Below are positions 1-64,000 of a stretch of DNA of 64,000 bases, piece by piece. Numbering within the stretch: the stretch's first letter is position 1; every line of letters starts with the position of its first letter. The stretch comes from an uncultured Mailhella sp. Its GTDB lineage: Bacteria; Desulfobacterota; Desulfovibrionia; Desulfovibrionales; Desulfovibrionaceae. The notes below the pieces were generated by a model, which was not told the origin of the DNA, made no database searches, and worked only from the letters and a program-made list of their open reading frames with translations. A program made the position numbers and the translations under genes. The stretch is taken from assembly GCA_944324085.1 (NCBI GenBank), contig CALUUX010000035.1:1-64000 (forward strand), written 5' to 3'.

Positions 1-446
1 CAAAAACCAGTTCTCCGAACAGAATCGTTTCCCCCGAGGAAATGCAGGCCTTCAAGGAACGGTATGCGGAGCGTGTCCGCACGGAGTATGAGCAGGAAGG
101 ACTGCTTTATGTTGAGCATCCGTCCGGCTTCATCGAAAGCTGCTGTACCGCCGAGTGTGCCCGAAATCTCATCAAACGATTCGGAGCCGCAGACTGGTAC
201 ACCTTCACAAACAGCCATTGGGGCTGCAAATGGGATGCCTGCTGCCGAAAACATGACGACACCAGCTACTTCTTCGATACGCCCTGGAGCTACCCAGAGA
301 CGTTTACGGAAGTCATGGCCACATCATGCCCTGAAGGCCACTGGCAATGGCGATGGGAAGAAGAACAGGGCTTCGGCGGAATCTTTGAGATCCAGAACGG
401 AGCCATCGTTCACACCGACTCCTGGGATATCCCGGAAGAGGAATAA
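1..446 (+). CDS. DUF1281/YubB-like mobile-element protein, 5'-truncated by window edge
   Basis: The frame is open from base 3 with no stop before the first Met at 42, so the gene probably begins outside the window; if 42 were the start the product would be 134 residues. It contains the NHWGCKWDA-like and TPWSYPE-like segments seen in the ferredoxin-like C-terminal domain of the DUF1281/YubB family, which is common on plasmids, prophages and integrative elements; its biochemical role is unknown. The many Trp and acidic residues and the C-terminal acidic tail fit the family. A rho-independent terminator follows at 498-534. It lies beside a DUF927 ATPase and AlpA-type regulators, which supports a mobile-element context. 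The family call is from motif memory, not from a search. Confidence 0.6.
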   Translation, partial: KTSSPNRIVSPEEMQAFKERYAERVRTEYEQEGLLYVEHPSGFIESCCTAECARNLIKRFGAADWYTFTNSHWGCKWDACCRKHDDTSYFFDTPWSYPETFTEVMATSCPEGHWQWRWEEEQGFGGIFEIQNGAIVHTDSWDIPEEE

Positions 447-497
447 TCCCATGCCCATCGGCAAACGAACTGTCTCTCCCTGATCTTGTCCCTCATT

Positions 498-534
498 ATC
501 CCCGTCAGTACCATATTCTGGCGGGGATTTTTTT
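498..534 (+). terminator. Rho-independent terminator of the DUF1281-like gene
   Basis: An 11-bp stem (ATCCCCGTCAG paired with CTGGCGGGGAT, one mismatch) with a short loop is followed by seven T residues on the plus strand, about 50 bp after the stop codon. Confidence 0.8.
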
Positions 535-788
535 ATCTGAGTGTGTTGAAATTCCGTGCCGCGTTACCCCCCTTCTCCTCCACTGACACTTTCTATTCGC
601 CTACGGTGGGATTCGTTTTACGGCGCGTCGTCTTTTCAGCTATGGCAGCTCCTCATTCCTCTCCCCTTAGCCACGTCATTCTGACGATTTTTTTAATTAT
701 TTGATCTATTTCAGCTGGATGATGCTATTTTTTTCGTCAAGAAAGCCTATATGCGCAGCATATTCCCGTCAATTTTCTGCCGGACAGC
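535..788. other. Convergent intergenic DNA, nothing recognised
   Basis: This is the space between two converging terminators. The two short plus-strand open frames here have no ribosome binding site and no recognisable protein character. I see no RNA gene or repeat. Confidence 0.5.
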
Positions 789-827
789 AAAAATAAAAAA
801 GGCTCCTTTCACTGCTGAAAAGAGCCC
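789..827 (-). terminator. Rho-independent terminator of the DUF927 gene
   Basis: Read on the minus strand, a GGCTC...GAGCC hairpin (arms at 801-826) runs into TTTTTTATTTT at 800-790. It sits just after the stop codon of the minus-strand ATPase gene. Confidence 0.75.
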
Positions 828-835
828 TGAGATTA

Positions 836-2470
836 TCACTCTTCGGGAAGAACTATCACATAGTAGTATCCTTTCTTGCCGCCGACCACACGCTCATTGT
901 CATCACGCTCCTTGCGGGACTTCAGCCACCCTGCTTGCTTCAGCCATTTCACGGCATTTTTCTGGGGAAACATGGTATGAAAGACTGCCTTGGTGAAGAG
1001 GTACTCCGTTCCTCTCGATTTGGGATTACAGTATCCGATCAGATTGGAGCCCTTATCGCTAGGCACTTTGACATGAACGAATTTTGACCTGTTCCGTTCA
1101 ATGCAGGCCTGTACCTTGTAAAGAAATTGCCGCTGCTCTTGATTCGAGGACCTGTCATAGGCTTCTCGCCAGTCCTCGTAACAACTGCGAACTGAGGCTT
1201 CAATATCCATTTCAGAAGGTAAGATTCCTGCGTTCCAGGCCGCTTCGCCAGCAATCCTTATGAGGGCAAAACGACGAGCTGCCCGTCTGACGACAGGCTT
1301 GTCTTCTGGAGAACAAAGAGAATCCTCCGCTTTCTTCAGCTGTTCTTCCAAACAATGAACTCGACTTGGTAAATCTTCCGTCAGCCAGTCTAAGAACTGA
1401 GGCCCAGCCAGACCGGCACACTGATTGGACAGGGTTGCAATATCCGAAGCGAGTTGTGCGGCACTTGTTCTGCCATGAAGTTCTGTAAGCATATTGGCTC
1501 GTACAGGGATATCAAGGAAGCGTACTCTCTGCCCCTCATGACACTGGAGCTTTTTTTCCGAGAGCTTATCCATGAGGCTGACTTCTCCGCTCGAAAGAAA
1601 TAAACAGCGCCAGGAAGCTTTTTCCCGTAACTCACCGTTGCCATCACTTCTGCTTTTGCCGGAGCCATTGGCAAGCATGTACACAGTCTTATAAAAAGAA
1701 CCAGCATCCATCTCTCCCAACTCATCGAGGAGCAGCAGATTGTCATTATGCTCCAAGGCAATCTTCTCAAGAGCATTTGCCGTTGAGTTCCATGATATGA
1801 TGCTATTGCCCCATACTGTCGAAGCAAGTTTGAGCGCAGTAGTTTTGCCAGAAGAAGAATCACCGACAAAATTAAATCCTCCGCCTTCTATCCCCAGAGG
1901 TGTCAAAAGCACCGCCGCAAAGGCTGCGCACAACGCAAAGACGAGACGGCTGTTCCCAACCGCAACTTCTGCAAGTTTTTCCCATTCCTGATATCGTCCC
2001 TGGTTGCGGTAGCCTCTGCAGCTGTAGTCAAATGCCTGTCGCTCAGCATCAAACTTACCGTAGATAGTGTCGGCAAGGACGTATACGCCGGAGCCGGTCT
2101 GCCACCCCATCCTGGTGACACGCGTAAGCGTAGGATACCGCCTCATATCCCTTTGAATATATGAGAATAAGGTATCTAGAGGAACACCTGCCCGATAAGA
2201 ATATCCTCCATCCAGCAGCAAGGCTTTGAAGGAAGAAAATTTTTCTTCATGGAACCACGACAAAGGGATTTCCAGCTTTTTTTCATGGCCGCCGTAGTCT
2301 TTGAAGGATACCAGCATCTTCCACTTTTTGCTGTGGGGATTTTCTACAAGACCTCTGATGCTAAACCGTTCAGTTGGCGACAAAAAACATTTTTGAAGAA
2401 TCCTTTCAAAGGCCATCTCGCCTTCCCAATTCGTGATATATGAACCGTAGGGAACTATCTTAGTGCGCAT
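836..2470 (-). CDS. DUF927-domain primase/helicase-like ATPase of a mobile element
   Basis: The product is about 544 residues. The DUF927 signature is clear: a P-loop GDSSSGKTT near residues 205-213 and a Walker B run LLLLDE near 247-252, within a domain that is typically the C-terminal helicase-like part of phage and plasmid primases. No TOPRIM or zinc-binding primase segment precedes it, so this is the stand-alone ATPase form. Its likely job is replication of the element, as known for the family; the exact reaction is not established. I start at ATG 2470 because AAGGAAG lies 7 nt upstream; a TTG at 2476 is the alternative. It ends in a good terminator and is preceded by AlpA-like genes on the same strand, a layout common in P4-like and conjugative elements. 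No integrase is visible in the window. Confidence 0.8.
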   Translation of the reverse strand: MRTKIVPYGSYITNWEGEMAFERILQKCFLSPTERFSIRGLVENPHSKKWKMLVSFKDYGGHEKKLEIPLSWFHEEKFSSFKALLLDGGYSYRAGVPLDTLFSYIQRDMRRYPTLTRVTRMGWQTGSGVYVLADTIYGKFDAERQAFDYSCRGYRNQGRYQEWEKLAEVAVGNSRLVFALCAAFAAVLLTPLGIEGGGFNFVGDSSSGKTTALKLASTVWGNSIISWNSTANALEKIALEHNDNLLLLDELGEMDAGSFYKTVYMLANGSGKSRSDGNGELREKASWRCLFLSSGEVSLMDKLSEKKLQCHEGQRVRFLDIPVRANMLTELHGRTSAAQLASDIATLSNQCAGLAGPQFLDWLTEDLPSRVHCLEEQLKKAEDSLCSPEDKPVVRRAARRFALIRIAGEAAWNAGILPSEMDIEASVRSCYEDWREAYDRSSNQEQRQFLYKVQACIERNRSKFVHVKVPSDKGSNLIGYCNPKSRGTEYLFTKAVFHTMFPQKNAVKWLKQAGWLKSRKERDDNERVVGGKKGYYYVIVLPEE

Positions 2471-2654
2471 ATACAAACTTCCTTACCCTGATAGAGCAAA
2501 GCCAGCAGAAAGCCAGCTCTACACTGACAAACAGTAACGAATACGCATGCCGAGACAGGCTGCACAGAGAGCAGCATACAAGGCCAATCAAGTGCAGACA
2601 GAAAGCAGAATGAGCAAGCCTACCCTGTACGACATGACGTACTCAAAGATAGGC

Positions 2655-2852
2655 CTAAAGAGAGAGGTCTCGCTTCTGTTCAACGATGGCGAGAACTTCC
2701 TCCAGCGCCCAGCCTGTTACACGAGTTGAGAGGCGGAAAGGATCGGGTAAATTGCCTTCAGACCACCAACGCCAGACGATTGACTTGGTGACACCCAGAA
2801 TGTCGGCAAGAACCGATGTCCGAACAAATTGAGAGATACATGAAGATTGCAC
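2655..2852 (-). CDS. AlpA-family HTH regulator/excisionase-like protein
   Basis: This 65-residue protein has a MerR/AlpA-type winged HTH: TSVLADILGVTKSIVWRW followed by the wing segment ending in W-x-L-E-E-V. Such proteins act as excisionases or as activators of integrase genes in P4-type elements. The start is GTG at 2852 with AGGAG about 8 nt upstream. It is transcribed towards the DUF927 gene, with a gap of about 180 bp between them, so the two may share a transcript. No catalytic domain is present. The fold call is good; the target site is unknown. Confidence 0.7.
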   Translation of the reverse strand: MQSSCISQFVRTSVLADILGVTKSIVWRWWSEGNLPDPFRLSTRVTGWALEEVLAIVEQKRDLSL

Positions 2853-3353
2853 TTCAGGTCTCCTGGCTGCATCCCTCTGGGACCTGAGTCACATCCCTTC
2901 TAAAATGAAGGGGAAGCCTTTAACGGCTTAACAGCAAAATCGATCCAAAAAAGGCGAAGAACGAGGGGCAGCGGGTTTGAAAAATTTTTTCGGGAATAAT
3001 TTTCATTATCAATAAATTCAGAATGATACTTTCATGTTGCTCATCCGGGAGACCGGACGGCTATTTACTTAATCTTTTTCAACTATTCGATTTCAATATA
3101 TGAGTCAGAGCCCTTTGTTCCTCAGATCCTGAAAGGATCGAAGTGCGCGTGAGGCCTGCGCGTGAAAAAATATAAAAAGGATTCATCCTAAACGCAAGGG
3201 GAAATTGATATGGCATACGCCCCCCCCACCAGTTCACCGGTAGTGGGCAGGGAAATCCCCAACTTGAAACTTCCACCCCTCTCAAGGAAGGCCACACAGG
3301 TAATATGCGCTGAACGCTCTTAAGGCAGCGCGCCATCAGTCTCAAGTCCGTAT
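2853..3353. other. Intergenic DNA between two AlpA genes with a compact GC-rich patch
   Basis: No convincing gene. The left part is A/T-rich; the patch at about 3200-3345 is GC-rich, contains a G/C homopolymer and short inverted repeats (CTTCC...GGAAG, GGGAAATCCC), and is followed on the minus strand by the terminator at 3354-3386, although that terminator would serve the gene at 3398-3622. A minus-strand 92-codon frame covers the patch but lacks a supported start. It could be a structured RNA or a decayed gene. Confidence 0.35.
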
Positions 3354-3386
3354 ACAAAAAAAGCCCTCACGCAAAGCGCAAGGGCA
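3354..3386 (-). terminator. Terminator after the second AlpA-like gene
   Basis: On the minus strand GCCCTTGCG and CGTGAGGGC form a hairpin with G-U pairs, followed by seven T residues; it lies 12 bp beyond the stop codon of the gene at 3398. Confidence 0.7.
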
Positions 3387-3397
3387 TCTGTCACAAA

Positions 3398-3622
3398 CTA
3401 GAAGTCAGCAGCCAGCGGGGGCGTGCTCTGCTTCCTCTTCTCTATGAACTCAAGGAGTTCCTCTTCGGACCAGCGTCTTGCACGGGCAGAGAGCAGGACT
3501 CCAGAAGAGACCTTCCCCTGCTTGACCCATGACCAGAAAGTTGACCTGCCAATTCCAAGAAGCTGAGCACATTCTTTTGCAGACAAATAACGAACAGTAG
3601 ACTTCTGAGAAGAATTTTTCAT
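3398..3622 (-). CDS. AlpA-family HTH protein, second copy
   Basis: A 74-residue protein with the recognition segment CAQLLGIGRSTFWSWVKQG and the C-terminal W-S-E-E-E-L-L-E-F motif of AlpA/excisionase-type winged HTH proteins. It shares the general pattern of the neighbour at 2655-2852 but is not a close copy. The upstream region has no strong Shine-Dalgarno sequence. Two such genes in tandem usually mark the regulatory end of an integrative element. The target is unknown; it could regulate integrase, excision or the replication gene. Confidence 0.7.
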   Translation of the reverse strand: MKNSSQKSTVRYLSAKECAQLLGIGRSTFWSWVKQGKVSSGVLLSARARRWSEEELLEFIEKRKQSTPPLAADF

Positions 3623-4181
3623 TTTGCTTTACCCATACATGCAGCATATTTCTAACACCCTCATCATCTGTCATATTTCGTGTTATAAGAGGTAACCATT
3701 TATAATATTTCATGTAAATTCAAAAAATAGACTAACAGCAAGCCCGCCATACCTCAGTGTCGTCCCCACTTTGCCTCGTGAGCAGGAGGACTTCCCGGCT
3801 ATCCCTTATCGATTGTCAAAGAGCAGTTGGATAGTGAACGCAGAACGGTCGTAACACACTCGACCCCATCTCCACGAGGTCATCCTGGCTGGACTGTCGT
3901 AGCAGGGGGAAAACGACAACGACGATCCCCACAAGCCTTCTCATCGTATGATCCACAACCTTCTCGCGTCAAGAATTTTATGAACTGAATGTGGAATTGC
4001 TTTGTATTTGAGCCGATGGATACTTGGGGGATGGAAGGAAAGCAGGCATTGGATGAGAGTGGTCCTACTCTTTCTAATACTTTTTCAAGGCAAGTCACTT
4101 CGTGGCTGATAGTCATTTGAGAGGAGCTTTCTTCCGTGTCAATGAATGGAATACTTTTGGCTAGTAGGACAAGTTGAAAAA
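3623..4181. other. No recognised gene
   Basis: Mixed-composition DNA. The 78-codon minus-strand frame at 3880-4116 has no recognisable domain and no good ribosome binding site, so I do not call it. No RNA gene recognised. Confidence 0.4.
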
Positions 4182-4422
4182 TGTTGGTATATTTGTTGGT
4201 ATATTTGGTTTTATATTAAATAAAATGATGAAATATTACATAGTTGAATGATAAATTATACTCCTATACGCGCCAACATTGCTGTCATAAAGCCCCATAA
4301 AGCCGCTAAGGCCTTGTGGGGCTTTCCTTTTATCTTGTTTTATTCCTCTCAGGTCCTCATAGCGTGTCTATAGTCTATAGAAGGTATGCCAACAACGCGT
4401 TGGTGTAATCGTTGGTATATTT
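4182..4422. repeat. Three copies of GTTGGTATATTT, possible element end or regulator/integrase sites
   Basis: Two tandem copies start at 4183 and 4195 and a third copy lies at 4411-4422. A partial copy (GTTGGTGTAATC) immediately precedes the third. The copies bracket a terminator-like hairpin. They lie at the outer edge of the mobile-element genes, where an attachment site or integrase binding array would be expected, but the integrase itself is not in the window. Confidence 0.45.
4289..4325. terminator. Hairpin AAAGCCCCA...TGGGGCTTT, probable bidirectional terminator
   Basis: Nine-bp perfect arms at 4289-4297 and 4317-4325 with a 19-nt loop; a T-rich tail follows on the plus strand. No gene obviously feeds into it, which suggests that a neighbouring gene has been lost. 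Confidence 0.5.
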
Positions 4423-4425
4423 TTA

Positions 4426-4971
4426 TATGGACAATATGACTTCGGGAGAACGCCGAGGCCGTGACGGAGGGATTTTCCCGGCGGTATCTTGAGGGCAAAG
4501 CGCATGAAGCGAGGGCTAGACGGCCGTGAACTTGTAGATTCCAGACTCATGGACGGAGACGCGAGAGGTTGTTCCTGGAGAAATGGAACGACCTCTTTTT
4601 TCAGCGTTGGGGAGATCCCGCTGTGGTTGCGGGGCGCAGCCCGAAAAAGGAAGAAGAAGGCAGGAGCAGCGTTGACGGCGTTGACCATAAAGCGAAAATT
4701 TCCGCCGAAAAGTGAACGTCTGACTTTGTTCGCCGCAAAAACACAGATGGCAGAGTAGACTTTTCTCTTGAAAGTGTGGGGATGAGAGTGCGGGGGGGCA
4801 AGACTTGCCAGAGCGTAAAAATGGGATGATCCGCTAGAAGAAGGGGCAGAGGGAAGATGTTGACGTAATCCTTGGAACATAGCGCGACGGGGGGATTTTT
4901 AGGTCATCATGTGAAAATAAAGATAATGTATCGACGAGTCGTTGTCAGTCAGTGCGATTTCATCTTTTTGC
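4426..4971. other. No recognised gene
   Basis: Overlapping open frames on both strands (170 codons minus, 89 codons plus) show no domain, no plausible start signal and low-complexity Ser/Pro or Lys/Arg composition. I see only the terminator at the right end. Confidence 0.45.
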
Positions 4972-5021
4972 GCGGAGCTTTTTCCCTTCCCCATGGGGGG
5001 GGAAGACTCCGCATTTTTTTT
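4972..5021 (+). terminator. Strong terminator-like hairpin
   Basis: GCGGAG (4972-4977) pairs with CTCCGC (5007-5012), enclosing a TTCCCC/GGGGAA inner stem, followed by eight T residues. It would stop plus-strand transcription ahead of module A. Confidence 0.65.
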
Positions 5022-5550
5022 GCAAAAAAAGTATAATTATATGAATTTTTAAATATTTTAAAAATAATTCATGCTCCTTTCCAAGAAAAGGAGAAGTTCG
5101 AGGACGCGAATGACGCGTGCGCGCGGCTGGCTTCCTTTTTTTAGGCTGTTCGGTCTATGAGCTCTCGGGAGAGAGACGCGTTTTTTCGAGGTGGCGCGCC
5201 AGGAAGGCGACGTTAATCTAATATCTTTTTATTATTGTATATATGAAATTAAAGGCGCACATGAAATTGACGGAAGCGTTTCCAAAGTCGGCAGTTTTTT
5301 TCTTCCTTTTGCGTTTCGTTTCGAGGGCGGAAGCATGGTTTGTCGCCGCCATGTCTAGGCAAAAAAATACCGTTGAAGATTTCAAAAAAAGAAAAATATA
5401 TCAAAATAGTTAAATATTTATATAGGTGTAAAAAATATAATATACCCATATATAATAGAAACATAAAATAAAATAACTTATATATTGTATAAAAACTATT
5501 ATAGTTATGAATGTGAAAAAATATAATATTTTTTTAATATTGCTGTAATA

Positions 5551-5565
5551 TGAAAATAAATTTCA
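5551..5565. promoter_or_regulatory. Candidate operator TGAAA-N5-TTTCA
   Basis: A short dyad 170 bp upstream of the first gene of module A. Its geometry is close to that of Crp/FNR sites and a Crp/FNR-type gene ends the operon, but in such AT-rich DNA chance is a real possibility. Confidence 0.3.
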
Positions 5566-5592
5566 TTTTTATAAGAAAATTATGGGAAATTT

Positions 5593-5614
5593 TTCCGAAA
5601 AAGTTCCGAAAAAG
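5593..5614 (+). repeat. Perfect tandem 11-bp repeat TTCCGAAAAAG
   Basis: Two exact copies head to tail, one helical turn apart, about 120 bp upstream of the module A start codon. A regulator-binding role is possible. Confidence 0.45.
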
Positions 5615-5735
5615 GAAAATGAGTCAAAAAAAATTAGCGTGGACTACATGGGCATTTTTTTCTTGGGGTTAATTTATTCACAAGCCAAACGCGAACCCCC
5701 CCCTGCGGCTGAATACACTTTTATGAGGAGGTCTT

Positions 5736-6908
5736 ATGTTACGTTCCATCGACCAGGAAAAATGCATCGGATGCGGTTCCTGCTTTAAAACGTGTTCGTT
5801 TGATGTGTACCGCCTGAATACGCATCAGGAAAAAGCCTCGCCCTGCGCCGCCGCTTGTCCAGCCGGTGTCGATGTCCGCAGCTACATGCACCTGCTCCAG
5901 CAGGGCCGTCATGCCGACGCGGCCGACGAGCTTCTGCAGTACAATCCTGTTCCTCTTTTCACTAGTCGCGTATGTCCGCATTTCTGCGAAAAAACCTGCA
6001 CCCGCAAGAAGATCGACGCTCCCGTCAACATTCCGGCGATGGAAGACTATCTCGGTCATTGGATTCTTGAGCATGAACCCGCCCTGCCCGACATCAGCCG
6101 TGCCGGCACCATAGCCGTCATCGGTTCCGGAGCCGCGGGACTCGCCGCTGCCTATTTCATGCGTCGTCGTGGTTATGCCGTAGTGGTGTACGAAAAAGAT
6201 GAGACCATCGGCGGTCAGTTCCGCGAGACCATTCCCGCCGATCTTCTGGCCGCGCAGATTGAATGGTTCAAGCGTTGCGGCATCGAATTCAAGACCGGCA
6301 CGCCCGTCGGCGACGCGGAAGCCGTTACCGTGCGCGGCCTGCGCAAGGAACACACCAAGGCCGTGATCATCGCCACGGGCAAGGACACCGCGTCGCAGTT
6401 CGCCTCCGTGGTGGATGTCGTTGACGGTAAGATCGACGCGGATCCCGTCACGCTGGCCACCAGAACCAACGGCGTGTTCGCCGCAGGCCCGGCGCGCGGT
6501 GCGTCTCATGACCCCGCCCACGAAATTTCCGACGCCCGCGAAGCCGCCCATTCCGCTAACTGCTTCGTTGACGGTTGGGATATGCTGGAATCTCGTCCTT
6601 CCAGAAAGCGCGAGATCGCCGTCATGCCCACGGAAAAAATGTTCCAGTATTCTCAGGAACTGCCTATTGGCAATCTGCCCGCCACTCCTCGCAATGAAGT
6701 CGCTCCCGGCGAGATCTTCAACTACGAAACCATGATTCTTGAAGCCAATCGCTGCGTGACCTGCGGAGCCAAGGCCGAAGCGGCCTACAAAAACGACTGC
6801 ATGACCTGCTACTTCTGTGAAATCGCCTGCCCTGTCGGGGCCATTCTTATTGATCCGTTCAAGGAACGGCTGCCCCGCACCATCGAATTCGAACGCGAAG
6901 GAGTGTAA
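5736..6908 (+). CDS. Fe-S flavoprotein, GltD-like but lacking the NADPH domain (module A electron donor)
   Basis: A 390-residue protein. Residues 10-20 hold a CX2CX2CX3C ferredoxin motif; residues 37-88 hold the GltD-type N-terminal cysteines (CAAACP, VCPHFCEKTC); GSGAAG at 130-135 is the FAD-binding Rossmann motif; a second ferredoxin-like cluster ends the protein (C340, C343, then CX2CX2CX3CP at 355-365). In GltD-family proteins an NADPH-binding domain interrupts the FAD domain; here the chain passes straight from KAVIIATG (209-215) to NGVFAAG (245-251), so that domain is missing. It is therefore more likely to pass electrons between Fe-S carriers and the flavoprotein encoded 2 bp downstream than to use NADPH itself. 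The start at ATG 5736 has GAGGAGG 5 nt upstream. Cytoplasmic: no signal peptide. Physiological donor unknown. Confidence 0.8.
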   Translation: MLRSIDQEKCIGCGSCFKTCSFDVYRLNTHQEKASPCAAACPAGVDVRSYMHLLQQGRHADAADELLQYNPVPLFTSRVCPHFCEKTCTRKKIDAPVNIPAMEDYLGHWILEHEPALPDISRAGTIAVIGSGAAGLAAAYFMRRRGYAVVVYEKDETIGGQFRETIPADLLAAQIEWFKRCGIEFKTGTPVGDAEAVTVRGLRKEHTKAVIIATGKDTASQFASVVDVVDGKIDADPVTLATRTNGVFAAGPARGASHDPAHEISDAREAAHSANCFVDGWDMLESRPSRKREIAVMPTEKMFQYSQELPIGNLPATPRNEVAPGEIFNYETMILEANRCVTCGAKAEAAYKNDCMTCYFCEIACPVGAILIDPFKERLPRTIEFEREGV

Positions 6909-6910
6909 AG

Positions 6911-8629
6911 ATGAAACAGACGAACATCGATCATCATATCAAAGCGGACGTCCTTATCATCGGCGGCGGTTTTTCCGGCCTGTGGGCGGCCATCAGCGCG
7001 CGCGAACATGTGGAGAATGTGGTCCTTGTGGATAAGGGCCCTGCCGACTGGGGCGGTCTGGGAACGGCTTCCGGCGGCGACTTCCAGTGCGTGCAGGACA
7101 CGACGGTGGAAGCCGCTCTGGACGATGTCGTTTACTATTACGACGGCCTTTGCGATCAGCCTCTCGTCAAGCGCATTCTGGAACAGTCCTACGAGCGTTT
7201 CCAGCACTATGAACGTCTTGGCGTGAAGTTCGCCCGTGATGAAAACGGCAAACTTCTGGCCATTCCTCAGCGTAACCTCAAGCACATGAAGATGCTGCTT
7301 ATCCGTCCGTACGGTACGGGTGGTCCCAGCATGCGCGATGCGCTTGTGAGAGAAGCCAACCGGCTCGGCGTTCGCCGCATCTGCCGCGTGGCCATTACCG
7401 ACATTCTCAAGGACGAGGCCGGAGAAGTCGCCGGCGCGGCCGGTTTCCACACGCAGAGCGGTGAAACGTTTGTGTTCGAAGCTCCCTCCGTCGTGCTCGC
7501 CACGGGCGGCGGCGGCTGGAGACCTTCCTACATCACCATGTCCAATTCCACGGGCGAAGGCGGATGGCTGGCTTACAAGGCCGGTGCCGAACTGTCGCAC
7601 AACGAATTCATGAACATCTGGATTCAGCCCGTGGTGTTTTCCTGGGAAGGCCAGACCGGTCTGTTGCCTCTGGGCGCCCGCCTTGTGAACAAGGACGGAG
7701 AAGACTTCATGAAGAAGTACTACTCCGAGAAGCTCGGCCCCAACACCGACACCACGTATAACTCTCGCGGCATGGCCTTCGAAGCTCGTGCGGGCAGAGC
7801 CCCCATTTTCTTCGACACCACTCCCATGACCAAGGAAAACGCCAAGCTCATGGAACCCGTCCGCGGCTGGGCTAAGATTAACTATGACCGCCTTGTCAAC
7901 GAGCACGGCATGAAGTTCTTCGACGGCAAGACCCGCTGGATGCCTCAGATCATGTGGCACAGCGGCGGCCCCGTCACCGATCATGAGTATGAGACCACCA
8001 TTCCCGGCATGTACGCCGCTTGCCGCTGCAAAGGCTTCGACCCCGGCGTGTACATGGGCGGTTGGGCTCTTTGCACTACGGCTGTTACCGGCTACATCGC
8101 CGGCGCCAACGCCGCCCGCAGAGCCCTCGACAAGAAGCATGCGGCCGTGAACGAAACGCAGGCCGGCGAGGCTCTTAAAGAAGCGATGGCTCCCATCGGC
8201 CGCAAGGGCATCGATACCAAGGACATCATTCGCGAATCTCAGGAAATCGTCTATCCTGCCGACGTCTGCCTCATCAAGAGTGACTCCAGCCTGAAGAAGG
8301 CCCTCAAGCGCGTGGAATACGCCAATGAGCTGGCCGATCGCATGATGGCCAAGGATCCTCGAGACCTGTGCAAGTACTACGAAGCCAAGACCATGCTTAT
8401 GCGTTCCGAACTGTTCGTGCGTTCGTCCCTGCTGCGCACGGAATCCCGCGCGGGCCATTACCGTGAGGATTACCCCGAACGCAACAACGAAGATTGGCTG
8501 GCTTGGCTGTATGTGCATCAGGGCGCGGATGGGCAGCCTGTATTCTCCAAGGTGCGCGTGCCTGTGGAAGAATATCCGGTGCAGCCTTATCGCTACTACA
8601 TGGATAACTTCACCTTCCCCAAGAAATAA
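6911..8629 (+). CDS. Fumarate reductase/AprA-like FAD-binding flavoprotein (module A)
   Basis: A 572-residue cytoplasmic protein of the succinate dehydrogenase/fumarate reductase/adenylylsulfate reductase flavoprotein superfamily. It starts with an FAD Rossmann motif (GGGFSGLW, about 18-25), has the AprA-like segment RGMAFEARAGRAPIFFDTTP in the middle, and ends with the superfamily's helical C-terminal domain (ESRAGHYREDYP). There is no Tat signal and no periplasmic haem domain, unlike Shewanella-type fumarate reductases. The gene begins 2 bp after its Fe-S partner with GGAG upstream, so the two are surely cotranscribed and probably form a complex. The next gene imports an anionic substrate. 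I infer reduction, or the reverse oxidation, of an imported unsaturated organic acid. The true substrate cannot be read from the sequence, and APS reductase itself is unlikely because no canonical AprB accompanies it. Confidence 0.8.
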   Translation: MKQTNIDHHIKADVLIIGGGFSGLWAAISAREHVENVVLVDKGPADWGGLGTASGGDFQCVQDTTVEAALDDVVYYYDGLCDQPLVKRILEQSYERFQHYERLGVKFARDENGKLLAIPQRNLKHMKMLLIRPYGTGGPSMRDALVREANRLGVRRICRVAITDILKDEAGEVAGAAGFHTQSGETFVFEAPSVVLATGGGGWRPSYITMSNSTGEGGWLAYKAGAELSHNEFMNIWIQPVVFSWEGQTGLLPLGARLVNKDGEDFMKKYYSEKLGPNTDTTYNSRGMAFEARAGRAPIFFDTTPMTKENAKLMEPVRGWAKINYDRLVNEHGMKFFDGKTRWMPQIMWHSGGPVTDHEYETTIPGMYAACRCKGFDPGVYMGGWALCTTAVTGYIAGANAARRALDKKHAAVNETQAGEALKEAMAPIGRKGIDTKDIIRESQEIVYPADVCLIKSDSSLKKALKRVEYANELADRMMAKDPRDLCKYYEAKTMLMRSELFVRSSLLRTESRAGHYREDYPERNNEDWLAWLYVHQGADGQPVFSKVRVPVEEYPVQPYRYYMDNFTFPKK

Positions 8630-8642
8630 CTCAGGCCGTCAA

Positions 8643-8667
8643 CAGGGCGGAGTGACCCTCCGCCCTG
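8643..8667 (+). promoter_or_regulatory. Intercistronic hairpin
   Basis: Perfect 10-bp arms CAGGGCGGAG / CTCCGCCCTG with a 5-nt loop lie between the flavoprotein and the carrier gene. There is no T-run, so it more likely protects or punctuates the mRNA than ends it. Confidence 0.6.
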
Positions 8668-8685
8668 CCTCACTTGGAGCGATTC

Positions 8686-10071
8686 ATGCAGAAAAAGTTA
8701 GTCTGTTTCATCGGGATTATTCTGCTTTCCCTGGTTTTGTACCTTCTGCCCACTCCTGAAGGGCTGACTCCGAAGGGGCATGTTTCCATTATCTTCATGC
8801 TTGCCGCCGTACTTTTCTGGGTGACGGAAGCTCTGCCCATTGCCTTCGCAGCTATTTTGTTCACGGTGTTGCCGGCCATTTGTCACATTGTGCCGCTCCC
8901 CAAGATGATGGCCAACTTCGCGACCCCCACGATATTCTTCGTGTTCGCCATGTTCATTGTGTCCATCGCGTTCCAGAATTCCGGATTCAGCCGTCGCATC
9001 GTGCTGTGGGCCAGCGTGAAATCCAAGGGAAATCCCGAAAAGCTCCTTCTTTATCTGATGCTGGCCGGAGGTCTTCTTTCTACCATCCTCGCCGACATTC
9101 CCGTGATGGCCATGCTGGTTCCCGTGGCTCTGGTCATTCTGCAGAACAACAAGTGTGAACCCGGCATCAGCTCCTTCGGTCGGGCCATGATGATCGGTCT
9201 GCCTTTTGCCTGCCTCATCGGCGGCGTGGGCACGCCCGCCGGCTCTTCCATGAACGCCATGACCATAGGCCTGCTCAAGGACACGGCGCACGTCAACATT
9301 TCCTTCCTCGAATGGGCCTGCGTGGGCATGCCCATCGTGCTTATTCTCATCCCGGTAGCCTGGTTTTTCACCATCAAGGTGTACCCTCCGGAAATGGATT
9401 CTCTGGTCGGCATGGAGATGGTGGAACAGGAATATGAGGAGCTGGGCAAGCTGTCGTCCAAGGAGTGGAAGTTCATCATTATTCTCCTTATCAACATGAC
9501 GGTGTGGATGACGGACAAGTTCCATCAGATTCCGCTTCCCGTGGCTTGCGTGCTCGGCGCCACGTTGTTCCTTCTGCCCGGCGTCAATCTCGTTGAATGG
9601 TCCAGAGACGGTCATAAGATCGGCTGGGAAGTGCTCATGGTCGTCGGTTCCGCGAACTCCCTCGGCGTGCTGCTCTGGGATCAGGGCGCGGCTTCCTGGA
9701 TCGCTTCCAACTGCCTCGGCGGCATCGCCGGCATGCCTTTGTGGATGATGATTGCCATCATTTCCGCGTTCACCGTGGTCGTGCATCTGATCATCCCCGT
9801 GAACACCGCCATTGTGGCCGTCATGCTGCCCGCGCTGGTCGCTCTTGCCAGCACCATGGGCACCAACGCCGCACTGCTGGCTATTCCCATGGGCTTCAGC
9901 GTGTCCGCCGCGCTGCTTTTGCCGCTCGATCCGGTTTCTCTGGTTTCCTACAACTCCGGCTATTATAAAATGGGAGATATGTTCAAGCCCGGCATATTTG
10001 TTTCCATTGTGTGGGTGATCGTGGTGCCTATTGTTATGCTGGTCATCGCGAGACCTCTCGGCCTGATGTAG
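8686..10071 (+). CDS. DASS/SLC13-family anion:sodium symporter (module A)
   Basis: About 461 residues with 11 or more hydrophobic segments. The family's two signature loops are present: GTPAGSSMNAM near the middle and IPVNTAIVAV near the C-terminus, matching the SNT-type substrate/sodium motifs of divalent anion symporters. Known members carry di- and tricarboxylates or sulfate. I start at ATG 8686, which has GGAG 6 nt upstream; the frame also opens at a TTG at 8674. It follows the flavoprotein gene after a hairpin, so it probably feeds that enzyme's substrate into the cell. The SSM in place of the usual SNT at the first loop may shift specificity. An inverted repeat at 10090-10136 follows. 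Confidence 0.85.
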   Translation: MQKKLVCFIGIILLSLVLYLLPTPEGLTPKGHVSIIFMLAAVLFWVTEALPIAFAAILFTVLPAICHIVPLPKMMANFATPTIFFVFAMFIVSIAFQNSGFSRRIVLWASVKSKGNPEKLLLYLMLAGGLLSTILADIPVMAMLVPVALVILQNNKCEPGISSFGRAMMIGLPFACLIGGVGTPAGSSMNAMTIGLLKDTAHVNISFLEWACVGMPIVLILIPVAWFFTIKVYPPEMDSLVGMEMVEQEYEELGKLSSKEWKFIIILLINMTVWMTDKFHQIPLPVACVLGATLFLLPGVNLVEWSRDGHKIGWEVLMVVGSANSLGVLLWDQGAASWIASNCLGGIAGMPLWMMIAIISAFTVVVHLIIPVNTAIVAVMLPALVALASTMGTNAALLAIPMGFSVSAALLLPLDPVSLVSYNSGYYKMGDMFKPGIFVSIVWVIVVPIVMLVIARPLGLM

Positions 10072-10089
10072 TAATTTTCTGCCATTTAT

Positions 10090-10136
10090 GATAGTTCCGG
10101 CTCTCCTTGCAAGACTTGAGGATAGCCGGAACTATC
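10090..10136. terminator. 13-bp perfect inverted repeat between carrier and regulator
   Basis: GATAGTTCCGGCT (10090-10102) and AGCCGGAACTATC (10124-10136) form a long stem with a 21-nt loop. No T-run follows, so it may be a partial terminator or an attenuator that lowers regulator expression. It begins 19 bp after the carrier stop codon. Confidence 0.55.
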
Positions 10137-10156
10137 TGTGCGTGTTAGGAGACTGC

Positions 10157-10909
10157 ATGTTTTTGTCTGAAGTAGTTTCTTTCAAGCCTAAGGCATGGGA
10201 ATATGAATTCAGAGCGTTCCCTGAATATGTTTCGGCATGTCCACCGTTACGATCTTTACCTGGAATAATATGCAATACAAGCAATATTTTTGAACATGTT
10301 CTTGATATTGCAAATAAAGTTTTACTAAAAAAAGGCGATATCATTTATCCTGATATGGGTAGTGATACGCCTTTTTTTTATTTAAAAAAGGGAAAAATAT
10401 GTATATATAATATTAATAAAGAAGGAAAAGTATTTACGCCTCATTTTATTTTTCATGGGGCGCTTATTTATGACGCATTTTTTATGACAAAGGGGCAATT
10501 CACGCCGATGCCCATTAAAGCTCTTGAAGATTCGGAGCTTTACGTGTTCCCCATAGATCTGACGTTTGATGATCTTTTGGCGATTAATCCCCTTTTGGTA
10601 AAGAATTTTTCCTATTCTCAAGCGGTTAAAGATTTATGCTACTCTAAACTTTCATGCATTAATATGTATGTTAAGCCGTTGAACCGTATATGTGTATTTA
10701 TTCATGAAATGTATGAACTGTATCAAAAGAAAACATTTTATCCAAATATTACGCAGTCTGAGCTTGCACTTATTCTTAATATGCATAAAGTTACAATGTC
10801 AAATATTATTACTCAGCTCAAAGAAAAAAATATATTAAAAACATTCACAAAAACAGAATTAACAATTATTGATCCTGATGAATTGATTCGTCTTGGATCT
10901 AGTGAATAA
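10157..10909 (+). CDS. Crp/FNR-family transcription regulator (module A)
   Basis: About 250 residues. An N-terminal cyclic-nucleotide-binding-like beta-barrel is followed by a winged helix-turn-helix at the C-terminus (TQSELALILNMHKVTMSNIIT). There is no cysteine cluster of the FNR Fe-S type that I can assign. I place the start at ATG 10157, which has AGGAG 5 nt upstream; the longer frame starting at 10088 runs through the inverted repeat. The gene is visibly more A/T-rich than the enzymes before it, suggesting a different origin. It most likely controls module A, as the similarly placed regulator of module B probably does. Effector unknown. Confidence 0.8.
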   Translation: MFLSEVVSFKPKAWEYEFRAFPEYVSACPPLRSLPGIICNTSNIFEHVLDIANKVLLKKGDIIYPDMGSDTPFFYLKKGKICIYNINKEGKVFTPHFIFHGALIYDAFFMTKGQFTPMPIKALEDSELYVFPIDLTFDDLLAINPLLVKNFSYSQAVKDLCYSKLSCINMYVKPLNRICVFIHEMYELYQKKTFYPNITQSELALILNMHKVTMSNIITQLKEKNILKTFTKTELTIIDPDELIRLGSSE

Positions 10910-11142
10910 GAGGATTCGTTATGCGATATTAGCGGTACTTTTTTCAAGGCGTGTAGAGTCATCGTCCGACTGCGCTCCTTGTGTTTTTTCGTGCCGAAGA
11001 TGTGTCGTCGTCATCGGCATTCGTCGTTTGCGCTGCTGAGAGACAGGGTGAGATCCTGGTCTGTCGGCTTTTTTATTTTAATTTCAGTAACGCGTTGGAT
11101 TGTGAAAAGCGTCAGAGCTCTCGAAACAGGAGCTTTAAGGGT

Positions 11143-11193
11143 AAAAAAGACAAAACTGACGGATAGCGAGGCGTTTTATCCGTCAGTTTTGTC
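11143..11193 (-). terminator. Very strong terminator of the module B operon
   Basis: Perfect 16-bp arms (11149-11164 and 11178-11193, core AAAACTGACGGAT) with a 13-nt loop; on the minus strand the stem is followed by TTTTTT. It lies just after the stop codon at 11217. I see nothing else in 10910-11142. Confidence 0.9.
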
Positions 11194-11216
11194 CGGCAGG
11201 GGCGTATGGACGCTGG

Positions 11217-12911
11217 TTATACCATCATGGTCAGAGGGAAAAGATACGAAATGGCGCCGTCCGGGCAGGCGATGCGGCAGCATCCGCAATGCCAGCATTG
11301 GTCGGGCCAGGCTACATAGGGGCCGTTTTCTCCCATGTCCAGGATGTGTCCGGGGCAGGCGTCCACGCAGTTGCCGCATGCCGAGCACTGACCGCAGTGC
11401 ATGCAGCGGGCGGCTTCGGCCTGCGCGTCTTCTTCGGAAAGCGCGGGAAGCAGTTCCCGGAAGGGAAGAAGCGGCGATGCAGGCGTTGGCCGCGTGGGAC
11501 TATGGCGTGGGGCGCGTTCGTGCCAGTCCGCATGGAGCATTTCCTCATATTCGACCACGTGCGCGGGAGCCAGGGGAAGCGTTTCCTGAATGGTTACCAT
11601 GTCGTCGTCGCCGACGGAGACGTTCAGACATAGTTCAGGGGAAAATCCCATAACGTGCTTATGCGCGGCCAGAGCCGCCGCTCTTCCGCTGCCTATGGCG
11701 GCGGCCACGCTGGAGGGGCCGGAGGCGATGTCTCCGGCGGCGAACACGCCGGGCAGAGAAGTGCCCAGCGTTACGGGATCGACCTCGACGCACGCTCTGG
11801 GCGTGAGCGCGGGCAGGCCTTCACCCAGCGCGGAAATGTCGGCTTGCAGACCGCTGGCGCAGATGACGACGTCGGCATTGAACGAGGCGTTTTCGCCGGG
11901 AACGGTTTCCAGATGCAGGGCTCCGTCGTCGCCGAAGCGGAACGAGGCCACAAGATCGGCGTTGAGGGTCAGAACGCCGTCGGGACGCTTTGAGACGGCT
12001 GTGGCGGAGTAGTTGTTATGGATGACGACGCCTTCCTCAGCGGCCTGTCGTTTTTCCTCGTCCGGGACGCGCATGGCGTCAGCCGCTTCGAGACAGACGA
12101 TTTCGACGTTTGAAGCTCCCAGTCGCAGCGCGGTGAAGGCGCAGTCAAAGGCGACGCCGCCCCCTCCGATGATAATCGCGCTTTTGCCCGTCATGGCGCG
12201 GCGGTCCATATTCGAGGCTTTCAACCACGATACGGCCGGAATGGCCAAATCGCTGCCGGGAATGGCCAGACGGCGTTCCTTCTGGAGACCGACGGCAATG
12301 ACGCAGGCGTCAAAATCGCGCGTCAGCTCCGGCAGAAAGACGTCGCGGCCGAGCGCGGTATTGGTGTGAACCGTGATGTCGCCCGCTTTGAGCGCGCGGG
12401 CTGCTTCGTAGTCCGGCACCTGCTTGGGCAGGCGAAAGTCGGGAATGGACTGCCGGGGCACGCCACCCATGAGGGGCGAGGCTTCAAATACCGTGACGGA
12501 GTGCCCCAGAAGCGCGGCCTGACAGGCGCAGGTCAGACCAGCGGGCCCTGCTCCGATGACGGCGATTTTTTTTCCCGAAGAAGGCGCGGGCTTGGGCCAC
12601 GGCGCGTCGCCGCGGTCGGAAACGTAGCGTTCCAGGGCGCGGACGGCCACGGCTTCGTCGTGCTTGGCGCGGTTGCACGCGCTTTCGCAGAAGTGGGGGC
12701 ACACCCTGCCCGTGACGCCGGGAAAGGGATTGCGGCTGAGCAGATAGGAAAGAGCCTCATCCGTTTTGCCTTCCGCGAGCAGAAAATGGACGCTCTGTAT
12801 GGCGGTTCCGGCGGGGCAGGCGTGTTCGCAGGGAGAGTTGCGTTGCTGATCGTTCAGACCTCCGCTGTGCAGAATGCGACGCGGAAGACGTTTGCTGTAG
12901 ATAGGAGGCAT
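11217..12911 (-). CDS. NADPH-type GltD-like Fe-S flavoprotein (module B electron donor)
   Basis: About 564 residues. N-terminal GltD-type cysteines (CEHACP at 28-33, CPHFCESAC at 71-79), an FAD Rossmann motif GAGPAG (120-125) and a complete NAD(P)H-binding motif IIIGGGGVAFD (247-257) are followed by two ferredoxin-like clusters at the C-terminus (CMHCGQCSACGNCVDACP and CWHCGCCRIACP). It should oxidise NAD(P)H and pass electrons through its clusters to the flavoprotein encoded just upstream. I prefer ATG 12911 (GAGGAA 7 nt upstream). A GTG at 13037 would overlap the preceding stop codon and add 42 residues, but that extension has no family resemblance. It is the last gene of the operon. Compare the module A partner, which lacks the pyridine-nucleotide domain. 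Confidence 0.85.
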   Translation of the reverse strand: MPPIYSKRLPRRILHSGGLNDQQRNSPCEHACPAGTAIQSVHFLLAEGKTDEALSYLLSRNPFPGVTGRVCPHFCESACNRAKHDEAVAVRALERYVSDRGDAPWPKPAPSSGKKIAVIGAGPAGLTCACQAALLGHSVTVFEASPLMGGVPRQSIPDFRLPKQVPDYEAARALKAGDITVHTNTALGRDVFLPELTRDFDACVIAVGLQKERRLAIPGSDLAIPAVSWLKASNMDRRAMTGKSAIIIGGGGVAFDCAFTALRLGASNVEIVCLEAADAMRVPDEEKRQAAEEGVVIHNNYSATAVSKRPDGVLTLNADLVASFRFGDDGALHLETVPGENASFNADVVICASGLQADISALGEGLPALTPRACVEVDPVTLGTSLPGVFAAGDIASGPSSVAAAIGSGRAAALAAHKHVMGFSPELCLNVSVGDDDMVTIQETLPLAPAHVVEYEEMLHADWHERAPRHSPTRPTPASPLLPFRELLPALSEEDAQAEAARCMHCGQCSACGNCVDACPGHILDMGENGPYVAWPDQCWHCGCCRIACPDGAISYLFPLTMMV

Positions 12912-13033
12912 GATGTATTCCTCGCGGATGACGGCAGACCGGGAGAGCGTTTTGGAACGCCCGGGATAGAAGGCTTGCCGTTTCAGGATGGTTCGATGGT
13001 TGGAAAGCGGCGCGAAAAGAGGTCGACGCGACG

Positions 13034-14677
13034 TCACGCGACGACGACGCGCGCTTTTCCGCCGTCATTTTCCACGGCCAGAACGCAGTTCAGAGAGGGA
13101 TCAAGATGCGGGTAATCGCTGCGTCGCCAGGTGGTGCGTCCCGTTTCCCGTCGTTCGATGGACACCAGCGTGGCCAGACGGGAGCTTTCCAGCAGCATGA
13201 AGGATTCATGGGCAAGCATGAGTTCATGGGGATTGGAGGCGGTCACGAGAGGCGTCTGTTCTTCGACGAAGTTCAGTCGATCCAGAGCCCGGCGCATGCC
13301 CTGTTCATTGCGGACGAGTCCCATGTAATAGCTCATGATCTGGCGCACGGCGTTTTCGAACTGCGCCTGAGGCACGCCGTTTTTCAGTCCGAGCGGGCGG
13401 AAGACGCGCAGACGTTCCCGTTCAATCTCCTCTTCGGACGGCCAGTCCGGCGTTTCCGCGGAGCGGGCGGCGGAAGACGCGCCGATCCCGGCCAGCCAGC
13501 CTCCGCACAGCGCGCCAGAAAAGCCGTAGAACACGCAGGCGTTGAACAGGCCCGGCACGCGCGTGGAAAAGTCGTCGGCCGTTTCCACCAGGCCGCCGAA
13601 CTCTATTTCGGAAAATTCCACTTCCAGGAGTTCCCGGGAAAGGTCAATGTTTTTCTGGGTGATGTAGTCCAGCCACGTCGCCTTGTCTCCCGGCATGAGC
13701 ACGTTGTTCAGATGGCGGAGTTCGTCGGCGGGAACATGACGCAGATCCATGTAGAAAGGCGGCCCGTTGCCTTCGGTCTGCTCCGTGCTGGTGCCGCGGA
13801 TCTGGAAATGGCGGGGAGAAAGTTCTCCTCCGGGATGATAGCGCGGCATGAAGCGTTCACCCTTCGCGTTGAGTTCGTGAGCCCCCGCGCCGGTGATGCC
13901 GTTCATGCCCGCGCAACCGAAGCCCTTGGGCACGAGGGTGACGTTTTGCCGCAGATCGAGGTTGAGCAACCTTGCCCCGGCTCTGTAGGCCAGCACGTAC
14001 TGACTGCCCGTATTGAACGGATTGTGCCAGGTGTTGTAAGGGTTTCCTGAGGAGTTGGGAACGGCCCTGTTGGCGAAGTTGCCCATGGCCAGAACCGTCA
14101 CTTTCGCGCGGATGACGAACAGGCCGCCTTCACGCACATTGTAGCCCATGGCGCCGGCGACTCGTCCGTCCTGTTTGATCAGACTTGTGATCATGACGTG
14201 GTCGAGCACGTTTACGCCGGCGTCGCGGACGGTTTTTCCGATCAGGGTCTTGCAGCGATAGCCCTGACCGACGTTGATGTACCATTTGCCTGGATCGCCG
14301 AAGCCGCCGGTCCGCAGGTAGGAACCGTCCTCTCGATGCAGCAGATTCACGCCCGCGGCTTCCAGCATGGAAGCCAGCTTCGGCATGGCCCGCCCCCAGG
14401 CTTCGACCATGGCGCGGCTTACGCCCAGCGTGGGCGAGTATGTGGTGTTGACGAAGTCTTCAAGCGTGTCGTGAGGTTCGTCTGATTCGAGCACGGCCTG
14501 AAAGTGATCGTTGCCGCCGCCGAGACAGCCCGAACTTTCCAGCTTGCCCTTGTCCGCGAGTATGACCTCCGCGCCCTGTTCTCTGGCCGCAAGAGCCGCG
14601 CCGCATCCCGCCGCCCCGGAACCGAGAATCAGAACGTCCGTTTCCAGGCGGGTGACGCCCGTCGTTTTGAATTCCAT
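13034..14677 (-). CDS. Fumarate reductase/AprA-like FAD-binding flavoprotein (module B)
   Basis: A 547-residue cytoplasmic protein with an FAD Rossmann motif GSGAAG (19-24), a GGGNDHFQ segment near residue 55 and the C-terminal helical domain of the fumarate reductase/AprA superfamily (RRETGRTTWRRSDYP). It is clearly only distantly related to the module A flavoprotein. No Tat signal. It lies 22 bp downstream of the TRAP permease gene and upstream of the NADPH-linked Fe-S partner, so import, reduction and electron supply are encoded together. The likely activity is an NAD(P)H-driven reductase or a dehydrogenase for the imported organic acid; the substrate is not readable from the sequence. It is too short and wrongly placed to be the housekeeping fumarate reductase, which needs frdB/C. 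Confidence 0.8.
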   Translation of the reverse strand: MEFKTTGVTRLETDVLILGSGAAGCGAALAAREQGAEVILADKGKLESSGCLGGGNDHFQAVLESDEPHDTLEDFVNTTYSPTLGVSRAMVEAWGRAMPKLASMLEAAGVNLLHREDGSYLRTGGFGDPGKWYINVGQGYRCKTLIGKTVRDAGVNVLDHVMITSLIKQDGRVAGAMGYNVREGGLFVIRAKVTVLAMGNFANRAVPNSSGNPYNTWHNPFNTGSQYVLAYRAGARLLNLDLRQNVTLVPKGFGCAGMNGITGAGAHELNAKGERFMPRYHPGGELSPRHFQIRGTSTEQTEGNGPPFYMDLRHVPADELRHLNNVLMPGDKATWLDYITQKNIDLSRELLEVEFSEIEFGGLVETADDFSTRVPGLFNACVFYGFSGALCGGWLAGIGASSAARSAETPDWPSEEEIERERLRVFRPLGLKNGVPQAQFENAVRQIMSYYMGLVRNEQGMRRALDRLNFVEEQTPLVTASNPHELMLAHESFMLLESSRLATLVSIERRETGRTTWRRSDYPHLDPSLNCVLAVENDGGKARVVVA

Positions 14678-14699
14678 ACCGTTTCTCCTTTTCGGTGCG

Positions 14700-16607
14700 T
14701 TAATCCATCATGCCGGGAAGCCAGAGACTCAGACCGGGGAACATGATGATCAGAATCAGGCAAAGGAACAGTCCCGCCACGAACGGCAGCGCGGCCTTAT
14801 ACATCTGCGTCAGAGGGATGTCGGCTATTCCTTTGAGAACGAAGAGGTTGATGCCGAAGGGCGGGGTGATGCCGGCCATGTTTTTCATGATGACCATGAT
14901 CACGCCGAACCAGATGAGGTTCCAGTGGTACAGCGCGGCGATGGGCAGGAAAATGGGGATGCATATCATGATGAGGGGCGTAGCCGGAATGAAGCAGCCC
15001 AGGAACGCCATGCACAGAATAATGGCGAACAACACCCAGTATTGCCCCACGTCGAGACTGGCGATGGCGTTGGCCAGCGTCATGGGAATGCGGCTCATGG
15101 TGACGAAGTAGCCGAACGCGGCCGCGCCGCCCAGAATGGTGAAGCACATGACGATGGATCGGCTGGAATCTTCCAGAGAGGCGCGGAAACTCTTCCATGT
15201 GTAGCGACGAAGCGTGAGCCCGAGCAGCAGCGTGACGCACGCGCCGATGCCGCCGCCTTCGGTGGCGGTGAAGACGCCCGCGTACATGCCGCCGATGGTG
15301 ATGACGAAAATGCCGCATACCGGCAGGGCCGTCTTCAGCGTGGCCATGGCTTCGCGAGTGGGGATTTTTTCGGTCTTGGGCGCGATGGAGGGGTTTATCA
15401 GCGTCCATATCCAGATGATGAGGATGAAGCAGAACATGCAGGTCAGGCCGGGAAGCACGCCGGCCATGAACAGGTCGCCTATGGACTGTTCGGCGAGCAG
15501 GCCGTAGATAATGAAGGCTGTGCTCGGCGGAATGAGGCAGCCTATGGTGCCGGAACAGGCCAGGGTGCCCACGGAGAGGGTGTCGCTGTAGCCGACGCGG
15601 CGCATTTCTGGCAGGGCGATGGCGCTCATGGCCACGCTGCCCGCCAGGTTGTCGCCCACCACCGCGCCGAACAGCGTGCAGGCGCATACGCTGCCGGAGG
15701 CCAGGCCGCCCCGCAGATGCCCCATGAACGAACGGGCGCAGCGGTAGAGGTCTTCGCCGAATTTTCCGTAGAAGCAGAAATAACCCATGAGCAGGAAGAA
15801 CATGAGCGGCGACCAGTCATAACTGGCGACCTGTCCGAACCAGAAATTCCCGGCGATGTCCATGGCGGCGAAGGGGCCGCGCATGTTGGAGATGAACACG
15901 AAGGCCGTGGCCATGAGCGCAAAGGCCACCGGCATGCCGAGGAAGAACAGGGCGAACATGAAAATCATGCCCCAGACGCCAAGCGTCACGCTGCTCACGC
16001 CCGGCAGTCGATGTTCCGCCAGCCAGAAGCAGCCGATCGCCACAGCCGCCGTGCAGGCCAGCGTTATCAGCGTCACCGCGGGACGGCGTTCTTCGAGCAC
16101 GTCGGCGGCGTTGTTCAGCAGGTCGCTGAGCAGAGCGATGAAGAGCAGGGCGCAGCCCGCCGCCGCCAGCAGAAGAAACGGCATGTAGGGAATATACCAG
16201 GTCATGGTGGCCCAGTCGGGCTTTTTGAACGCGTAACGGATCATCATGGCGATGCACCACAGCACCGTCATCGCGCTCCAGGCGTTTGTGGCGAATTCGA
16301 GACGGCTTCGGCCTCTGGCCTTCAGTCTCCCGGTGATGATGTCCATCACGACATGTCCCTTGTCCCACTGCACCTTGGCCAGCGCGCCGAAATAAATAAT
16401 GGCCATGAGCAGTTCAGTGAATTCCACCGTGCCGCTCAGCGGTCTGTTGAAACAGTATCGCAGAAAAACGTCCATGAAGGTCAGCATGACCATGATAAGA
16501 AAAAGACACATGGTCAGCACGTTGGTCCAGGCGCAGATTTTTTTTGTCCGTTCGAGCGCGCGGGAAATCTGACGGAGCGTCCGGGTAAGGGTCGGTGCTT
16601 CTTGCAT
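14700..16607 (-). CDS. TRAP transporter fused small and large permease subunits (DctQM)
   Basis: A 635-residue membrane protein. The first about 180 residues form the four-helix DctQ part (with the FMDVFLRY and WDKGHVVMD segments typical of DctQ); the rest is the DctM part with its repeated hydrophobic hairpins and the motifs GTIGCLIPPST and PPFGINLFVLKG. Fusion of Q and M is known in TRAP systems. It works with the binding protein encoded 55 bp upstream to import an organic anion using the sodium gradient. The flavoprotein gene follows within 22 bp. TTG/GTG alternatives are not needed: ATG 16607 is in frame with the DctQ start. Confidence 0.9.
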   Translation of the reverse strand: MQEAPTLTRTLRQISRALERTKKICAWTNVLTMCLFLIMVMLTFMDVFLRYCFNRPLSGTVEFTELLMAIIYFGALAKVQWDKGHVVMDIITGRLKARGRSRLEFATNAWSAMTVLWCIAMMIRYAFKKPDWATMTWYIPYMPFLLLAAAGCALLFIALLSDLLNNAADVLEERRPAVTLITLACTAAVAIGCFWLAEHRLPGVSSVTLGVWGMIFMFALFFLGMPVAFALMATAFVFISNMRGPFAAMDIAGNFWFGQVASYDWSPLMFFLLMGYFCFYGKFGEDLYRCARSFMGHLRGGLASGSVCACTLFGAVVGDNLAGSVAMSAIALPEMRRVGYSDTLSVGTLACSGTIGCLIPPSTAFIIYGLLAEQSIGDLFMAGVLPGLTCMFCFILIIWIWTLINPSIAPKTEKIPTREAMATLKTALPVCGIFVITIGGMYAGVFTATEGGGIGACVTLLLGLTLRRYTWKSFRASLEDSSRSIVMCFTILGGAAAFGYFVTMSRIPMTLANAIASLDVGQYWVLFAIILCMAFLGCFIPATPLIMICIPIFLPIAALYHWNLIWFGVIMVIMKNMAGITPPFGINLFVLKGIADIPLTQMYKAALPFVAGLFLCLILIIMFPGLSLWLPGMMD

Positions 16608-16662
16608 GGCAAAAGTCCTTATCGTCGGTTGTGGAGGGACGGCCGAAGCCGTCCCCGCGGAT

Positions 16663-17739
16663 TTACTTTCCGAGAGTCGTCAGAAGCGAGCGTTCGATAT
16701 CGACGGAATAGTTCTTTTCCAGTTCGCGGAATTTCTGATACATGGCTTCAGCGGGAAGCCCCTTGTCGGAGAGAAAAACTATCCATGCCTGTTTATCCAC
16801 GTCGGTCAGCAGCTTGTCGGCCTTTTCATAATCTTCGGGGGGAAGAACGTGGAACTGTCCGCCCATTTCGGAGATCCATTTTTTGCCGCTGCTTTCTATG
16901 GAATTATTCCAGAAGCTGCTGAACAGCGTCTTGGCGTAGTCGCCGGAAAGTTCGTCCACGACGCGTTTCAGCTCATCCGGCAGGTTGTCATAGGCGGATT
17001 CGCTCATGGTCATGTAAAAACACGCTCCGCCCATGTTGAGCAGCGTCATGTGCTTGACCACTTCGCCGATGCGGCGGGAGATCAGCAGGTCCACGTCCAC
17101 GAGAACGCCGTCGATGACGCCTTTTTCCAGGCTCATGTACATGTCGGGCGTAGGAATGCCGACAACGGTCGCGCCAAGAGCTCTGGCGCGTTCAGCGCGC
17201 ACGCCTCCGCCGGAAACGCCAATTTTCATGCCCTTGAGCTGATCCAGAGAGGTCACGGGCTTGTCGCGCGTGGCGATGAACATGCCGGCGTCGGCGGCGT
17301 GGGTGAAGAGATAATGAGTGCCGCGCCAGTCCTTTTCCGCTTCTTTGGGAAAGGCTTTTTCCATTTCCCGAATGAGATCCACGGTGTTCTGCGTGTACCG
17401 GGACGGCGTGGCTACGGCCATGAGCTGTTCATGGAAAAGGAAATTGCCGATGGACACCGCGTATCCCGCTTCGCCGAGATCCGCCATGCCGTTTCGCACC
17501 GAGTCCATCACTTCGGACTGTTTGCTCAGGGCTCCCGCAAAGTAAGGTTCGACTTTAATGCGGCCGCCGCTGCGTTTTTCCAGTTCCTCCACCCAGGGTT
17601 TGATGGCCTTGACCCATCTGTTGTGCGTAGGCGGAATGGTAAGGTTCAGCGACAGAAGATATTCTTCGGCCCGGGCGTTGCCTGCGGCGAACGTCATGCA
17701 TACGAGTGTCGATAGCAAAGCGGCGAACGTCTTTTTCAT
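16663..17739 (-). CDS. dctP: TRAP substrate-binding protein (DctP family), module B
   Basis: 358 residues with a clear Sec signal peptide (cleavage after about residue 24, ARA|EE). The fold and the segment LDQLKGMKIGVSG correspond to the DctP family, but the Arg that normally follows K-I in this segment and binds the substrate carboxylate is Gly here (residue 174). Either a different residue holds the anion or the substrate is not a simple carboxylate. It is the first gene of the operon, read from the divergent promoter region that carries the palindrome at 17830. GGAG lies upstream of the ATG. It acts in the periplasm with the fused DctQM permease. Confidence 0.85.
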   Translation of the reverse strand: MKKTFAALLSTLVCMTFAAGNARAEEYLLSLNLTIPPTHNRWVKAIKPWVEELEKRSGGRIKVEPYFAGALSKQSEVMDSVRNGMADLGEAGYAVSIGNFLFHEQLMAVATPSRYTQNTVDLIREMEKAFPKEAEKDWRGTHYLFTHAADAGMFIATRDKPVTSLDQLKGMKIGVSGGGVRAERARALGATVVGIPTPDMYMSLEKGVIDGVLVDVDLLISRRIGEVVKHMTLLNMGGACFYMTMSESAYDNLPDELKRVVDELSGDYAKTLFSSFWNNSIESSGKKWISEMGGQFHVLPPEDYEKADKLLTDVDKQAWIVFLSDKGLPAEAMYQKFRELEKNYSVDIERSLLTTLGK

Positions 17740-17829
17740 GTTTTTCTCCTTCCAGGACTGATAGTGGAGTCAGAGCTATTCCCCCCCCAGGGTTATACCT
17801 TTTGTAGAACAAATCGCCCCGCGCCCCTT

Positions 17830-17845
17830 TGATGCAATTGCATCA
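17830..17845. promoter_or_regulatory. Perfect 16-bp palindrome TGATGCAATTGCATCA, candidate Crp/FNR-type operator
   Basis: The sequence has exact two-fold symmetry and reads as TGATG-N6-CATCA, the 5-6-5 geometry of Crp-family sites. It lies in the middle of the divergent region, 91 bp from the dctP start and 111 bp from the regulator start, so one bound dimer could control both. Confidence 0.7.
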
Positions 17846-17955
17846 GAAAAATTTTTTCTGAGGAGCTTTCCCGGCTTGTCCTCTTTTGGCCGCCGGGGTA
17901 TTCTTAAATATTGCCACCCATCGCGTTTTCGGAGCGCGCAGAGGAGTCGTCGAGC

Positions 17956-18651
17956 ATGTTTCGCATTTCCCTTTCCGCTATTCAAACGTCCATGCTTCCC
18001 CCTCTCAACCGCTGTTGGGAGGAGGTTCTTTTTATGGCCGAGCCCAAGGAGTTTCCGCGACGGAGCAGACTGGTATTCAATACTATGAAAGAAAATTATT
18101 TTTATTTTCTTTCTCAAGGACGGATTGCCATTGTGCAGGATATGGAAAATGGAAAGTCGCGCACTATAAGTACGCTCAATGCCGGAACGCTCGTCAACGT
18201 AACGCATTCGCTGGCCAGACAGCTTACGGATTTTATAGAAAAAGGCTGCTATTGTTACAGCTTGACCGATATAACGCTGTATCGTTTCGATGGCGCACTA
18301 TTGCAGGATGTTGAATTTATCAATCGATATCCACACCTGATCGCCAATCTTATGGCGTCTCTGAGCATAAAAATTCTCGCTCAGCACAGCTGCATTTCCA
18401 ATTTTGGAACGGGCGGCGCGCAAGCCAGAATCTGTCGTTTCTGCATGAAGCTTTCCGAGGCCAACGGGGGAGCGAAGGATTTTGCCCCGGGCATTTCTCA
18501 GACGCAGGTCGCGCATCTGCTCGGCATGGACAGGGCCACCTTGGTGCGCTTGCTGCAGAAACTCCGTCAGCTCGGCGTGGTGCTGGAATTCAACAACAGC
18601 AGACTCGTCATCGGCGACGTGAAGAAGTTGCGTCAGCTTTCCATGCAATGA
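17956..18651 (+). CDS. Crp/FNR-family transcription regulator (module B)
   Basis: About 231 residues: an N-terminal effector-binding barrel and a C-terminal winged HTH (ISQTQVAHLLGMDRATLVRLLQKL). It is divergent from the TRAP-flavoprotein operon, with the perfect palindrome at 17830-17845 between them, which is the classic layout of a local regulator. I start at ATG 17956 (GGAG upstream); an ATG at 17911 would add 15 residues without family character. The effector is unknown; the imported substrate or a CoA or reduced derivative is plausible. No Fe-S or haem ligands can be assigned from the sequence. Confidence 0.8.
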   Translation: MFRISLSAIQTSMLPPLNRCWEEVLFMAEPKEFPRRSRLVFNTMKENYFYFLSQGRIAIVQDMENGKSRTISTLNAGTLVNVTHSLARQLTDFIEKGCYCYSLTDITLYRFDGALLQDVEFINRYPHLIANLMASLSIKILAQHSCISNFGTGGAQARICRFCMKLSEANGGAKDFAPGISQTQVAHLLGMDRATLVRLLQKLRQLGVVLEFNNSRLVIGDVKKLRQLSMQ

Positions 18652-18750
18652 GGGAAGGCCGCATTAGGCAGGCGTTGCGTCTTGAGGGAGCGTTTTGTCG
18701 ACGGGGTTCGTCGCTTCGGCGCGGACGGAAAAGAAGATTGTTTTTTTGAA

Positions 18751-19434
18751 TTAAAGTTCTTTTAATTTCAATATATTATACGATATATTCGTATCGTAGG
18801 CGTCTACGCCTTCCATAGACTTGAGCGCAGTCACCACGCGTATGGTCACGGGCAGCGCGACGATTTCATACGCGGTTTTCGCCACAATCTGAATGGCCAT
18901 CATTTTCAGAAGTTCCTGGACGGGAATCAGACCGCCGAAAGCGAGGGGAAAGAAAATGCAGGAATCCGCGCTTTCCCCGAAAAGCGTGGAAAGAATGGCG
19001 CGCGCGGAAAAGTGTTTCCCACCGCTGGCTATTTTCATGCGACTCATAACGTAGGCGTTGAGGAACGAGCCGAGGAGAAAGGCCAGAAGGCTGGCCGCGG
19101 CGATGCGGGGCGCCAGCCCGAAGATGAAGCGAAACGCGGCGTCGCCTTCCCAGAACGGAGCCGAAGGCAGAGCCACGGCCAGTCGGAACAGCGCCAGCAT
19201 GGCGAAGTTGGCGGCAAAACCGAGCCAGATGATGAGCCGCGCCTTGCGGAACCCCCAGACTTCGGCGATGCAGTCGTTGATGATGTAGGAAACGGGAAAG
19301 ACCAGAAAGCCCGCGGTAATGGTGATGGGCCCGAATTGAACGACCTTGGTTTCCAGCAGATTGGAGGCGATGAGGCACACGCAGAACGCGACGCAGAGCA
19401 GCGTGAAGGAAAGCGAGACGGAAGAGTGTTTCAT
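18751..19434 (-). CDS. yhhQ: YhhQ/VUT-family queuosine-precursor transporter
   Basis: 227 residues with about six membrane segments and the family landmarks FPVSYIINDCIAEVWG, GKHFSARAILSTLFGESADS and PVTIRVV. Characterised members import 7-cyano-7-deazaguanine or 7-aminomethyl-7-deazaguanine for queuosine in tRNA. The upstream leader of about 180 nt (19435-19614) has no obvious Shine-Dalgarno sequence and I could not fold a preQ1 riboswitch into it by eye, so its regulation is open. It is separated from the upstream phosphoribosyltransferase gene by a strong terminator and is therefore transcribed alone. Confidence 0.9.
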   Translation of the reverse strand: MKHSSVSLSFTLLCVAFCVCLIASNLLETKVVQFGPITITAGFLVFPVSYIINDCIAEVWGFRKARLIIWLGFAANFAMLALFRLAVALPSAPFWEGDAAFRFIFGLAPRIAAASLLAFLLGSFLNAYVMSRMKIASGGKHFSARAILSTLFGESADSCIFFPLAFGGLIPVQELLKMMAIQIVAKTAYEIVALPVTIRVVTALKSMEGVDAYDTNISYNILKLKEL

Positions 19435-19614
19435 GGCTTTGGGCTATACGGGGTTTCAAGCTCGCGACGGAAGATTGCGCGGCGTTGGTCGTGATGGGGA
19501 AGTAGCCCCTGGCTCGAGCGGCGTCAAGACGGGGAAGAAGGGGGATCGCTTCTGCGGAGGGAACGAGCGTGACGTTCAGGAACGGGTTCCGGTTTTTAGG
19601 GAAAGAGAGACCAT

Positions 19615-19650
19615 GAAAAAGGCGGTCCCTTCGCGGAGACCGCCTTTTCG
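19615..19650 (-). terminator. Terminator of the AbgT-phosphoribosyltransferase operon
   Basis: Arms GGCGGTC (19621-19627) and GACCGCC (19638-19644), with T-runs on both sides, so it can act in either direction; it ends the minus-strand transcript that leaves the gene at 19701. Confidence 0.85.
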
Positions 19651-19700
19651 TTTTTACCGTCCTTTGCATTTCGGGACGGCGAACGCAGGCCTTGGAGGCG

Positions 19701-20279
19701 TCAGTCGAGTCTGTCCAGAGGCGTATAGGTGCCGTCGGGATTGGGGCGGAACACATAATGTTCCTTCAGATAAATGATGTCCTTGCGATGAACGGACTGA
19801 AGTTCGGCCAGAATGGCCGCCCGGGCCACCACGTTGGCGCCAGCCGAGCGGGCAAGGGCTTCGATGGCTTCGATGGATTCGCCGGTGGCGATGACGTCGT
19901 CGATGAGAGCCACGCGTTTTCCCTTGATTTTTTCCGCTTCGCAGCCGTCGAGCCAGAGCGTCTGTTCCTTTTGGGTGGTGACGGAGAACACGGAATGGGA
20001 AATGGCGTTCTGCATGTAGGGCTTGCGACTTTTGCGCGCCACCACGAAGTCCTTCATGCCCATGAGCCGGCTGATTTCATAGGTGAGGCAGATGCCCTTG
20101 GCTTCGGCGGTCATGAGCACGTCCACTTCGGGCAGGCGCTTCATGAGTTCCGGCGCGACGGTCTGAATGAGTTCGGTGTCGGAGAGCACGACAAAGCTGG
20201 CGAGTGCGAGATTGTCCCCGATTTTGACGAAAGGCAGTTTGCGTTTGAGCCCCATGATTTCAAAGTCAAAGTATTCCAC
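19701..20279 (-). CDS. Purine phosphoribosyltransferase (adenine/xanthine type)
   Basis: 192 residues with the PRPP-binding motif VALIDDVIATGESI at about 123-136, which defines type I phosphoribosyltransferases. The hydrophobic N-terminal half and MTAEAKGICLTYEISR resemble adenine or xanthine phosphoribosyltransferases, which convert a free purine base plus PRPP into the nucleotide. Adenine versus xanthine specificity cannot be settled by eye. It lies 42 bp downstream of the abgT gene on the same strand and probably shares its message, linking nucleobase and folate-fragment salvage. Cytoplasmic. Confidence 0.85.
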   Translation of the reverse strand: MEYFDFEIMGLKRKLPFVKIGDNLALASFVVLSDTELIQTVAPELMKRLPEVDVLMTAEAKGICLTYEISRLMGMKDFVVARKSRKPYMQNAISHSVFSVTTQKEQTLWLDGCEAEKIKGKRVALIDDVIATGESIEAIEALARSAGANVVARAAILAELQSVHRKDIIYLKEHYVFRPNPDGTYTPLDRLD

Positions 20280-20321
20280 ATGGCCTCCTGGAACGAAATG
20301 AATGATGAAGAACGGCGGGTA

Positions 20322-21836
20322 TTACAGAAACACGGGCGCGCCGGGGCCGAGAGGCAGATCGAGTTCCATCCAGATGATGAGGAACAGTCCCCAGAAAAAG
20401 AGAATGCCCAGCGCGTAGGGCAGCATCAGCGAGATGATGGTGCCGAGGCCCGCGTTTTTCGCGTACTTTTGAGCCACGCCGATGACGAAAGCCATGAAGG
20501 GCTCAAGAGGGGAAATGGCGTTGGTGGTGGAGTCGGCCACGCGGTAGGCGGCCTGAACGAAGTAGGGGGAGAAATGCACCTGCATGAGCATGGGCACGAA
20601 GATGGGAGCGAGAAGAGCCCATTTGGCCATGGCGCTGCCGATGAAGAAGTTGATGCAGGCGGTGAGGATGAGAAAGCTCACCACGAGCGGTATGCCGGAG
20701 AATCCCGTATTATTGAGGAAGGTCGCGCCCTGGATGGAGAGATACATGTCCAGGTTGGTGTAGGCGAAGCTGGAAACGAACTGTCCCGCGGCGAAGCACA
20801 GCACGATGAAAGGCGCGAATTCTCGCATGGCGCGGCCCATGAAGCGGACTACGTCCTTGTCGCTGCGGATGACCTTGGTGCTTACGCCGTAAGGAATGGA
20901 GATGGCCAGGAAAAAGCCGAGAAGAATGGGCACCAGGGAGTCAAGGAAGGGCGAAGGCACGATGCCGAGCGTCTTGGGATTGCGCAGGATGCCGTGTTCG
21001 GGCACCACGGTGAGCAGAATGAGGAAGACATAGATGGCTCCGCCGATGAGGGCGGCGCGCAGTCCGCGCCGTTCTTCGGGAGAAAGGGACATGTCTTCGC
21101 TTTCCATGGCGCCTTCGTGCATGGCCACGCCCTCGAGCCTGGGTTCGACGACTTTTTCCGTGAGAAAGACGATGATGCCCGTGACCAGAAACGTGGACGC
21201 CGCCATGAAGTACCAGTTGACGGCCGGATGCACGGTGATGGAAGGATCTATGATCTGGGCGGCCTGCTGGGTGATGGCGGCAAGGCCCACGTCGGTGCCC
21301 ACCACCAGGAGATTGGCGTTCAGGCCGGCGGCGCAGCCTGCGAAGCCCGTGGCCATGCCGGCGAGAGGATTGCGGCCTAGCCCCTTGAAGATCATGGCGC
21401 CGAGGGGGGGAACCACCACAAACGCCGCGCTGGAAGCCATGTTGCCCATGACGCCGCAGAAGGCGATGATGGCCGTCACCATGCTGCGCGGCGCGCTGAG
21501 AATGGTGCCGCGCAGCACGGCGGAGAGAAGACCGACTTCTTCGGCCGCGCCGAGGCCCAGCATCATGACGAGCACGAGACCGAGGGGCTTGAACTTCACG
21601 AAGTTGTCCACGCAGCTTTTGAGGAACCATATCAGGCCGTCGGCGGAAGCGAGACTTTTGACGGCCAGCGTTTTTCCTTTGGGATCGATCATGGTCGTTC
21701 CCTGAAGCAGGTAGGAAAGAACCATGACCACCAGCGTCAGGATCAGAAATATGGTGACGGGATGCGGCAGTCTGTTGCCGGCTCGTTCAATGAAGCCGAG
21801 CACCCCGGAGAGGTTTTCGATTTTTTCTTTTGCCAT
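20322..21836 (-). CDS. abgT: AbgT-family p-aminobenzoyl-glutamate transporter
   Basis: 504 residues, with many membrane segments and the AbgT features: N-terminal ERAGNRLPHPVTIF, the SSAAFVVVPPLGAMIF segment and the SAMAKWALLAPIFVPM segment near the C-terminus. The family imports p-aminobenzoyl-glutamate, a folate breakdown product, or exports sulfonamides in some members. The gene follows an M20 amidohydrolase gene by about 115 bp on the same strand, which is the expected partner and favours import. GGAG lies upstream of ATG 21836. Confidence 0.9.
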   Translation of the reverse strand: MAKEKIENLSGVLGFIERAGNRLPHPVTIFLILTLVVMVLSYLLQGTTMIDPKGKTLAVKSLASADGLIWFLKSCVDNFVKFKPLGLVLVMMLGLGAAEEVGLLSAVLRGTILSAPRSMVTAIIAFCGVMGNMASSAAFVVVPPLGAMIFKGLGRNPLAGMATGFAGCAAGLNANLLVVGTDVGLAAITQQAAQIIDPSITVHPAVNWYFMAASTFLVTGIIVFLTEKVVEPRLEGVAMHEGAMESEDMSLSPEERRGLRAALIGGAIYVFLILLTVVPEHGILRNPKTLGIVPSPFLDSLVPILLGFFLAISIPYGVSTKVIRSDKDVVRFMGRAMREFAPFIVLCFAAGQFVSSFAYTNLDMYLSIQGATFLNNTGFSGIPLVVSFLILTACINFFIGSAMAKWALLAPIFVPMLMQVHFSPYFVQAAYRVADSTTNAISPLEPFMAFVIGVAQKYAKNAGLGTIISLMLPYALGILFFWGLFLIIWMELDLPLGPGAPVFL

Positions 21837-21951
21837 GGCCTGAAGCTCCTTGGGCGTGTTGCGGATATGCGGCGGTCTTTATACGAAAGACGAAGCATCA
21901 CGACGCGAACCATGCCGCGGCGTGATGCGAAGGGAAAAGGGATACGATGGG

Positions 21952-23139
21952 TTAGTTGAGGTCGTCAAGGTTTTCAAAGGCGTTGCGCGAGGTACGACGG
22001 AGCTCTTCGTCGGTGAGCACGTCGTAACCGGTCATGCTCATGGCCTTTGCGGCGAGGAGCATGCCGTTGAAGCCGCTTTCGGAGTTGCAGGCTTCCGCGA
22101 AGGCGGGCGTGTGACCCACCAGTTGCGCGCCTCCGATGGTGATGTACGGATGAATGGAAGGAGCCTTGAAGCTGACGTTGCCCATATCGGTGGAATAGCT
22201 GCTGGACACTTCTTCAATGTAGGGCTCGCCCAGCAGATCGAGATTGGCGGCAAAGGCGCGCAGCAGGGGCATGTTGTGGCGCATGGTGTAGTAGGAATGG
22301 GCGGAATGACGGTAGGAGAATTCGCAGCCTAGGGCGTGGGCGCAGCAGCGGGCGCAGTTGACCACGCGTTCGATGGCGTTATTGAGCGTTTCCGGCTTGC
22401 GGGCGCGAACGCCGTAGCGCAGGCGGGCGAACGCGGGAATGGTGTTGATGGAGGTTCCGGTGTCGGTGAGCAGTCCGTGGATGCGCACGTCGGGGGTCAT
22501 GTGCTGCCGCAGGCTGTTGATGCCCATGACGGCGAGAGCCGCGGCATCCATGGCGTTGATGCCTTTTTCGGGAGCTCCGGCGGCGTGAGCGGCTTTGCCC
22601 GTGAAGTCCATCTCAAGATTGGCGCGGGAGATAAGCTGCTGTTTAAGGATGGTGCGGCCTTCGGCGTGGGCGGCGATGACGGCGTCCATGCGATCGAAGA
22701 GTCCGGCGTCGGCCATGGGCACCTTGCCGCCGGCATCCCTGACGTTGCCCTCTTCGGCCGGGGTGCCGAACACGTGTACGGCTCCGGAGGGAAGATGTCT
22801 GGCCAGGGCTACGGCCGCGCCGCAGGCCGCCGTGCCGAACAGATTGTGGCCGCAGGCGTGTCCCAGACCGGGCAGAGCGTCGAATTCCGCGAGAAAAGCG
22901 ACTTGCGGCCCATCGTCGGAACCGAAGGAAGCGTGGAAGGCCGTGGGCATGCCGAGCAGGCCGCGTTCAACATGGAAGCCGTTGGCTTCCAGAAAGTCGG
23001 CAAGACGGGCGGACGATTTGAATTCCTGATATCCCAGTTCCGGCTCGGCGAAAATGGCGGAGGCTATTTCCCTCATCTGGGGGGAGAGATTCTTGATTTC
23101 ATCCAGTAGCTGGAGTTTTTCCTGAGAGAGTTCGGGCAT
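21952..23139 (-). CDS. M20-family amidohydrolase, probably p-aminobenzoyl-glutamate hydrolase type
   Basis: About 394 residues with the metal-binding motifs of M20D peptidases (GLGHACGHNLFG, EEG near residue 140, and SSYSTDMGNVSF). Members hydrolyse amide bonds of N-acyl amino acids; AbgA/AbgB-like members split p-aminobenzoyl-glutamate to p-aminobenzoate and glutamate. The adjacent abgT supports that role. A single protein is present rather than the AbgA-AbgB pair, so it may act as a homodimer or on a related amide. I start at ATG 23139 (AAAGGAGG 5 nt upstream) rather than the upstream in-frame codon at 23160. Confidence 0.8.
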   Translation of the reverse strand: MPELSQEKLQLLDEIKNLSPQMREIASAIFAEPELGYQEFKSSARLADFLEANGFHVERGLLGMPTAFHASFGSDDGPQVAFLAEFDALPGLGHACGHNLFGTAACGAAVALARHLPSGAVHVFGTPAEEGNVRDAGGKVPMADAGLFDRMDAVIAAHAEGRTILKQQLISRANLEMDFTGKAAHAAGAPEKGINAMDAAALAVMGINSLRQHMTPDVRIHGLLTDTGTSINTIPAFARLRYGVRARKPETLNNAIERVVNCARCCAHALGCEFSYRHSAHSYYTMRHNMPLLRAFAANLDLLGEPYIEEVSSSYSTDMGNVSFKAPSIHPYITIGGAQLVGHTPAFAEACNSESGFNGMLLAAKAMSMTGYDVLTDEELRRTSRNAFENLDDLN

Positions 23140-23271
23140 GCTGCCTCCTTTGAATTGCACGAAAAAGTACGCGTTCTAAGCACATTACTCGTTTATAAGC
23201 GTGGAGGCAAGGAAAAGAGGCGAAAAGGCTGTCGGAGAATGTTTGAAGCGGGGACGGGCTCGTTCATGCGC

Positions 23272-23306
23272 GAAAACGGCGCATGGCCGCTGTGGGACCA
23301 TGCGCC
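23272..23306 (-). terminator. Terminator of the PPK2 gene
   Basis: Perfect 9-bp arms GGCGCATGG / CCATGCGCC with a T-rich tract on the minus strand just after the stop codon at 23314. Confidence 0.75.
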
Positions 23307-23313
23307 GAGGCTG

Positions 23314-24819
23314 TCATTTTTTCTCGTGCTTTTTGTCGTCGACGTGTTTCAGGGCCTTTTTCAAGGCGTCGCGATAGGTGCGAAGCACGGTCAGCCGCGC
23401 GTATTTTTTGTCTTCCGCGGCGATGATGTGCCAGGGAGCGTATTCCGTGCTGGTTCTCAGGAACATTTCGTCGGCGGCGCGCACGTAGTCGGGCCATTTT
23501 TCGCGGTTGCGCCAGTCGTCGGGCGTGATTTTATACTGTTTCCACGGGGTTTCTTCTCTTTCCTTGAAGCGGCGGAGCTGCTCGTCGGGAGAAAGATGCA
23601 GCCAGAATTTGACCAGCACGTTACCGTGATTCGTCAGTTCTTCCTCAAAGAGATTGATCTCGGCGTAGGCGCGGCTCCAGTCTTCTCTGGGGGTCAGTTT
23701 TTCCACGCGTTCCACAAGCACCCGGCCGTACCAGGACCTGTCGTACACGGTGACGAAACCCGCGCGGGGAACGTGACGCCAGAACCGCCACAGGTAATGA
23801 TGCGCGAGTTCCTCGTCGGTGGGGACGCCTATGGGAATGGCCCGACTGATGCGGGCGTCGATGCCCGCCATGAGGCGGCGGATGCTTCCGCCCTTGCCCG
23901 CGGCGTCCCATCCTTCAAAGACAAGCGTGCTGGAGATTCCCTTGCGGTAGGCGTGATAGGTGAGCTCGCGCAGTTCCGCCTGAAGATCGTCCAGGTCTTT
24001 TTTATAGGTTTCGGGATCGGCCTTGACGGTCAGATCTATGGCGTCCAGCGTGGATATCACGTTTTCCCGTTCGGCGGGCGCGGCTTCGGCGAGGCGGGCT
24101 TTTTTGGCGTCCTGTTCGGCGACGGCGCGTTCCACGGCGGCGATGAGGGTTTTGGCCACGGCGAGGTCGCGGTAGTTGGCGTCGGCGGCGTCCACGATGG
24201 TCCAGGGCGCGAAGGATCTGTCGGTAAGCGTAATGGCCTTGGCCGCCGCGCTGGCCAGACCGTCATAATTTTCGGCGGACTTTTTGTCGTATGGCGTGAA
24301 GTGATGGATTTCCTTGTGAGCCAGTCGTTTTTTTAGCCGGGAATCATGTTCCTTCTTGTCCAGATGCAACCATATTTTAACGATGGCCATGCCCGACGCC
24401 GCCAGGCTGTTTTCCAGGCCGCGGTAGTGATGCATGTGGGAGGTGAAGGCCATTTCGTCCATGTCTCCCGCGCAGAATTTGCGTATGGCCTGCCCGTACC
24501 AGCCGCCGAAGAACACGCCGACGGAGCCCGCCGCGGGCAGAAGCCGCCAGTAACGCCAGTCGAGAGGCCGGGCGCGTTCTTCGTCGGTTTCCATCCAGAA
24601 CACATGGTTGTGGACATGTTTGTTGTCCATCCATTCCGAGAGAAGATTGACCACGGCTCCGCGGCCGGAACAGTCGACGCCGGCCACGATGATGAGCAGG
24701 GGAATCTTGCGGTTGATGCATTGCCGCTGCGCTTCAAAGAGCTTCATGCGCAGTTCCGGCGCCTGTTCCCGAAAATCCTTGTCGCTGCAGCGTCTGCCCA
24801 GGACGACGGTTTCAAACAT
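23314..24819 (-). CDS. Two-domain PPK2-family polyphosphate:nucleotide phosphotransferase
   Basis: 501 residues made of two PPK2 domains. The C-terminal domain (about 290-495) has the full P-loop GWDAAGKGG and the lid segment DRSWYGRVLVERVE, so it should be active. The N-terminal domain (about 30-260) has GVDCSGRGA, with Arg in place of the P-loop Lys, and lacks the DRSWYGR motif, so it is probably structural. This is the class II arrangement known from polyphosphate:AMP phosphotransferases, which make ADP from AMP and polyphosphate. It is a single-gene unit with its own terminator, divergent from the gene at 25036. Cytoplasmic. Confidence 0.85.
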   Translation of the reverse strand: MFETVVLGRRCSDKDFREQAPELRMKLFEAQRQCINRKIPLLIIVAGVDCSGRGAVVNLLSEWMDNKHVHNHVFWMETDEERARPLDWRYWRLLPAAGSVGVFFGGWYGQAIRKFCAGDMDEMAFTSHMHHYRGLENSLAASGMAIVKIWLHLDKKEHDSRLKKRLAHKEIHHFTPYDKKSAENYDGLASAAAKAITLTDRSFAPWTIVDAADANYRDLAVAKTLIAAVERAVAEQDAKKARLAEAAPAERENVISTLDAIDLTVKADPETYKKDLDDLQAELRELTYHAYRKGISSTLVFEGWDAAGKGGSIRRLMAGIDARISRAIPIGVPTDEELAHHYLWRFWRHVPRAGFVTVYDRSWYGRVLVERVEKLTPREDWSRAYAEINLFEEELTNHGNVLVKFWLHLSPDEQLRRFKEREETPWKQYKITPDDWRNREKWPDYVRAADEMFLRTSTEYAPWHIIAAEDKKYARLTVLRTYRDALKKALKHVDDKKHEKK

Positions 24820-25035
24820 GAAAGCCTCGTTTTCGTTGAGATTAAGGGGAAGGCCCGGCGTCGTTCAAGGCCGCCGCGCCCATACGCGTCCAGTGTAGAT
24901 ATCCTTTCAGAAAACACAAGGATCCTTGAGGTGATACGTTTGTCTGAAGGAAGGAATCTCCAACGGCGGGAGGAGTTCTTTACCGTCTGGCGCGGATATG
25001 GCATATTCGTCACAAGCGCGCCCGAGGAGTTATTC

Positions 25036-27708
25036 ATGACCGCAGTTACCGTTCCAGAACATTCCCGGCCCCTTCTGGAAGCCATTTCGGCGGGGCGTTC
25101 TTTTGAGGTGGACAGTCATATTTTTGTCGCGGAAAGCGACTGGCTCATGGCCATAGGGTATCCATTGGAAGGAGAGTTCTCCGTGCGGCGTTTCGAGGCC
25201 GCGCTGGAAGAGGCCGTCCGCCGCGTGAAGCCCGCGGACTGTTTCGCCATCGCTCCGGACATGCCGGAACGGCTGAAGGAATACGTGCAGGACAGGGACG
25301 TTTATTACACGCTGGAGGCGTCGTCGCCCGTGCCGTCCAAGTTGCGGGGGCCGGTGCGCCATGCGCGCGAACGCCTTTCGGTGGACGAAACCCGCGAGTT
25401 CACGTCGGAGCACCGGAGACTTTGGGCGGAGTTTCTGGGGCGCATTCCCTTGCCGCCGCGCATACGCCAGCTCTATTCCGGCACGGCCGCCGCGCTTGGC
25501 GGCGGGGCCGACCTGCGTCTTCTCAACGCCTGGGACGCCGAAGGACAGCTGGCCGCCTGTCTGCTTCTGGACTATTCCCTGCCGCGTCATGTGAGCTATG
25601 TGCTCGGCGCGCACTCCAAGACGCACTACGTTCCCCACGCGCCTGATTTGCTTTTCGCCGAAATGCTGGAACGCGCCCGCGCCGAAGGCAAGGAGAGCGT
25701 GCTTCTCGGCCTTGGCGTGAACGAGGGCATCACCCGTTTCAAGAAGAAATGGGGCGGCGTGGAAAGCGCGCCGTATCAGCTGGCCGTGTGGCAGCCCGAA
25801 GCGGGCTTCGGAGGGAAGGGCGGTTTCTTCGACATGGCGGCGTATCTGGCCATAACCATAGGCAATTCTTCCGCTAACTATGAAATGTCGCGCTGGAAGT
25901 TTTTCGACTCTCTTCCTGAACAGCGACCTTGCGCCATGCTTTGGCGGCTGGACAAGAACGGGCGCACGTCATGGATAGGCGGTTCCGCGCATTTCTTCTG
26001 CTACTCCTTCGAGCATTCCCTGCGCCGCCTTTTTGAACAGGTGGACACCGTGCTGCTGGAGGGGCCCATTGACTCCGACAGCATGGATGAAGTGGCGCGC
26101 ATTGGCCGTTCGCCGGAGCCCGACGCGCCCCGCGTGGCCGAATTTCTTTCCGAGGAGGACGTTCGTCGTCTGGAACGCATGGTCTATGGGCCGGAAGGGT
26201 TCTGGGCGAGGCTTGCGGGAGTGCAGCGGGAAAGGAGCGTCGACGTGCGGCAGGTGCTGGCGGAAAGCCGTCAGTGGTACGCGTTTTTTTCGTTGTGGAC
26301 GGCGTATCTCGAGCGCAACGGCTGGACGAATTCCGTGGATCTCGAGGTTTGGAATCTCGCTCTGGACATGGGCAAGTCGGTCATGGGCATGGAAAGTCTG
26401 GCCGAGCAGATCGCTTCTCTGGAATCCGCGCCCATGCCGCGCATCGTGAAGTTCCTGAAGGAATGTTCCTTCTGGCCGACGCTCATGAAGAGCAATCGTT
26501 CGCGGTATCTTGCGGGCGATCTCATGGGCATGATGGGCACGAGCGCGGAATTTCCCACCCGCACGGGCACCATCATCAGCGTGCGCGATCAGCGTTTCCG
26601 CGAGCGCATGCGACCCTATATCGAGCGCGGCGGAACGGCCGTGTTCGTGGGGTCCGCGCACATGATCAATCTTCGCTACATGCTCGCGGAGGACGGCTTT
26701 ACCGTGACGCGGGTGCTGCCGACATGGAAGCATAGGCTTGCCGCCTGGATACGGCGCGACGATTCCGTGGTTTTGCCCGGCAATCCCGACGCTCCGACCT
26801 GGGAGAAGGCTCCGGAAAACGTGCGTTCCTCCGCGCTGCGGAACGAAGCCCCGGCTTCGGGCGTTCCCCGTCCCTCGGCCTCGAGCGGGCCCGCGTCCGG
26901 CCGCGCGTTGGCCGATCTGGGGGCGCGGGCCGTCGTGCCGGAGCAGATACCCGCTTACGTTCGGGCGGTGTCCGGTCGAAAGCTGTTTTCCTGCGAAGGG
27001 TTCGCCGCATGGGTCGCGGACGACAGCTGCACGCTGGTGGCTTTTCCCGCGCAGGACGAGCTTTCCGCCTGCGGCTTAGGCACGCCAGCCTACGCGGAGA
27101 GGCTGGAGCGGGCCGTGGCCTGCGCGCTCGCCATGCCGAATCTCCGTCGGATCACCGTGCTCGCTCCGGCGGTTCCCGCCGCGGCTCCCGACCGGGCTGT
27201 GGTGGAACGTGACGCGTGGTGGTGCGTTTCTCTGCCGCACGAGCCGGGACAGAAGCTGCGTAACATGCTGCGCCGCGCTCAGCGCGAGGCCCGCGTGGTT
27301 GTGGAGGATTGGGGGCCGGAGCATGACGCGCTGGTGGATCATTACCTTAAAGTGCGCACGCTGGCTCCGGGCACGCGGCATATTTTCGGCAGAGTGGGGG
27401 ATTACGTGAGAGGCTCCTCCGACGCCGTACTCTTTTCCGCGCGCGACGCGTCGGGCAAGCTGCTGGCCATGGCCGTGGGCGATTACAGCGCGTTGAGCAC
27501 GGCGTTTTACATGTTTGCCTTCCGACGCGACGATTGCCCCCCCGGCGTGAGCGACGCCTTGCTGAAGGCTCTGGCCGATGAGGCCGTGCGCCGGGGACAG
27601 AGCGTGCTGAATCTCGGTCTGGGCATTGATGAGGGCATCGCCTTCTTTAAAAAGAAGTGGGGAGCCTTTGAGGCCATGCCCCATCTGGAAACGAGCTGGA
27701 CCGTCTAG
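25036..27708 (+). CDS. GNAT-TraB/GumN-GNAT three-domain fusion protein
   Basis: About 890 residues. The first third and the last quarter each end in the same signature, LGLGVNEGITRFKKKWG (about 224-240) and LGLGIDEGIAFFKKKWG (near 860-880), typical of FemX-like GNAT folds; the two units look like an internal duplication. Between them a TraB/GumN domain starts with WIGGSAHF (about 313-320), has a Glu at 342 (LLEGP) and closes with the VFVGSAHMINLRYMLAEDGF element of that family. TraB/GumN proteins are metal-dependent hydrolase-like; their bacterial substrates are mostly unknown. A Pro/Ser/Ala-rich linker precedes the last GNAT unit. ATG 25036 has GAGGAG 8 nt upstream; the longer frame to 24346 is an antisense shadow of the PPK2 gene. 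A radical SAM gene follows after 13 bp. Function not known. Confidence 0.75.
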   Translation: MTAVTVPEHSRPLLEAISAGRSFEVDSHIFVAESDWLMAIGYPLEGEFSVRRFEAALEEAVRRVKPADCFAIAPDMPERLKEYVQDRDVYYTLEASSPVPSKLRGPVRHARERLSVDETREFTSEHRRLWAEFLGRIPLPPRIRQLYSGTAAALGGGADLRLLNAWDAEGQLAACLLLDYSLPRHVSYVLGAHSKTHYVPHAPDLLFAEMLERARAEGKESVLLGLGVNEGITRFKKKWGGVESAPYQLAVWQPEAGFGGKGGFFDMAAYLAITIGNSSANYEMSRWKFFDSLPEQRPCAMLWRLDKNGRTSWIGGSAHFFCYSFEHSLRRLFEQVDTVLLEGPIDSDSMDEVARIGRSPEPDAPRVAEFLSEEDVRRLERMVYGPEGFWARLAGVQRERSVDVRQVLAESRQWYAFFSLWTAYLERNGWTNSVDLEVWNLALDMGKSVMGMESLAEQIASLESAPMPRIVKFLKECSFWPTLMKSNRSRYLAGDLMGMMGTSAEFPTRTGTIISVRDQRFRERMRPYIERGGTAVFVGSAHMINLRYMLAEDGFTVTRVLPTWKHRLAAWIRRDDSVVLPGNPDAPTWEKAPENVRSSALRNEAPASGVPRPSASSGPASGRALADLGARAVVPEQIPAYVRAVSGRKLFSCEGFAAWVADDSCTLVAFPAQDELSACGLGTPAYAERLERAVACALAMPNLRRITVLAPAVPAAAPDRAVVERDAWWCVSLPHEPGQKLRNMLRRAQREARVVVEDWGPEHDALVDHYLKVRTLAPGTRHIFGRVGDYVRGSSDAVLFSARDASGKLLAMAVGDYSALSTAFYMFAFRRDDCPPGVSDALLKALADEAVRRGQSVLNLGLGIDEGIAFFKKKWGAFEAMPHLETSWTV

Positions 27709-27721
27709 CGGGAGGATTCGC

Positions 27722-28768
27722 ATGGCGTCCGATGTGGAAAAACTGTTTTCTCAGTTCCGCGCTCCCGGCGTCTGGCGGGAGATTCGGGAACTTTTTCAGC
27801 CGCGCGAACGGGAATGTCTGCAGGTGGAGGTGACGTCCTGCTGCATGGGAAAATGCGTCTACTGCCCGCACACCACGCGAGCCGACGTGTGGAAGAGCCG
27901 GCACATGAAGCCGGAAACCTTCGCCGCGCTCTGGCCGGCCATGCTTGGAACCGCGCGCGTGCATCTTCAGGGATGGGGCGAGCCTTTTTTGAATCCGTAT
28001 TTCATGGATTTCGTCTCGCTTGCGCGAAAGGCCGGATGCGCGGTTTCCACCACGACGTGCGGCTTGCGCATGGATGAGGATCTGGCGGAACGCGTGGTGT
28101 CGAGCGGCATGGACATAGTGGCGTTTTCGCTGACCGGAACCGACGAGCAAAGCAACGGCGCGCGGGCCGGCGTGCCGTTTTCCCGCGTGGAGAAGGCCGT
28201 GCGCATGCTTCAGAAGGCGCGTCGGGAGAAGAACGCCGTGCATCTGGAGATTCATCTGGCGTATCTCATGCTCGCCTCCAACGTGGAGGCGGTGCGCGCG
28301 CTGCCTGAACTTATGGAAGACTGGGGCGTTCATGCGGCGGTCATCAGCACCATGGACTACATTCCCTCGCCGGATATGGCGAAGGAGGCATTTGCGCCTC
28401 ACGAGCGGGATAAAATAGAGGCCGCCCGCGTCGTGCTGGAAGAAGTGGGCGCGAAGGTGCGCGCGTCCGGCCGCGATTTCTACGCGTCTCTTCCGGCGCC
28501 GACTCCGGCTCCCTGCTGTCGGGAGCGGGCGCACAGAACCATGTATGTGGACGCCGACGGTCAGATTTCTCCCTGCGTGTATCTCAACGTTCCTCTCGAC
28601 GCGCCTCAACCCGACCGAGCGGTGTTCGGCAACGTGCTGGAGGAAAACCCCGAACGGATATGGGCCAGGCCGGACTACGCGGCGTTTCGGGAGGCGGTGC
28701 AGACGGAGCGTCCGCCGTCTTCCTGCGCGTCCTGCGCCAAGCGATTCGAGGCCCCTTGCGCGCAGTAG
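27722..28768 (+). CDS. Radical SAM protein with SPASM-like C-terminus
   Basis: 348 residues. The radical SAM cluster motif is CMGKCVYC (C41, C45, C48). The C-terminal part has the SPASM-like pattern: CC at about 269, a GQISPCVYLN element, FGN, and a final C-A-S-C-x6-C set, which would bind one or two auxiliary Fe-S clusters. Such proteins modify peptides or act as dehydrogenases, but no precursor peptide gene is obvious. GGGAGG precedes ATG 27722 and only 13 bp separate it from the GNAT-TraB-GNAT gene, so the two are cotranscribed. The substrate cannot be identified; it could modify the product handled by the GNAT domains. Confidence 0.8.
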   Translation: MASDVEKLFSQFRAPGVWREIRELFQPRERECLQVEVTSCCMGKCVYCPHTTRADVWKSRHMKPETFAALWPAMLGTARVHLQGWGEPFLNPYFMDFVSLARKAGCAVSTTTCGLRMDEDLAERVVSSGMDIVAFSLTGTDEQSNGARAGVPFSRVEKAVRMLQKARREKNAVHLEIHLAYLMLASNVEAVRALPELMEDWGVHAAVISTMDYIPSPDMAKEAFAPHERDKIEAARVVLEEVGAKVRASGRDFYASLPAPTPAPCCRERAHRTMYVDADGQISPCVYLNVPLDAPQPDRAVFGNVLEENPERIWARPDYAAFREAVQTERPPSSCASCAKRFEAPCAQ

Positions 28769-28870
28769 CCGCAGACGTATGTTCAACACGCGCCGCATTC
28801 GTTTTTTCGCCCGCGCGACAGACGCGAAACGGAAGCGGCTCGTTGAAGCGTTTATCATGCTGGAGGACGC

Positions 28871-29359
28871 ATGTTGATACGGAATGCGACCATGGCCGAC
28901 CTTCCGGCCATCGCCGATGTGGAAAAACGCTGCTTTCCCCCTCAGGAAGCGGCGACGGAAGAGGAATTCAGAGAACGTCTGGCCGCGTACGCCGATTGTT
29001 TCTGGCTGTTGTTCGAGGACGGACGCCTGGTGTCCTTCATTGACGGCATGGCCACGGACGAGCCCGACTTGCGGGACGAGATGTACGCCGACGCCTCTTT
29101 GCACAGAAAGGACGGTCATTGGCAGATGATTTTCGGTCTCAACACGCTGCCGGAATATCGCAGGCGCGGATACGCCGCGCGCCTTGTCGAACGGCTTGCG
29201 GAAGAAGCGAAAAGGCGGGGAAAAATCGGCGTGGTGCTTACCTGTAAGGAAAGGCTTGTTCCGTATTACGAGTCGCTCGGTTTCAAGTATGAAGGCGCGT
29301 CTTCTTCCACGCACGGCGACGCGGTCTGGCATCAGATGCGCATGATCTTTCCGGCTTGA
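28871..29359 (+). CDS. GNAT-family N-acetyltransferase
   Basis: 162 residues with the acetyl-CoA binding motif YRRRGYAARLVERL (about 96-109) and the usual GNAT beta-alpha layout ending in YYESLGFKYEG. It resembles the arylalkylamine/serotonin acetyltransferase-like branch rather than RimI. It lies about 100 bp after the radical SAM gene on the same strand and may belong to the same unit. GGAGG is 6 nt upstream of ATG 28871. The acceptor amine is unknown. A terminator follows at 29382. Confidence 0.85.
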   Translation: MLIRNATMADLPAIADVEKRCFPPQEAATEEEFRERLAAYADCFWLLFEDGRLVSFIDGMATDEPDLRDEMYADASLHRKDGHWQMIFGLNTLPEYRRRGYAARLVERLAEEAKRRGKIGVVLTCKERLVPYYESLGFKYEGASSSTHGDAVWHQMRMIFPA

Positions 29360-29381
29360 AAGAAATCTTTGGTTTTGAGTA

Positions 29382-29424
29382 AAAAAAGCCCTTGTCGCCT
29401 TGCAAAGCACGCGGAGGCTTTTTT
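29382..29424. terminator. Bidirectional terminator after the GNAT gene
   Basis: AAAAAAGCC (29382-29390) and GGCTTTTTT (29416-29424) form the stem base; the poly-A/poly-T sides let it act in both directions. Nothing else is recognised up to the cstA start at 29701; that 275-bp stretch is AT-rich and probably holds the cstA promoter. Confidence 0.6.
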
Positions 29425-29700
29425 ACGTTGCGGCGCAACGACTTCAGAAAAACGTGACAAACGTTTTGAGAACGGGAAATGACACGTTGAGCGGGCTGTT
29501 TCGGGAGAAAAAAGCGATAAAAATAAAAATATGTAATATGACACGATTAGAGCTTTTTTTCTCAAAAAAGTTCATGGGCGGATCAAGACGGCTCCTTGCA
29601 TAAATTTGTTAAGTAGACTACTTGCCTTGTAGAATTATCGGCCGCCCCTTTGAACGCTGGTTCTGCGCGGAGTGGCGACTGTCACACGAGAGGTTTTTGT

Positions 29701-31146
29701 ATGGTAAGTTTCTTTCTGTGCCTGGCTCTCCTGATCATCGGTTACTTTACCTACGGTAAGCTGGTGGAGAATACCTTTGGTCCTGACGACCGAGAGACTC
29801 CCGCCGTGGTCATCAACGACGGCGTTGACTATGTGGTGCTTCCTCAGTGGAAGTTGTTTCTCATTCAGCTGCTGAACATTGCCGGCCTCGGCCCCATTTT
29901 CGGCGCGTTGCAGGGCGCGCTCTGGGGGCCCGTGGTGTTCTTGTGGATCACCTTCGGCACCATTTTCGCCGGCGCCGTTCATGACTTTTTCTCCGGCATG
30001 ACCAGTGAGCGCAACAACGGCGCGTCCGTGTCCGAAATCACCGGCATCTACCTCGGCCCCACCATGAAGACCATCATGCGCGTCTTCTCCGTGGTGCTGC
30101 TCGTCATGGTCGGCACGGTGTTCGCCGTCGGTCCCGCCGGCCTTATCGTCAAGCTGTGCAGCGAGGGCGGAGCGTCCGGTATCCTGTTGAACGCTTCCTT
30201 CTGGCTGGTGGTCGTGCTGGTGTACTACTTCATTGCCACGTTCATTTCCATCGACAAGATCATCGGCAAGATCTATCCCGTGTTCGGCATCTGCCTCATC
30301 ATCATGGCCGTCGGCGTGGGCGCGGGCATTGTCATGGATCCCAACTATCAGATTCCCGAGCTCTGGGATCATTTCACCAATATGCATCCCAAGGGCACGC
30401 CTATCTGGGCGTTCATGTTCATTACCGTTGCCTGCGGCGCCATTTCCGGTTTCCACGCCACGCAGTCTCCGCTTATGGCCCGCTGCATGAAGAGCGAACA
30501 TCAGGGGCGTTTCGTGTTCTACGGCGCCATGGTGTGTGAAGGCATCATCGCTCTTATCTGGGCCGCCGCCGGCTGCACCATTTACGAAATCACCAACGGT
30601 CAGACGACCGGGCTGCTCGCCAGCCTCGCCGCCGGTCAGTCCGCCGCCATTTACGACGTGTGCAGCAAGACCATGGGCGGCATAGGCATCGGCCTTGCCA
30701 TGGTCGGCGTTATCGCCTGCCCCATCACCTCCGGCGATACGGCGTTCCGTTCCGCCCGTCTGGTGCTGGCCGACTGGTTCAAGGTTTCGCAGACCAGCTA
30801 TAAGAACCGTCTCATCTTCTGCGTGCCTCTGCTTGGCGCCGGCGCGCTCATCAGTCAGCTTGATTACTCCATCGTCTGGCGTTACTTCAGCTGGACCAAC
30901 CAGACCCTGGCCATGATCGTTCTTTGGGCCGCGTCCATGTACCTCTTCCTGAACAAGAAGAACTACTGGATCACCGCCGTGCCCGCGACTTTCATGAGCG
31001 CGGTGTCCATCACCTATTTCTGCATGGCTCCTGAATGTCTCGGACTTGTGGTGAATCTGCCTGTCGCCGTGTCGTACGTGCTTGGCGTCGCCGCCGCCGC
31101 GCTGTTCCTCAGCCTCTTCCTCCGCGCGACCCGCAGGCGCGCCTAG
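29701..31146 (+). CDS. cstA: CstA-family carbon starvation protein, short form
   Basis: About 481 residues with some 13 membrane segments. CstA-type landmarks are present: GPIFGALQGALWGP, GAVHDFFSGMTSERNNGASVSEI split across two helices, and the SGDTAFRSARL segment. The E. coli protein is about 700 residues; this shorter form is common in strict anaerobes. CstA/BtsT carriers import pyruvate or peptides. The gene stands alone with hairpins on both sides. ATG 29701 is the first codon that places the first helix (FFLCLALLIIGYFTYG) at the N-terminus. Confidence 0.9.
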   Translation: MVSFFLCLALLIIGYFTYGKLVENTFGPDDRETPAVVINDGVDYVVLPQWKLFLIQLLNIAGLGPIFGALQGALWGPVVFLWITFGTIFAGAVHDFFSGMTSERNNGASVSEITGIYLGPTMKTIMRVFSVVLLVMVGTVFAVGPAGLIVKLCSEGGASGILLNASFWLVVVLVYYFIATFISIDKIIGKIYPVFGICLIIMAVGVGAGIVMDPNYQIPELWDHFTNMHPKGTPIWAFMFITVACGAISGFHATQSPLMARCMKSEHQGRFVFYGAMVCEGIIALIWAAAGCTIYEITNGQTTGLLASLAAGQSAAIYDVCSKTMGGIGIGLAMVGVIACPITSGDTAFRSARLVLADWFKVSQTSYKNRLIFCVPLLGAGALISQLDYSIVWRYFSWTNQTLAMIVLWAASMYLFLNKKNYWITAVPATFMSAVSITYFCMAPECLGLVVNLPVAVSYVLGVAAAALFLSLFLRATRRRA

Positions 31147-31159
31147 GCGGAAGGCAGTT

Positions 31160-31186
31160 GTTCTTTCTTCCGCGAGAAGAAAGAAC
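31160..31186. repeat. Perfect 11-bp hairpin after cstA
   Basis: GTTCTTTCTTC and GAAGAAAGAAC separated by CGCGA, 14 bp after the stop codon; no T-run, so it may be an mRNA-stabilising hairpin. Confidence 0.6.
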
Positions 31187-31284
31187 ATGGACGTCTTGGC
31201 CTCGTTCCGGAAAGCGTCTTGTTCCGGAACGACGGCGAGGAAACGATGACTCGTTTCAAGAGACGCCGCTTTCGTGCTGTCGTG

Positions 31285-31320
31285 GGGGGTCGCCTGCAAG
31301 GCGACCCCCTTTCCTTCTTT
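31285..31320 (+). terminator. Terminator of cstA
   Basis: GGGGGTCGCC (31285-31294) and GGCGACCCCC (31300-31309) with a 5-nt loop and a T-rich tail. Confidence 0.85.
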
Positions 31321-31373
31321 TCTTCCGGCGATGTGCCGTCGGAAGCGAACGTTATCCCTTTCCGGGAGTCGTG

Positions 31374-32387
31374 ATGCTGTATTTTAAACCCGCGCGGCTG
31401 GGTGATGTCGGCCTGGGGGACGACGAGCTGAAGAAGGACAGAAAAACCTGTCTTGCGTTCGGCCCCTGCGGCGTCGGCGACAGGGCTCTGTACCTGAACA
31501 GTCTTTTTCTTGACCGTCGTTTTTATGTGCCCGTAGCCAACGTCAGGCGAGCCTACAAGCGAGTGGCCATAAGCAAGGGCGCGTTCACAGGCAAGGGCAT
31601 TTTTGGATCTATTCCGTATCTTGTGGTGGAGTACGGCAAGGGGGAAAGCATTCAGTGCACGTTCAAGCATGAAAATCACGTCGATATGATGCTTGCCGAA
31701 ATACAGCGACGTTTTCCCCATATCAAGACCATGTCCGAGGCCGCGGCTCGGAAGATGGCCGAAGCCAGAGCCGCGGAAGAGGCCAAATATAAGAAGGATC
31801 TTTCCCCTGTGGCTCTGGCCAGTCTTGAACGACTCTGTCAGGCTCGGGAGTTTCTTGAGAAACGTCCCGATCTCGCGACCCGTCTTGCGGCGGCGAGCAA
31901 GGCGAGACGCGTGGATCAGCTTACCAACCCCACGCATAAGTGGATCGCTCTGGCCGTGTTCTGCCTTGCGCTGATCGCTTCCGCCTATGGAGCCTACACA
32001 TGGCTGAGCGGCGCGGGGGATTACGGAATGTACATTACTCTCGCGGGCCTCGCGGCCTTGTTCTTTTTTGCCGGAGCCAACGTGTTGCCGACCGCTCGCA
32101 ACAACAGTCGCGCCATAGCCGCCGCGCTGGACAAAGCGAAAAAGGATATGGCCGAATATATCGGCGAGTATCCCGATTTTCCGTTGCCCGCCCGTTACGC
32201 GCATCCCGCCACGCTGTCGCGCATGATGCGTTCCATTCGGGAAGGGCGTTCCGAAACAGTGCCCGACGCCTACGAAGATATGAAGGTCGTGCTCCGATCG
32301 CTTAATTCCGACGTCAGAGTCAGTCAAACCGAATATGATGAAGTTGTAGCCATTAAGCCCATGTTTTTATTGGAAGACTATAAATAG
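31374..32387 (+). CDS. Membrane protein of unknown function
   Basis: About 337 residues. The first about 115 residues look soluble and beta-rich (possibly PH-like, low certainty); residues 120-142 are an Ala/Glu/Lys helix that may be coiled coil; two membrane segments lie at about 190-211 and 219-238; the remaining 100 residues are soluble and charged. GGGAG is 5 nt upstream of ATG 31374. It stands alone between two terminators. I do not recognise the family, and no catalytic motif is evident. Confidence 0.75.
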   Translation: MLYFKPARLGDVGLGDDELKKDRKTCLAFGPCGVGDRALYLNSLFLDRRFYVPVANVRRAYKRVAISKGAFTGKGIFGSIPYLVVEYGKGESIQCTFKHENHVDMMLAEIQRRFPHIKTMSEAAARKMAEARAAEEAKYKKDLSPVALASLERLCQAREFLEKRPDLATRLAAASKARRVDQLTNPTHKWIALAVFCLALIASAYGAYTWLSGAGDYGMYITLAGLAALFFFAGANVLPTARNNSRAIAAALDKAKKDMAEYIGEYPDFPLPARYAHPATLSRMMRSIREGRSETVPDAYEDMKVVLRSLNSDVRVSQTEYDEVVAIKPMFLLEDYK

Positions 32388-32426
32388 TGAGTGTGTCTCG
32401 CCGGTTGTGGCGGGAGCGGATCTGAT

Positions 32427-32456
32427 GAGGCCGGAGCGTGGATGCGTTCCGGCCTC
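32427..32456. terminator. Convergent bidirectional terminator
   Basis: GAGGCCGGAGCG and CGTTCCGGCCTC, 12-bp arms with one G-T mismatch and a 6-nt loop, between the converging genes ending at 32387 and 32478. Confidence 0.6.
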
Positions 32457-32477
32457 TTGCATTGGGGAATGGCGGCG

Positions 32478-33638
32478 TTAGCGTTTTCGCGGTTTTTTTC
32501 GGAAGAGGAGCGAGCCCGCCGCAAGGCACGCGCATGCGGCGAGAACGATCAGCAGCGCGTTGGGCAGTCCCTTGGCGTGCGCCACGAAACCGAGCATGGG
32601 AGGAAAGAAGAGCAGGCCGCTGTACGAAAGTATGGAGACTATGGCGCTGGCCCGTCCTGGGGTGACGCCGGGACAGCTTCCCGCCCGGCTGAACAGCGTG
32701 GGCACGAGCGGGGAGAGACCGACGCCCATGAGAGAATATCCCACAAGGCAGAGCGCGGGCGCGGGGGAAAGAAGCACGAAAATCATGCCGAAGAACGCCA
32801 GAAGGGAGCCGCCCAGCATGAGCGCAAAGTCCCCCAGCTGATGACGCAGGCGGTCGCCGAAGAAGCGGCAGATCACGGTAGCGCCAGAAAACGCCGCGAA
32901 GACAAGGGCCGCGACGTGTTCATCGGCCCCTTTTGCGGTGAAGAGCAGCAGACTTCCCCATTCGGCCACGGATCCTTCCGATGAATAGGCGAGCATGGCC
33001 AGAATGCCGCACATGATGACAAAGGGCGGCATGGCGCGTGAGGCTTCCCTTTTGGGGGATGCCGGCCCGGGAATGGGAGCGTCGTTCAACAGTCTGGGGG
33101 CGGCCCAGAGGCGAAAGACGGCATAGCCGCCCAGCGCGCAGATCGCGTTGATGAACGGACTCAGGCCGAGTCCGGCGAACAGGGCTCCCGTCAGCGAGCC
33201 GATGACCCCGCCGAGACTGTAGCAGGCGTGCATGAGCGACATGCAGGACGTACGGTAGAGTTGTTCTATCTGGATGCCCTGCGTGTTGATGGAAACGTCG
33301 ACCAGCCCCATGCCCGCGCCGGCGAGCAGACAGCCGGCGCCCAGTTGCGAAGTCGTTTGGGCCAGACAGCACAGCGCAATGGCGAGAAGCAGCTCCAGAG
33401 AGCTGGCGCGCAGAACGCGGCGGCTTCCCCATCGGCGTATGAGACTGTCGCTGCTGAAAAGAGCCAGCAGGCTGGAGCCGCCGAGGCAGAGCAATAACAG
33501 GCCTATTTGCGATTCATTGGCTCCGGTCTGGGCTTTCAGCGCGGGAAGCCGGGACGTCAAAACTCCGTACGCGAGTCCGGGGCAAATAAAGAAATACGCG
33601 CAGGCCGCGCGGACGACGGCGAGTTCGGTCCATGCCAT
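32478..33638 (-). CDS. MFS transporter, YbjJ-like
   Basis: 386 residues with 12 predicted membrane segments. The cytoplasmic loop after helix 2 has the MFS motif in the form DSLIRRWGSRR, and the segment GAGMGLVDVSINTQGIQIE is typical of the YbjJ/fucose-permease-like branch. The substrate is unknown; drug export or small-molecule efflux is plausible because a MerR-type gene is divergent. AAGGAG lies 7 nt upstream of ATG 33638. The promoter at 33694-33724 has the 19-bp spacer expected for MerR control. Confidence 0.85.
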   Translation of the reverse strand: MAWTELAVVRAACAYFFICPGLAYGVLTSRLPALKAQTGANESQIGLLLLCLGGSSLLALFSSDSLIRRWGSRRVLRASSLELLLAIALCCLAQTTSQLGAGCLLAGAGMGLVDVSINTQGIQIEQLYRTSCMSLMHACYSLGGVIGSLTGALFAGLGLSPFINAICALGGYAVFRLWAAPRLLNDAPIPGPASPKREASRAMPPFVIMCGILAMLAYSSEGSVAEWGSLLLFTAKGADEHVAALVFAAFSGATVICRFFGDRLRHQLGDFALMLGGSLLAFFGMIFVLLSPAPALCLVGYSLMGVGLSPLVPTLFSRAGSCPGVTPGRASAIVSILSYSGLLFFPPMLGFVAHAKGLPNALLIVLAACACLAAGSLLFRKKPRKR

Positions 33639-33693
33639 GGGAGGTCTCCTTGGAAAAGTTTTTGGGGGAAGTCCTTTTTCCCGACGGTCTTTC

Positions 33694-33724
33694 AGCGTAA
33701 ACTACTGGGTAACACAAGGGTCAA
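33694..33724 (-). promoter_or_regulatory. MerR-type promoter with 19-bp spacer for the MFS gene
   Basis: On the minus strand TTGACC (-35) and TACGCT (-10) are separated by exactly 19 bp, the over-long spacing that MerR-family activators correct by untwisting DNA. The spacer (CTTGTGTTACCCAGTAGTT) has weak dyad symmetry. It lies between the MFS start and the divergent MerR gene. Confidence 0.75.
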
Positions 33725-33734
33725 GAGGTACGGT

Positions 33735-34553
33735 ATGGAAACGAAACATTTTTTGAACGTCGGCGCGTTTGCCCGCGTCTGCCATACGACGAAGGAAACG
33801 CTCCTGCATTATGACAGAAAGGGGCTCCTCAAGCCTCGCTATGTCGCCGGCAACGGCTATCGACGATACAGCGTCAAACAGTATTTCGATTTTGATTTGA
33901 TCAGTCTGCTCAAGGAAACGGGCAGCACGCTGGAAGAAATAAAACGGTATCGTCAGACTTGTGAGCGGGACGGATATCTGACGCTTTTTCGGGAAAAGAT
34001 CGCCGTGCTTGAAAAAGAGCGGGAACGCATTACGCACAGGCTTTCCATGCTGACCTCTCTTGCCGCCATGGGGGAGGAAGCGTTGTCCGCGGAGTACGAC
34101 AGTCTTTTTTTTGAGCGCAAAGATGCTCGTGACATTCTTGTGTATCCTGTGGACTCCGAAAAGATTACGGACAGAGAATCAAGCGTGGAATGTTATTCCG
34201 AGTGCCTGATGCGCAGCGTCACGGACGGAAACGCCGTGGACCCTCCCCTTGGCGTGATTATTCCTGAGGAGCGCGCCGCAACGGGAACATTCAGAATTTG
34301 CTGGATGTTCACCGCAGCCTGGAAAGATGTCAGTCCCGATCATGTTCAGACCATGAAAGAGGGATTGTACGCCTGCTTGTTTCATCGGGGAAGCATTGAC
34401 AGTCACGCGCGAGCGTTCGAACGCATGATGAAGGAATTGTCGCGCAGAAGGTTGCGGTTGCGCGGGCCTGTGTACGCCTACGATCAGATGAATTACGCGC
34501 TCGGAGAAATGGGAGAAGAGTATGTGGCCAAATACGCGGCGCCGGTCGCGTGA
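33735..34553 (+). CDS. MerR-family regulator with GyrI-like effector domain
   Basis: 272 residues. The N-terminal winged HTH (NVGAFARVCHTTKETLLHYDRKGLLKP, then GYRRY) is that of MerR/BmrR; a coiled coil at about 75-110 follows; the C-terminal about 140 residues fit a GyrI-like small-molecule-binding domain. BmrR-type proteins sense lipophilic drugs and activate an adjacent efflux pump. Here the divergent MFS gene with its 19-bp spacer promoter is the natural target. ATG 33735 is the first start that yields the HTH. The ligand is unknown. Confidence 0.85.
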   Translation: METKHFLNVGAFARVCHTTKETLLHYDRKGLLKPRYVAGNGYRRYSVKQYFDFDLISLLKETGSTLEEIKRYRQTCERDGYLTLFREKIAVLEKERERITHRLSMLTSLAAMGEEALSAEYDSLFFERKDARDILVYPVDSEKITDRESSVECYSECLMRSVTDGNAVDPPLGVIIPEERAATGTFRICWMFTAAWKDVSPDHVQTMKEGLYACLFHRGSIDSHARAFERMMKELSRRRLRLRGPVYAYDQMNYALGEMGEEYVAKYAAPVA

Positions 34554-34969
34554 CATCGGGCATGGGCGGATTTTTTATGGAAGCGTCGTCGTTTTTTACG
34601 GAAGTTGCTTTGCGAGGGGAGAGTGAGGCGGTCCGTTTGCGGCGCGGAAGAGGAGCCGTAATTCGTCGAAAAAAGGAGGACGGCTGAAAAATTTTTAATT
34701 TTTTTTTGACTGCAATTTTGTATTGTTTATAACTTACTGAAATAAAAAATAAAAAAAAACCTCCATGCTTGCTCTTTCAGGCACATGCAGGGAAGGAAAA
34801 AATTATCCGTAAATAACATGATAACTATGCGTAATATTTTATTTAAATTATTTTTTTCTTAAATGTGCCGGAAAAAAATAAACTTGTTGAACTTTTTTTT
34901 AATAATATTATTTTGTGTTCCCGTTGCGAGCAATGCAACGGAATTTATCTTTTTAACAGGGGAGTTTAT
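34554..34969. other. AT-rich intergenic region ahead of the yeiH-like gene
   Basis: About 415 bp, very A/T-rich from 34690 on, with no gene. It must carry the promoter of the following permease gene. A short imperfect hairpin (CCTCCATGC...GCATGCAGGG type) occurs around 34763-34795; I cannot assign a role. Confidence 0.45.
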
Positions 34970-36409
34970 ATGTCAACGAAAGTCGCTTTCAACGAGGATA
35001 AGGTAGCCCTTCTCTCCGGGCTCTTTATCTTCGTGCTGGCCCTGGGCAAACTGATCGGCCTGGATCCTCTGGGCTGGACCCTCAAGGTCGGCATGTGGGT
35101 GAGCAATCCCTTTGATGGCTTGTCCTCCGCGACCAAGGGACTCATGCCCGGCTGGGCTGCGCTTCTTGTCACGTACGTTTTCATCACCGCGGTTCTTTCC
35201 GTGGGTGTGAAGCTCATGAAGGGCAACGTGAAGCGTTTCATCGGTTCCTTCACGCTGGTCTTCTTCATCGCCATTGCCTGCTACACCGTGGGCGCCAACG
35301 CGTATATCGCCGCCAACCCCACCGAACTCACCAAGATGGGCATTCCGTGGGCTCTCGGCCTCAGCACGGAAGCCGGCCTTATCTGCGCTCTGATTGCCGG
35401 TATTCTTATCGGTAACTTCGCTCCCGGATTTACCGACAGCGTGCGCGAAGCCTGCCGTCCTGAACTGTTCGTGAAAATCGCCATCGTTATTCTTGGTGCC
35501 GAACTGGGCGTGAAGGCAGCTGACGCCGCCGGTTTCGCCGGTCATGTCATTTTCCGAGGCCTCTGCGCCATTGTTGAAGCCTACCTGCTGTACTGGGCCG
35601 TTGTGTACTATGTCGCCCGTAAGTACTTCAAGTTCAACAAGGAATGGGCTGCTCCCCTGGCTTCCGGCATTTCCATCTGCGGTGTGTCCGCCGCTATTGC
35701 CACGGGCGGTGCCATCCGCGCCAGGCCTGTGGTTCCGATCATGGTGTCTTCGCTCGTCGTGGTGTTCACCTGCATTGAAATGCTGGTTCTTCCTTTCCTC
35801 GCTCAGCATTTCCTGTACACCGAACCCATGGTTGCCGGCGGTTGGATGGGCCTTGCCGTTAAGTCCGACGGCGGCGCCATCGCTTCCGGCGCCATCACTG
35901 AAGCTCTGATCCTCGCGAAGGTCGCCGGCCTCGGCACTCAGTATGAACCCGGCTGGATCGTGATGGTCACCACCACCGTCAAGATCTTCATTGATATGTT
36001 CATCGGCGTGTGGGCTCTGGTGCTCGCGTACGTGTGGACCGCCAAGTTCGACAAGACCAACGGCAAGCGCACCATGACCTGGAGCGACGTGATGGATCGT
36101 TTCCCCCGTTTCGTTCTTGGTTATCTTGGCACGTTCCTGATCCTGCTGATCATGTGCCTCACCTCGCCTGATCTGCACAAGATGGGCGGCGCCATGTCCG
36201 GCGCCATCAACGGCTTCCGCACCATCTTCTTCCTCCTCACCTTCTTCAGCATCGGCATGGTTTCCAACTTCCGCAAGCTGAAGGAAGAAGGCATTGGCCG
36301 TCTTGCCGTTGTGTACATTGTCTGCCTGTTTGGCTTCATCATCTGGGTCGGTCTGTTCATCTCCTATGCTTTCTTCCATGGCATGACCCCGCCTGTGATC
36401 GGTGCCTAG
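34970..36409 (+). CDS. yeiH: YeiH/UPF0324-family permease (putative sulfate/sulfite exporter)
   Basis: About 479 residues with some 11-13 membrane segments. The family signature appears in ILIGNFAPGF, VILGAELGVKAAD and SGISICGVSAAIATGGAI; members are annotated as putative sulfate exporters, and relatives accompany taurine and sulfonate degradation genes, where sulfite or sulfate must leave the cell. It is longer than typical YeiH (about 350 residues), with extra helices at the N-terminus. ATG 34970 is preceded by AGGGGAG. A small membrane protein gene follows 24 bp later. The C-S-lyase operon lies only 0.6 kb further on, on the opposite strand. The substrate remains to be shown. Confidence 0.75.
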   Translation: MSTKVAFNEDKVALLSGLFIFVLALGKLIGLDPLGWTLKVGMWVSNPFDGLSSATKGLMPGWAALLVTYVFITAVLSVGVKLMKGNVKRFIGSFTLVFFIAIACYTVGANAYIAANPTELTKMGIPWALGLSTEAGLICALIAGILIGNFAPGFTDSVREACRPELFVKIAIVILGAELGVKAADAAGFAGHVIFRGLCAIVEAYLLYWAVVYYVARKYFKFNKEWAAPLASGISICGVSAAIATGGAIRARPVVPIMVSSLVVVFTCIEMLVLPFLAQHFLYTEPMVAGGWMGLAVKSDGGAIASGAITEALILAKVAGLGTQYEPGWIVMVTTTVKIFIDMFIGVWALVLAYVWTAKFDKTNGKRTMTWSDVMDRFPRFVLGYLGTFLILLIMCLTSPDLHKMGGAMSGAINGFRTIFFLLTFFSIGMVSNFRKLKEEGIGRLAVVYIVCLFGFIIWVGLFISYAFFHGMTPPVIGA

Positions 36410-36433
36410 TTTATTCTTATAAAGGAGCATAAA

Positions 36434-36595
36434 ATGGAAGACAAAGAAGTTAAACTCCATGAAGAAATAAAGAACATGGAGTATGAGCCTCTCGATGAAA
36501 CCGAACTCAAGCTCATTCACTGGAGCTGGGGGCTTGGCGTCACTCTTCTGGTCGTGCTGTTCCTCATCAGCAAGTTCGTGATGACGACGCACTAA
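36434..36595 (+). CDS. 53-residue single-pass membrane microprotein
   Basis: A short frame coding for MEDKEVKLHEEIKNMEYEPL... followed by one hydrophobic helix (about residues 31-49) and a short C-terminal tail. AAAGGAG lies 7 nt upstream of the ATG, the gap to the permease gene is only 24 bp, and a strong terminator follows 25 bp after the stop, so it is a real, cotranscribed gene. The charged N-terminus, rich in Glu and Lys, would be cytoplasmic. It may be a subunit or stabiliser of the YeiH-like permease. I do not recognise a family. Confidence 0.8.
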   Translation: MEDKEVKLHEEIKNMEYEPLDETELKLIHWSWGLGVTLLVVLFLISKFVMTTH

Positions 36596-36619
36596 GCCGT
36601 TTACCGAATCTGTGATACG

Positions 36620-36655
36620 GCGCCGGAAGGAGATGTCTCCTTCCGGCGCTTCTTT
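36620..36655 (+). terminator. Terminator of the permease-microprotein operon
   Basis: A 14-bp stem GCGCCGGAAGGAGA / TCTCCTTCCGGCGC with a minimal loop, followed by TTCTTT. Confidence 0.85.
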
Positions 36656-36669
36656 GGAGTGAATCAACG

Positions 36670-36924
36670 ATGCCTCGTTATCATCTTCGTTATCTTAAGG
36701 GCCCGAATTACACGCTCAATCTGGAATACGACGCCATAGTGGAAGCTCCTTCCTTTGAAGCCGCGCTTCGTCCTCATTCGGACTGGCCCATCACGGAAAG
36801 CTACGACCACGCCACGGCCACGGCCTGGAATCCCGGCACCTGCATGTATTATCAGGAAATGTGGGAAGCCGCGCTGCTTCCCGATGAAAAGAAGAACGCA
36901 GACGCTGCGGAAGCGAAAGTCTGA
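36670..36924 (+). CDS. Small protein of unknown function
   Basis: 84 residues, with no signal peptide or membrane segment. The sequence is rich in aromatic residues (YHLRYLKGPNY, CMYYQEMWEA) and ends in a charged tail. GGAG is about 10 nt upstream of ATG 36670 and overlaps the end of the terminator region. Its codon use resembles that of surrounding genes. It is followed by a bidirectional terminator. Not recognised. Confidence 0.55.
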   Translation: MPRYHLRYLKGPNYTLNLEYDAIVEAPSFEAALRPHSDWPITESYDHATATAWNPGTCMYYQEMWEAALLPDEKKNADAAEAKV

Positions 36925-36993
36925 GGTTTTCTTTGCGAGAGAGAAGTATCAGAAGGTTGTCCGGGAGCGCGTTTCGTCCGTCAACGCATGATG

Positions 36994-37036
36994 AAAAAGC
37001 CGGGATATCCCCATGGGATAGACCCGGCTTATTTTT
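36994..37036. terminator. Bidirectional terminator between the small orphan gene and the C-S-lyase operon
   Basis: AAGCCGGG (36997-37004) and CCCGGCTT (37023-37030), with an A-run before and a T-run after, so it can end transcripts from both sides. Confidence 0.8.
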
Positions 37037-37173
37037 AATGTCCTCAGTCGGTTGAGATCGTGGAAGCGACTGACATAGAATACGCCCGTTTACGGGCCGT
37101 GCGCCTTACCCCTTCGGCGCGCTGATTTCTAGGCGCGGGACGGGGCGTTTTTTTCGCAAAAGCTGCGTTGCCG

Positions 37174-37929
37174 TTATTTTCCGAGATAGCCGCCATCCAC
37201 GGGAATGACGGCCCCGGTGATGTAATCCGCCGCCTCGCTGGCGAGAAACACGGCCAGACCGCACAGATCCTGACCCGTGCCCCAGCGTTTCATGGGAATG
37301 CGGGAGGTTATTTCCCGGTACTGTTCGGGATTTTTTTCTTTCATGTCGGCGGTGAGTTTTGTCGTCATGTATCCGGGCGCTATGGCGTTGACGTGCACGC
37401 CTCGTCCGGCCCATTCGTTGGAAAGGGCTTTGGTGAGCTGAGCCACGGCTCCTTTGCTGGCCGTGTACGCCGGCACCATTTCACTGCCGAAGAAGGACGT
37501 CATGGAGGCCATATTGATGATGCGTCCGTAGCCGCGCTCAAGCATGTCGCGGCCCGCGAGCTGGGAAAGGGCAAAAATCGCGTTGAGGTTGATGTCTATG
37601 ATTTTTTTCCATCTGTCGAGGGGGAACACTTCAGCCTTGGCCCGGTACTGGATCCCAGCTCCGTTGAAGAGCACGTCGATGCGTCCGCCGCACAACGTTT
37701 TTACGGCTTCGTACGTTTCCTCCATGTGGTCTATGTCGCTCAGATCGCAGCGATAGTGCATGACCTTGCGGTCTTTTTCCATGGACTGCGCCGCTTCCTC
37801 GAGATTGGGGGCGATGTCCATGATGCAGAGATTGCCGCCGGCTTCATAGTAGGCTTTGGCGATATCGTGGCACAGGCCGTTGGCGCCGCCGGTCACGACA
37901 ATGTTTTTGTGGGCGAGATTGAGTTCCAT
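37174..37929 (-). CDS. KduD-like short-chain dehydrogenase/reductase
   Basis: 251 residues. Rossmann motif TGGANGLC (13-20; the last Gly of TGxxxGxG is Cys), NAG-type segment FNGAG at 88-92, and a catalytic Ser142-Tyr155-Lys159 set. The C-terminal half (NEWAGRGVHVNAIAPGYMTT and VFLASEAADYITGAVIPVDGG) closely recalls KduD, the 2-keto-3-deoxygluconate 5-dehydrogenase group. It should oxidise or reduce a hydroxyl/keto group on a sugar-acid-like compound with NAD(P). It is the last gene of the operon, 25 bp after the lactonase-like gene. The actual substrate is probably the compound handled by the glycyl-radical enzyme or its precursor. Confidence 0.85.
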   Translation of the reverse strand: MELNLAHKNIVVTGGANGLCHDIAKAYYEAGGNLCIMDIAPNLEEAAQSMEKDRKVMHYRCDLSDIDHMEETYEAVKTLCGGRIDVLFNGAGIQYRAKAEVFPLDRWKKIIDINLNAIFALSQLAGRDMLERGYGRIINMASMTSFFGSEMVPAYTASKGAVAQLTKALSNEWAGRGVHVNAIAPGYMTTKLTADMKEKNPEQYREITSRIPMKRWGTGQDLCGLAVFLASEAADYITGAVIPVDGGYLGK

Positions 37930-37954
37930 CGTCGTTTTTCCTTGAAGTAGAACG

Positions 37955-38737
37955 TTACTTGATGACGCCTTTCTTGCTCCATGCCGCTATCTGTTCGTTA
38001 TCGTGTCCGAACAGCATGGTCGCGTGACGTTGTTCCTGCATTTGTTTCAGTCGATCGAGATTGCTGAGAAATTCTTTCGTGCCCTTGTTGATGGGGCCTC
38101 CGGGAGGAAGGGATTTTTCCCATGTTTCCCTGGTGTACACGGTATCGCTCGTGACGATGATCTGGCCCATGGTCTGGGTTTTGATCGCGAGTCCTATGAC
38201 GCCCGGCGTATGCGCCTCCTGAATAAAGAGCGTCAGATCGGGAGCCAGATCCGTCGTGTCGCGTATGGGGCGATAGATCACGCCGCCCACGTCGAAAAGG
38301 CTTTTGACGTAGGCTCCGCCTTCTTCGCCGGTGAAGACGCTCCGACAAGCGTTCCAAAGTTCGCGTTCCGACACGACGACGTTCTTGATGGCTTTGGAGT
38401 TCTGAAAGTAGCGCAGTCCGCCCACATGATCGAAGTGCAGGTGGGACAGAATGATCATGTCGATGTCTTCGCAGGTCAGCCCCTCGCTTTGCAGGGCGTC
38501 TTCAATGGATCGGAAGTTTTCCACGGGATAGACGCGCGTGATGTCGTCGCCGTATTCCCTGCGATGATAGGGACTGTTGCCGGTGTCGTACAGCACGTTG
38601 CCGAGCGTCGGATGCCGGATCAACAGCGCGCTGACGGGCGAGTCGTACATGACGTTTTCGTCGTAGCCGTCGACGATGCGGAAATACTGACACCTGAGAT
38701 GGCCGAGCGGAAGCACGCGGAGAGAAAGTGTGTCCAT
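37955..38737 (-). CDS. Metallo-beta-lactamase-fold hydrolase, AHL-lactonase-like
   Basis: 260 residues. The zinc motif SHLHFDHVGG (HxHxDH) is complete and the later ligands are visible as EAHTPG (His), SDTVY (Asp) and LFGHD (His). The overall pattern is that of the AttM/AiiA N-acyl-homoserine-lactone lactonase branch. No LuxI/LuxR genes occur here, so I think it opens a lactone or cyclic ester of the catabolic substrate rather than a quorum signal. ATG 38737 has AGGAAA upstream; the longer frame to 38926 enters the intercistronic hairpin. It lies between the TRAP binding protein and the dehydrogenase. Confidence 0.8.
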   Translation of the reverse strand: MDTLSLRVLPLGHLRCQYFRIVDGYDENVMYDSPVSALLIRHPTLGNVLYDTGNSPYHRREYGDDITRVYPVENFRSIEDALQSEGLTCEDIDMIILSHLHFDHVGGLRYFQNSKAIKNVVVSERELWNACRSVFTGEEGGAYVKSLFDVGGVIYRPIRDTTDLAPDLTLFIQEAHTPGVIGLAIKTQTMGQIIVTSDTVYTRETWEKSLPPGGPINKGTKEFLSNLDRLKQMQEQRHATMLFGHDNEQIAAWSKKGVIK

Positions 38738-38893
38738 GGTTTTTCCTGAGCTTGGTAGAAGAACACGGGAAGCGGCGGAAGGAGACGTCGCGCAGGCCGA
38801 GGAGCGGGTAACGACGTTGCATCGTCGCGCGAAAAAGGAGGATCGGCGGGGAAAATTGGTCAGGTCGCCGCGCTGTCGAGGCGGATAGAGCAG

Positions 38894-38941
38894 GGGACCG
38901 GAACGGATATGCCGGCAGGGTGTCATATCCGTCCAGTCCCC
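38894..38941 (-). promoter_or_regulatory. Long intercistronic inverted repeat after the TRAP binding-protein gene
   Basis: GGGGACCGGAACGGATATG pairs with the complement CATATCCGTCCAGTCCCC with one bulge and a mismatch. It sits in the 250-bp gap between dctP and the lactonase gene. Without a T-run it may stabilise the upstream message and lower expression of the two last genes. Confidence 0.6.
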
Positions 38942-38987
38942 GATGCGAGCAGCGACAGCCTAAGTTCGATTATTGGGCGGGCGCGAA

Positions 38988-39992
38988 TTATTTGCCGAGG
39001 CGTTCCTTGACAATCTTCAGGAAGTCCTGATCCACGATGGCGGCGTACTTGTCATAAACGGGCTGGGCGGCGGCGCGCCATTCCTTCATTTCGTCGGCGG
39101 TCGGCGTATGGCAGAGGATGCCTTCCTTTTCCATCGTGGCGACGCTGTCGTCCATGATGGAGACCCACTGCTTGTTGGCTTCCTGGAGAGCCTTGTCCAG
39201 ACCGGCGTCCACGATGGGCTTGGCCCAGTCGGGCAGACTTTCATAGAAGGTTTTGTTCATGCTGGCGATCATGAAGAAGCCGTTGTAGGGAACGAAGATG
39301 AGCGATTCCAGATTTTCATAGAACTTGGAAATCAGGATCGTGGAGTAGTTCAGGCCGATGCCGTCGATGGTCTTGAGCTGAAGGGCGGTATAGCATTCGG
39401 CGAAGGAAATCGTGGCGGGCGACGCGCCCATGGCGGAAATGACGTCACGTTCAATGCGGGAAGCGGTGGAACGGAGCTTTTTACCCTTGATGTCCTTCAT
39501 GGTCTGGCATTTGCTGTTCATGCCCAGGGCTCTGGGAGAATAGGGAGAAATCAGCACGATCTTGACGCCGAGCTTTTCGAATTCATCTTCCAGACGCTGA
39601 TAGACGGGGCCGTCGAGCTTTCCGTCTTTGTTGTAGAAGAGCTTCATGTTTTCGTCGGGCTTTTCGCAGAGATAGGGAAGTTCAAGAACTTCCAGCTCAG
39701 GAACGACGGAGCTCAGGTTGGAACTGGACCCGAAAGCCAGCTGAATGATGTTCATCTGCGCTTTTTCCAGCGTTTCCAGGCATCCGCCCATGGAAGAGTT
39801 CTCATAAATGACGACTTCAATTCTTCCGTTACTTGCTTTCTCCACGTATTCCTTGAACGCGGCGAAGGGGACGGATTGCTCGCAGCCGGCGCCCGTATTG
39901 TGAGCCGCTTTTATGGTAATTTCCGCGGCAGAGGCTGTTCCGCAAAAGAGAAGTCCCATCAAGACGGCCATGGTAGAAAGTCTTCTGAACAT
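38988..39992 (-). CDS. dctP: TRAP substrate-binding protein (DctP family)
   Basis: 334 residues with a Sec signal peptide cleaved after about residue 22 (TASA|AE). The DctP fold is indicated by IKGKKLRSTASRIERD, with the anion-binding Arg present at residue 174, and by ISFAECYTALQLKTIDGIG. It delivers an organic acid or sulfonate to the DctQ-DctM permease encoded just upstream. It should set the specificity of the operon. Read after dctM with a 57-bp gap and GGAGG before ATG 39992. Confidence 0.9.
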   Translation of the reverse strand: MFRRLSTMAVLMGLLFCGTASAAEITIKAAHNTGAGCEQSVPFAAFKEYVEKASNGRIEVVIYENSSMGGCLETLEKAQMNIIQLAFGSSSNLSSVVPELEVLELPYLCEKPDENMKLFYNKDGKLDGPVYQRLEDEFEKLGVKIVLISPYSPRALGMNSKCQTMKDIKGKKLRSTASRIERDVISAMGASPATISFAECYTALQLKTIDGIGLNYSTILISKFYENLESLIFVPYNGFFMIASMNKTFYESLPDWAKPIVDAGLDKALQEANKQWVSIMDDSVATMEKEGILCHTPTADEMKEWRAAAQPVYDKYAAIVDQDFLKIVKERLGK

Positions 39993-40049
39993 AACATCCT
40001 CCTAACTAAGGGTAAAAGTTTTACAACTCACTCGTTATGCGCGGCTGGT

Positions 40050-41333
40050 CTATTGGAAGTACAGGTCGGGCAGCCAGAGCGTCAGCTGCGGGAATACGAT
40101 AAGAAGCGTCAGCGTGATGAGCATGCTGATCACGAAGGGGATGGACGCGGCAAAGATGCGTTCGCTGGGCACGTCGGAAATGGTGTTGGCCACAAAGAGG
40201 TTCACTCCCAGCGGCGGAGTGATGAAGCCCACCGAAAGGTTGACGATCATGATGATGCCGAAGTGGACGGGGTCGAAGCCGAGCTGAACGACCAGCGGCA
40301 GAAGAATGGGCGTGAGCAGCACGATGGCGGCCACGGTTTCCATGATCATGCCCACGAACAGCAGGAACAGGTTGATCAGCAGCATGAGCAGGATGGGATT
40401 CGACGTGAGAGACGTGAGAGCCTTGGCCATTTTCATGGGGATACCCAGCAGGGAAATGAGCTGACCGAAGAACGTGGCCATGCCCACGATGAGCAGCAGG
40501 GGAGCCACGGTCATGGCGGCGGCCCGGAACAGGCTGGGAATTTCTCTCCAGGTGAATTCCTTATAGATGAACAGGCCGACGATCAGCGCGTAGAGGCTGG
40601 CCACGGCGGCGGATTCCGTGGGAGTGAAGATGCCGCCGTAGATGCCGCCCATGATGATGACCGGCACAAGCAGGGCCCATTTAGCCTGGTTGAACGCGCG
40701 GAGCAGGGAACCGGCGGAACGCTTGGTCGGGTTGCCCCTCCAGCCGTGCTTCTTGGAGATGAAGTAGGCGGGAATCATGAGAGCTATGGCCACCAGCGCG
40801 CCGGGGATGATGCCGGCCAGGAAGAGGCGTCCGATAGAGACGTTGCCGGCCACGCCATAGATGACCATGGGGTTGCTGGGAGGAATGATGACCGAAATGC
40901 AGCCCGCGCAGGCGCAGACGGCGGCCGCGAAGTCGAGGCGGTATTTCTGGGTATGCATGGCCGGCACCATGAGTGTGCCGATGGCCGCCACCGTCGCCGG
41001 CGCGGAGCCACTGAGGTCGGCGAAGAACACGGAGGCAAGAATGGTGCTGAGGGCGTAGCCGCCGGGGAGCGCGCCCAGCAGCTCATCGGCCAGAATAAGC
41101 AGATGCTTGGCGATGCCGCCGCGGGCCATGATCTGGCCGGCCAGAACGAAGAAGGGAACGGCCAGCAGGGCAAAGCTGTCTATGCCGCTGAAGGAAGCCA
41201 TGGTGGCGAGGCCGAGAGGCATGGCTCCCGTGATGAGAAGATACGATATGGCGGTCAGACCGATGGCGATAGCGATCGGCACTCGGAAAAAGAGAAAAAA
41301 AGCGATACTGAGCAGAAGAAGAAAGCCAGTCAT
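40050..41333 (-). CDS. dctM: TRAP transporter large permease subunit (DctM)
   Basis: 427 residues with about 12 membrane segments and the DctM motifs LAVPFFVLAGQIM, SAPATVAAIGTLMVPAM and TPPLGVNLFVANTI. It forms the sodium-coupled channel part of the TRAP carrier, together with the separate DctQ gene upstream and DctP downstream. The length is normal for DctM. AGG lies upstream of ATG 41333. Confidence 0.95.
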   Translation of the reverse strand: MTGFLLLLSIAFFLFFRVPIAIAIGLTAISYLLITGAMPLGLATMASFSGIDSFALLAVPFFVLAGQIMARGGIAKHLLILADELLGALPGGYALSTILASVFFADLSGSAPATVAAIGTLMVPAMHTQKYRLDFAAAVCACAGCISVIIPPSNPMVIYGVAGNVSIGRLFLAGIIPGALVAIALMIPAYFISKKHGWRGNPTKRSAGSLLRAFNQAKWALLVPVIIMGGIYGGIFTPTESAAVASLYALIVGLFIYKEFTWREIPSLFRAAAMTVAPLLLIVGMATFFGQLISLLGIPMKMAKALTSLTSNPILLMLLINLFLLFVGMIMETVAAIVLLTPILLPLVVQLGFDPVHFGIIMIVNLSVGFITPPLGVNLFVANTISDVPSERIFAASIPFVISMLITLTLLIVFPQLTLWLPDLYFQ

Positions 41334-41375
41334 AGGAGACTCCCGGAACTAAGGTCCGTGCGGTGGTTATGGGGA

Positions 41376-41891
41376 TCAGTCCAGAGACACGCTGTAGCTG
41401 TGGATGACACCGGTCTTCTTGTAGCGGAGCCAGTCGACGATGATGGCCTGAATGAGCCGGATCATGCCGAGGCCGAAGCCGATGCCCACGAGGGACGTGA
41501 ACCACCACATGGGAAGCCGCATGGCGGAAGTCTTTTTATGCACCATGATCTGCTGCGAAACGAGTTCGTAGCAGCTGACCACCATGAGCAGGCAGAACAC
41601 GAAAAACGCCGTGTAGCTTATCATGGTGATGATGCATTGTACTTTCTGCGACGTGTGAGACGGAATGACGTCGCAGATGATATGTCTTTTGTGCCGAATG
41701 GCGTACGGAACGCCGAGGAAGACGATGGCGACAAGGAGGTACTTGGCTATTTCTTCCGAATAGAGCGAAGAGGCGTTAAGGAAGTATCGACGGACGACTT
41801 CAAAGTTCACGTCTGCAAGAAGTATGATGAAAAGAATAATTTCTATGGTGTCCTCAAAGTGACTCTCCAACCAAAGCAGTTTTTCTTTCAT
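41376..41891 (-). CDS. dctQ: TRAP transporter small permease subunit (DctQ)
   Basis: 171 residues, four membrane segments, with the DctQ features DVNFEVVRRYF, SEEIAKYLLVAIVFLGVPYAIR and HKRHIICDV. It pairs with DctM. The gene follows the amidohydrolase-like gene with a 21-bp gap and precedes dctM by 42 bp. Confidence 0.9.
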   Translation of the reverse strand: MKEKLLWLESHFEDTIEIILFIILLADVNFEVVRRYFLNASSLYSEEIAKYLLVAIVFLGVPYAIRHKRHIICDVIPSHTSQKVQCIITMISYTAFFVFCLLMVVSCYELVSQQIMVHKKTSAMRLPMWWFTSLVGIGFGLGMIRLIQAIIVDWLRYKKTGVIHSYSVSLD

Positions 41892-41912
41892 AGGTTCACT
41901 CCGTACAAGTGC

Positions 41913-42761
41913 TTACAGGGTTATTTTTAACAGCTTGCAGGCATTTTTAAAGAAAATCTTTTCTTCCTCTTCCTTGGTAAAATGGTAATTTTTCAGATCC
42001 TCCACGGCGTCCCGGATATCGTAGCAGGGGTACGCGGAACCGAAGATGATGCGATCGCAGTTCATCCATCGGCAGCCGTTCTGGTACATTTCCCTGCCGG
42101 GAGTCATGGGGTTGTGCATGTAGAGATCCGGAATGAGCCAGATGTTGGGGTGGAGCATGGCGACATTGAAGATCTGCGGTATCCACGGGTAGCAGGCGTG
42201 GGCGACGACTATCTGCAGTCGCGGAAAGTCGTTGGCGATGTTCTGGATATGCACGGGATTGCTGTATTCCAGCGTGGGCCCCTGATAGAGGCTTACGGTC
42301 AGAACCACGGGAAGCTCGGCCTGTTCGCACATGGCGTAGATGGGGTAGAACACCGCGTCGTCCGGGAGTCTTGCGGGATCGTTCCAACCCGGTTCCAGAG
42401 CGACGCCGCGGAACCCGTAGGACATGCAGGTTTCCAGTTCCTTGAGGGCGGCGAACACGCCGGAAGAAAGATCGACGCCGCCGAAGGGAATGACGACATC
42501 AGGATACATTTCCGCAAGTTCTTTGACGTCTTCGTTGGAAACGGAAGCGGCCTTGTTTCCGATATTGCGCGCCATGACGACGCCCTTTTCCACGCCGGCC
42601 TCTTTCATTTCCTGAAAGAAAAGCTCCATGGATTTTTCATGAGCCGAGGCGGTGTGGGTGCCGCGCAGGGCCATGGGGCCCGCGCTGTTGCACACGGGGT
42701 TGAAGATGGAAAGATTTTTGAAACCTTTGAACGGGGGTCGGAGGCGGAAGTCAAAAATCAT
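41913..42761 (-). CDS. Amidohydrolase_2-fold protein with altered metal site
   Basis: About 282 residues of the COG2159 TIM-barrel family. In this family the first strand normally carries an HxH pair, but here the same place reads FDFRLRPP (R6, R8); His188 on strand 6 region (VVAHACYPW) is kept, while the usual GSD of the last metal ligand reads GSAYP (Ala243). So at least three ligands are changed; it may be metal-free, use another metal set, or be a non-hydrolytic relative. I start at ATG 42761 (GGGAG 6 nt upstream), giving the typical MIFDF beginning; ATG 42773 is possible. It lies between the activase and dctQ, so it should act on the same substrate. Confidence 0.75.
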   Translation of the reverse strand: MIFDFRLRPPFKGFKNLSIFNPVCNSAGPMALRGTHTASAHEKSMELFFQEMKEAGVEKGVVMARNIGNKAASVSNEDVKELAEMYPDVVIPFGGVDLSSGVFAALKELETCMSYGFRGVALEPGWNDPARLPDDAVFYPIYAMCEQAELPVVLTVSLYQGPTLEYSNPVHIQNIANDFPRLQIVVAHACYPWIPQIFNVAMLHPNIWLIPDLYMHNPMTPGREMYQNGCRWMNCDRIIFGSAYPCYDIRDAVEDLKNYHFTKEEEEKIFFKNACKLLKITL

Positions 42762-42819
42762 ACAAGCTCCCATGGTTTTTAAAGGCGGACTGATGCGGTG
42801 AAGCTCAGAGCCGGGATCG

Positions 42820-43764
42820 TCAGGAAACGAGCCTTTCTCCCAGGCGTGATTCCGCCAGGCGTCTGAGTTTTTCCATCAGCATTTTATTGAGACTGACGTC
42901 TCCCATCGGATAGGGTCTTCCGAGCTGGGTGTACTTTTGCGTGCCGAGTCGATGGTACGCCAGCATTTCATAGGAGATGTGTCGTCCGGCCAGGGATTCT
43001 ATGAAATCACAGATATCCGCCACCGTTTTTTCCGAATCGTTGAATCCCGGTATGATCGGCGTTCGTATCAGGATGGGCAGGTCTTTGAATTCGGAAGAAA
43101 TTCTTTTGATGTTGCTGAGAATAGGGGCATTGTCCACGCCGGTATTCGCCTTATGCAGCGAAGGATCGAGGTGTTTGACGTCAATGATGAGCGTGTCAAG
43201 ATGCGAGGCTGCTTCCCGCAGAACTTCATAAGGCGCGTACGCGCAGGTTTCCATGGCCGTGTTCAGATAGCGTTTTTCCGCTTCTCTGAGGATGGCCATG
43301 AGAAATTCAGGCTGGGCGCAGGGTTCGCCGCCGGAAACCGTCAGGCCTCCGGAACTGCGCTGATAGAAGACGGCGTCTTTTTCTATTTCCTTGAGGGCCT
43401 CTTCCACGGTGATGCGGCGTCCGAAAATCTTCAGCGCGTCGGCGTGGCATCGCTGTGAGCAGGCGGCGTGACAGGCGGCGAGATCGCAACGTTCTCTCGC
43501 TATTTCCGGCAGCCCGCCGCTTACAGGAAACGAAATCGCGCCCTGCGGGCACACGTCTTCGCAAAAGCCGCATTTTTCTTTGGTCAGGCATCGGGTCGCG
43601 TTGAACGCCAGTTCCGCCTGGAAGGATTGGGATTCGGGATTGCTGCACCAGCGGCAGCGCAGCGGACAGCCCTTGAAAAACAGAATGGTCCGTATGCCGG
43701 GTCCGTCGTGAACGCTGTACTTCTGGATGTTGAAAATTTGTCCTGTGACAAGCCTGTCCTGCAT
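42820..43764 (-). CDS. Glycyl-radical enzyme activating enzyme (radical SAM)
   Basis: 314 residues. CPLRCRWC (C33, C37, C40) binds the SAM cluster; a ferredoxin-like insert follows with two cysteine groups (CLTKEKCGFCEDVCP and CDLAACHAACSQRC), as in most activases outside the PFL type; SGGEP at about 158-162 is the SAM-binding GGE motif. It makes the glycyl radical on the enzyme encoded 50 bp upstream. The hairpin at 43780-43808 lies right before its ribosome binding site. TRAP genes follow on the same strand. Confidence 0.95.
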   Translation of the reverse strand: MQDRLVTGQIFNIQKYSVHDGPGIRTILFFKGCPLRCRWCSNPESQSFQAELAFNATRCLTKEKCGFCEDVCPQGAISFPVSGGLPEIARERCDLAACHAACSQRCHADALKIFGRRITVEEALKEIEKDAVFYQRSSGGLTVSGGEPCAQPEFLMAILREAEKRYLNTAMETCAYAPYEVLREAASHLDTLIIDVKHLDPSLHKANTGVDNAPILSNIKRISSEFKDLPILIRTPIIPGFNDSEKTVADICDFIESLAGRHISYEMLAYHRLGTQKYTQLGRPYPMGDVSLNKMLMEKLRRLAESRLGERLVS

Positions 43765-43779
43765 GACCGTAGCTCCTGA

Positions 43780-43808
43780 GGGGGATCTTCCCTGAGGGAA
43801 GATCCCCC
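43780..43808 (-). promoter_or_regulatory. Perfect 13-bp hairpin between glycyl-radical enzyme and activase genes
   Basis: GGGGGATCTTCCC-TGA-GGGAAGATCCCCC. It begins 6 bp after the enzyme's stop codon and ends just before the AGGAG of the activase. There is no T-run, so it may protect the upstream mRNA or reduce activase translation, keeping enzyme in excess. Confidence 0.75.
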
Positions 43809-43814
43809 ATGCCG

Positions 43815-46334
43815 TTATATTTCCGAATGTTCAGTTCTGGCGATCAGATCATTCTGAAGGTCAGGCGTCAGATCGACAAAGTAGGCGCTGTACCCGGCCA
43901 CGCGAACAATAAGACTCCGATATTTTTTAGGGTCTTTTTGCGCGGCGAGCAGAGTGCTGCGATTGATGACGTTGAACTGCACATGCCAGAGCTTGAGGTC
44001 GATGAAGGAACGGATGAAGTCCACCAGACGGCGGGTGCCCTGTTTACCTTCCACGGCCTTGGGGCTGAACTTGATGTTCAGCATGCGGGCGGCGCGGTTT
44101 ATCTTGTCTCTGTTCTTGGAGGCGTCGTTGCTGAGCAGCACGCTGGTGGGACCGTTGACGTCGGCTCCGTGGGACGCCGACGTGCCGTCGGAAAGCGGCG
44201 TCCATGCCTTTCTGCCGTTGGCCGACGCGCTGACCACGCGGCCGAAGGGCACATGCGCCGTCACGGGTACGTAGCGGGTGTCAATGTACACGCCCAGTTC
44301 TTTGCCGTATTTTTCAAAGAAATCCATGGTGTGCCGTTCGACGGCGCGACCGATGGAGTCGGCGTAAGGATCGTTGTTGCCGTAGCAGGGGCAGTGCTGG
44401 AGAAGTTCCCTGATGTCTTCATAGCCTTCGAAGTCGGCGTCGAGCGCGGCCAGAAGCTGATCCATGGTGATGGATTTGTCGTCGTACACGGCCTTTTTGA
44501 TGGCGGCGAGACTGTCGATGAGCGTGCCGTAACCGATGTAGTCCATCAGGCCGCTTTCGTAACCTTCGGGAATGTGTTCGGTATGCAGATCAAGGCAGTA
44601 TTTCATGCAGAGATCGTGCAGGCTCGAGCTCATGGGCACGGAGAAATACTTCTGACGCATTTTGTTGGTGATGTACTGAATGTCGATGGCCACGCGCAGA
44701 TAATAGGTCTGCTGGGTCAGGAAGGCGTTCCAGAACTCGTCCCAGGTTTTCAGATTTCTGGGATCGCCGGTTTCCACGCCCAGGAGACGATCTCCGAATT
44801 TCTTGATGCGGCCGTTGTTCAGAACGAGTTCCAGCTCGGCGGGCATGTTGATGTACATGCCGCCGGACGTGTACGTGTCACGGTTGGGCATGCGGGATTC
44901 CGTGCAGCCGCTGGCCGTATAGTCATAGGCCTGATCCAGCGGCGCGCCCTTGGCGGTCATGATGGGGATGATTTCCTCGTCGTTGAGCAGCTTGGGATAG
45001 CCCGTGCCGAATTTGATGGTTTCAGCGATTTCCGACAGGAACCGTTCCGGGGAACGCGCGTGCACGCGGGCCGCCAGATCGGGATAATGCAGCGGGAATT
45101 CTCTTTTGGACTTGAGGAAAATGTAGGAAAGATCGTTGGTGGCGTCTTCGCCTTCGGGCGTGAGGCCTCCGATGGTTACGGCTTCCCAGTGCGCGTAGCC
45201 CTGGTTGAACGAGGTGCCCTGGGCGGAAATGTACATTTCGATGAACTGGGCCATGCCGCACCAGACGCATTCCAGCAGTTCCATGGCCTGCGCGTCCGTA
45301 AGAACGCCCTTATCTTTGTCCTGCTTGAACAGAGGATAGAGATACTGATCCATGCGGCCGTTGGAAATCGTGGTGCCGGTGCGCTGTTCCAGACGCGAGA
45401 ACATCTGGACGAAATACTGGCTTTGAACGGCCTGATGGAAGGTCTTGGCCGGATAGGCGGGAACCTGACGGCAGTTTTCCGCGATGAGGAGCAGTTCCTT
45501 CTTGCGCACGGGATCCTGTTCCGCGGCGGCCATTTCCTCCGCCTTTTCGGCGTGGCGGCGGGCCCAGAGCATGATGGCGTCGGACACGATGACCACGGCT
45601 TCCAGGAAGGGACGCTTTTCGTGATAGTCGGCGGGACTGTTGGGGTCGAGAGCCGCAAGGCGTTCCTTGGCTTCGCGCTGAATGTCCAGGAAGCCGCGCT
45701 TGATGACCTTGCCGTAATCGTGAACCCACTGGAGCGACGAACGCCAGGAGGCCGTTTCATTGACCAGATAGCGGGGCGTCGTTCCCTCGGCGTCGATGAA
45801 CAGGATGTCGTGCAGTTCTTTCGGCACCACCTTGTTGAAATTTTCGTGATAGGTTTTTCCCTTCCAGTACGGGCCAATTTCTTCTTTGATGACCTTCATG
45901 CTTTCCGGGGAAATGGAGGCGGTTCCGCCTTCGCGTTCTCCCAGCTTGGTCAGGAAGGTTTCATAGAAGTCGCCTTCGATTTCGGGATACATGATGCCGT
46001 AACGGCCTTTGCATCCGAGGCGGCCGACGATGAGCTGATAGTCGTCGATGTAGACGGTGATATTGCTTGCGATGTTGTACAGAGCCTTCGCCCAGCGCAG
46101 AATAAGCGGTTCGCCTTCCGTCTGCTTCATGCTGCGGGTGAAATAAAGAGCTCGTTCCACGTCAATGACGGGTTCCATGCCGTCGAAAGTTTGAACGATG
46201 TTATAAACGCGCGGATGCTCTTTTTGAAAAACGTCTTCACCGATGCCGAAAATGCGTTTTTCCTGCCCGGAAAGAGATATTTCTTCATGACAATCGCAGC
46301 CGGAAAAACATGATGCGGCGTTCGAGTCAAACAT
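43815..46334 (-). CDS. Glycyl-radical enzyme, probable sulfonate C-S lyase (IslA/HpsG type)
   Basis: 839 residues. The radical Gly lies in RVAGYSAYF (Gly814) and the thiyl Cys is C477 in SGCTES, with Glu479 two residues on. From memory, isethionate lyase uses R189, Q193, W374, C468, E470, R678 and F682; a constant offset of 9 places R198, Q202, W383, C477, E479 and R687 here, a match at six of seven, while F682 corresponds to V691. This strongly suggests a sulfonate substrate and sulfite release, with a pocket somewhat larger than for isethionate; 2,3-dihydroxypropanesulfonate (HpsG) is one option, a new sulfonate another. GGAGAG precedes ATG 46334. No microcompartment or aldehyde dehydrogenase genes accompany it. 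Cofactor-free cytoplasmic enzyme; it is oxygen-sensitive when activated. Confidence 0.8.
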   Translation of the reverse strand: MFDSNAASCFSGCDCHEEISLSGQEKRIFGIGEDVFQKEHPRVYNIVQTFDGMEPVIDVERALYFTRSMKQTEGEPLILRWAKALYNIASNITVYIDDYQLIVGRLGCKGRYGIMYPEIEGDFYETFLTKLGEREGGTASISPESMKVIKEEIGPYWKGKTYHENFNKVVPKELHDILFIDAEGTTPRYLVNETASWRSSLQWVHDYGKVIKRGFLDIQREAKERLAALDPNSPADYHEKRPFLEAVVIVSDAIMLWARRHAEKAEEMAAAEQDPVRKKELLLIAENCRQVPAYPAKTFHQAVQSQYFVQMFSRLEQRTGTTISNGRMDQYLYPLFKQDKDKGVLTDAQAMELLECVWCGMAQFIEMYISAQGTSFNQGYAHWEAVTIGGLTPEGEDATNDLSYIFLKSKREFPLHYPDLAARVHARSPERFLSEIAETIKFGTGYPKLLNDEEIIPIMTAKGAPLDQAYDYTASGCTESRMPNRDTYTSGGMYINMPAELELVLNNGRIKKFGDRLLGVETGDPRNLKTWDEFWNAFLTQQTYYLRVAIDIQYITNKMRQKYFSVPMSSSLHDLCMKYCLDLHTEHIPEGYESGLMDYIGYGTLIDSLAAIKKAVYDDKSITMDQLLAALDADFEGYEDIRELLQHCPCYGNNDPYADSIGRAVERHTMDFFEKYGKELGVYIDTRYVPVTAHVPFGRVVSASANGRKAWTPLSDGTSASHGADVNGPTSVLLSNDASKNRDKINRAARMLNIKFSPKAVEGKQGTRRLVDFIRSFIDLKLWHVQFNVINRSTLLAAQKDPKKYRSLIVRVAGYSAYFVDLTPDLQNDLIARTEHSEI

Positions 46335-46450
46335 GGTTCTCTCCTTTTCCCTTTAAGAACTTGCTTATCCTGCGTCATGGCCACTGGCGGAAGAAAAGCT
46401 GAACTTCTGGGCGCTCCCGAACTTCATGCATGCCGGAAATCAGGGGCTTT

Positions 46451-46466
46451 TGTTATTTTTATAACA
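46451..46466. promoter_or_regulatory. Operator-like dyad TGTTA-N6-TAACA
   Basis: Six-bp arms TGTTAT / ATAACA around TTTT, 117 bp upstream of the glycyl-radical enzyme start codon. Same 5-6-5 geometry as Crp-family sites and same half-site as the next element. Confidence 0.5.
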
Positions 46467-46483
46467 CGGGCGTTTTTTTTATC

Positions 46484-46499
46484 GATAACAGCTGTTATC
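46484..46499. promoter_or_regulatory. Perfect 16-bp palindrome GATAACAGCTGTTATC, candidate Crp/FNR-type operator
   Basis: Exact two-fold symmetry, GATAA-N6-TTATC. It lies 150 bp before the glycyl-radical enzyme start codon and shares TGTTAT/ATAACA with the dyad 18 bp away. The Crp/FNR-type gene directly upstream is the obvious candidate protein. Confidence 0.65.
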
Positions 46500-46615
46500 A
46501 ATCCGGAAAAATTTTCATATTTTTTCTCGCCGCTAAAAAAGCAGGCGGTCTCTCCCGAGAGGCATGGGCTGCGGGCGTGGCCGTCTGCCGTTCGACAAAG
46601 TTTGAGTTTGTTTAC

Positions 46616-47263
46616 TTATCTTGTTATAATAATAGAGTTTTTACTTGTTTGAATATCCATTTCCTTTTTCAGGTCGGAGAGGGCGCGCGATATGGAGACG
46701 CTGTGAACGTTTAAAATTCTGGCAAGTTCTTTCTGGCACATGTGCAATTCCAGCCGGCGTTCTCCGCGGTTGAGCGTAAATTGCATTTCCAGAAAAGCTC
46801 TCAGGCGTTCCTTGAGAGTCTGGTTTTTAAAATTTTCAAACTTTGTGCAGATGCTTGTGGATTTTACGGCAAGCGTAAACAAAATATTTTTTACGATGTC
46901 AGGGTTTTGAATAAGTTTATTGATGGCGCTTTCGGAAAATTTGCTTACCGTGCACTTTTCCGCGGCGATAAATTCATCCATGCTTTTTCTTTTGGAAAAG
47001 TACCACGCTTCGGCAAGAAAGCCTTTGGTGATGACATAGGCGAGATTCATGTCGATGTTATTGTCGGGACGATATCCGTTGATAATTCCTTCGTGGAGAT
47101 ACCAGATGGATCGTGGCACTTCACCGTAGGAAAGAAGAACCGTTCCCTTGGGGAGAACCAGCTTTTCACCTAAGGAAAAGGTGTCGCTGGGGAGCTCAGG
47201 AGCTCCGGAAAGGTCGTAGCAGTGGGCAAAGTGAAGCTGATCGATTTTTTCTATTTTTTTCAT
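46616..47263 (-). CDS. Crp/FNR-family transcription regulator (C-S-lyase operon)
   Basis: About 215 residues with an N-terminal effector barrel and a C-terminal winged HTH (MCQKELARILNVHSVSISRALSDLKKE). It is encoded directly upstream of the operon on the same strand, and the 281-bp gap holds two operator-like dyads. I start at ATG 47263 because GGAGAGG precedes it; the frame is open to 47458, but that part has no family resemblance. It is AT-richer than the catabolic genes. It could sense the sulfonate, a breakdown product or redox state; no FNR-type cysteine set is apparent. Confidence 0.8.
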   Translation of the reverse strand: MKKIEKIDQLHFAHCYDLSGAPELPSDTFSLGEKLVLPKGTVLLSYGEVPRSIWYLHEGIINGYRPDNNIDMNLAYVITKGFLAEAWYFSKRKSMDEFIAAEKCTVSKFSESAINKLIQNPDIVKNILFTLAVKSTSICTKFENFKNQTLKERLRAFLEMQFTLNRGERRLELHMCQKELARILNVHSVSISRALSDLKKEMDIQTSKNSIIITR

Positions 47264-47859
47264 TTTCCTCTCCGGAGCTGCGCCGTTGAACTGTGGATTT
47301 TGTTGAGAGAAGAGAGAGGGATACGGGACTTCCACTCCCATACTTTTTTTTGAATTTTTTGACAACAGGAGAGGATTTTTATCGTATCCCCGCGCGGGGA
47401 CGACTGATAGTTTTATGCATAGAACTTTATTTGACTCGTTTACTTCTGGTAAAGGCATTTGGGCGGACTGGAGGAGAGGGGAAAACGAATATAAGCTTTG
47501 TTGATAAATCGACGTCAGAAACGTTTTGCATTGCGTTCGTTCTCATTCCGATCATGATGTCGTTTCCGCGCGACGCGAGGTGTGACGATGGAGCATGCAG
47601 GGACGTTTCCGCGTCGAGCGCATGAGGGGCGCGGCAGACGCGCGTTTCTTGCAGCAGTGGAGAGGTTATGGGGAGAAAGAGGCCATGCGCGAAAGGTGCA
47701 GCCTGCGGTCGTCGATTATGCAGAGGCTGGAAAAGCGTTCCGCCGCGCTTCGAAGGGCGCGTCGTCGTTTTTTTAGCGCGATCACGACTTGTTGAATGAG
47801 AAGAGAAAAGCTTCGGCGCATGCGGCGTTCCGTTCAGGAGACGGGCTCGAAAAAGAGCG
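47264..47859. other. Intergenic region, no recognised gene
   Basis: About 600 bp. Open frames of 60-175 codons on both strands are compositionally odd (Arg/Ser-rich), overlap each other and lack ribosome binding sites. The left part should hold the promoter of the regulator gene; the right part lies after the last lipoprotein gene of the polyene region. Confidence 0.5.
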
Positions 47860-48480
47860 TCATCGGCCGGACTGGGCTGCTTTGCCGCGGAGCGAGGCGA
47901 GCTCTTCCTCCCACCATCGGCTAAGATCTGTAAAGTATTGCAGAAAAACGTCATCCATGGCCGTTTTGGTGGACTGCTGAATAGCGTTTTTCATGGCGAA
48001 ATTTTTTCCCCAGTACATTTTTCCACGTTGGGGTCTGCCCTGGGCGTGGTATTCTTTTACAATTCTTTTTCTATTATTTAAAATCGTTTCAATGCGTATA
48101 TTGATATACGCTCTACAGTGTTTGAATTCATACGCGACGTCATCAATAATTATTTTATTTTTCTCAAAATCGTTTCTGTATAATTTGATAAATATATTTT
48201 GAATGTCATCGGATTTGAATGTTTCCGATAAAATGGTGTGCATATTTATATCCCATAGATTAAAGATTCCACCCATGACGGAATATATTCGATCTTCTTC
48301 CTGATATACTTTAGGCGAGAATCCATAGCCGAAGACGGCGGCGATATGGGGATAGACAACTTGGGAGTGATTGTTTTCCAGATACTGGTGATAGTCGTAA
48401 TCGACGCGAGTCGTGCATCCTCCGGAGAGGAGTATCGTCCAGAGGCATAGAAGGAACGCGATGATAAGGCGTTGTTTCAT
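47860..48480 (-). CDS. Lipoprotein of unknown function
   Basis: 206 residues. The signal peptide ends in a lipobox LSGGC (Cys22), so the mature protein is membrane-anchored. The mature part is mixed alpha/beta with many aromatic and charged residues and ends in a Trp/Glu-rich helix. The middle of the gene is A/T-rich, unlike the GC-rich polyene cluster it follows by 100 bp. GGAGCC precedes ATG 48480. It may be a late member of the cluster or an independent gene; I do not recognise the family. Confidence 0.7.
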   Translation of the reverse strand: MKQRLIIAFLLCLWTILLSGGCTTRVDYDYHQYLENNHSQVVYPHIAAVFGYGFSPKVYQEEDRIYSVMGGIFNLWDINMHTILSETFKSDDIQNIFIKLYRNDFEKNKIIIDDVAYEFKHCRAYINIRIETILNNRKRIVKEYHAQGRPQRGKMYWGKNFAMKNAIQQSTKTAMDDVFLQYFTDLSRWWEEELASLRGKAAQSGR

Positions 48481-48580
48481 GCACGGGCTCCTTGGTATAG
48501 CAGTTTGAAATATATACCGAAAGAGAACTTTCGTAAATAAGGCGCGGAAAGAGGGGAAAGAGAGCCCTTGAAATGGCGAA

Positions 48581-49777
48581 TCACCAGTCTTTCAATTTGC
48601 CCATGTCGTTTCTGGGAAGTTCCGGGCCGAAATCGAGACGCGCGGGGCGTTCTTCGGGAGCCATGGCGTGGAAGAGGGCCTTGAGCGTTTTTCGCAGCGC
48701 GGCTTCATCCGCGTTTTTTTCCGCAACGATAAAGGCCTTGAGCCTGCCGCCTTCCTTCGGCGTCATCAGGCGCACGGCGCACGTCGCGACGCCGGGGACG
48801 GCGGCCAGACGTTTTTCAACGAGAGCCGGATAGACGTTGACGCCTCCCACCTGCACGGCGCGATCCGTCCGTCCTTCGGGATAGAATTCACGATCGTTCT
48901 GCCAGCGCAGGTTGTCCATAAGCGGGCAGGCGACGACGTCGCCGTCGGGCATGGCGCGAAGAAGCTGCTGAGGGTTTTCTTTCTGGCGGCTGAAGTAGGG
49001 AAGAAGGCGGTAAGGCGCGTCGGCGCGTCGGCGTATGCCCATGACGCCGGTTTCCGAGGAGCCGAAGATGTCCGCTATGGCGTAGCCGCGGCGTTCCAGC
49101 GCGGCGAGCGTTTCCTGCCGCACGGGGGCGGACGCGCTGATCAGCGTGACGTTTTTGGGCGACGGATGGTTCTGACCTCTGGCGACGGCGTCCCAGAGCA
49201 GGGGAACGCCGACGACGGCGCAGTCTTCCCGGATTCGGGAGACGACCAGAGAGGACAGAGAAAGGGTTCGTTCAACGGGAACGCCGCAAAGAAATGGCAG
49301 ATAAAGGCCGAACGTGAAACCGTAGAGATGATGCGGTGGAACGGCGGACAGGAACGCCTTTTTCCCCGCGAAGATGTTCATCAGGCAGGCGGATTCCTGT
49401 TGCAGATCCATTTCGGTATGGACGCAGAGACGAGGCTCTCCCGTGGAGCCGGACGTGGAGAAGGCGAGATTTCGAGGGCCGCGAAGCCACAGAAGACGCA
49501 GGCGTTCGGCGCGTTCGCCCATGGGGATATCCTGTCGCGCGTCGAGCGTCTTTTCCGCGTCGGGAGAGTCGGTCAACATGAACATGGTCGCCAGATCGCG
49601 AGCCGCGTTTCGCCACTCGTCCAGTCCGCAGAGTTCGGAGCGTCGTTTTCGGGCAAAGAGGTTCCGCGCCAGGGGAGGAGTGGGAAACGGACTTTGGCTC
49701 CGGGTGCGGCTCAGCAGCGTAGACTGGAAAATGTCAAGAAAACAGGACGCGTCCAGAGAAGGAAGCAGAGCGGTCAT
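48581..49777 (-). CDS. AMP-dependent acyl/aryl ligase of the aryl-polyene-type cluster (ApeH-like)
   Basis: About 398 residues, shorter than full-length acyl-CoA ligases. It has the adenylate-forming core motif STSGSTGEPR, the YGFTFG segment, IFGSSETG (A5-like) and a short C-terminal part (YPEGRTDR, VGGVNVYP). In aryl polyene pathways such a ligase activates the aromatic starter onto ACP. ATG 49777 overlaps the stop codon of the preceding chain-length-factor-like gene by 4 bp. It is the last gene of the tightly overlapping block. Confidence 0.8.
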   Translation of the reverse strand: MTALLPSLDASCFLDIFQSTLLSRTRSQSPFPTPPLARNLFARKRRSELCGLDEWRNAARDLATMFMLTDSPDAEKTLDARQDIPMGERAERLRLLWLRGPRNLAFSTSGSTGEPRLCVHTEMDLQQESACLMNIFAGKKAFLSAVPPHHLYGFTFGLYLPFLCGVPVERTLSLSSLVVSRIREDCAVVGVPLLWDAVARGQNHPSPKNVTLISASAPVRQETLAALERRGYAIADIFGSSETGVMGIRRRADAPYRLLPYFSRQKENPQQLLRAMPDGDVVACPLMDNLRWQNDREFYPEGRTDRAVQVGGVNVYPALVEKRLAAVPGVATCAVRLMTPKEGGRLKAFIVAEKNADEAALRKTLKALFHAMAPEERPARLDFGPELPRNDMGKLKDW

Positions 49778-50625
49778 GACAGCTTTTCCAGACGTATGAG
49801 GGCGGAGCGGCGGGAGCGCGCGGATTCCTGGAAGACGTCCGCGGCGTCGGCGTTTTCTTTCATGCGATTCAGAGCGAGGGCGCATCCGAAGGCGGGGGGC
49901 AGCGCGGAACCTGTTGGCGTTTCCATGGGGAGAGGGCGCGCGCCGTCTGAAGTTCGCAGAAGCACGGGCGAGGACGGCTTTTCAGGGTTCCACAAGACGT
50001 CCGCGGTCGTTCCTTGATTTCGCCGTTCGAGACAGAGGAAAACGCCGCCGGCGACGGCGGGCAGAGCGGGAAAGACCTCCCGCAGGCGGGGATCGGCTTC
50101 ATCGAGCGCGCCCACCAGCACCTGAGAACAGCGATCGTTGTTCAGGAGACTGATGCCGATCTGTAACGCGCCGGCAAAGGACAGTTCTTGATCGTTGACG
50201 GTGAAGGCCGGCCCCTTGGCCTGAAGCAGAAGACTGAGCAGACCGGCGGCCATGTTGTTGACCGCGTGGGAGAAGGCCAGAGGAGAGGAAAGGCGGGGGC
50301 CGTCGTTCAGGATGGAATCCATGAAGTCAAAGGACGTTTTCTGACAGCCGAAGAACGTGCCGATGACGATTCCCGTGTCTTCGGGACAGGGAAAGCGATT
50401 CGCGTCGGACAGCGCCGAAACGGCGGCGCAAAGGCCGACGCGCGCGTACAGAGGCAGGCGGCGAAGCCGGCTTTTGGGAAAGTAGGCGGAGAGAGCTTCG
50501 GTCGCGTCGGCTTGCGCGAGGAGGCCGCGTTCCGCAAGCTGCGCGTCGAGCTCGGCGTTGATGCCGTCCGCGGCGTGGAAGAGGCCCATTCCCGTGATGA
50601 CGGGGCGCGGCAAACGATCAGTCAT
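49774..50625 (-). CDS. Chain-length-factor-like ketosynthase homologue without active-site Cys
   Basis: About 283 residues with a ketosynthase N-terminal domain. The position of the catalytic Cys reads TVNDQELSF (Gln146), as in chain-length factors, and the His motifs of the C-terminal domain are missing because the protein is short. It probably forms a heterodimer with the ketosynthase encoded just upstream (8-bp gene overlap), like ApeC with ApeO in aryl polyene synthesis. ATG 50625 is used; the frame upstream to 50760 lies inside the ketosynthase gene. Confidence 0.8.
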   Translation of the reverse strand: MTDRLPRPVITGMGLFHAADGINAELDAQLAERGLLAQADATEALSAYFPKSRLRRLPLYARVGLCAAVSALSDANRFPCPEDTGIVIGTFFGCQKTSFDFMDSILNDGPRLSSPLAFSHAVNNMAAGLLSLLLQAKGPAFTVNDQELSFAGALQIGISLLNNDRCSQVLVGALDEADPRLREVFPALPAVAGGVFLCLERRNQGTTADVLWNPEKPSSPVLLRTSDGARPLPMETPTGSALPPAFGCALALNRMKENADAADVFQESARSRRSALIRLEKLS

Positions 50626-51802
50626 GGTCACACTCCGTAGACAAAGCCAGCGCGGCGTTGCTTCCTCCGAATCCCAGCGACGTGGACAGCGCGTTTTTCT
50701 TCGCGATGGCCAGCGGTTCGCGGAGCGGGGAAACGCCGATTTCCGGATCTTGTTCGGCAAAGCCCACGCTGGCCGGAACGACCCCTCTGGACAGGGCGAT
50801 CAGGGTAAAAACGGCTTCCAGCGCGCCGGCGGCTCCGAGCGTGTGTCCGGTCAGGGCCTTGCTGGCCCAGAGGGGCACGCCGGGCAGCGCGTGCGCGAGG
50901 GTTTTGCCTTCGATGCGGTCGTTTTCTTTGGTTCCCGTGCCGTGAACGTTGACGAAGGCCAGGTCTGTCTCTTGCAGACCGGCTTGCGTCAGCGCGTCTC
51001 GCATGGCTCCGGCCAGGCCTTCTCCTTCGGGGTGCGGGGAGGTGAAGTGATAGGCGTCGCTGTGAGAGCCGTAGCCGAGCACGTATCCTAGTATCGTCGC
51101 GCCCCGGCGTCTGGCTTTCCGCAGCGACTCGAGGCAGAGAAAAGCGGCCCCTTCTCCGAGATTGAGTCCTTTTCGACGGGCGTCGAAGGGGCGGCACGGT
51201 TCGTCGTCGTACACCATGAGACGGGCGAATCCGGTATGGGGAACGAGGCTCAGCGCGTCCATGCCGCCGCAGAGCGCGGTGTCGGTCTGACCGCTGCGTA
51301 TGAGATCTATGCCCATGCCGATGGCGTCGGCGCCGGACGTGCAGGCGTTGGAAATCGTCAACAGCGGGCCGCGCGCCTGAAACGTTTCGCCCAGCGTCAG
51401 CGCGGGATTGCAATCAAGATAGTCAGCGCAGTCTTCGCTGACGCCGGCGTTTTCATGACGGCGTCGATAGCCTTCCAGAAAATGGAGCGCGGAACCGGAG
51501 GTTGTGCCCGCGATGACGGCCGTGCGGCTTGCGTCTTGCCATTGAGCCTGAGCCATGGCCTGAGTCGCCGCCAGCATTCCTAGACGCAGCGTGTCGGCCG
51601 CGCTGCCTTGGCGTCCTTTTCCGTTCCATGCGGTTTGCGGCGCGCTGTAGAAAGGAAAAGGAAGCGCGTCTTCGGAGAGCGTCGCGGCGGGAGAAAGCGA
51701 GCGTTCCTGACGGTAGAGTCCCCGCTCGATGGCCGGAATGTCGGGGCCCAGAGCGCAGAGAGCTCCCATGCCGGTGACGGCGACAGGCTCTTCTTTACGC
51801 AT
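50618..51802 (-). CDS. Beta-ketoacyl-ACP synthase (FabF type) of the polyene cluster
   Basis: 394 residues with the intact catalytic triad Cys154 (SNACTSGA), His287 (VNVHGTGT) and His320 (ALTGHTLGAAG). It should carry out chain elongation by decarboxylative condensation with malonyl-ACP. The gene overlaps the ACP gene upstream by 8 bp and the chain-length-factor-like gene downstream by 8 bp, so translation is coupled. It is one of two complete ketosynthases in the cluster. Confidence 0.9.
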   Translation of the reverse strand: MRKEEPVAVTGMGALCALGPDIPAIERGLYRQERSLSPAATLSEDALPFPFYSAPQTAWNGKGRQGSAADTLRLGMLAATQAMAQAQWQDASRTAVIAGTTSGSALHFLEGYRRRHENAGVSEDCADYLDCNPALTLGETFQARGPLLTISNACTSGADAIGMGIDLIRSGQTDTALCGGMDALSLVPHTGFARLMVYDDEPCRPFDARRKGLNLGEGAAFLCLESLRKARRRGATILGYVLGYGSHSDAYHFTSPHPEGEGLAGAMRDALTQAGLQETDLAFVNVHGTGTKENDRIEGKTLAHALPGVPLWASKALTGHTLGAAGALEAVFTLIALSRGVVPASVGFAEQDPEIGVSPLREPLAIAKKNALSTSLGFGGSNAALALSTECDHD

Positions 51803-52073
51803 GGTCGCCGCTCTGGGAAAGAATGAAGTTGGCCAGGGTGTTCAGCGTCTTAAAGATGGCGCGCGCGGCGTCGGCGTCGCGGAGGATGACGCCGTACTGC
51901 TTTTCCAGGAGCACCACGAGTTCCACCGCGTCCAGGGAATCGAGGCCGAGTCCGTCTTCCTCAAAGAGAGGGGTGTCCGCAAGGATGTCGTCTTCCGTCA
52001 CGTCTTCAAGAGGAAGCGAGGCAAGAATATGTTTTTTTAAATCTTCTATGAGTTCAGTCTTGTCCATCGTCAT
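51795..52073 (-). CDS. Acyl carrier protein 1 of the polyene cluster
   Basis: 92 residues with the phosphopantetheine site GLDSLDAVE (Ser46). Acidic and helical as expected. Two start codons are possible (52073 or 52067). It sits between the lipid A acyltransferase-like gene and the ketosynthase. It probably carries the growing chain; a second ACP lies at 60424. Confidence 0.9.
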   Translation of the reverse strand: MTMDKTELIEDLKKHILASLPLEDVTEDDILADTPLFEEDGLGLDSLDAVELVVLLEKQYGVILRDADAARAIFKTLNTLANFILSQSGDHA

Positions 52074-52950
52074 GCTCCCACATGTCGTAAAAGTTGAAGA
52101 AGTGAAAAGGGTATTGTTCGGTAAGGCGTTCCACCTGCGCCATGAAATCTTGCGCCAGCGCGCAAAGCGCGTCCCTGTCGCGGCGGACGTCGTTCGGCAC
52201 CTTCGTCAGAGTTCCCGGCAGGCCGAGGATCGCGCCGTTCTCTCGGACGCTGAACGTATGCACGATGGGCGCGCCCGTGAGAGACGCCAGAATATAAGGA
52301 GCGGCGGGGAGTCGCACGGCGTCGCCCAGAAACTCGACGGTGACGTATTCCTTGTCCTGCGGGGTCATGCGGTCGCCCATCATGCAGACAATGCCGTTGT
52401 TTCTGAGCGTGTCGCACACCGCAATGACGGCGGCCATGCCGTCGCGGCTGTTGATGACGCGCACGTCGTGGCGTTGTCCGTCGACCTGGAAGTAATGTTT
52501 GTCCACGTCTTCTTTATCCACGAATTGGAGCAGCGCCATGGGGCGTCCCAACGTCTCGAGCCCCAGCAGACCGAGTTGCCAGCTCCCGAAATGCGCGCTG
52601 ACCAGCAGGCAGCCGTGTCCTTCGGACAGCGCGGCCCGCAGCGCGGAGAGGGTGTGTTCGTTCTGTCGGACGGTGACGGAGCCGCCGCATCCTACGATCA
52701 TGCGGTCGAGGAGCACGTCGGCGAAATGTTTATAGGCGACGGCGGTTCGGCGCAGTTCCCGAGCGGGCGACGCCGTGCCGAAACGATGTCGGAGATAGGG
52801 ACGGTAACGCTTTCGGACGTCGGGACGGAGCGCGTAGTAGAAAGAGACCGGATAGAGCAGAAGACGCGCCGCCGGGATAAGGCGCAGACGCACGAGCCAG
52901 CGGAAGAACGCGTGCTGAAAGGAGGAGCCTAGACTTTTGCTGGACCACAT
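52054..52950 (-). CDS. LpxL/HtrB-like acyltransferase with altered HX4D motif
   Basis: 298 residues. The lysophospholipid acyltransferase-like fold of lipid A late acyltransferases is indicated by SAHFGSWQLGLL (His120). In the family the fifth residue after His is Asp or Glu; here it is Gln125. In aryl polyene clusters such proteins are thought to attach the polyene to a lipid anchor. A membrane-associated N-terminus is likely. Overlaps the GT2 gene by 22 bp. Confidence 0.75.
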   Translation of the reverse strand: MWSSKSLGSSFQHAFFRWLVRLRLIPAARLLLYPVSFYYALRPDVRKRYRPYLRHRFGTASPARELRRTAVAYKHFADVLLDRMIVGCGGSVTVRQNEHTLSALRAALSEGHGCLLVSAHFGSWQLGLLGLETLGRPMALLQFVDKEDVDKHYFQVDGQRHDVRVINSRDGMAAVIAVCDTLRNNGIVCMMGDRMTPQDKEYVTVEFLGDAVRLPAAPYILASLTGAPIVHTFSVRENGAILGLPGTLTKVPNDVRRDRDALCALAQDFMAQVERLTEQYPFHFFNFYDMWEHDDGQD

Positions 52951-54119
52951 GACGCGTTTCTCCGTTCCGCGCTGTTTTTTCGGATCATGGCGTAGCAGGA
53001 GGCGGCGAGGAACACCAGAATTCCGCCTGCGGCGGCCAGCGCGGGAGCCAGAATGAGACTGCCTATCATCCAGTCCAGAAAGCGGTAGCCGGCCTCATAG
53101 CCCAGCGTCTGGATCGTAAATTGCGTGAGCCATTCGCCGTGGACGACGCGATAGCCCAGCAGAACGGCCATTCCCGGCACGAAGGGAGGCCAGGTAAGCG
53201 GCACCATGACCAGCGCGCAGAGTCTGTTCAGTTTCCGCCAGCCGATGGTGAAGAGCAGAAGAATGGTTTGCAGTCCCAGGAGAGGTATCGTGGAAAGGAA
53301 CAGGGACCAGGCCGCGGAAACGGCCAGCTGACGCGGTGACGCGGAGGCGCACAGAGTTCGGAAGGTGTGCCCGGGATGCAGCAGACTCAGCTTGCCTTCC
53401 ACCTCAAGGGCTCGTCGGCGGAAGGGAATGGGCATGAGAGCGCGCACGGTGAGCCGGGCGTTCAGCAGAGAGATGCGGACGTTGTCCGCTAAAGCCTTAA
53501 AGTGGGAAACGCGTTCTTCCCTGGGGGGATAGTAGACGCTGACGGGAATTTCTTTGATGGCGAACCCGGCCCATGCGGCGCGCACGACGATTTCCACTTC
53601 AAAGGAGTAGCGGGTTTCGGAACAGGGCACCGCTTCAAGCAGGGCCAGCGGGTAGGCGCGGAAGCCGCTTTGCATGTCCGAGACGGGCACGCCCGTCTGA
53701 ACGAACATCCAGAACCCTGAGAACTTGCGTCCGAAGCGTGAACTTCCGGGCACGTTGGGCACATGGAAGTTTCTTGCGCCGATGATGAGGGCGCAGGGAT
53801 CTTCATGGACGGCGGAGAAAAAGGCGGGCAGATCTTCGGCCTTGTGCTGACCGTCGGCGTCCATGACGATGACGTGCGTGTAGCCGCGTCGGCGCGCTTC
53901 TTCCGCGCCGCGCAGAATGGCCGCGCCTTTGCCTTGGTTCCGCGGCAGGGAGACGAGCGTGACGGGCAGTCCGTTCAACGAGGCTGGCCCGCCGTCCGTG
54001 GAGCCGTCGTCCACGACCATGACGCTGTCGGTGAACCGCAACGCGGCAAGAGCCACGTCTTTCAGCGTGTGACCGTGGTTGTAGACGGGAATGAGCACGC
54101 AGCAGCGGACGGAAGCCAT
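52929..54119 (-). CDS. GT2 glycosyltransferase with C-terminal DUF2062-like membrane domain
   Basis: About 396 residues. The N-terminal about 230 residues form a GT-A glycosyltransferase (CVLIPVYNHG, VVDDGST, then MDADGQH as the DxD motif). The last about 130 residues have three or more membrane segments and resemble DUF2062. GT2 proteins of this kind transfer sugars to lipid carriers. It may glycosylate the polyene head or its lipid carrier, similar to the GT part of ApeJ. ATG 54119 shares its A with the stop codon of the upstream thioesterase gene. Confidence 0.8.
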   Translation of the reverse strand: MASVRCCVLIPVYNHGHTLKDVALAALRFTDSVMVVDDGSTDGGPASLNGLPVTLVSLPRNQGKGAAILRGAEEARRRGYTHVIVMDADGQHKAEDLPAFFSAVHEDPCALIIGARNFHVPNVPGSSRFGRKFSGFWMFVQTGVPVSDMQSGFRAYPLALLEAVPCSETRYSFEVEIVVRAAWAGFAIKEIPVSVYYPPREERVSHFKALADNVRISLLNARLTVRALMPIPFRRRALEVEGKLSLLHPGHTFRTLCASASPRQLAVSAAWSLFLSTIPLLGLQTILLLFTIGWRKLNRLCALVMVPLTWPPFVPGMAVLLGYRVVHGEWLTQFTIQTLGYEAGYRFLDWMIGSLILAPALAAAGGILVFLAASCYAMIRKNSAERRNASCGPAKV

Positions 54120-54580
54120 CAGAGGAGTTCTCCGCGCTTCCATCGTTCCAGAAAATGGCGATAGAAGGAAGGATGCTCGAGCAGAAGTTCGCCTTTCAGC
54201 GTCATGAAGAGCTGCGTGGTCTCTCCGCGGGTCATGACTTCGCCCCCTGCGTCGGTGATGACGTAGCGGAAGTCCATGCGGGCGGCGGCCGACCAAAGCA
54301 GGCTCGTATGAATGGTGTAGGTATGATCGTGGAGCAACGGACGTATGTAGTCCAGAGAGAACTTTTTCACGGGTGCCATGCAGCCGTGTTCGTAGAACGT
54401 GAGATAGGATATGCCGTACCTGGCGCCCAGGGCCTCCCGACCGTCTTCCAGCCAGCTGGCGTAACGACCGTGCCACACGATGCCCATGGGATCGAGTTCT
54501 TCAAAGCGGACACGACGTTCGCTGACCGTTTCGAGTGGCGGGACGCCGTCGGGGTTGAGCAGATGCTGAGCGTTGCGCAA
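54119..54580 (-). CDS. Hot-dog thioesterase, YbgC/4-hydroxybenzoyl-CoA type (ApeK-like)
   Basis: 153 residues. The 4-HBA-CoA/YbgC motif appears as FEELDPMGIVWHGRYASWLEDGRE, with Asp30 and His37 at the usual places. In aryl polyene clusters this protein releases or edits the acyl chain. The first in-frame codon is TTG 54580 with a weak GGATAA upstream; no good ATG is available before the motif, so the exact start is uncertain. Tightly packed with the neighbours. Confidence 0.8.
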   Translation of the reverse strand: MRNAQHLLNPDGVPPLETVSERRVRFEELDPMGIVWHGRYASWLEDGREALGARYGISYLTFYEHGCMAPVKKFSLDYIRPLLHDHTYTIHTSLLWSAAARMDFRYVITDAGGEVMTRGETTQLFMTLKGELLLEHPSFYRHFLERWKRGELL

Positions 54581-54585
54581 GGGGG

Positions 54586-54963
54586 TTATCCAAAGATGAG
54601 GGGTTTGATCTGCATGGAGGAAGCGACGAGGAACGTCTCTCCCTCTGCCGCGTGAATGTCCACGGTGACTTTGCCGGACGCGCCGATGACGAGATGGGCG
54701 ATGAGCGGTTGTCGGGGGCGTATGGGGCGGCGGTACTTGGCGGAGACCACGGTCAGCGCGTCGGCCGGTCCGACGACTTCCCGAAAAAACAGGCGCGCCA
54801 TGGTTATCTGGGTCATGGCCGGAAGAACGGGATGGCCGGGGAAATGTCCCTGGAAGCCCAGAAAGCCCTCATCGAAAAAGAACGCCTTTGTCCAGTGGCG
54901 GTCTTCGACGCGTTCGGCCGGACGGCTTGCGGCAAGCAGGGCTTCTTCAAGGGAGAGGGTCAT
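54586..54963 (-). CDS. FabZ-like hot-dog dehydratase (ApeI-like)
   Basis: 125 residues with the FabA/FabZ motif GHFPGHPVLP (His40). The acidic residue that follows 14 positions later in FabZ is Thr54 here, so the catalytic dyad may be completed otherwise, perhaps by its partner dehydratase at 58383. The ATG overlaps the upstream lipoprotein stop codon by 4 bp. It would dehydrate 3-hydroxyacyl-ACP to give the conjugated chain. Confidence 0.8.
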   Translation of the reverse strand: MTLSLEEALLAASRPAERVEDRHWTKAFFFDEGFLGFQGHFPGHPVLPAMTQITMARLFFREVVGPADALTVVSAKYRRPIRPRQPLIAHLVIGASGKVTVDIHAAEGETFLVASSMQIKPLIFG

Positions 54964-55427
54964 CGGATACGCTCCAGAGGGATGGACAGAGTTTTTTCCG
55001 CATCGCGGTAGAGAAATAATACCCTTTTCTGCTGATACTCCCAGTTTGGCGGAAAATCAATGCGGGAGAGGGATTCTTGCCCTTTGTGCCGGAGGGGCAG
55101 GAACGACAGAATGGCCGCGATGTCGGCTCCGGCGTCTTCAACGAGCGCGCGTGCGGAGGGAACGCGCGCAAAGAGGACGCGCGTTTTTCCGCGCAGGGGA
55201 TCAAGGGTGCCGTATCCGAGCAGGACGCCATGCTGCGCCATGAGCGCGATTTTCAGCGTTCCTCGTTCATGCTTCAGCGCGCCTTGAACGGGCATGACGG
55301 CTCCGGAAAGCCGGTAGGCTCCCGTGAACGTCAGGGAGGAAAAGTCTATGACGAGAGGCGGCGTTACGTCGCGTCGGGCGCAGGAGAGCGAGAGCGTCAG
55401 GAGGAGAATCAGCAGGAACGTCTTCAT
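54960..55427 (-). CDS. DUF3261-like lipoprotein of the polyene cluster
   Basis: 155 residues with a signal peptide and a borderline lipobox (SLSC, Cys16). The mature part is a small beta-rich protein similar in layout to the DUF3261 lipoproteins found in aryl polyene clusters. It overlaps the MMPL gene by 4 bp. Together with the LolA-like protein and the MMPL exporter it probably belongs to the export machinery to the outer membrane. The DUF assignment is from memory. Confidence 0.65.
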   Translation of the reverse strand: MKTFLLILLLTLSLSCARRDVTPPLVIDFSSLTFTGAYRLSGAVMPVQGALKHERGTLKIALMAQHGVLLGYGTLDPLRGKTRVLFARVPSARALVEDAGADIAAILSFLPLRHKGQESLSRIDFPPNWEYQQKRVLFLYRDAEKTLSIPLERIR

Positions 55428-57778
55428 GCGCCCGGTCCTTTTTTGACGTAGAGACGTGGAATGATCCAGAGCGCGGCGGCCAGTTCCGCCGCGAGGCCGG
55501 CGAAGATGACGCATCCCATGGAACGCAGGGCGGGATGTTCGGAAAAGGCCAGCAGTCCCATGCTCATGAAGGCCGTGAGCGACGAAAGAACGACAGCCCT
55601 GCGCGTTCCTCCGTCCTGACCGCGCTCCAGCGCGTGCGTCACCATGACGCCGTGATCGAGAGCCAGGCCGAAAACGATGGGCAGCGCGGACAGAGACGCC
55701 AGATTGAGGGGCAGGTCAAGAAGACGGAGCGCGGCGAGAGCCGCAATGAGGCTCAGCAGCGGAGGCGCGCACGCGGCCAGCACTTTGGCGGGACGGCGCA
55801 GGAAAAGCGCGAGCAGAAGCAGGGCAAGCAGTTCTGCGAACAAGAGGAGCGTTTTTTCCTGACGGAAACGTTCGGCAACGCTCGTTTCCAGAAAGCGTGG
55901 GGAGAAGACGAGCGCGTGGGCCCGATATTCGGGAGGAATCGCGGCGCGCAGATCGTCCGCGCCGCGTTCCGGCCGGTCTTGAGCGGAGCAGGAAAGCAGA
56001 ATGCGGCTTTCGGTTTCCTGATCGAACAGGGCCATGCTGATCGGCTCCCGCAGACCGAGTTCTCGCAGAAGGGGAGCGTCGGCGGTCAGCGGGGCGGCGT
56101 CGCGGGGCAGAGCGTCGAAAAAGGGACGGAAGGCCTCGGCGCGGAACGTTTCGTCTTGAGCCGCTTTTTCGAGGCGGGCGTGCAGCAGCGGTTCGTTCTG
56201 ACGCAGCCAGCGATTCCAGCGCGCGCAGTTGTCTTTCGCCTCTTTTTCCGGGAGAAGAAAATCCGAAGGCGTCGTCACCTTCCAGCCGTTCTTGCGCAAC
56301 GCGTCGGCGCAGCGGCTTCCCATGATCAGCGCGTCGTCGCGGGAGTCCGCGGTCAGAATCACGTTCATGCCGGAATCCAGATGCCACAGATCGCGCATCA
56401 GGGCGGCGTCGCGGGCGATGAGCGGACCGTCCGCGCTGAGCGCGCGGGGAGAGAAGTCGGCTCGGACGCCGGCGAGCGACGCAAAGCAGGCGAGAAAAAG
56501 CCCGCCGCAGACGATGAGACTCAGAAACAAGGAAGCCTGACGGCCGACGACGCGCGGCGCGCGCTCAGCGCAGAGGCGTTTCGGCGCGGAAAATCCTGGC
56601 AGAAAGGGCAGAAGCAGGACGGCGAGAAGAAATCCCGCCGTCAGAGACGCGACGGAGAAGAAGGCCATTTGCCGGATGGCGGGTATGGAAGACAGAAGAA
56701 GGACCGCGAAACCGGACAGATTGAGCAGGAATCCCTGCGTGAGCGGGGGGAGCGCGTCCTGATAGACGCGGGCTTCGTTTTGCCCGGAGCGGAGCGCGAA
56801 ATGCATGTGTATGGCGTAGTCTTCCGCCAGTCCCATAAGCGACATGCCGAAACCCAGAACCAGCCCGGAGGTCACGGGCCAGACGCAGGCCGTGGCCGCG
56901 GCGGCGATCGCCGTGGCGGCCATGGGAGTCAGGAAGATCCACAGGGCCCCCCAGGAGCGCGCCAAAAGCGCGTAGGCGAGGGCGAGGCCCGCGAGAGAGA
57001 GGAGCGCGATGCGTCGGATGTCATGTTCAATGGCGCGGGCGTTGGCGGCCGCATACCTTGGTCCGCCGGACATGCGCACGGTCACGTCGTCGCCAAGCAG
57101 GCGCGCCGAGTCGTGGACGGATTGAACCATGACCAACGCCGCGGAGGCGTCCAGCGCGTCGCCGGAAGGGCGAAAGATCAGAAGCGAGTGTCGTCCGTCC
57201 GCGCTGACGGGACGGGAGAACGCGGACAGAACGGACGAAGCGTCTCCGGAGGGCAGACGCGACAGCAGAACGTCCCGGAAGCGAAGCGGGTCTCCCCTCA
57301 CCCATGGAACCGCGGCCGTGCCGCCCATGCCTTGAAGCGCGGCGCGGGCGTCGCGCAGGCGTTCCCGGACGGTGTTTTCCGAAAGGGCGTCGGTGAGCGT
57401 CGCTTCCGCCTCCGGAGTGAAGAAAGAAGGGAGCAGGCGCAACGTTTTGTCAGGCGTCATGCCTGAGACGCGGAAGCGCACGGCGCGGGCGGTTTCCGGG
57501 GGCATGCGTTTTTCGATGACGTCCGCCGCGGCCAGGGCGTCTTCCGCGTTCGCGGCTTCCACGTCGACGAAGAGCATGCCGGACATGGGAGAGTTTTCCA
57601 GAAGTTCGGCGGCGAGGCGCATGTCCGCGTCGGCATCGGGAAGGAAGACGACGCTGCTGCTGTTGAGCGAGAGATGCGCGACGCGCAGCAGGGACAGCAG
57701 CGCGACGCAGGCAAAAAACGCCAGAACGGCCGTTCTGCGCCGTTTCAGAACAGGATAGAGCCGAGAGAGGGCGTTCAT
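55424..57778 (-). CDS. MMPL/RND-family exporter of the polyene cluster
   Basis: About 784 residues: an N-terminal helix, a periplasmic domain (about 50-230), a bundle of about five helices (240-400), a second periplasmic domain and a second bundle at the end. This duplicated layout is that of MMPL/RND lipid exporters. It likely moves the lipid-linked polyene across the inner membrane to the LolA-like carrier. I start at ATG 57778, which overlaps the LolA-like gene stop codon by 4 bp, rather than the TTG at 57787. Confidence 0.85.
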   Translation of the reverse strand: MNALSRLYPVLKRRRTAVLAFFACVALLSLLRVAHLSLNSSSVVFLPDADADMRLAAELLENSPMSGMLFVDVEAANAEDALAAADVIEKRMPPETARAVRFRVSGMTPDKTLRLLPSFFTPEAEATLTDALSENTVRERLRDARAALQGMGGTAAVPWVRGDPLRFRDVLLSRLPSGDASSVLSAFSRPVSADGRHSLLIFRPSGDALDASAALVMVQSVHDSARLLGDDVTVRMSGGPRYAAANARAIEHDIRRIALLSLAGLALAYALLARSWGALWIFLTPMAATAIAAAATACVWPVTSGLVLGFGMSLMGLAEDYAIHMHFALRSGQNEARVYQDALPPLTQGFLLNLSGFAVLLLSSIPAIRQMAFFSVASLTAGFLLAVLLLPFLPGFSAPKRLCAERAPRVVGRQASLFLSLIVCGGLFLACFASLAGVRADFSPRALSADGPLIARDAALMRDLWHLDSGMNVILTADSRDDALIMGSRCADALRKNGWKVTTPSDFLLPEKEAKDNCARWNRWLRQNEPLLHARLEKAAQDETFRAEAFRPFFDALPRDAAPLTADAPLLRELGLREPISMALFDQETESRILLSCSAQDRPERGADDLRAAIPPEYRAHALVFSPRFLETSVAERFRQEKTLLLFAELLALLLLALFLRRPAKVLAACAPPLLSLIAALAALRLLDLPLNLASLSALPIVFGLALDHGVMVTHALERGQDGGTRRAVVLSSLTAFMSMGLLAFSEHPALRSMGCVIFAGLAAELAAALWIIPRLYVKKGPGA

Positions 57779-58380
57779 CGGGCGCAATCTTCCGAAAGTT
57801 CTCCGTTGACGCGCTGCGCGTCGAAGACGATGGTCGTGACGTCTTCCTGCCGACCGGTGAAACGCAGTTCCTCAATGCGGGAAAAGTCGGAGGAAAACGT
57901 GAGTTCTATGGACGAAAACAGCGCGCTTTCTTCCTTGGGAACGAAGCGCAGGCTCAACGGCGTGCGGCCCGGGGAGACATGGTACCGTTTTTTGAGCCGC
58001 CGGGGATCAAAGGATATCCATTGCAGAAGCTGATCCGTCATGCCGTTCAGGAAACGTTTTTCCGCGTCTGACGCCGGCCGGGAATCCTGTCCCGTCCAGA
58101 GTTCGACGTCGCCGTCCACCCAGCGGAAGCCGGAGCGTTCGGGTTCTCTGTATTCCCAGAAGATGATCTTCTGACGTTCCGTAAGCGAAAAGCAGAGCTT
58201 GCCGGAGGACTCGAGGGGAACGTCCATGAAGGCGAAGTCGGCGCGTTGATGAAAACGCGCTTCCAACGCGAAAGTTCGAGACAGACCGGCGGACGCCTTT
58301 TCAAGCAGGGCGTCCACGTTTTCCGCCGCGGAAGCCGAGGCGCAGACGAGCGTCAGAACGAAGCAGGCCAGAACGCGCAT
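57775..58380 (-). CDS. LolA-like outer-membrane lipoprotein carrier of the polyene cluster
   Basis: 201 residues with a Sec signal peptide (ASASA|AE), then the LolA-type beta-sheet with FHQRADFAFMDVPLESSGKLCF, the segment that lines the lipid pocket. Such a protein ferries lipidated products through the periplasm. The next gene is an MMPL exporter, the usual partner. A terminal Cys is present near the end (EDCAR); whether it matters is unknown. Confidence 0.8.
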   Translation of the reverse strand: MRVLACFVLTLVCASASAAENVDALLEKASAGLSRTFALEARFHQRADFAFMDVPLESSGKLCFSLTERQKIIFWEYREPERSGFRWVDGDVELWTGQDSRPASDAEKRFLNGMTDQLLQWISFDPRRLKKRYHVSPGRTPLSLRFVPKEESALFSSIELTFSSDFSRIEELRFTGRQEDVTTIVFDAQRVNGELSEDCAR

Positions 58381-58382
58381 GA

Positions 58383-58799
58383 CTAGTCCCTGGGGATATA
58401 GATTTTGAACTGCGCGCGGGCGATTTCCTCATCCCGGCGCAGCACCTGCCCTTCTACGACCCAGATGGAGCCGACGCGCATGCGCAGCGCGCAGCGCGCG
58501 ACAAGACGATCGCCGGCGTGGGCGTTTTCCCGTATTTCAAAGTTCCGGATGGAGGCGAGATACCCCCAGGCGGCTCCGGCGTCAGGTTCCGCCTTGCCCG
58601 CTTTGCATCCCATGCCCGCCGCAAAGCACTGAGCCATGACTTCCAGCAACGCTTCCGGGCAAAGGATGCCGCTCGTCACATAGGGGGAGTCCTGAGGGAT
58701 AGTCACATGCGACGCGAAGCGTTCGTCGTCCGCCTCGTCCAGGGCGTCGATCATGCGTATGGGCGGCAGATGCGGAAGCAGAAGAGGATATTCGTTCAT
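58383..58799 (-). CDS. Hot-dog dehydratase (ApeP-like)
   Basis: 138 residues. The segment LLPHLPPIRMIDAL followed by CPEALLEVMAQCFAAGMG is that of COG4706, the second dehydratase of aryl polyene clusters. With the FabZ-like protein at 54586 it probably forms a heterodimeric dehydratase. The gene lies 2 bp before the LolA-like gene. Confidence 0.8.
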   Translation of the reverse strand: MNEYPLLLPHLPPIRMIDALDEADDERFASHVTIPQDSPYVTSGILCPEALLEVMAQCFAAGMGCKAGKAEPDAGAAWGYLASIRNFEIRENAHAGDRLVARCALRMRVGSIWVVEGQVLRRDEEIARAQFKIYIPRD

Positions 58800-58811
58800 G
58801 GTCGCTGTCCG

Positions 58812-59219
58812 TCAGGATGCCTGGGATACTTCCAGATCGAGATAGCCGTGGATGCAGTCGGCGAGGCTCTTGACCCATTTGTTGTACTGGTTGTGGATCC
58901 TGGGCGGATTGCCGGCCTTGTAGTCCATGTTGCGGCTCGCGATGTACCGGATGGTGACGCCGCGCGCGTCGTGATGGATGCTCACGTCCACGAAGTGCTT
59001 GTTTTTCCAGTTGAGAGCGGCGTGCACGCTGGACGCCGTCCGCTCCTGAACGGTCCATCCTTCGTAGACGCAGGCCTGAACGATGGCCTCCTGGACTTTT
59101 TCCGGAGAGAGCGCGGCGTATTGCCGATCAAAGTCGATGGTGGGGTTCTGGATCGGTCGCGCGCACGCCGCGCAGAGCAGGAATATAAGAACAAGAAGAA
59201 ATGACGCCGTGCGGGACAT
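58812..59219 (-). CDS. Small lipoprotein, paralogue 1
   Basis: 135 residues with a lipobox CAAC (Cys19) after a strong signal peptide. The mature domain aligns by eye with the neighbour at 59234: EAIVQACVYEGW, IRYIASRNMDYKAG and IHNQYNKWVKSL against EAIIQACAGRGW, INYVSSSNLEYKAG and IHRAYNRWVNNL. So the two arose by duplication. The function is unknown; membrane anchoring and the export genes around it suggest a role in polyene placement in the outer membrane. Confidence 0.75.
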   Translation of the reverse strand: MSRTASFLLVLIFLLCAACARPIQNPTIDFDRQYAALSPEKVQEAIVQACVYEGWTVQERTASSVHAALNWKNKHFVDVSIHHDARGVTIRYIASRNMDYKAGNPPRIHNQYNKWVKSLADCIHGYLDLEVSQAS

Positions 59220-59233
59220 GGCTGTTCCTCCGT

Positions 59234-59647
59234 TTAGTTCTGGATGAATTTTTTGGCCATGAGATTGTTGCGGATATCGTGGATGAGGTTGTTCACCCAG
59301 CGGTTATACGCGCGGTGGATGGTCGGGGTTTCGCCGTCCTTGCCCGCTTTGTATTCCAGATTGGAACTCGACACGTAGTTGATGACGACGGAGGACTCGG
59401 AATAGGCGATGTCGATTTCGGCGCGATGGGTGCGGGGCGCGATGCTGGCGTAGACGTGGGAATCGTCGGCTTTGGTGATGTCCCAGCCGCGTCCGGCGCA
59501 GGCCTGGATGATGGCCTCGCGCATGTCTTCGCGCGTGGCCTGGGGAAATTCTGCGGCGAAGTTGGCGGTGGGGGTGAGAATGGGCTTGCTGCAACCGAAC
59601 GCAAGAACGGCGAGACAGAGAAGAAGGACGTTTGCCAGGTTTTTCAT
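59234..59647 (-). CDS. Small lipoprotein, paralogue 2
   Basis: 137 residues with lipobox AFGC (Cys19). ATG 59647 is chosen: GGAGCAC upstream and a proper signal peptide. The longer frame to 60052 runs antisense-free through the acyltransferase gene and is not real. Paralogue of the product at 58812. The mature part has the I-Y-x-S-x-N-YKAG pattern shared by both. Function unknown. Confidence 0.75.
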   Translation of the reverse strand: MKNLANVLLLCLAVLAFGCSKPILTPTANFAAEFPQATREDMREAIIQACAGRGWDITKADDSHVYASIAPRTHRAEIDIAYSESSVVINYVSSSNLEYKAGKDGETPTIHRAYNRWVNNLIHDIRNNLMAKKFIQN

Positions 59648-59663
59648 GAAGTGCTCCTTGTCG

Positions 59664-60437
59664 TTATCTGGCGTGCGCGGCGTTGTAGGCGGAGAGTTTT
59701 TCTTCGTACATGGCGCGGACGTGCTTGAGCAGGGCGCGATGCGGAATGGGGGCCTTGCGGAAGCGTTCGTATTCGGAAGGCATGATGGCGGGAAGCATTT
59801 CGATTTCCACGACGCCGGGATGGATGAGAAACGTTCCCGGACGTATCCGGGCTCCGCTGTTTTTGATGACCATGGGAACGATGGGAAGATTTTCGTCCAG
59901 AGCCAGACGAAAGGCTCCCACGTGGAACATGCCCAGTTCCCCCGTGCGCGAGCGGTGTCCTTCGGGGTAGAACACGAGCGCGGCGCGTTCTTCAATGCGT
60001 TCTCTGCATTCCCGGGTGATTTGATCCAGATCGCGTCCTTCCGCCTCCACATACCCCGCGGTTCTCATAACCGGCGTGAGCGGGACGAGAAGACGGAACG
60101 GCCAGGATTTTGTGATGGGGCAGACCTGTTTCATATCTTGAAAGCCGAGAAGGTAGAGGTCCAGGATGGACTGATGGTTCGCCGTGATGACGCACGGCGT
60201 TTTTCCCACGGCCTCCCCAGGATTGACGCTGATAACGCGGATAAACGGTCGGAGCAGCGTCAGGGAGCTGCGCCCGTAGACCCATCCGGCGAATCTGGCC
60301 CAGCTCCGGATTATGCGGGCGCCCGTCAGTTTGTGCAGCAGGTACAGCAGCCAGCCGATGGGCGCGAGCAGAAAGGACCAGGTCAGCAGAAGGGTGAAAA
60401 AGATGAGGCTGACGAGTTTTTCTTTAACCTTCGACAT
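59664..60437 (-). CDS. PlsC-like 1-acyl-glycerol-3-phosphate acyltransferase
   Basis: 257 residues. The HX4D motif is intact (NHQSILD, His88-Asp93) and the FYPEGHRSRTGE substrate motif follows near 156-167. An N-terminal hydrophobic segment (12-36) anchors it to the membrane. In aryl polyene clusters acyltransferases of this kind link the polyene to a lipid. It overlaps the ACP gene upstream by 14 bp. Confidence 0.85.
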   Translation of the reverse strand: MSKVKEKLVSLIFFTLLLTWSFLLAPIGWLLYLLHKLTGARIIRSWARFAGWVYGRSSLTLLRPFIRVISVNPGEAVGKTPCVITANHQSILDLYLLGFQDMKQVCPITKSWPFRLLVPLTPVMRTAGYVEAEGRDLDQITRECRERIEERAALVFYPEGHRSRTGELGMFHVGAFRLALDENLPIVPMVIKNSGARIRPGTFLIHPGVVEIEMLPAIMPSEYERFRKAPIPHRALLKHVRAMYEEKLSAYNAAHAR

Positions 60438-60684
60438 GAGCGTCCCGCAGCGCGCCGATAAAATCGTAGAGTTCGCCGAGCGTGGTGATGTTCGCGATGG
60501 AACTTCTGTCCGTCAGCTTGAAGTTGAAGGCCTGTTCGAGAACGATGATCATGTCGACGATGTCAAGGCTGTCGAGCCCTAGGTCATCCTTGATATGGGC
60601 TTCGGGCACGAGTTTTTCGGGTTCCACCTCGAATTCTTCGGCGAACGCGTTATTGACGGTGGCGACAATGGTTTCATAGGTCAT
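60424..60684 (-). CDS. Acyl carrier protein 2 of the polyene cluster
   Basis: 86 residues with phosphopantetheine site GLDSLDIVD (Ser39). Preceded by the ketosynthase gene (24-bp gap) and overlapping the PlsC-like gene. Two different ACPs in one cluster are the rule for aryl polyene synthesis. Confidence 0.9.
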   Translation of the reverse strand: MTYETIVATVNNAFAEEFEVEPEKLVPEAHIKDDLGLDSLDIVDMIIVLEQAFNFKLTDRSSIANITTLGELYDFIGALRDAHVEG

Positions 60685-60708
60685 GGGAATGCTCCTGATG
60701 ATCGACGT

Positions 60709-61929
60709 TTATCGGGCCGGCGCTAAAACCAGAGAACTGTAGACGCCTCCCAGCGCAAAGCTGTTTTTGACCACGAGCCCCTGCGGAAGAGCCTGACCGG
60801 AACGGGCGTATTGAATGGCGCCGCAGGCGGGGTCCGGCTGGAATCCCTTTCGGTGCCCCAGAAGAGAGCCGGACCTCATCATGGCGATGCAGGCCGTTGT
60901 TTCCAGCGCGCCGCTGGCGGCCAGAGAGTGTCCCAGATAGCCTTTCAGACTGCTTGTGGGAACGGAATCTCCCCACAGCGTTTCTATGGCCTTGCCTTCC
61001 GCCTGATCGCCTGCCACGGTGGCGGTGGCGTGCGCGTTGACGTAGACGACGTCGCCCGGATCGGCGTCGGCGTCGGCCAACGCCTCTTTCATGCACGCCG
61101 CGGAGGTTTCCGCGTCGGGAGAGGCGACGCTGTTCGGCGACGACAGGGAGGCAAATCCCACGATTTCCGCAAGCGCGGACGCGCCTCTCGCCAGAGCGTG
61201 GTCGCGTTCCTCCAGAAAGAGAACGCCCGCGCCTTCGGAACAGACGATGCCCGCGCGTCGTCTGTCGAAGGGAAGAGAGCTCGTTTCCGCGTCGTCCGCG
61301 TGGGAGGCCGCGCCTATTTTGTCGAACGTGGCGGAGGTAAGGGGAGAATATTCTTCCGCGCCGCCGCAGATCATTCGGTCTTCCCGGCCGAACGCGATGG
61401 TTTCATAGGCCAGCCCTATGCCCTGAAGGCCGGCGGCGCAGGCGGCGACGGGGTTGATGAGCCGTCCGTTGAGGCCAAAGGCGATGGCGACGCCGCTGGA
61501 GGCCGTATGCGCCATGATCTTGAAAAAGGTCATGGTGCGGACGCAATCCAGGTTTCCCGTGGGAATGAAGGAGGAAAAAAGCGACTGGAGTTCCTGTCCG
61601 CTGCCCATGGTGGAACCGATGCTGACGCCGGTTCGAGGCAGGGTTTCGGGAGAGAATCCTGCCTGGGCGAGGGCTTCGCGGGTCGCGAGACAGGCGAAAA
61701 TCGTCATGGGCGACATGGTTCTGCGCAGTTCTCGCGGAATGCTGCGCGTTTCGCTCAGCGTGGGCACGCGTCCGACGACATGGCAGTCTATGCCCGTAAT
61801 TTTTTGTTCTTCAGGAAGAAGGGACAGCGCGCAGCGGCCTTCTTCCATCTTTGAGACCATGCGCTGGACTCCAAGACCGAAAGGAGATACCGCTCCCATG
61901 CCCGTGACTACAACTCTTCTTTTACGCAT
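60709..61929 (-). CDS. Beta-ketoacyl-ACP synthase, second complete copy
   Basis: 406 residues. Catalytic Cys164 (VAACAAGLQG), His300 (VNAHATATVAGD) and His334 (GYLGHSLAASGALE) are intact; the second His motif reads HATATVAGD instead of the usual HGTGT, a departure from FabF. It probably does an initiating or specialised elongation step. ATG 61929 lies inside the end of the FAD gene (22-bp overlap). Confidence 0.85.
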   Translation of the reverse strand: MRKRRVVVTGMGAVSPFGLGVQRMVSKMEEGRCALSLLPEEQKITGIDCHVVGRVPTLSETRSIPRELRRTMSPMTIFACLATREALAQAGFSPETLPRTGVSIGSTMGSGQELQSLFSSFIPTGNLDCVRTMTFFKIMAHTASSGVAIAFGLNGRLINPVAACAAGLQGIGLAYETIAFGREDRMICGGAEEYSPLTSATFDKIGAASHADDAETSSLPFDRRRAGIVCSEGAGVLFLEERDHALARGASALAEIVGFASLSSPNSVASPDAETSAACMKEALADADADPGDVVYVNAHATATVAGDQAEGKAIETLWGDSVPTSSLKGYLGHSLAASGALETTACIAMMRSGSLLGHRKGFQPDPACGAIQYARSGQALPQGLVVKNSFALGGVYSSLVLAPAR

Positions 61930-63350
61930 GTTCTGAACCTGTGCAGAATGCGGTCTTCGCCTGCTGTAAAACCGGCGGCAATGGCCGCGCTTATGACGCA
62001 TCCGAGCATACCCGGAAATAAAATATTTTGTCCAGCCAAAAAAAGCCCCCTTACTTTTGTCGCCGGAGAAATAGGTATGGACGTCTTGGTATGCGCGAAT
62101 CCGTAAAAACTTCCGCTTGAACCGTAAATCCAACGCTTCATGGCATGACCTGTAGATATTTCTATATATCTCCAGTGGCTTTCAAGAAGAGGAAAACGTT
62201 TTTTAATATAGGGAATAAGTGTTTTTTCGAGGTTCTTTTTCCTTTGATTATGTTGAATTTGCTGTTTTTCATGGTCTTCTTTCGTGTCTTCGTATTGAGA
62301 CATCATCATGACGATGCAGGCTTTTTCGCCCTGCGGCGTTTCTTCCCCCGTGGTGACGCAGAAGCTGGGACGCTCGTCTTCCGCCATGGCGAAGCGACCG
62401 TTTTCCGGAACGAAGTACCAGGCGTGCAGCGGGGGAACGGCGTGATCCGCCACGCCGTAAAGAATGACGGGTTCGCGCGTTTCTTCCATGGCGGCGATGT
62501 GTCGGAAGTACGCGGGCCGCAGCGCGCCGGCGGGAAGCATGTTCGTCAGCTGGGAAGGGCGTCCCGTGAAAATGACGACGTCGGCGGGCAGACGCGTTCC
62601 GTCTTCCAGAACGACGCCCCGCGTCTGCTTTTCGTCAATGTCCAGCGCCACGGCGGCCTTGCCGCAGACGAGGCGCGCTCCGAGACTTAAAAGCCGTTTT
62701 TCGCAGGCCTCGACAATGGCTGTCCCCCCGCCGGGAAGCGCGCCGCTTGAGTGCAGATACGCGCCGGACACAAGAAAAAAATCGTCCCGACGCGCGTCCT
62801 TCGGCGATACGCCGTACAGCATGCAACGCGCCTGAAGAATGGTTTTGAGCTCGTCTTCCATGCGCAGGCCGTCCAGATATTCGTTGAGGCCGCAGGCGTC
62901 ATGAGAGAAAAAGTCATGGGGAATTATTTCGTGCGGAGAAAGGTACGGCGAACGATTCTGGATCTCGGCGCAGGCGCGCAAAAAATCGTCCATGCCTTTT
63001 TGAGAAGCGGGAAACAGACGCTTCGTCCAGTCTCGAAGAGCGTCGTTTCCCGTGGGCAGCGTGTGCGAACCGCGCTCCGTGCAGACGATTTCGGTTTCCG
63101 GAAGAAAGGCGTTCCAAGGAAGGTCCAGCTCCAGGGTTTTGAGCCAGCGGCGCAGAACGCCTCCTTCCGCCATCCCTCCCGCGAAATGAAATCCTGTTTC
63201 AAAGTGAAAACCGTTCCGGGAAAATCCCCGCAAAAGGGGGCCGAGCCGGGGAGCCTTTTCCGCCAGAGTCACGTCCATTCCCTGCTGAGCGAGAAGGATG
63301 GCCGCCGCCATGCCGGAAATGCCGCCTCCTATGACGACGCAGCGTTGCAT
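61908..63350 (-). CDS. CrtI/phytoene-desaturase-like FAD oxidoreductase
   Basis: 480 residues. FAD motif VIGGGISGMAAAILLAQQG at the N-terminus, with the FSRNGFHFETGFHFAGG segment typical of CrtI/NAD(P)-binding-8 oxidoreductases, and a C-terminal GLFLAGQNILFPGMLGC. Relatives desaturate or isomerise isoprenoids or polyenes. It could add a double bond to the aromatic polyene. It is not a standard component of the E. coli aryl polyene cluster. ATG 63350; 7 bp after the FabG gene. Confidence 0.8.
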   Translation of the reverse strand: MQRCVVIGGGISGMAAAILLAQQGMDVTLAEKAPRLGPLLRGFSRNGFHFETGFHFAGGMAEGGVLRRWLKTLELDLPWNAFLPETEIVCTERGSHTLPTGNDALRDWTKRLFPASQKGMDDFLRACAEIQNRSPYLSPHEIIPHDFFSHDACGLNEYLDGLRMEDELKTILQARCMLYGVSPKDARRDDFFLVSGAYLHSSGALPGGGTAIVEACEKRLLSLGARLVCGKAAVALDIDEKQTRGVVLEDGTRLPADVVIFTGRPSQLTNMLPAGALRPAYFRHIAAMEETREPVILYGVADHAVPPLHAWYFVPENGRFAMAEDERPSFCVTTGEETPQGEKACIVMMMSQYEDTKEDHEKQQIQHNQRKKNLEKTLIPYIKKRFPLLESHWRYIEISTGHAMKRWIYGSSGSFYGFAHTKTSIPISPATKVRGLFLAGQNILFPGMLGCVISAAIAAGFTAGEDRILHRFRTCVKEEL

Positions 63351-63357
63351 GGCCGCC

Positions 63358-64000
63358 TCAGAGGTAGAGGCCGCCGTTAACGGCGAGAACCTGGCCCGTC
63401 ACGTAGGAAGCCCATTCCGAACATAGAAAGCGAACGCAGCCGGCCACTTCGTCGGCGGTTCCCGCCCGACGGAGAGGTATGCCGTCCGTCAGGGTTTTCA
63501 GGGGAAGATGTTTCGTCATGTCCGTTTCGATCAGACCGGGAGCCACGGCGTTGACCAGAATGCCGCGACGGCCCAGTTCTCTGGCCAGGGCCTTTGTGGC
63601 TCCAATAACGCCCGCTTTTGCCGCGGAGTAGTTGACCTGCCCGGGATTGCCCGCCTGTCCGGAAACGGACGCGATGGAAACGATCCGGCCCCGGCGGGCG
63701 TGAATCATGTGCGGAACGATTTTTCTTGTGACGTAGAAAAAGCCGTTGAGATGAACGTCAAGGACGGAACTCCAGGCTTCGTCGGACATGAGGCCGAACA
63801 TGGCGTCCCGCGCGTAACCGGCGTTGTTGACCAGAACGGACGGAACGGTTTGCTTCAGCGGGTCGGTCAACGCGTCGTCGACGGCGTTCCGATCGGTGAC
63901 GTCAAAGCGCATGAGCTGACACTCTCGGCCGAGGCTTTCGATGTCGGCCGCCGTTTGACGCGCGGAGTTCTGGTCGGATCGATAATTGAGCCAGATGTCA
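63358..64000 (-). CDS. FabG-type 3-oxoacyl-ACP reductase, 5'-truncated by window edge
   Basis: At least 213 residues are visible; the frame is open through the edge and the first visible residues read like an SDR second strand (WLNYRSDQNSARQTAADIE), so the start codon lies beyond 64000. NNAGYARD and the catalytic segment VNYSAAKAGVIGATKAL are present, as is the C-terminal YVTGQVLAVNGGLYL. It provides the ketoreductase of the polyene cluster (ApeQ role) and must be followed upstream by more cluster genes. Confidence 0.9.
   Translation of the reverse strand, partial: DIWLNYRSDQNSARQTAADIESLGRECQLMRFDVTDRNAVDDALTDPLKQTVPSVLVNNAGYARDAMFGLMSDEAWSSVLDVHLNGFFYVTRKIVPHMIHARRGRIVSIASVSGQAGNPGQVNYSAAKAGVIGATKALARELGRRGILVNAVAPGLIETDMTKHLPLKTLTDGIPLRRAGTADEVAGCVRFLCSEWASYVTGQVLAVNGGLYL

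Follow-up and report, generated by a model that had tools for sequence, protein, structure and literature searches.

Architecture of the locus and its relatives

Which route would bring together two FemX-like GNAT units, a TraB/GumN hydrolase-like domain and a radical SAM (rSAM) protein? The locus that raises this question lies on the forward strand of a 64,000-nucleotide stretch of a contig from an uncultured Mailhella sp., referred to here as the window. An initial annotation, made from the sequence alone, described a GNAT-TraB-GNAT protein followed by an rSAM gene and a third GNAT. All of its coordinates were confirmed, including the reading frames, their spacing and the position of the third GNAT. 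The fused protein (25036..27708, +; 890 aa, ATG at 25036) was delimited by its open reading frame, Pfam domains and full-length orthologues. The rSAM gene (27722..28768, +; 348 aa) starts 13 bp downstream, and the third GNAT gene (28871..29359, +; 162 aa) lies a further 102 bp away.

The fused protein begins with GNAT-A, a FemX-like double-GNAT unit (residues 1-257; 25036..25806, +) identified by its AlphaFold2 fold and by Pfam Acetyltransf_6 on residues 104-229 (35.7 bits, cut-off 22). Linker region 1 (residues 258-300; 25807..25935, +; model confidence below 50 at 257-288) leads to the TraB/PrgY/GumN (TIKI) hydrolase domain (residues 301-559; 25936..26712, +), matched by Pfam PF01963, TraB_PrgY_gumN, at 105 bits (cut-off 26.8). 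After linker region 2 (residues 560-615; 26713..26880, +), the site at which gene 1 stops in split relatives, comes GNAT-B, the second double-GNAT unit (residues 616-890; 26881..27705, +), assigned from structural matches and its own orthologous group. The Pfam match within GNAT-B was LPG_synthase_C on residues 737-864 (19.4 bits, under the cut-off of 27.5), a weak call that was settled by homology to GNAT-A (approximately 26% identity) and by the match of the AlphaFold2 model. That model had three confident domains and loose linkers at 257-288 and 585-608 (mean pLDDT 88, pTM 0.46); the 50 structural matches listed for it covered the GNAT units alone and none fell on TraB. Pfam, homology and the predicted fold bear out the proposal of duplicated FemX-like GNAT units on either side of a TraB/GumN domain; the outer parts are GNAT by Pfam and the AlphaFold2 model, and the middle part is TraB/GumN by Pfam.

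The 348-aa protein matched Radical_SAM and SPASM in Pfam, and the 13-bp gap together with conserved cysteines upholds the view that an rSAM protein with auxiliary-cluster cysteines is co-transcribed with the fusion. The third GNAT, which the initial annotation had counted in the system, matched Acetyltransf_1 and carries the acetyl-CoA loop RRRGYA. It was near the unit in five relatives (L032-L035 and L038) and was not found in three others (L036, L037 and L040). We therefore place it outside the conserved unit, as a local neighbor of the ordinary acetyl-CoA type.

Homologues were gathered from whole genomes and named contigs, and their arrangements were read with profiles for the GNAT, TraB and rSAM parts. 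The fusion is not confined to one strain, since full-length fused homologues were present in Mailhella relatives at 62-89% identity, the closest being uncultured Mailhella (85-89%). The fusion is thus genuine, but it is not the basic arrangement; it is a late state, in the Mailhella lineage, of a conserved four-gene unit. In other Desulfobacterota and one Chloroflexota bin, the unfused relatives are separate adjacent genes with the order kept in most. Nine loci (L096, L097, L099-L101, L103, L107-L109) had the separate-gene order GNAT-A, TraB, GNAT-B, rSAM, with short or overlapping junctions in most, while L094 and L095 instead had a GNAT ahead of GNAT-A. Three kinds of fusion were seen in total: GNAT-A+TraB followed by GNAT-B and rSAM in most Desulfobacterota (e.g., L046, L050, L111, L115), GNAT-A+TraB+GNAT-B followed by rSAM in the Mailhella lineage, and GNAT-B+rSAM in L093 and L119. 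Desulfobulbus alkaliphilus DSM 24258 (L058) has GNAT-A-TraB and GNAT-B. In five genomes (G084, G235, G035, G026 and G303) the parts were scattered yet retained. The rSAM gene was kept in every genome with the unit except G198 and G233, which have broken contigs, and was a fragment in G453. In the Chloroflexota bin (L105/L067), GNAT-A, TraB and GNAT-B were separate and an rSAM fragment lay at another contig end; across Chloroflexota more widely, only 2 of 201 genomes matched, one of them by a GNAT alone. In the window's own phylum, the unit was found in 30 of 395 genomes (approximately 8%).

Repeated independent fusions, and parts that are dispersed yet retained, are strong signs of one pathway, and we are confident that GNAT-A, TraB, GNAT-B and rSAM form a single functional unit. 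Compared with eight Mailhella relatives, dN/dS was 0.07-0.14 for the fusion and 0.12-0.16 for rSAM; within the fusion it was lowest for TraB (0.03-0.12) and, in most comparisons, highest for linker region 2. A selenoprotein was considered and rejected, as the TGA in split relatives is the ordinary stop of gene 1 and occurs at differing positions (query 562-583). There was no match for carriage on a plasmid or phage.

Predicted chemistry of the four parts

The labels GNAT-A and GNAT-B were assigned by position relative to TraB. In a tree of 134 GNAT units, a branch supported at 100/100 separated all 70 GNAT-A from GNAT-B and the lone copies. Because GNAT-A is a single clade at this support, the duplication is ancient; the duplication proposed initially was confirmed, but its products are old and belong to two distinct orthologous groups. 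Residues 616-890 of the AlphaFold2 model matched FemX, MprF and Sbb17/Sba18 at VIA Z 17-19. The first-placed structural match was an uncharacterised Bacteroides protein (2hqy), followed by Sba18/Sbb17, FemX and MprF. Mycothiol synthase and VipF also matched, at lower Z, and because these double GNATs use acetyl-CoA, the shared fold is no proof of tRNA use. Sequence profiles gave no match of the GNAT units to FemX. In a pattern search, the acetyl-CoA pyrophosphate loop [QR]xxGx[GA] was absent from 70 of 70 GNAT-A and 52 of 55 GNAT-B. Residues invariant in both groups were E8, D88, H126, Y188, D204, F235, K236, K238 and W239. The invariant F-K, at F235-K236 in GNAT-A (25738-25743, +) and F871-K872 in GNAT-B (27646-27651, +), is, at the sequence level, the same dipeptide as F328-K329 of DhpH-C. 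Key residues of GNAT transferases that use aminoacyl-tRNA include Lys305 of FemX and Asn325, Phe328 and Lys329 of DhpH-C (review, PMC12945691). Taken together, the FemX/MprF double-GNAT fold, the mostly absent acetyl-CoA loop and the FK lysine point to aminoacyl-tRNA-dependent transfer by the GNAT units, a prediction drawn from fold and motif.

The fold matches to MprF and FemX would also suit an enzyme of the envelope, in which, as with MprF or FemX, the GNATs would attach amino acids to a lipid or to a precursor of peptidoglycan, and the link to sulfite respiration would be indirect; in one GNAT-B, LPG_synthase_C scored over its cut-off (29.6 vs 27.5 bits). We regard this as very unlikely given that there is no membrane domain, the MprF-type flippase domain being absent from every architecture examined, and that the unit is limited to roughly 8% of phylum genomes, mostly dsrA-bearing. 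An rSAM partner is not known to take part in lipid aminoacylation, which also counts against an envelope role.

The TraB domain of the window has its first GxxH at G316-H319 (25981-25992, +), E342 at 26059-26061 (+) and its second GxxH at G539-H542 (26650-26661, +). Both GxxH motifs and the glutamate were present in 73 of 73 TraB sequences, and PF01963 scored 102 bits in L096 and 87 bits in L105. The domain thus belongs to the TraB/GumN hydrolase family, as was first suggested, and its catalytic motifs are intact. In TIKI hydrolases, a His/Glu pair activates water for attack on ester or peptide bonds (PMC6254334).

The rSAM protein carries CX3CX2C (27842-27865, +), and across 35 sequences C266, C285, C335 and C338 were invariant as auxiliary cysteines. 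The full seven-cysteine SPASM set, which serves two auxiliary clusters, was not found in these sequences; with only four invariant auxiliary cysteines, the C-terminal domain is Twitch-like, and the cysteine pattern of the protein predicts two clusters. Its AlphaFold2 model (pLDDT 94.8) had BlsE, a CteB-type sactisynthase, SkfB, SuiB, anSME, DesII and PqqE as nearest folds in Foldseek. The nearest named models were TIGR04317 (tungsten cofactor oxidoreductase maturases) and TIGR04311 (putative metalloenzyme maturases), against which the window protein scored 118 bits and that of L096 160/146 bits; membership in either was rejected, as these scores are far under the cut-offs of 380/400. An anti-phage system of the prokaryotic viperin type was also considered, for which PADLOC gave only weak partial pVip matches (37 bits) on the rSAM core and nothing on the fusion.

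Kinship of the rSAM to tungsten-cofactor maturases could mean that the unit serves to make a cofactor of sulfur respiration or to insert it. A related rSAM in G035 does adjoin an aldehyde ferredoxin oxidoreductase (L137 8222-9958); no such oxidoreductase lies beside the unit in the window or recurs as its neighbor, and the two FemX-like enzymes and TraB are left unexplained by cofactor or metalloenzyme maturation itself. With the nearest models so far under their cut-offs, we think this quite improbable.

The Foldseek neighbors SkfB, SuiB and the CteB-type sactisynthase, along with TraB relatives that cleave peptides (PrgY and TIKI), raise another scenario, hinted at in the initial annotation: a RiPP pathway in which rSAM modifies a small precursor peptide, the GNATs lengthen it and TraB cleaves it. 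We give this scenario little chance. No conserved small ORF was found within or beside the unit, no precursor peptide gene was seen between or beside the unit genes, although one may be encoded elsewhere, and the only recurrent small gene in distant loci encodes an 80-aa membrane protein that follows an extended YeiH gene (YeiH-ext, described below).

Our preferred reading, held tentatively, is a tRNA-dependent pathway in which the GNATs aminoacylate, the rSAM modifies, and TraB trims or releases a small molecule, peptide or protein. GNAT-A and GNAT-B would transfer amino acids from aminoacyl-tRNA, the presumed donor, to a small scaffold, a peptide or a protein, with formation of amide (or ester) bonds. 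The rSAM of the SPASM/Twitch type would modify the scaffold or the product, and the TIKI/TraB domain would trim or release the product by hydrolysis of an amide, ester or peptide bond, its presumed target. The order of these reactions and the nature of the product are likewise proposals, and the purpose might be, for example, to supply a factor that acts in sulfite use or guards against sulfite. The small-molecule or peptide modification route suggested initially appears to be supported.

Association with sulfite metabolism

A link to dissimilatory sulfite metabolism, through dsrAB and YeiH, had been missed in the initial annotation. In Salmonella, resistance to sulfite stress depends mainly on YeiH (PMC12880088), and the form found here, YeiH-ext, is a PF03601 protein with an N-terminal extension of approximately 170-220 residues. 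The 80-aa membrane protein comes after YeiH-ext even where the unit is missing (L157). Among the 395 phylum genomes, 30 had the unit, 189 had dsrA and 65 had YeiH-ext, with dsrA present in 60 of those 65. In Fisher tests that ignored kinship, and whose p values overstate independence because the genomes are related, dsrA was found in 27 of 30 genomes with the unit compared to 162 of 365 others (p=6e-7), and YeiH-ext in 25 of 30 compared to 40 of 365 (p=2e-17). When dsrA-positive genomes alone were considered, again with kinship ignored, YeiH-ext was present in 24 of 27 with the unit and 36 of 162 without it (p=3e-11). The test of unit against YeiH-ext inside the window's own family gave p=0.03, and all 11 families with the unit were among the 23 families with YeiH-ext.

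By position, 9 of the 25 genomes carrying both had YeiH-ext no more than about 5 kb from a unit gene. Either dsrA or dsrAB adjoined rSAM and YeiH-ext in two loci (L141 and L146) and was nearby in a third (L108), and in the Chloroflexota bin an rSAM fragment, YeiH and dsrAB were neighbors (L143). In Mailhella, the unit adjoins neither YeiH-ext nor dsr. YeiH-ext of the window's own genome is on another contig (C18), and dsrA was not found in that genome bin but is present in 12 of 19 genomes of the genus. The unit is not needed for sulfite reduction, as only approximately 14% of dsrA-bearing genomes carry it. We read the tie of the unit to sulfite as statistical and positional, and the pathway as linked to dissimilatory sulfite metabolism. 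A SagB/nitroreductase neighbor was also considered and rejected; eight loci clustered, but the nitroreductases were different and lay at varying distances.

The closeness of dsrAB and YeiH-ext in some genomes would also fit modification of a protein. The GNAT units would be aminoacyl-tRNA-protein transferases, like the leucyl- and arginyl-transferases, that tag, for example, a protein of the sulfite pathway, while rSAM would alter the same protein and TraB would remove or trim the tag. Neither a precursor peptide nor a scaffold gene was found, as would be expected of such a system, and a GNAT-A homologue scored weakly against the model for arginyltransferases (E 5e-4, 19.6 bits). That score is far under the cut-off of 170, however, and none of the neighbors is a conserved target protein shared by every lineage, so we judge protein modification unlikely.

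The tRNA-dependent pathway can also be stated more specifically, as an ancient and dedicated route, in sulfite-respiring bacteria, to a radical-modified, aminoacylated metabolite or cofactor that would act together with YeiH-type transport and DsrAB sulfite reduction; this version has, in our opinion, a modest chance of being correct. If true, it would add a previously unrecognised class of factor to dissimilatory sulfur metabolism. Through the link to dsrAB and to a sulfite-resistance transporter family, sulfate- and sulfite-reducers, hydrogen sulfide-producing gut bacteria among them, gain a biosynthetic or modifying pathway that had gone unrecognised.

Comparison with known systems

All four kinds of enzyme are known. 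Their conserved, repeatedly fused combination appears to be undescribed in the literature searched, where coverage was thin for subscription journals and no paper was found that treats TraB together with GNAT and radical SAM. These genes go unmentioned in two recent surveys of sulfur metabolism, and Pfam, NCBIfam and PADLOC hold no family or name joining the parts; the statement that the locus matches no named pathway therefore stood for these databases and that literature.

Both GNAT units share the double-GNAT fold, and putatively the FK lysine, with FemX, the MprF C-domain, DhpH-C, PacB, VlmA and Sbb17/Sba18. Like the FemABX group, they mostly lack the acetyl-CoA loop and occur as two or more copies per pathway; unlike that group, they are too distant for FemX profiles and are permanently paired with TraB and radical SAM. 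The TraB domain has the Pfam family, both GxxH motifs and the glutamate in common with TraB/PrgY/GumN (TIKI/Ere-like) hydrolases, but is fused to or in an operon with GNAT units, and no membrane anchor was seen. The rSAM protein has CX3CX2C and an auxiliary-cluster domain, as do the SPASM/Twitch enzymes (TIGR04317, TIGR04311, PqqE, BlsE, BtrN and RiPP maturases). It is nearest to TIGR04317/TIGR04311 in sequence and to BlsE and the RiPP maturases in fold, yet it falls under every curated cut-off, has four invariant auxiliary cysteines and keeps other partners. The YeiH neighbor belongs to PF03601 with the YeiH/Cons_hypoth698 transporters, from which it differs by its N-terminal extension.

Genes adjoining the unit and YeiH-ext

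Proteins of the NF038143 (HYxxLL) family, whose function is unknown, were recurrently encoded next to genes for the radical SAM protein (rSAM), for GNAT-B (the double-GNAT part that follows TraB) or for YeiH-ext, the N-extended YeiH-family transporter. These neighbours were present in L107 (5136-6348), L113, L120, L121, L122, L130, L132 and L137, frequently in two or three copies. YeiH-ext was also adjoined by a small membrane protein of approximately 80 aa in L118 (9656-9904, minus strand), L137 (6004-6246, plus strand) and L157 (6893-7126, minus strand), for which no family match was found. This pairing was seen even in L157, a genome without the unit.

Partial and dispersed forms

Related rSAM genes were found in L137 (6968-9961), L132 and L134, where the unit is absent or dispersed. 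YeiH-ext adjoins the related rSAM in L132 and L137; in L137 an aldehyde ferredoxin oxidoreductase is also adjacent, and in L134 the neighbor was read by eye as a MoaD-like gene. A 658-aa open frame in L110 (5453-7429, plus strand) joins GNAT-A, the first half of TraB and the last two thirds of rSAM in frame, lacking the second half of TraB and GNAT-B. Either the missing stretch was deleted in frame, or the contig was misassembled here.

Surroundings in the window

Directly 5' of the unit, in divergent orientation, lies a gene for a 501-aa protein (23314-24819, minus strand), read by eye as a putative two-domain PPK2-type polyphosphate kinase. About 6 kb 3' of the unit, a distinct second YeiH-like transporter gene (34967-36406, plus strand; weak TIGR00698 match, 30 bits) has the unit on one side and sulfonate genes on the other. 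The latter comprise a glycyl radical enzyme and activase region (42820-46334, minus strand) accompanied by TRAP transporter genes (38988-41891, minus strand). By profile match, the enzyme is (2S)-3-sulfopropanediol dehydratase, HpsG (NF048011, 1364 bits; cut-off 1000), and the HpsG activase scored narrowly below its cut-off (408 versus 430 bits). The sulfonate DHPS therefore probably serves this organism as a source of sulfite.

Follow-up and report, generated by a model that had tools for sequence, protein, structure and literature searches.

To our knowledge, only two substrates, isethionate and DHPS, have been established for glycyl-radical enzymes (GREs) of the sulfite-lyase type. These oxygen-sensitive enzymes set the sulfide yield of gut bacteria from dietary and host sulfonates, and the interest of the operon described here is that pathways of this kind supply hydrogen sulfide formation. 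The closest known systems are those of the isethionate lyase IslA/IseG (5ymr, 7kq3), together with the TRAP carrier IseP, and of the DHPS sulfolyase HpsG (6lon). The sulfonate-lyase positions are defined for B. wadsworthia IslA in an excerpt of PMC8473560, and the roles of the sulfonate triad, the CxE motif, the Trp and the Gly loop are given there and in an excerpt of PMC6453916. According to an extract of PMC13219744, isethionate is cleavable by both HpsG and IslA, whose specificities therefore overlap. A further point of comparison is the sulfo-Entner-Doudoroff pathway, in which sulfoquinovose is oxidised by a PF13561 short-chain dehydrogenase (SDR) and the lactone is then hydrolysed; the known lactonases of this pathway belong to PF08450, as far as an excerpt of PMC9594981 describes them.

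Operon layout and closest counterparts

The window, i.e., the whole stretch of 64,000 nucleotides that was analysed, comes from an uncultured Mailhella sp. and contains nine genes that are open frames, all on the minus strand, between positions 37174 and 47263:

46616..47263, minus strand: CRP/FNR-like regulator (Pfam cNMP_binding and HTH_Crp_2)
43815..46334, minus strand: GRE of the sulfite-lyase type, clade X (PF02901 and PF01228)
42820..43764, minus strand: radical-SAM activase of the GRE, containing a ferredoxin insert (PF04055; TIGR02494 over its cut-off)
41913..42773, minus strand: amidohydrolase-fold protein (AMH), clade A (PF04909)
41376..41891, minus strand: TRAP small membrane subunit DctQ (PF04290)
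40050..41333, minus strand: TRAP large membrane subunit DctM (PF06808, TIGR00786)
38988..39992, minus strand: TRAP solute receptor DctP with a divergent ligand site (PF03480)
37955..38737, minus strand: metallo-beta-lactamase-fold hydrolase (MBL), AHL-lactonase-like (PF00753)
37174..37929, minus strand: KduD-like SDR, probably NAD-dependent (PF13561)

From the coordinates, adjacent genes are spaced by 21-57 bp, with two exceptions (250 bp before the MBL gene and 281 bp between the GRE and regulator genes). The operon and gene identities put forward in an earlier note on this DNA are borne out by the frames and by Pfam, which assigns GRE, radical-SAM activase, Amidohydro_2, DctP/Q/M, Lactamase_B and SDR domains. 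The best NCBIfam model for the activase is NF048010 (HpsH type), whose score of 407.6 lies below the cut-off of 430. Scans for promoters and terminators returned 13 and 20 matches where 7.3 and 14.8 would be expected; these matches are left out of the argument.

Like IslA/IseG loci, the operon combines its GRE (61-62% identity) with a TRAP carrier, an activase and a nearby amidohydrolase-fold gene, and the enzymes have the sulfonate triad, CxE, Trp374 and glycyl domain in common. The differences are that the window GRE lies in a separate clade and has Val for Phe682, that its AMH is of another clade, and that the operon has MBL, SDR and CRP-like regulator genes and lacks microcompartment and aldehyde dehydrogenase genes. 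The earlier contrast with isethionate loci was incomplete: an amidohydrolase-fold gene is present at known loci of that kind as well. HpsG resembles the window GRE in having Leu at 192 and a small residue at 682, and the AMH linked to it is of the window's clade in 4/6 rows, whereas the two GREs are 57% identical and in separate clades, HpsG has Ala and not Thr at 312, and the receptor site at HpsG loci is unlike that of the window. With the sulfo-Entner-Doudoroff pathway the operon shares a PF13561 SDR beside a putative lactone hydrolase, but the lactonase family differs, the operon is without a dehydratase or aldolase, and C-S cleavage would fall to a GRE.

A glycyl-radical enzyme in a clade of its own

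The sulfonate-lyase residues that the earlier note had claimed for the GRE are present in the alignment to IslA: R189, Q193, W374, C468, E470, R678 and G805 of the B. wadsworthia enzyme are all kept. In window numbering, which is the IslA number plus 9, the residues discussed here are Arg198, Gln202, Thr321, Trp383, Cys477, Glu479, Arg687, Val691 and Gly814. The residue alignment gives identities of 62.5% to DvIslA, 61.3% to BwIslA and 57.1% to BwHpsG. That the enzyme is neither IslA nor HpsG is supported by this alignment together with the tree, in which it belongs to a separate clade of eight rows, clade X (bootstrap/SH-aLRT 100/99), outside the IslA clade (14 rows, 92/98) and excluded from the HpsG clade (100/100). 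In a larger tree, for which 131 rows were kept and four short or badly framed ones dropped, clade X again lies outside the IslA-like clade (81 rows, SH-aLRT 99). At twelve positions, 7/7 clade-X rows share one residue while at least 90% of the 82 IslA-like rows share another, F682V and S684A among them; the position of IslA Phe682 is Val in the window and the other clade-X rows and Ile in HpsG. K-type GREs have lost the sulfonate triad and Trp374, both of which the window GRE retains.

Position 312 is Thr in the window GRE, as in IslA, and Ala in HpsG, and the alignment revealed no further basic residue near the GRE site that would mark a second acid group; both observations are counted against the reading that is preferred below. 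The NCBIfam model NF048011, named "(2S)-3-sulfopropanediol dehydratase", gives the window GRE 1364.6 bits (cut-off 1000). This name decides nothing, because IslA-type enzymes score higher (1557.1 for D. piger L084 and 1500.3 for the window genome's own C24), and it was rejected as a guide to the substrate, the model ranking IslA-type over HpsG-type enzymes.

Partner genes and their recurrence

In a genome of another genus of the same family (G078:C23), the genes for DctP, DctQM, GRE, activase, AMH, MBL and SDR occur in one run, with the CRP-like gene divergent to it. A search for the conservation of the eight-gene set, as proposed earlier, thus recovered the complete set in a second genus, and for this reason the set goes beyond chance. 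Identities between window and G078:C23 for GRE, activase, AMH, MBL and SDR are 86, 71, 86, 68 and 84%. The GREs of two further genomes, G018 and G015, are 88% identical to that of the window, and an orthologue of the CRP-like regulator is found at 4/4 loci bearing a clade X GRE (identities of 57% in G018, 52% in G015 and 47% in G078). One scoring, limited to at most three candidates per genome among the matches listed, is informative for the 87-100% group only, and one locus survey covers the best 80 of 196 loci. A search of one literature collection returned no paper with this gene set, and the earlier note likewise knew of no described pathway with exactly this set. In clade relatives from D. 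piger and L103, a TctA/TctC carrier and an aldehyde dehydrogenase take the place of the window-type partners, so clade X may contain more than one substrate specificity; these relatives are also counted against the preferred reading.

Of 288 family genomes, the same five carry MBL and SDR, adjacent in every case and always within a GRE cluster, twice with a clade X GRE and three times with a GRE that is without sulfonate residues. This co-occurrence and the G078 set uphold the claim that the accessory genes go with the GRE. Neither gene is at the GRE locus of G018 or G015 (2/4 clade X GRE loci), and neither was detected in the G015 genome at the search threshold. The idea that the pair is a fixed part of the pathway was rejected, as it is not near the GRE at these two loci. 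Because it also accompanies GREs without sulfonate residues, the pair more probably acts on the carbon product than on the sulfonate. AHL lactonases bind metal through HxHxDH plus H, D and H, and the MBL site is complete in this respect (HLHFDH, H, D, H in 5/5 orthologues). The best NCBIfam model for MBL is AhlS, an AHL lactonase (101.1 bits, cut-off 475), and those for SDR are KduD models (253 and 238.6 bits, cut-offs 369 and 338.85). In a 395-genome sample of the phylum, MBL was found at 1e-45 in its own genome only, which says nothing on other phyla.

In the amidohydrolase superfamily, the metal is bound by the HxH of strand 1 and an Asp of strand 8. These ligands were not found in AMH, whose motifs DFRLRP and GSAYP have the ligands replaced: R10, R12, H192 and A247 are invariant in 20/20 aligned rows, and in the alignment the corresponding Asp of 3nur falls in the A247 column. 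The predicted model (pLDDT 86.2) has a TIM-barrel fold, and its nearest structure is 3irs (Z 36.5; next 25.9), BB4693, an amidohydrolase-fold protein of unknown function that resembles AMH in model, sequence and the DFRLRP motif and is 37% identical to it; the structure search gave this fold and relative and indicated no activity. AMH lies within 6 kb of 40/55 IslA-like loci having enough flank and was not detected within that distance at 15 IslA-like, two HpsG-like, one clade-X and five other loci, these counts and the AMH tree including some loci twice. In the tree (rows under 250 aa left out, GRE labels assigned within 6 kb), 7/7 clade-X rows and 4/6 HpsG-linked rows share one clade and all 41 IslA-linked rows fall in the other (split support 100). 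The other two HpsG-linked AMHs are on the IslA side, an observation also counted against the preferred reading. AMH as the mark of a special pathway was rejected, since the protein accompanies sulfonate GREs in general, IslA among them. With a partner so nearly constant, even the known pathways include a conserved gene to which no role has been assigned.

The best solved relative of the window DctP is the isethionate receptor 8t9t (2.3e-37). The window DctP keeps 5/14 ligand-site residues of OaIseP, so the compound that it imports may differ; this count, too, is set against the preferred reading. The receptors of G018, G015 and G078 keep 10/14, including the arginines for the sulfonate and the hydroxyl-contacting D77 and H244, and are altered at A40, Y153, L221 and S242. 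The isethionate receptor is the top match for those of G018 (4.6e-79; next 2.3e-39) and G078 (1.3e-83; next 1.6e-43), and such nearness in the three relatives argues for a small hydroxysulfonate. Beside IslA-like GREs, 31 isethionate-type receptors keep the site, save Y153F in six; 12 further rows there belong to a different type, with 15-18% identity to the isethionate receptor (19% in one row), and have no bearing on this count. The window TRAP carrier is 23-25% identical to those of G018, G015 and G078 and not orthologous to them, which is why its ligand is not read from these relatives and covariation with their receptors was rejected.

Proposed substrate and competing readings

From gene content, residues, clade and co-occurrence, we infer the substrate, activities and order of steps as follows. 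The clade X GRE may be a third C-S lyase whose substrate is a small beta-hydroxysulfonate, probably of C3 size, and the MBL-SDR module would be optional and deal with the carbon product; on this reading our judgement is evenly poised. Besides the residues and the clade, it is favoured by the isethionate-like receptors of the three relatives and by the AMH clade that the clade-X rows share with 4/6 HpsG-linked rows. The pathway is probably a third GRE pathway of the sulfonate-cleaving kind, for a small sulfonate rather than a sugar. An anaerobic gut bacterium would obtain sulfite from the beta-hydroxysulfonate, most likely of three carbons, after uptake by the TRAP carrier. The activase would generate a radical on Gly814 of the GRE, to be passed to Cys477, which would abstract hydrogen at the hydroxyl-bearing carbon while Glu479 accepts the hydroxyl proton. 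Arg198, Gln202 and Arg687 would hold the departing sulfite, leaving a ketone or aldehyde, and Val691 in place of Phe may open the pocket for a substituent that isethionate does not have. AMH, which belongs to the equipment that these GREs have in common, would act on the carbonyl product or on its sulfite adduct, and the optional MBL and SDR would together process the carbon product. The lactonase-like MBL is not accounted for by a C3 product, a point counted against this reading.

The earlier note had favoured the uptake of a larger sulfonate, either lactone-forming or derived from a sugar, that is trimmed ahead of C-S cleavage. Read as an anaerobic parallel to the sulfo-Entner-Doudoroff pathway, SDR would oxidise the compound, MBL open the lactone, AMH alter the product and the GRE cleave it. 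Open-chain sulfosugars have a hydroxyl adjacent to the C-S bond, and this, the complete lactonase-type metal site of MBL and the divergent window receptor speak for it. The SDR is of the family seen in that pathway, PF13561, but the lactonases known there are PF08450 and not MBL (both in the excerpt of PMC9594981). AMH is generic, as the 40/55 IslA-like loci indicate; the near-identical GREs of G018 and G015 have no MBL or SDR at their loci, which, like G078, have receptors near the isethionate receptor; the pair also occurs in the three clusters whose GRE lacks sulfonate-binding residues; and the operon contains no gene for a sugar-acid dehydratase or aldolase. The inference of a larger sulfonate is not supported on these counts, and a sugar-derived substrate appears improbable. 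Even less credible is a dehydratase or other eliminase that is not a sulfite lyase: the NF048011 name and score and an SDR and MBL context that also fits other substrates would suit it, but the model scores higher on IslA-type enzymes, and the sulfonate triad and Trp374 are kept, unlike in K-type GREs.

The GRE could also be a second lyase for isethionate or DHPS, perhaps for the (R)- or both forms, its divergence being neutral or kinetic. The receptors resembling the isethionate receptor at 3/4 loci, an AMH whose type prevails among the sampled HpsG loci, the lack of an HpsG-type GRE among the six GREs of the window genome and the overlap between HpsG and IslA specificities (extract of PMC13219744) favour it. 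However, clade X is separate from both enzymes, has Val at the substrate-packing position in all rows, and accompanies receptors with four ligand-site changes where the isethionate-type ones beside IslA-like GREs conserve the site, save Y153F in six. Moreover, IslA-type, HpsG-type and clade X GREs coexist in G015, so (S)-DHPS alone cannot explain clade X. Altogether, a second lyase for a known substrate seems rather unlikely, and the small, probably C3 beta-hydroxysulfonate is preferred; the presence of clade X and HpsG-type GREs in G015 is counted against this preference as well.

A wider proposal, which we consider a long shot, would join these systems. Sulfite-releasing GREs would share a dedicated metal-free AMH, in which two arginines replace the metal-binding histidines. 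These would bind the sulfonate group of the bisulfite adduct that the two products form, with an aldehyde or a ketone as the carbonyl part, and the enzyme would split that adduct. One type would serve acetaldehyde (IslA loci) and the other a C3 ketone (HpsG, X and K loci), and a mobile MBL-SDR pair would serve both a C-S-cleaving GRE and a GRE without a sulfonate site, bringing sulfonate and sulfur-free routes into one carbon pathway.

The released sulfite would feed respiration. A search for dsrA in the assembly that holds the window (96% complete) gave no hit, and the gene was found in 5/5 other genomes searched; dsrC was found in the former assembly. A separate IslA-type GRE (C24), accompanied by an isethionate-type receptor, is encoded in the same genome, and this, together with the lack of an HpsG-type enzyme, is counted in favour of the preferred reading. 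The third clade points to a gut sulfonate not yet listed and makes it testable, and clade X is also present in a cultured strain, D. piger ATCC 29098.

Operon layout and placement of the glycyl-radical enzyme

The operon is built as the earlier note described it, with all named genes on the minus strand:

37174-47263, minus strand, in transcription order: CRP-like regulator, glycyl-radical enzyme (GRE), activase, Amidohydro_2 protein (AMH), DctQ, DctM and DctP of a TRAP carrier, lactonase-like metallo-beta-lactamase-fold hydrolase (MBL), KduD-like short-chain dehydrogenase (SDR)

On the opposite strand, an adjoining gene (34865-36409, plus) matches PF03601 and encodes a YeiH-like putative exporter, the NCBIfam model match being weak; export of sulfite or sulfate is conceivable.

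Aligned to the isethionate sulfite-lyase IslA, the window GRE has all the radical-site residues (Cys, Glu, Trp and Gly) and carries Arg, Gln and Arg at the sulfonate-binding positions, the reference being the isethionate-binding positions of B. wadsworthia IslA in the accessible text of PMC8473560 and PMC6453916. Sequence identity is 62.5% with D. vulgaris IslA, 61.3% with the B. wadsworthia enzyme and 57.1% with the DHPS sulfolyase HpsG. As the operon type proposed in the earlier note presupposed, the window GRE lies in neither of their clades. A careful 42-row tree places it in a clade of its own, clade X (8 rows, support 100/99), with HpsG relatives (100/100) and IslA relatives (92/98) in two other clades; support is weak (82/74) for the branch on which those two clades join other Mailhella paralogues. 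The quick tree, of 131 rows, gives the same picture. Positions 192, 312 and 682 (B. wadsworthia IslA numbering) are Leu, Thr and Val in all clade-X rows, Ile, Thr and Phe in IslA, and Leu, Ala and Ile in HpsG. GREs nearly identical to the window's (86-88%) occur in 4 of 288 family genomes, namely the window's own, G015 (88%, same genus), G018 and G078; clade X also has members from D. piger ATCC 29098, Ca. Avidesulfovibrio and a further Desulfovibrionaceae bin. The sulfonate GREs found in the literature searched are IslA, HpsG and HpfG. Judged by residues and phylogeny, the window GRE is a predicted third clade of sulfite-lyase GRE, with an operon type of its own.

Accessory genes

The regulator, TRAP carrier, GRE, activase and AMH are common to all four loci with an 86-100% identical GRE. 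The accessory set claimed in the earlier note is conserved in part: it recurs in full at G078, but MBL and SDR are missing from the GRE locus in G018, where they sit at a different GRE locus, and in G015, where neither was found at the search thresholds (MBL, E <= 1e-50; SDR, E <= 1e-70; 288 genomes). Across the family, the two genes occur in the same five of 288 genomes and are adjacent in all five. In the three remaining clusters (G016, G018 and G142) the GRE is 40-41% identical to the window's; its sulfonate positions are occupied by Asn, Asn and Lys, and position 374 by Phe. These clusters also encode a Na/sulfate-type symporter or a CitMHS transporter, along with an ALAD-family protein, and those of G016 and G142 have a second MBL. 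Because these GREs lack the sulfonate residues (K-type), the MBL-SDR pair is a real module bound to GRE clusters and not to sulfonates as such. The ALAD-family genes, of porphobilinogen synthase type, lie within the clusters at L045 9459-10448, L046 12808-13797 and L210 4519-5586. Next after AMH at the G018 locus comes a DUF711 gene encoded on the other strand (L055 14768-16135).

AMH, which at first looked like a clue to an unusual pathway, turns out to be a common neighbour of GREs. In seven genomes it lies within 6 kb of 31 of 48 GREs, against at most 3.4 expected, and 79 of 106 AMHs are away from any GRE. Among loci with enough flank, AMH is near 40/55 IslA-like, 3/5 HpsG-like, 5/6 clade-X (leaving out the window and G078, which both have it) and 21/26 other GREs. 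The last gene of the B. wadsworthia islAB cluster is likewise given a "predicted amidohydrolase function" in the accessible part of PMC8667426. All 20 aligned AMH copies have Arg-x-Arg in place of the metal-ligand histidines of COG2159 enzymes and Ala in place of their Asp; the Asp opposite the Ala is seen in alignment against 3nur. The structure nearest to the AMH model is BB4693, of unknown function, followed by zinc decarboxylases and hydratases. This Arg-x-Arg family is large: seven genomes (G017 and others of the genus) carry between 5 and 26 members each, most of them not near a GRE. The AMH tree splits into two clades (support 100), one holding all 41 IslA-linked copies and the other 7/7 clade-X, 2/2 K-type and 4/6 HpsG-linked copies; by this measure, the window operon resembles the DHPS type more than it does the isethionate type.

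Carrier specificity and a proposed route

The ligand roles of the isethionate receptor residues are taken from the accessible text of PMC11668362. Beside IslA-like GREs, 31 receptor rows, one ending before the last two ligand residues, repeat all 14, except for Y153F in six; 12 further rows are of a different receptor type. The receptors of G018, G015 and G078 keep 10 of 14, including the arginines and hydroxyl contacts, with A40, Y153, L221 and S242 changed, so that the carrier at these three of the four loci seems built for an isethionate-like compound with an added group. The window receptor is a separate line that keeps 5 of 14, as do three HpsG-linked receptors sharing one site.

All activities in the operon are predictions from the observed genes, residues, clades and co-occurrence. 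Most likely, the TRAP carrier would import a small hydroxysulfonate, whose C-S bond the GRE would break by the IslA mechanism, Val682 giving pocket space for a substituent. Sulfite would go to reduction and the carbonyl product to the carbon side, where SDR may reduce or oxidise it and MBL may open or cleave a putative ester-type intermediate. The larger, sugar-derived or lactone-forming substrate of the earlier note does not follow from what the operon contains.

Taken together, receptor, pocket and AMH clade agree with a C3 skeleton. Against the proposed route as a whole stand the presence of both a clade-X and an HpsG-type GRE in G015, the two HpsG-linked AMHs on the isethionate side of the AMH tree, the TctA/TctC carriers and aldehyde dehydrogenases at the clade-X loci of D. 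piger and L103, and the differing receptor of the window itself. A further point against the route is that dsrA was not found in the window's assembly (2.31 Mb, 94 contigs) and is present in all five other genomes searched; dsrC is present.

In the literature searched, which lies outside most subscription journals, no paper combines a GRE with a lactonase-like MBL and a KduD-like SDR, in keeping with the earlier note, which knew of no pathway with this exact set; papers joining glycyl radical enzyme, sulfonate and lactonase deal, in their accessible parts, with other routes.

Other glycyl-radical enzymes

The window's genome has six GREs: that of the operon, an IslA-type at C24, one at C3 next to which a non-canonical partner stands in tandem, and those at C78 and C64. 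Residue panels show the HpsG pair Ala312/Ile682 in none of the six. Since an isethionate-type receptor lies near the C24 enzyme, isethionate appears to be already catered for. A 2026 rumen study ascribes isethionate respiration to Mailhella and reports, in its accessible text, that 75% of 48 genomes carry islAB/hpsGH homologues (PMC13219744); given the GRE paralogues seen here, such counts may merge several distinct enzymes.

The cultured D. piger ATCC 29098 pairs its clade-X locus (L116, Scfld8; TctA/TctC, aldehyde dehydrogenase) with an IslA-type GRE (L084), and L103 is arranged as L116, with AMH in addition. In another GRE clade, from G009, G006, G017 and G011 (L068, L023, L070 and L025), the sulfonate triad is retained but Ser replaces the catalytic Glu in the CxE motif (CAS). 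In a paralogue that stands in tandem with an IslA-like GRE and is conserved across four Mailhella-group genomes (G000:C3:48284-50545 (L059 12186-14606), L072, L054 and L073), the catalytic Cys is replaced by Tyr and, in two of the four, the radical Gly by Ser; its sequence suggests a subunit that is non-catalytic or non-canonical.
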